From Thermoproteota archaeon (GTDB lineage Archaea > Korarchaeota > Korarchaeia > B14-G2): DNA of 11,110 nucleotides. A program made the position numbers and the translations under genes. The notes under the pieces were generated by a model. It had not been told where the DNA came from and made no database searches. It saw only the letters and a list, made by a program, of their open reading frames with translations. Positions 1 through 11,110 of the stretch are shown here, piece after piece. The first letter of the stretch is position 1, and each line of letters starts with the position of its first letter. The stretch covers positions 1 to 11,110 of the forward strand of contig QMWA01000037.1 in assembly GCA_003661385.1 (NCBI GenBank), read 5' to 3'.

Positions 1-518
1 CTAGAGAGACTCTGACACCATACCTTGGGCTATGCTTTGGGCTCCAGCTCGCTGTAGTCGAGTACGCTAGAAACGTCTGTGGGCTAGAGGGAGCCCACAC
101 AACCGAGATAGACCCTGACACACCCCACCCTGTGGTTGACATCCTCCCTGAGCAGAGGAAGCTCATAGAGGAGGAGAAGTACGGTGGGACTATGAGGCTC
201 GGCAGCTACCCAGCCGTCCTCAGGCCTGGCACCCTAGTCCACAAGCTCTATGGGAGGGATGTGGTCTACGAGAGACATAGGCACAGGTATGAGGTCAACC
301 CAGAGTACCATGGGGTCCTGCAGGAGCATGGGCTTGTTTTCTCCGGGATGTCCCCGGATGGGAGACTTGTTGAGTTCATTGAGCTCCCTGAGCACCCGTT
401 TTTCGTCGGAACACAAGCTCACCCCGAGTTCAAGTCGAGGTTCCTCAAGCCGCATCCGCTGTTCAAGGGCTTTCTTGAAGCTGCTCACAGGAGGAAGGTG
501 GGTCGCTCGATGCGGTGA
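1..518 (+). CDS. pyrG: CTP synthase, C-terminal part (5' end outside window)
   Basis: CTP synthase makes CTP from UTP, ATP and glutamine in the cytosol. The frame is open from base 3, and the window holds about the last 171 residues, which are the class I glutamine amidotransferase domain. The nucleophile-elbow motif GLCFG (usually GICLG in the family) has its catalytic Cys codon at 33-35. It is followed by a family-typical stretch reading [10 protein letters not shown] and then TPHPV. The catalytic His and Glu of the triad are in AHPEF (codons 420-422 and 426-428). The protein ends normally shortly after [11 protein letters not shown], so the 3' end looks intact. It stops at TGA 516-518, 63 bases from the convergently transcribed helicase. 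The synthetase domain and the start lie outside the window. The identification is very secure from the amidotransferase motifs and the flanking CTP-synthase-specific residues. Confidence 0.96.
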
Positions 519-581
519 GTCATCACATGCTCAGCCCCGGGCAGTCAGCTCATCCCCTAGCTTCAGCTGCCTGCTGGGTAT

Positions 582-2420
582 TTAAGGCTTCATGTACTCT
601 CTGAGAGCTCTCCTCCTCTTAGCTGAGAGGGCCTCCTCTATTGTGCCCTCTGCTATCACCTCGTATATGTCAGCTATCTTCCCTGGAGCTCCTCTGAGCA
701 CCCTGCCTACCCTCTGGGCCATCTGCCTTGGTGAGCCGCTTCCGCTTGCTACTATCGCTACGTCTGCGTCTGGGACATCTACGCCCTCATCTAGGACCCT
801 TGTGGTCACTAGTATGTTCACGTCTCCCTTCTTGAATGCGTTGAATATCTCAGCTCTGTTCCTTGTCCTGCCTACCATGAGCTCCGCTTTGAGGCCCTTC
901 TCTAGGAGGGCCTTGTGTATCTTCTCAGCTTGCTCTATGTACTCTGTGAATATGAGGATTTTCCTGCCCTTCTCAGCCTCGACTACCTCCAGTACTGCGG
1001 GTATCTTCTTTTCAGCTAGCAGAGCGTACCTCTTCTGGACCATCAGCCTCTCGTCTTCGTCTCTTGCCAGGGCCATTTCCCTCCACATCTGGGTTTTCTC
1101 CCTGTCTGTCAGCTTGACCCTGATGATGTGGTGCCTGAACTCCGCTAGAACCCCTGCCTTGACAAGCTCCCTGTAGCCTATCTTGTAGACCACGTCCCCT
1201 GAGCAGAGGAATATGAGGTGCTCGTTCTGGTCGCTTCTCTCTGGTGTAGCTGAGAGGCCTAGCCTGAACTTCGCTTTGGCTCTCAGAGCTATCTCCTTGA
1301 AGCTTGCTGCTGGAACATGATGTACTTCATCGAAGACTATGAGCCCAAACTTGCCTCCTATGCTGTCGATGTACCTAGCTACAGAGTTGTATATGCCGAC
1401 TGTGACATCCCCTAGCTTCTTGCTTCTCCCTGTGAAGGAGCCTACCGCCACCCCAAGCTTCCTGGCTAGGAGCTCTCTCCACTGGGATGCTAGCTCCTCT
1501 GTCACCACGCAGACCAGCGTCTTGACTCTAAGCCTGTATATGGCCTCCATCCCGACATATGTCTTCCCTCCTCCAGTTGGAATGACTACCGTACCGAAGT
1601 AGCCGTTCTCCTCCCAGGCGTCCACAGCCTCCCTCTGGAAGCCATAGAGCTCGTAGTCTCTCCTCCTCACCTCGATCCTCTCTAGGGGCCAGCTGACCTT
1701 CTCCTCTAGCTTGATGGAGTGCCTTCTCGTGAAGCTCTTGATGTGGTGTATCATGAAGTATGGAGCCCTGTACACACCTGGCTTCAGCTCGTGTAGGAGC
1801 CTGATCCTGTGCTGGACTACCTCACCCCTATACCTCTCGTTGTAGACGACATACCTCATGAAGTCTAGCTCTGTTTTCTGCTCTTCTGTCAGGGCTTGGA
1901 AGTACACTATCAGGCCTTCCAGGCCGTCCTGCACCACAGCCTTTGGTGTGAGATCTAGGAGGCTTAGGAGCCTAGTCAGGTGCTCTTCTACGAAGTACCC
2001 CCTGGAGGCTGCCTTCTTGACCTCCTCAAGGGCCTTCGCTGGCCCGAGCTTGGCTGCTAGCCTCCTGAGCTCCTCTGGGCCTATGACAGCGTAGTCCCCA
2101 GCCTTCCTGAGCGGAGGTGGGGCTGGTGAGGCTGGCATGTAGGCTGCGAACAGGCCTGCTTCAGCCATTTCCTCTAGCTTCCTCTTGACCTGCTCCTCCA
2201 GCCCTGAGACCAGCCTCCTGATCTCCTCCTCGTCTACTCCCAGCTCAACTAGCTGCCTCCACCCTCTGGCTAGGGCTCTCCTCGGGTCCAGCACCCACTC
2301 TCCAGCTTGAGGGTTGAAGTAGCAGATTTCCTTGACTCTCTCCTTGACCTCGTGGAATGCCTGGTCTGGTATGCTCTTGAAGTACACTCTGCTTCCAACC
2401 CTGATCTTCATCTCAACCAC
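582..2420 (-). CDS. XPB/SSL2-family (SF2) DNA helicase
   Basis: Predicted ATP-dependent DNA helicase or translocase of the archaeal XPB/Rad25 type, a family linked to DNA repair or DNA opening. The 612 residues carry the SF2 motifs in order: FQREAV (261-266), Walker A GGGKT (283-287), DEVH (364-367), SAT (390-392), motif V around 538-560 (TTRVLDEGVDVPDAD) and motif VI QRVGRVLRG (569-577). The first 250 or so residues are not a domain I can name, and the protein is longer than the 430-500 residues I expect for archaeal XPB. The stretch after SAT reads R-S-D (395-397), where XPB proteins usually have the RED triad. The GTG start at 2420 is chosen because AGGTG lies four bases upstream; an in-frame ATG at 2411 is the alternative. 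No Bax1-like nuclease gene, the usual archaeal XPB partner, adjoins it. The helicase class is secure; the exact XPB subtype is less so. Confidence 0.88.
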   Translation of the reverse strand: MVEMKIRVGSRVYFKSIPDQAFHEVKERVKEICYFNPQAGEWVLDPRRALARGWRQLVELGVDEEEIRRLVSGLEEQVKRKLEEMAEAGLFAAYMPASPAPPPLRKAGDYAVIGPEELRRLAAKLGPAKALEEVKKAASRGYFVEEHLTRLLSLLDLTPKAVVQDGLEGLIVYFQALTEEQKTELDFMRYVVYNERYRGEVVQHRIRLLHELKPGVYRAPYFMIHHIKSFTRRHSIKLEEKVSWPLERIEVRRRDYELYGFQREAVDAWEENGYFGTVVIPTGGGKTYVGMEAIYRLRVKTLVCVVTEELASQWRELLARKLGVAVGSFTGRSKKLGDVTVGIYNSVARYIDSIGGKFGLIVFDEVHHVPAASFKEIALRAKAKFRLGLSATPERSDQNEHLIFLCSGDVVYKIGYRELVKAGVLAEFRHHIIRVKLTDREKTQMWREMALARDEDERLMVQKRYALLAEKKIPAVLEVVEAEKGRKILIFTEYIEQAEKIHKALLEKGLKAELMVGRTRNRAEIFNAFKKGDVNILVTTRVLDEGVDVPDADVAIVASGSGSPRQMAQRVGRVLRGAPGKIADIYEVIAEGTIEEALSAKRRRALREYMKP

Positions 2421-2470
2421 AACCCACCTGGCTCCATGCTTATTAGGTTGGGTCCCTGGGGCTCAAGCAC

Positions 2471-2480
2471 CCTTTAAAGG
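2471..2480. promoter_or_regulatory. Palindromic TATA-like box shared by divergent helicase and phosphatase genes
   Basis: CCTTTAAAGG is a perfect 10-bp palindrome and the only AT-rich element in the short gap between the divergent starts at 2420 and 2512. Assuming initiation about 26 bp from the box centre, + transcripts would begin near 2501 and - transcripts near 2449. This would give leaders of roughly 11 and 29 bases. Because the box is symmetric it could serve both directions. Neither flank has an obvious purine-rich BRE. The promoter role is inferred from position and sequence only. Confidence 0.5.
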
Positions 2481-2511
2481 CTAGCTCTACATGGGGCTGG
2501 GGTGCTCTGCG

Positions 2512-3363
2512 ATGGACGCAGGCGAGTTCATCGAGCTAGTTGAGGCAGCACGCAACGCCATGGAAGAGGAGGAGAGGGAGAGGCTTAGGGTGGGCAAGCT
2601 CATCAGGCTCCCGGAGTCAGGCAGCCTAGCTGTGTTCGGTGACGTGCATGGCGACCTGAAAGCCCTTGAGGCCTTGCTTAAGGAGGCTGAGCCATGGGAT
2701 ATGCTCCTGTTCCTAGGGGACTACGGCGACAGAGGGCCTAAGCAGCCTGAGGTCTACGCTAGGATCCTCAAGCTGAAAGCGGATAGCCCTGATAGGGTGC
2801 TGCTGCTCAGAGGAAACCACGAGCAGCTCCCCTGGCTTCAGGTGTACCCTCATGACCTACCTTGGCAGCTAGCTGACAGGTTTGGCAGCGAGGGCGACAG
2901 GGCCTATGAGAGGCTAGCTCAGCTCTGGGAGGCTATGCCGATAGCTGCTGTAGCTGAGGGAAAGTACCTGATGCTCCATGGTGCTCCTCCAGTCGACCTC
3001 AAGAGGCTTGAGCAGCTTGAGGAGCCTAGCAGGGAGCACATGGAGCAGGTGCTGTGGAACGACCCATGGGAGGGAGACGAGGACATCCCATCGAGCAGGG
3101 GAGCTGGAGTGCTTGTTTCAAAGCCTACCATGAGGAGGGTTTTGGGGAGCATCGGGGTCAGGACGCTGATAAGGACTCATGAGCCATGTGAGGGGGTTAA
3201 GCTAGCTCACAGGGTTGAGGGCAGGCACCTTGTGCTGACTGTGGTCTCCAACACAGTGTACTGGTTCAAGACAGCAGCTGTGGTCAAGCTGAAGCTGGAG
3301 GACGAGGCCAAGACAGCAGATGAGCTCGCTGAGAAGCACGTCAAGAGGTATACTGTTGGCTAG
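2512..3363 (+). CDS. PPP-family Ser/Thr protein phosphatase (archaeal PP1/PP2A-like)
   Basis: Predicted cytosolic metal-dependent phosphatase that removes phosphate from serine or threonine side chains. With the start used here (283 aa) the PPP signature is complete: GDVHG (D44, H46), GDYGDRG (D70, D73, R74), RGNHE (N102, H103, E104), LHGAPP (H156) and RTHEP (R221, H223). These supply the two-metal site and the phosphate-binding arginines. The ending SNTVYW resembles the last strand of the PPP fold. I prefer ATG 2512 to the in-frame ATG 2491. TGGGGTG at 2498-2504 gives a ribosome-binding site seven bases away, and 2491 would lie upstream of the transcript start predicted from the box at 2471-2480. 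The gene ends in TAG, whose bases overlap the stop of the convergent radical SAM gene. No kinase is nearby to suggest a substrate. Family assignment is firm; substrates are unknown. Confidence 0.92.
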   Translation: MDAGEFIELVEAARNAMEEEERERLRVGKLIRLPESGSLAVFGDVHGDLKALEALLKEAEPWDMLLFLGDYGDRGPKQPEVYARILKLKADSPDRVLLLRGNHEQLPWLQVYPHDLPWQLADRFGSEGDRAYERLAQLWEAMPIAAVAEGKYLMLHGAPPVDLKRLEQLEEPSREHMEQVLWNDPWEGDEDIPSSRGAGVLVSKPTMRRVLGSIGVRTLIRTHEPCEGVKLAHRVEGRHLVLTVVSNTVYWFKTAAVVKLKLEDEAKTADELAEKHVKRYTVG

Positions 3364-4430
3364 GGTATTATCTCAGTGGTGTTATTGTACTTGGGGTAGT
3401 AGAGCTGTTCTCCACTCAGCACCCCCTCCTCTAGAAGGCGTGTGGCAGCTGGCTTCACCCTCCTAACCTCCTCTATGAGGTGCTTGACTGAGCTGCAGAC
3501 CAGCCTGAAGCCCTCTTCCCCCCACAGCCTCTCCATGTAGGCGTATAGGCACCTCCCACCGCATACTGGAAAGTACTTGCATGTGGTGCACGGGCTTCCT
3601 ATCCTGACCCTCCCAGGGAGCTCACCTGGGCTAGCTGACTCTATGCTGCCTAGCTTACCCCACTCCACGTCTACTGCTATTGGGCATGCTAGGATGTCGC
3701 CGCTTGTCGATATCGCGAATGCCTTGACACCTGCTTCACATGGCGGTGCAGGGTTGGGCTCGAAGAGCAGGGCTCTGAGGACCCCTAGGAGTGGGACGAG
3801 CCCAACCACCTCACCTTGGCTGAGCTTCCTAGCCCAGATTGACGTGAGCTGGGTGAGCTCTGGCATGTAGCTTTCTCTCAGCCACCTCTTGAAGCCCCAG
3901 TCTCTGCTCCAGACCGCGTCAAGCTGCCAGTGTATGTGGTCAAATACCCCTAGAGATGTGAGGTGGAGCACGTCTCTGAGGATGCTGCTCTTCTCTGAGA
4001 CCGTCATCCTCGCTATGAGGTCTCCCTTGAAGCCTGACTTCCTTATGTAGGCTGCAGCCTCCAGCACACGCTTGTACACGCCGCGGCCTCTATAGTAGTC
4101 TGTAACCTCCTCTCTGCCATCTATCGATAGGAGGACTGCATCAAACCTCCTCCAAAGCCTGGGGCTGAGCTTCCTAGCTAGCAGCCCATTTGTCTGGATT
4201 ACTAGCTTGCTTGGCTCCATGGAGTCGAGCAGGTCACCTATCAGCTTCGTGTTGAGCAAGGGCTCTCCGCCGTAGAACGCTACTATAGGCTCCCTGTCCT
4301 TTGAGAGGAAGTCAAGCAGGTCATCCAGCCTGTACTTCACTTCCCAGGGGACTAGGCTGTCTGGGAAGCTTCCTCCACAGTACCTGCAGGACAGGTTGCA
4401 TCTGCCAGTTGTCATTATGAGGTACAGCAC
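3360..4430 (-). CDS. Radical SAM/SPASM protein, putative peptide-modifying enzyme
   Basis: A radical SAM enzyme uses a 4Fe-4S cluster and S-adenosylmethionine to start radical chemistry. The cluster motif is CNLSCRYC (C11, C15, C18) at the extreme N-terminus, followed by GGEP (54-57), which binds the SAM amino group. The C-terminal SPASM domain is textbook: C231-x12-G-x4-C249, then C281-x2-C284-x5-C290-x3-C294 and C312, enough for two auxiliary clusters. SPASM enzymes usually modify peptides or proteins. The short N-terminus (TTGRCNLSCRYCGG) and 356-residue length recall the archaeal AF0577-type family of putative peptide modifiers; that subfamily call is from memory and less certain. The GTG start lies about 25 bases from a TTTTAA box, suggesting a leaderless message. 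No candidate substrate peptide was found beside it. It is divergent from the pst operon, so a phosphate connection is possible but unproven. Confidence 0.9.
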   Translation of the reverse strand: MLYLIMTTGRCNLSCRYCGGSFPDSLVPWEVKYRLDDLLDFLSKDREPIVAFYGGEPLLNTKLIGDLLDSMEPSKLVIQTNGLLARKLSPRLWRRFDAVLLSIDGREEVTDYYRGRGVYKRVLEAAAYIRKSGFKGDLIARMTVSEKSSILRDVLHLTSLGVFDHIHWQLDAVWSRDWGFKRWLRESYMPELTQLTSIWARKLSQGEVVGLVPLLGVLRALLFEPNPAPPCEAGVKAFAISTSGDILACPIAVDVEWGKLGSIESASPGELPGRVRIGSPCTTCKYFPVCGGRCLYAYMERLWGEEGFRLVCSSVKHLIEEVRRVKPAATRLLEEGVLSGEQLYYPKYNNTTEIIP

Positions 4431-4449
4431 ATGGCTAGCTTCCCCTAGG

Positions 4450-4459
4450 GGTTAAAATA
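4450..4459 (-). promoter_or_regulatory. TATA-like box for the radical SAM gene (leaderless)
   Basis: On the minus strand this reads as an ATTTTAAC-type box centred about 25 bases upstream of the GTG start at 4430. At the usual archaeal spacing transcription would start at or next to that GTG, and no ribosome-binding site is visible before it. Both points suggest a leaderless mRNA. The assignment is inferred from position and composition. Confidence 0.5.
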
Positions 4460-4478
4460 GGTGGTGGTGCTGGATCTA

Positions 4479-4501
4479 TATAGAATACTGCATGTTCTAT
4501 A
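4479..4501. promoter_or_regulatory. Inverted repeat TATAGAA-N9-TTCTATA, candidate operator
   Basis: Two perfect 7-base arms, TATAGAA (4479-4485) and TTCTATA (4495-4501), flank a 9-base spacer, so the arm centres are about one and a half helical turns apart. It lies in the divergent gap between the radical SAM gene and pstC, 15 bases upstream of the palindromic box proposed for pst and 20 bases beyond the radical SAM box. Its position suits a dimeric transcription factor acting on either gene. Its AT-rich arms could also simply be extra promoter elements. No regulator is identified. Confidence 0.4.
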
Positions 4502-4516
4502 GAGTTTGTGTCTAAT

Positions 4517-4526
4517 GCTTATAAGC
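4517..4526 (+). promoter_or_regulatory. TATA-like box for the pst operon
   Basis: GCTTATAAGC is a perfect 10-bp palindrome centred about 34 bases upstream of the pstC TTG start. Transcription would be expected near 4547, leaving a leader of about nine bases. An alternative AT-rich element, CTATATAG at 4476-4483, could drive a longer transcript. Functional assignment is by position only. Confidence 0.5.
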
Positions 4527-4555
4527 AGGGGGCTAAGTGGAGTATGGTGTAGACC

Positions 4556-5479
4556 TTGCCTAAACGCCCCCGGCGAAAACTCACTAAACGCCTCAATGGT
4601 GATAGGGGGTTCTTCACGCTGGCCTTGTGCTTCGCCTTGGCTGTCACAGCTCTGTTCACCCTGGTGCTCTACGAGCTGGCCAGGGGCTCTAGGCTGTCAG
4701 TAGCTGAGGCTGGAGCAAGCCTCCTGTCAGCTGAGTGGAACCCTGGGCATGGGAGGTTCGGGCAGCTCCCCTTCATCTACGGGACCCTGGTCTCCTCAAC
4801 CCTAGCTCTTGGCTTAGCGCTCCCTTTGAGCTTGCTGTCAGCAGTGTTCCTGGTTGAGATGTGCCCTAGAGGCATAGCTGACCTGCTGTCCTCTGTGATA
4901 GAGCTGATAGCAGCTATACCGAGCGTTGTTATAGGCCTCTGGGGCATATTCGTGCTAGCCCCCGTGGTCAGGGACTACATCCAGCCTGCTCTCAGCAAGC
5001 TCAGCTTCATACCGCTGTTCTCAGGCAGGACCATGGGGCTCTCGATGCTCACTGCAGTCCTGGTGCTGGCCCTCATGATAACCCCGATAATAACGTCGCT
5101 CTCCAAGGAGGCCATAGCCTCCGTGCCAGCTGAGCTCAAGGACGGGCTCTACGCGCTCGGGGCAACCAGGCTTGAAGTCATGAAGTACGTTGTGATCCCC
5201 TATGCGAAGCGTGGGATCCTCGCTGCAGCAGTCCTCGGGTACGCTAGAGCCATAGGCGAGACGATGGCTGTCACAATGGTCATAGGGAACACGCCTGTGA
5301 TCTCAGCTAGCTTGCTTTCTCCAGCTTACACTCTGGCAGCTGTCATAGCAAACGAGTTCGTTGAGGCAACCAGCGAGGTCTATGTCTCAGCTCTGGTGGC
5401 ATCTGGGCTCATACTCTTCATCATGTCAGCTCTAGTGAGCTTAGCTGGCAGAGCCCTGGCGAGAGGTGGTGTAGGATGA
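4556..5479 (+). CDS. pstC: Phosphate ABC transporter permease PstC
   Basis: One of the two membrane subunits that form the channel of the PstSCAB high-affinity phosphate importer. The 307 residues start with a strongly basic cytosolic tail (about residues 2-17). Some six hydrophobic segments follow, roughly at 18-40, 75-100, 113-138, 160-182, 220-244 and 275-298. The cytoplasmic EAA-type loop that docks PstB is at about 193-232 (GLYALGATRLEVMKYVVIP, then YARAIGETMAV). GETMAV and the following IGN are typical of PstC. The TTG at 4556 is the first possible start, since an in-frame TAG lies at 4550-4552. GGTG at 4546-4549 may serve as ribosome-binding site. The gene heads a tight operon and its TGA overlaps the pstA ATG. 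Unusually, no periplasmic-type binding protein gene pstS precedes it. Choice of PstC over PstA rests on order and on these motifs, and is secure. Confidence 0.93.
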   Translation: MPKRPRRKLTKRLNGDRGFFTLALCFALAVTALFTLVLYELARGSRLSVAEAGASLLSAEWNPGHGRFGQLPFIYGTLVSSTLALGLALPLSLLSAVFLVEMCPRGIADLLSSVIELIAAIPSVVIGLWGIFVLAPVVRDYIQPALSKLSFIPLFSGRTMGLSMLTAVLVLALMITPIITSLSKEAIASVPAELKDGLYALGATRLEVMKYVVIPYAKRGILAAAVLGYARAIGETMAVTMVIGNTPVISASLLSPAYTLAAVIANEFVEATSEVYVSALVASGLILFIMSALVSLAGRALARGGVG

Positions 5480-6291
5480 GGCTCAGGAAGCTAGCTGACA
5501 GAGCGTTCACGCTGGCTTGCTTCGCCAGCGTGCTGCTTGTCTTAGCTCCGCTCTTCAGCATAGTGTACACTGTGGCGTCGAGAGGAGCTAGAGCACTGAG
5601 CATAGACTTCATCACCTCGCTTCCTGCCCCAGTAGGTGAGGCTGGAGGGGGGGTAGCCAACGCCATCCAGGGCACTGTCATGCTCACCCTGCTCTCTATG
5701 GGCATCACCCTCCCGATAGGAGTCGCCTCTGGGATATACCTGGCTGAGTACGGGCGTAGTAGGCTAGCTGACCTAGTTGCTGTAGCCAGGGACACGCTTG
5801 CTGGCACCCCATCCATCGTGGCAGGGGTCTTCAGCTACATGCTCATCGTGTCGAGGTGGGGTTTCTCAGCTCTAGCTGGAGCAGTAGCCTTGAGCGTCCT
5901 GGTGATACCAGTGGTCTCAAAGGCCACAGAGGAAGCTTTGAAGATGGTCCCCAGGGAGGTAAAGGAGGCTGGGCTTGCGCTGGGGCTCAGGAGGTGGAAG
6001 GTTGTAGCGTACATCCTGCTCAAGGAAGCTAAGGCAGGGATACTCGCTGGAGCTCTGCTCTCCATGGCTAGGGTAGCTGGGGAGACAGCTCCGCTGCTCT
6101 TCACCTCGTTTGGGAATCAAGGGTATGCGGGAGGCTTCCTAGACCCATGCTCAGCTCTCCCACTCGTCATCTACGTCTACGCCACCTCACCTTACGAGGA
6201 GTGGCATACTCAAGCCTGGGGGGCTGCTCTCCTCCTGATGCTGGCTGTACTCTCGATAAACCTGGCTGTGAGGAGGGTTGTGAGGGGGTAG
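5476..6291 (+). CDS. pstA: Phosphate ABC transporter permease PstA
   Basis: Second channel subunit of the phosphate importer, partner of PstC in the membrane. In its 271 residues the hydrophobic segments lie roughly at 11-33, 66-90, 108-125, 130-150, 187-205 and 245-265. The EAA loop is at about 154-196 ([19 protein letters not shown]). The following [13 protein letters not shown] is characteristic of PstA. The segment [16 protein letters not shown] preceding the loop is also family-typical. The start codon overlaps the pstC stop as ATGA (5476-5479), so the two are very likely translationally coupled, giving paired permease synthesis. The stop TAG at 6289-6291 is one base from the pstB start. 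Length and topology are normal and nothing looks damaged. Confidence is high. Confidence 0.94.
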
Positions 6292-6292
6292 C

Positions 6293-7045
6293 TTGAAGAT
6301 AGAGGTTAAGGAGCTCAGCGCGTGGTATGGTAGCCATCAGGTCCTTAGGAGTGTGAGCATGGGGGTAAGAGAGAACATGATAACAGCTATCATAGGGCCT
6401 AGCGGCTGCGGCAAGACCACCCTCCTCAGGTGCTTGAACAGAATGCATGAGCTGGTAGACGGCGCCAGAGTGGAGGGGGAGGTCCTCCTCGACGGGGAGA
6501 ACATCTACGACCCCAGCGTGGACCCAGTGGAGGTCAGGAGGAGGATCGGGATGGTGTTCCAGAAGCCCAACCCCTTCCCACACATGAGCATATTCGACAA
6601 CGTGGCCATAGGCCTCAAGCTCGCTGGAGTCAGGGACAAGAGGAAGCTCAGGGAGGTTGTTGAAGACTGCCTTAAGAAGGCTGCCCTATGGGATGAGGTC
6701 AAGGACAAGCTCGACCAGCCTGGTGGAAGGCTCTCAGGAGGACAGCAGCAGAGGCTGTGCATAGCTAGAGCCCTGGCGACAAGCCCTGAAGTTCTGCTCT
6801 TCGACGAGCCCACTTCAGCCCTAGACCCAATCTCAGCCATGAGAATCGAGAACCTCATGCTAAGCCTCAAAAGGGAGTACACGATAGTGATTGTGACACA
6901 CAACATCCAGCAGGCTGCTAGGGTAAGCGACTACACAGCCTTCCTCTACAGGGGAGTGCTGGTAGAGTATGGTGAGACAGCCGTCATGTTTAAGACCCCC
7001 AGGCACAAGCTTACAGAGGAGTACCTGACTGGCAGGTTTGGGTGA
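6293..7045 (+). CDS. pstB: Phosphate ABC transporter ATP-binding protein PstB
   Basis: Cytosolic ATPase that powers phosphate import through PstC and PstA. All ABC elements are present in the 250 residues: Walker A GPSGCGKT (35-42), Q-loop Q90 in [10 protein letters not shown], signature LSGGQQQRL (147-155), Walker B VLLFDEP (167-173), D-loop SALD (175-178) and the switch histidine in VTHN (H203). The [10 protein letters not shown] string and the length of about 250 are typical of PstB rather than other ABC ATPases. The TTG start follows the pstA stop by one base and is preceded by the purine-rich GAGGGGG (6282-6288), a plausible ribosome-binding site inside pstA. The 3' end overlaps the phoU start by eight bases. 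Confidence is very high. Confidence 0.97.
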
Positions 7046-7724
7046 TAAGACGAAGAGCAGAGGCTTTGTCAGGAGAGTTGCCCTGGATAGGGGGCTGAAC
7101 AAGGTGAAGGAGATGGTCCTAGAGCTCAGTGGGATAGCTAAGGAGGCTGTCAGGCTCTCCATCGAGGCCCTGAAGGAGAAGAGCAGAGAGAAGATCGAGA
7201 AGGTGTATGAGCTTGAGAAGAGGAGTGACGTGCTGAACATGGACATAGAAGACGAGTGCCTCACCCTGGCTGCGCTCCAGCAGCCTGTTGCAAGAGACCT
7301 GAGGTTCATAGCATCGATGATGAGGATATCTAACAACTACGAGAGGATATGTGACCTAGCTCAGAAGATAGCTTACATAGCTGAGAAGACCATCGATAAA
7401 CCTCTGCTCAAGCCCCTGATAGACGTGCCGAGAATGGGCAAGCTGGTCATCGAGATGCTTGAGATAAACGAGGAGAGCATAAGGACAGGAGACACCTCGA
7501 TGCTTGAGATGGAGCTTAAGGCTAGAGACGACGAGATAGACCTCCTCTACAGCCAGACTTACAACGAGCTCGTAGGCTACATGGTCAGGATACCACACAG
7601 GATAGATGACGCCATAGACCTCCTGTTCGTCGCAAAGCACCTCGAGAGGATGGGAGACCTGGTAGCTAAGTCAGCTGCTAGACTCGTGTACATAGAGGAA
7701 GGCAGGAGAGTCTGGATAAAGTAG
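7038..7724 (+). CDS. phoU: PhoU-family phosphate uptake regulator
   Basis: PhoU proteins are helical-bundle, metal-binding proteins that restrain Pst transport and, in bacteria, feed phosphate status to a sensor kinase. This 228-residue protein shows the expected two-fold repeat. The first half carries an acidic E/D series ([16 protein letters not shown], 58-73) and [13 protein letters not shown] (96-108). The second has ARDDEID (162-168) and [11 protein letters not shown] (199-209). The paired ER..D motifs are the classic metal-cluster ligands. It is predicted all-helical, with no membrane segment or DNA-binding domain. The TTG at 7038 overlaps the pstB 3' end by eight bases, implying coupled translation. 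A later start around 7080 cannot be excluded. As a last gene of the pst operon it is in the canonical place. No PhoR/PhoB-type two-component genes are present here, so signalling probably differs from the bacterial scheme. Confidence 0.94.
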
Positions 7725-7725
7725 C

Positions 7726-7735
7726 AGTTTAAAGG
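7726..7735 (+). promoter_or_regulatory. TATA-like box for the roadblock gene
   Basis: AGTTTAAAGG begins just after the phoU stop and is centred about 32 bases upstream of the TTG start at 7763. A transcript would begin near 7756. This suggests the roadblock gene can be expressed separately from the pst operon, although read-through is also possible because no terminator is visible between them. Confidence 0.45.
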
Positions 7736-7762
7736 CGCCAGTGAGAGGGGCTTAGGGTAGCC

Positions 7763-8122
7763 TTGAGCTCTGTAGTGGATGCGATGAGAAGGTTCATCAG
7801 CACATCGCCTGGAGTGCGAGGTGTAGTCCTAGCTACCTGGGATGGGCTCGAGTACGCTAGCGTAGGCGAGGTGGCTGACGCACCCAGCATATCAGCTGCC
7901 TCCTCAGTGGTCCTATCCACTGCAAGGAGGGCTTCTGAGATAACTGGCGCAGGCGAGCCCATCGATGCAGCTGTCTTCTGCGAAGGCGGAACCCTCTACT
8001 TCAGGGTGGTTGGAGACGAGTTCATCCTCTGCATATTCGGTGACATAGTGGTGAGCGATGTCTTCAGAGCTGAGGTCAGGCTGCTCGCTAGGAGGCTTGA
8101 GAGGGCCCTGGGGAAGAGCTAG
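7763..8122 (+). CDS. Roadblock/LC7-domain protein
   Basis: Small single-domain protein of the roadblock/LC7 superfamily, whose members dimerise and in prokaryotes often regulate small GTPases such as MglA or act in motility, polarity or signalling. The 119 residues follow the family pattern: an N-terminal helix, then GVRGVVLATWDGLEYASV (17-34) as the first two strands, a central helix rich in small residues (SISAASSVVLSTARRA, 42-57), then strands around 67-95 including GGTLYFRVVGDEFILC, and a C-terminal helix (100-117). There is no GTPase gene in the window to pair with it. The TTG start is chosen for its distance from the box at 7726-7735; GTG 7775 and ATG 7784 are in-frame alternatives. It ends in a TAG sharing CTAG with the stop of the convergent TPR gene. 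Fold assignment is good; cellular role is unknown. Confidence 0.83.
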   Translation: MSSVVDAMRRFISTSPGVRGVVLATWDGLEYASVGEVADAPSISAASSVVLSTARRASEITGAGEPIDAAVFCEGGTLYFRVVGDEFILCIFGDIVVSDVFRAEVRLLARRLERALGKS

Positions 8123-8991
8123 ACGCCCACATACCTCCTCCACATGGCTTCAAGCTCACGCCTGTCATCTTCATCAAGCTCAGCTGAGAGAGCCTCCTCT
8201 AGCAGGCTTCTCAGCTCACCTGCTCTACCCAGCTCAGCTAAGACCCTGGCGAGCCCCAGGTAGGCCCTGGATGACGCCTGGGATCCTGGTGAGAGCCTTA
8301 TCGTGGACTTGTAGAAGCGCTCTGCATCCTCCAGCAGGCCTATCCTGTGGAGTATGGTGGCCATCTGGAGGCTGACCTCAGCTGCCCTATCGTACACCCC
8401 ACCCTTCAGCAGGGCACCTAAGGCCTCCTCCAGGTTCCATAGGGCCTCCTCGTCCTCACCCATGCTCACTAGGACTCGCGCTATGTCCATGTACCTGCAG
8501 GCAAGCTCCTCCTCGCTCAGGGTGTAGAAGCCCTCTGCTAGAGACCTCTTGTACTCTCTCAGGGCTTCATCTAGCATGCCAGCTGACTCGAGGGCAGCAC
8601 CTATCCTAGAGTAGTCTTCTGGAGGGAGCCCTACAAGCCTGCCTCTCTGGCTTACTGCCATTGCATAGTAGTCTACAGCCTCCTCTTCCTCTCCAGCTTG
8701 AGCTAAGCTGGCTGCAAGCTCCTGCTGCAAGAGCCACGCGTCCTCCTCAGCCTCCTCTAAGGCCTCCTTGAGCACCTCCACAGCTAGGTAGGCGTAGCCC
8801 CTCTCCCTGAGCGCTCTAGCTACAGTAGCCCAGAGAGCTGGGAGCTCGCTTGAGAGGCCGCTGCTCCTGTAGCCTTCAGCCACAGCCCTAGCGTAAGCTA
8901 AGGCTTCCTCAGCCCCCTTGGACTCCAGGAGGTCTGTGAACTCGTACTCGAATGACGCTAGCGCCTTCGGGCTGCTGGCATGCTCCCCCAA
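8119..8991 (-). CDS. TPR-repeat protein
   Basis: Predicted cytosolic scaffold made almost wholly of tetratricopeptide repeats, which bind other proteins. In 290 residues I see about six helix-turn-helix units. The clearest are at 52-82 (ALWATVARALRERGYAYLAV), 86-116, 126-153 (IGAALESAGMLDEALREYKR), 166-198, 204-234 (ATILHRIGLLEDAERFYKS) and 240-270 (AYLGLARVLAELGRAGELR). They show the usual spacing of small residues and A/G at positions 8, 20 and 27. The protein is strongly acidic, with no signal peptide, membrane segment or catalytic domain. The TTG start follows AGGGGTT by a few bases and lies about 34 bases from the AT-rich box at 9020-9028. It is convergent with the roadblock gene, overlapping its stop, and divergent from the V4R gene. 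The family is clear; partners are unknown, and the neighbours are the first ones to consider. Confidence 0.87.
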   Translation of the reverse strand: MGEHASSPKALASFEYEFTDLLESKGAEEALAYARAVAEGYRSSGLSSELPALWATVARALRERGYAYLAVEVLKEALEEAEEDAWLLQQELAASLAQAGEEEEAVDYYAMAVSQRGRLVGLPPEDYSRIGAALESAGMLDEALREYKRSLAEGFYTLSEEELACRYMDIARVLVSMGEDEEALWNLEEALGALLKGGVYDRAAEVSLQMATILHRIGLLEDAERFYKSTIRLSPGSQASSRAYLGLARVLAELGRAGELRSLLEEALSAELDEDDRRELEAMWRRYVGV

Positions 8992-9019
8992 CAGAACCCC
9001 TAGCAGTAGGGTAGATGAG

Positions 9020-9028
9020 AAATTTAAG
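9020..9028. promoter_or_regulatory. AT-rich box midway between divergent TPR and V4R genes
   Basis: AAATTTAAG is the only AT-rich stretch in the 63-base gap between the starts at 8991 (-) and 9055 (+). Its centre is about 31-33 bases from each start, so a shared or overlapping promoter would give leaders of only a few bases on both sides. On the + strand the preceding GATGAG is purine-rich and BRE-like. The role is inferred from position. Confidence 0.5.
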
Positions 9029-9054
9029 CTTGACCACCTAGGGCTGGGGTCGGT

Positions 9055-9579
9055 GTGAGCCGGGTAGACAAGCTTAAGGCAAGCCTAATAACCAAAGCCC
9101 TCAGGGTAGCCATAACAGAGGACGTGGTTCCAGCTAGAGTCCTCAGAGCACTCTACCCAATGCTCTACGAGACCCTACCCCTCAAAGAGGAGGAGAAAGA
9201 GGGGTACCTGTATGCCTTAGGCTACCAGATGGGCAGGAAGATGGAGGAGGAGTTTGAGCACATAGTCTGGAAGATGAGCAAGCCCCCACTCACCTTCAAG
9301 GACCTCATGTACTTCTTCGTGAAGGGGGCTACAGCAGTCTCAGCTGACAAAATAGAGCTCGAGGAGGTAAGGGAGGATGCAGCTGTGGTGGTCAACAGGA
9401 CATGCGCCTACTGCTGGGGGCTTGAGGGGAAGTACAGCAAGCCAGTCTGCTTCTACTACTCTGGGGCAATAGCTGGAGCAACTGAAGCAGCATTAGGAGG
9501 CACAGCTGTAGTTGAGGAAGTAGACTGCAAGGCTAAGGGTAATGAGGTATGCAGGTTCAAGGTGAGGTATAAGCCCTGA
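9055..9579 (+). CDS. V4R (4-vinyl reductase-like) domain protein
   Basis: Small soluble protein with a C-terminal V4R domain, a ligand- or metal-binding fold also found in bacterial BchJ and in sensory regulators such as XylR/PoxR, and related to the TRAPP subunit Bet3. The 174 residues begin with a helical region (about 1-90). The V4R part (about 95-172) contains YYSGAIAGATEAALGG (134-149) and the diagnostic ending VEEVDCKAKGNEVCRFKV (153-170). Five cysteines lie in the second half (C117 and C120 as CAYC, C132, C158, C166), consistent with a zinc or redox site. No DNA-binding or catalytic domain is fused to it. The GTG start follows GGGGT by four bases. The stop lies nine bases before the phosphoesterase start, so the two are probably one operon. 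The domain call is good; ligand and role are unknown. Confidence 0.85.
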   Translation: MSRVDKLKASLITKALRVAITEDVVPARVLRALYPMLYETLPLKEEEKEGYLYALGYQMGRKMEEEFEHIVWKMSKPPLTFKDLMYFFVKGATAVSADKIELEEVREDAAVVVNRTCAYCWGLEGKYSKPVCFYYSGAIAGATEAALGGTAVVEEVDCKAKGNEVCRFKVRYKP

Positions 9580-9588
9580 GGGGTTAGC

Positions 9589-10377
9589 TTGCTCACCTCG
9601 CTGCTACCAGCCTTAAGCAAGCTGCACTTAGCAGCTGCGCTAGCTCTCCTAGCTGGGCTTCTCGCATACAACACACCAGCTCTCCTGGCTCCAGCAGCCA
9701 GCTGGGCCAACCCCCTCAGAGAGGCAGAAGCCTACGAGCTTAAGCCTCCAGTAGCCCTCGTCTCAGACCTACATGTTGGCGGAGACTTCATACCTGAGCT
9801 AAAGCAGGCACTAGAGGAAATCAAGCCCAGTGCAGTCATCGTGGTAGGGGACCTAGTAGACGAGGAAAGCTACTTCTATGGCAAGCTCAACTGCAGCTTA
9901 GAGGCTCTGCTCTCTGAGGCTGGCCTCAGAGGCTACGAGGTCTACTGGGTCACCAGCATGCTCCACGACCCAGAGATGCAGCCTGGCTCCTATGGCAAGC
10001 TCCATGTGGTAGGGCGTACTGGCATATTCAAGGTGGGCAGCACAGTCATAGTAGCCCACCACGGTGAGACAGCATGTAAAGTAGGTCCGCTAGCGCTCGC
10101 CATCTCCTACACGCTAGGGAAGCTGGGACTAGAGCTCCCGCTGGAGAAGCTCTGGAGGAAGCTCTGCAAAGTCCCAGACAGCTGGTGGGTCATATTCGGC
10201 CACAGCCACCTAGCTGGAATAGACCCCAGCTGGAGGGTAGCTAACACAGGCTCATGGAGGAAGCTGCCCAGGATAATACCGCACTCAGAGAAGACAGCAA
10301 TCATGGTAGACGACAGTGGAGTGAAGCTGATCGCCTTCAGCCCAGAAGCACCCAGGCCGAAAGCCCTCCCACCATGA
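9589..10377 (+). CDS. Membrane-anchored calcineurin-like metallophosphoesterase, atypical motif III
   Basis: Predicted metal-dependent phosphoesterase with one N-terminal membrane segment (about residues 13-38, rich in Ala and Leu), so it is either a tethered enzyme or carries a signal anchor. The motifs run in order: SDLHVGG (D60, H62), GDLVDEE (D88), AHHGE (H157 or H158) and GHSH (H205, H207), followed by NTGSW (219-223). Where the superfamily has GNHD/E, this protein reads SMLHDP (123-128): the histidine is kept (H126) but the metal-binding Asn is replaced by Leu. The fold and most metal ligands are present, so activity may persist with altered metal use, but this is uncertain. The 262 residues are normal in length. 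The TTG start is preceded by GAGGGG (9578-9583) at the end of the V4R gene, indicating coupling. The substrate cannot be read from the sequence; nucleotide, lipid or protein phosphates are all possible. Confidence 0.8.
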   Translation: MLTSLLPALSKLHLAAALALLAGLLAYNTPALLAPAASWANPLREAEAYELKPPVALVSDLHVGGDFIPELKQALEEIKPSAVIVVGDLVDEESYFYGKLNCSLEALLSEAGLRGYEVYWVTSMLHDPEMQPGSYGKLHVVGRTGIFKVGSTVIVAHHGETACKVGPLALAISYTLGKLGLELPLEKLWRKLCKVPDSWWVIFGHSHLAGIDPSWRVANTGSWRKLPRIIPHSEKTAIMVDDSGVKLIAFSPEAPRPKALPP

Positions 10378-10704
10378 GTACAGCCTACTCGCCCAACAGC
10401 ACCACCTGCCTGCTCTCAGCTGCCTCTCCATGCGCTGCGTACTGGCTAGGGTAGCTGTGTGCATGCCAGCCTCCACATTCAGCTCATGAGCAGCCTTAAG
10501 CCCAGCCTAGATGCATCCTAGCTGCTGCAAGACCATAGCCTAAGCTAAGGCTTTATCCTATTGCCACCATCCTGATGTAAGCAGCGCTTCACCTCGTTTG
10601 AGCTGGCCATCTCTAAGCTGTATGCTAGAGGCCATGTAGCGCTGCTAGCAGCTTGCTGCCGCTCAAGGTATCCTTTATTAGCTGGGGGTGGGTGGCTTGC
10701 TGGT
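10378..10704. other. Intergenic region without a recognisable gene
   Basis: About 327 bases between the phosphoesterase and the peptidase hold no gene I can support on either strand, and I see no tRNA arms, C/D-box pair or tandem repeat. A weak 5-base stem, AGCCT/AGGCT (10537-10541 and 10548-10552), is followed by TTTA and might mark a 3' end of the upstream operon. From 10576 to 10704 the peptidase frame stays open but contains no start codon, and part of it (10591-10668) reads like a plausible helix. This could be chance or a decayed coding remnant. The last 32 bases carry the putative peptidase promoter. Confidence 0.6.
10673..10680 (+). promoter_or_regulatory. TATA-like box for the M28 peptidase gene
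   Basis: CTTTATTA is centred about 28 bases upstream of the ATG at 10705, which suits a leaderless or nearly leaderless transcript. A G-rich stretch at 10683-10694 could instead act as a ribosome-binding site if transcription began further upstream. The assignment is positional. Confidence 0.45.
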
Positions 10705-11110
10705 ATGTGGCTTGTAGTGTTGCTGGTGGCTGTGGGCTCTGCTGTTGAGCCTGCTTTGAGTGGTGCTCCTCGCCTTGAGGCTGCTGCCTCTATGGTGAGT
10801 GGGGAGGAGCTCATGTCTACTTTGAGGGATTTAGCTGGCTGGAGGAGGGGTGCTGGCTCTAGTGGGCTTGAGGCTGCTAGGAGGTATGTTGTAGAGAGGC
10901 TTAGGGCAGCTGGGCTTGAGGTTAGGCTGGAGGAGTTTCAGGCTTTGGCTGGTGGAGGGAGGTTTTCTGCTCAGCCTGCTAGGAGGCCTAGAGTGGTTTA
11001 TGGGTGCAATGTGGTTGGTGTTTTGGAGGGGTGTTGGAGGAGGAATGAGACTGTTGTCGTGTGTGCTCACCTTGATAGCGTGGGGAACTATGGGGCTGAT
11101 GACGATGCCA
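10705..11110 (+). CDS. Secreted M28-family zinc aminopeptidase, N-terminal part (3' end outside window)
   Basis: The first 135 residues of a predicted secreted metallopeptidase that would release amino acids from peptides outside the cell. A hydrophobic N-terminus (about 1-14, MWLVVLLVAVG) ending in small residues near 18-21 looks like a signal peptide, though it lacks basic residues. An M28-like prodomain follows, with RYVVERLRAAGLEV (60-73) and CNVVGVLEG (101-109). The first zinc ligands are then seen in AHLDS (H122, D124) and GADDDA (D132 or D133), matching the family's HxD and GADD motifs. The rest of the catalytic site is beyond the window. ATG 10705 is the only start available, because the frame contains no other start codon back to a stop at 10573. 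Its codons end mostly in T or G (about 61 T against 13 C), opposite to its neighbours. That contrast may reflect transfer or a local mutational bias. Confidence 0.82.
   Translation, partial: MWLVVLLVAVGSAVEPALSGAPRLEAAASMVSGEELMSTLRDLAGWRRGAGSSGLEAARRYVVERLRAAGLEVRLEEFQALAGGGRFSAQPARRPRVVYGCNVVGVLEGCWRRNETVVVCAHLDSVGNYGADDDA

Follow-up and report, generated by a model that had tools for sequence, protein, structure and literature searches.

In the window, which denotes the whole stretch of 11,110 nucleotides analysed here (contig C37), four open reading frames encode a roadblock/LC7 protein, a TPR-repeat protein, a V4R protein and a calcineurin-like metallophosphoesterase (Table 1). These four ORFs, their domain identities and their interlocked layout had been described in the original prediction, and the coordinates and the Pfam cut-offs confirmed this description. 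The host assembly (G000) is a draft of 1.74 Mb in 206 contigs with a completeness of 91%. It is the sole representative of its own family in the phylum comparison set of 29 Korarchaeota-like genomes (G000 and 28 others).

Table 1. Genes and putative promoter elements of the locus; both elements were read from the sequence.
Feature	Position	Strand	Remarks
TTTAAA box	7728..7733	+	29 nt ahead of roadblock start; candidate own TATA element
Roadblock/LC7 protein, 119 aa	7763..8122	+	TTG start; PF03259 29.4 bits (cut-off 23)
TPR-repeat protein, 290 aa	8119..8991	-	Several TPR families above cut-off
AAATTTAAGC	9020..9029	.	In the gap between the divergent TPR and V4R genes; TATA candidate, 26-35 nt ahead of V4R start
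V4R protein, 174 aa	9055..9579	+	GTG start; PF02830 46 bits (cut-off 31)
Calcineurin-like metallophosphoesterase, 262 aa	9589..10377	+	TTG start; PF00149 29.3 bits (cut-off 21.5)

The roadblock and TPR genes are convergent with ends overlapping by 4 nt (8119-8122), and the TPR and V4R genes diverge from a gap of 63 nt (8992-9054). Roadblock and V4R lie on the same strand, 932 nt apart, with the reversed TPR gene between them, and they form neither neighbours on one strand nor a fused ORF, the two arrangements that are counted as roadblock-V4R pairs below. The interlocked ends and the shared gap had been noted for a candidate signalling module; convergent ends and a divergent gap are, however, no proof of co-transcription. 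Roadblock and V4R belong to separate transcription units, and the TATA-like boxes ahead of them are candidate promoter elements. Only the V4R and phosphoesterase genes look like an operon, the latter starting 9 nt past the V4R stop codon. The first ~30 residues of the phosphoesterase are hydrophobic (peak Kyte-Doolittle value of 1.83, residues 8-26). Directly upstream of the roadblock gene, pst genes and phoU (7038-7724) are located on the same strand; 38 nt separate phoU from the roadblock start, which places the roadblock gene at the end of the pst gene run, with the TTTAAA box in between.

The roadblock protein passes the curated Pfam cut-off and adopts the roadblock fold in an AlphaFold2 model (pLDDT 90), which matched Asgard roadblock proteins, MglB and p14/MP1. 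TM values were ~0.89 to the MK-D1 roadblock (9jue) and ~0.88 to MglB (6hjm). Two further roadblock proteins are encoded in this genome, on contigs C72 and C102; a scan of the genome contigs with the window roadblock as single protein found nothing.

The model of the V4R protein, built from 36 sequences (pLDDT 88), matched mouse Bet3 (1wc9) with a Z value of 17.5 and an rmsd of 2.4 over 149 residues, in agreement with the Bet3-like fold that had been predicted. The bacterial aromatic-sensor domains of MopR and PoxR were matched at an equal level (MopR Z 17.5), so that the fold fits ligand binding as well as kinship to Bet3 and does not choose between a sensor and a tether. Together with this fold and a PF02830 score above the cut-off, glycine pairs of the GxxxG type in helices 2 and 5 (G56/G60 in the helix of residues 45-74; G137/G141 in that of residues 133-147) mark the protein as a member of the V4R/Bet3 superfamily. 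The glycine pairs common to Bet3 and V4R proteins are described in PMC2253512, where V4R was proposed in 2008 as the ancestor of Bet3. The window V4R retains the fold and both pairs. Known prokaryotic V4R proteins are mostly sensors tied to transcription and signalling, and a pairing with roadblock proteins is not described there (PMC2253512). Cysteine residues occur at positions 117, 120, 132, 158 and 166.

The phosphoesterase shows the motif order DxH, GDxxD, HD, HHG and GHxH of the calcineurin-like metallophosphoesterases (PF00149/PF12850), represented by DLH60, GDLVD87, MLHD124, AHHGE156 and GHSH204, and a further motif TGSW220. In this family the Asn of GNH[D/E] is a metal ligand. The window protein scores above the PF00149 cut-off but lacks this motif: MLHD occupies the position at 124, and SSHDP is found there in most of 20 aligned relatives. 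The metal-binding Asn is thus absent, being replaced by Leu in the window protein and by Ser in most relatives, and the N-terminal hydrophobic segment is another difference from the family. Judged from the alignment, the window protein is a member of an archaeal subfamily with SSHDP where GNH[D/E] is usual. Relatives were detected in 49 of the 397 Thermoproteota genomes sampled, in gene contexts that differ from that of the window; at three loci (L332, L333 and L336) they lie between a gene for a membrane protein and that of ribosomal protein S2, which was recognised by eye. A single candidate for a conserved V4R-phosphoesterase operon (L330, Bathyarchaeota) was rejected, as the neighbouring protein failed the Pfam cut-off and BLASTP revealed no similarity between it and the window V4R. 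One relative (L335) with a roadblock gene ~1.6 kb away was too weak a link between phosphoesterase and roadblock.

Conservation of the four-gene neighbourhood had been set beforehand as a check and was not observed. In the 28 other phylum genomes, neither the TPR protein nor the phosphoesterase had a match at thresholds of E 0.001 and 1e-6 (E 0.001 for the TPR protein), and a conserved group of roadblock, TPR, V4R and phosphoesterase genes was therefore rejected; it was seen in this genome only.

The window contains no GTPase gene, as had been stated, and accordingly none adjoins the roadblock gene in the manner of an MglA-MglB module. This absence applies to the window but not to the genome, which encodes at least one Arf/MglA-like GTPase (C58:3132-3800, 222 aa, Arf 39.5 bits). 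Its best matches among solved structures were Arl8 and Arl3-type proteins, and MglA was matched, too. The gene is unlinked to roadblock or V4R genes, and the roadblock proteins of C72 and C102 are competing candidate partners for its product.

Loci of the phylum genomes were annotated with profiles made from members of the phylum. Both roadblock and V4R genes are common in these genomes, and most of them are non-neighbours. On one strand and 10-22 nt apart, they were found at four loci of three relatives (G002:C27, G003:C17, G004:C4 and G002:C55). At the last of these, the pair is followed by a Ras/Arf-type GTPase gene (PF00025 55.3 bits; PF00071 54.2 bits), and a PhoU_div gene (PF01865 71.5 bits) lies 725 nt upstream of the roadblock gene. 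V4R and GTPase genes are also neighbours in G004:C4 and, more loosely, in G015:C36. If one gene per kb is assumed, ~0.13 immediate roadblock-V4R neighbours would be expected by chance, versus the four seen. As three of them appear to go back to a single ancestral pair, the fair count is two or more events (P ~0.008); probably, the pairs have two independent origins.

Roadblock proteins are established regulators of GTPases and gene neighbours of MglA-type genes (PMC4316618). The window roadblock shares the MglB fold with the MglA-MglB systems, which consist of a small GTPase and a roadblock GAP and include the Streptomyces conservons, and roadblock and GTPase genes are likewise adjacent in many phylum genomes. 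The window differs from these systems in having a V4R gene instead of a GTPase gene, and V4R is absent from the described MglA-MglB and conservon sets.

To look beyond the phylum, GTDB genomes were scanned with a V4R motif, and 80 loci were kept; these had been ranked by similarity to a roadblock-linked V4R, and the sample may therefore lean towards such proteins. V4R has a roadblock gene as its immediate neighbour in Bathyarchaeota (L201), Methanocellales (L224) and at one Methanomicrobiales locus (L230); at several further loci, mostly of Methanomicrobiales with one shared layout, the distance is 1.3-3.7 kb. V4R adjoins a GTPase gene in two DHVE2 genomes (L183 and L197) and a Ras-family, Rab-like GTPase gene in Helarchaeota (L226, PF00071 177.8 bits). 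Low-scoring matches to GTPase profiles (L177, L202, L186 and L243) were left out of the counts. A follow-up roadblock scan of 19 genomes from the set of V4R-motif loci revealed a roadblock-V4R pair in each of both DHVE2 genomes (L260/L261) and a tandem array of roadblock and V4R-like genes in the Helarchaeota genome (L268/L326), of which the V4R-like member tested scored in Pfam as MetOD1, a V4R relative. Another locus of the Helarchaeota genome (L317) carries a single ORF of 303 aa with V4R at residues 18-174 (51.9 bits) and roadblock at 183-303; the latter half scored 20.2 bits, which is below the Pfam cut-off of 23, and 1e-17 with the phylum profile. In a sample of 29 Thermoproteota roadblock loci drawn irrespective of V4R, from which the search centre G029 was left out because it had been chosen for having a pair, a V4R-superfamily gene is directly beside the roadblock gene in two cases, neither of which passes the Pfam V4R cut-off. 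Pairing is thus recurrent, not the rule. No report of a roadblock-V4R operon or fusion was found in the open-access literature, which was the part searched.

GTPase, roadblock and TRAPPC3 proteins of Asgard archaea have been studied (PMC10933270), and their folds are those found here; a Thorarchaeota TRAPPC3 and Asgard roadblock structures were among the matches of the window models. That article states that in MK-D1 the genes for GTPases are generally not organised in operons together with those for roadblock, longin or TRAPPC3 proteins; it reports a fusion of longin and TRAPPC3, and its passages on these terms describe none of roadblock and V4R (PMC10933270). In contrast, operons of roadblock and V4R, in one case with a GTPase, were found here in several archaea, and the fusion joins roadblock and V4R.

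In phylogenetic trees, the window V4R and roadblock proteins both fall outside the paired clades, and their placement is unsure; their very long terminal branches amount to 2.2 and 2.7 changes per site. Their membership in the paired clades is unsupported by the trees; the two genes may descend from such a pair.

With a probability of roughly 0.4, we tentatively regard roadblock and V4R of the window as a divergent, rearranged example of a recurring archaeal regulatory pairing that acts on a small GTPase, accompanied by locus-specific extras. The V4R protein might form a Bet3-like dimer whose cavity binds a hydrophobic ligand or lipid, and the roadblock protein an MglB-like dimer that would contact an Arf/MglA-like small GTPase, for which the C58 protein is the most likely candidate in this genome. 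A ligand or membrane state sensed by V4R would then be passed on via the roadblock protein to the GTPase. The TPR protein is a possible scaffold, and the phosphoesterase, which may share a transcript with V4R, could provide a membrane-bound output acting on phospho-lipids or releasing phosphate. That roadblock and V4R belong together, as the original prediction had suggested, gained support from the adjacent pairs, the operon with a GTPase and the fusion in other archaea, and at this locus the support is indirect. The same-strand pairs in the phylum, the pairs and fusion elsewhere, the V4R-GTPase neighbours, the C58 GTPase and the retained Bet3 glycine pairs argue for the pairing. So does the proximity of the two genes: with three roadblock genes and one V4R gene among ~1,740 genes of this genome (again at one gene per kb), V4R would be found within two genes of a roadblock gene in ~0.7% of cases by chance. 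Against the pairing weigh the lack of a shared operon, the opposite-strand gene in between, the position of the window proteins outside the paired clades, the mostly unpaired genes of the phylum, the two of 29 Thermoproteota loci, the roadblock half of L317 with its score below the cut-off and the competing roadblock proteins of C72 and C102.

Alternatively, the genes may be neighbours by chance and make up three separate units. The roadblock protein would then serve the GTPase of the genome alone, the TPR protein would be unrelated, and V4R and phosphoesterase would constitute a private two-gene operon with a hydrophobic molecule as its signal and a phosphorylated lipid or metabolite as its substrate. 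This is a serious possibility, at somewhat less than even odds, and it agrees with the TPR and phosphoesterase genes being without relatives in the phylum, with the own TATA-like box of both the roadblock and the V4R unit and with the tree positions, whereas the low chance of finding the two genes so close together when V4R is encoded only once and the repeated pairing of both families in other archaea speak against it. In another explanation, a pst-phoU operon ends with the roadblock gene, and the genes next to it, including the phosphoesterase, belong to a phosphate-scavenging regulon. The pst genes and phoU directly upstream on the same strand fit this explanation, as does the PhoU-like (PF01865) gene ahead of the roadblock-V4R-GTPase genes in G002:C55. 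The latter gene, however, is 725 nt away, belongs to a different family (PhoU_div) and stands beside TOBE-type ABC genes, no PhoU relative was present in any other fetched locus with roadblock or V4R genes, and in the window the TTTAAA box separates phoU from roadblock; a phosphate-response locus is improbable.

It is very improbable that the locus encodes a precursor of TRAPP for vesicle tethering, in which V4R would tether in the manner of Bet3 and promote nucleotide exchange on the GTPase, and roadblock would be a second subunit. The match of the V4R model to Bet3/TRAPPC3 (Z up to 17.5) and the Helarchaeota pair of V4R and Rab-like GTPase genes would be in line with this, but the equally good match to the bacterial sensor MopR means that the fold is no pointer to tethering.

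In eukaryotes, the control of GTPases employs both a Bet3-type fold (TRAPP) and a roadblock-type fold (Ragulator). Of these two, only the roadblock is so far known to be tied to GTPases in prokaryotes, by gene neighbourhood and biochemistry. Beyond the favoured regulatory pairing at this locus, it may be speculated, and we consider it rather unlikely, that a signalling module of roadblock, V4R and a small GTPase, in which a Bet3-type ligand-binding protein controls the GTPase via the roadblock dimer, is widespread among archaea, both in and outside the Asgard group. Such a module would be older than the role of the Bet3 and roadblock folds in the control of eukaryotic GTPases and might be its source, and the window would hold a rearranged copy. 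The roadblock-V4R operons, one of them with a GTPase, and the fusion would represent a direct, testable archaeal link between the two folds in organisms without known endomembranes. To these, the window adds a deep-branching case from a genome in which its V4R gene is the only one found.

In a relative belonging to the same class as the window genome (contig G002:C55), roadblock, V4R and Ras/Arf GTPase genes form an operon in this order, and the next gene resembles, by its appearance, a membrane pyrophosphatase. Genes for a PhoU_div protein and for ABC transporters lie upstream of this operon. The stretch between the PhoU_div and roadblock genes contains fragments similar to the start of an antiporter-like protein encoded downstream, which are possibly a decayed copy.

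V4R genes beside GTPase genes were also observed elsewhere. In a Helarchaeota locus (L226), a Rab/Ras-like GTPase gene lies directly 3' of the V4R gene, and ribosomal protein genes adjoin. In two DHVE2 loci (L183 and L197), V4R is overlapped by a GTPase gene; the opposite strand nearby carries a TPR-protein gene, a loose parallel to the TPR gene of the window.

Helarchaeota genome G031 encodes V4R and roadblock domains within a single ORF (contig C228), with a GTPase-like gene at a distance of approximately 1.2 kb (seen in locus L329). Contig C220 of this genome harbors a tandem array (roadblock/V4R-like/roadblock/V4R-like/roadblock) with 4-nt overlaps inside each pair; the V4R-like protein tested was assigned to MetOD1 by Pfam score.

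Coordinates of the features in the window and in other loci
Feature	Locus	Coordinates
Roadblock-V4R-Ras/Arf GTPase operon, followed by pyrophosphatase-like gene	L094	5042-8892
Antiporter-like fragments	L094	4486-4784
V4R-roadblock fusion ORF	L317	1105-2016
Roadblock/V4R-like array	L326	4463-7074
V4R and Rab/Ras-like GTPase genes	L226	132-1238
V4R overlapped by GTPase gene, with TPR-protein gene nearby	L183	1464-5485
V4R overlapped by GTPase gene	L197	
Radical SAM/SPASM protein	window	3360-4430

Seven Methanomicrobiales loci (L171, L173, L175, L194, L203, L222, L225) combine a gene for a large V4R protein with two tandem roadblock-type genes on the same strand, about 2.6-3.7 kb downstream; the interval in L173 contains genes for a response regulator and a MinD-type ATPase. 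Convergent roadblock-roadblock pairs, in some cases with overlapping ends, occur in G007:C211, G011:C9, G012:C103 and G013:C98. Two Asgard proteins (L320, L321) possess a C-terminal V4R and, judged by eye, an N-terminal longin-like part, and thereby resemble the longin-TRAPPC3 fusion described in PMC10933270.

Relatives of the window phosphoesterase adjoin an apparent ribosomal protein S2 gene and an apparent Memo-type gene in L332, L333 and L336, and this setting is conserved. The radical SAM/SPASM protein of the window belongs to family TIGR04084 (446.9 bits, far over the cut-off of 225).
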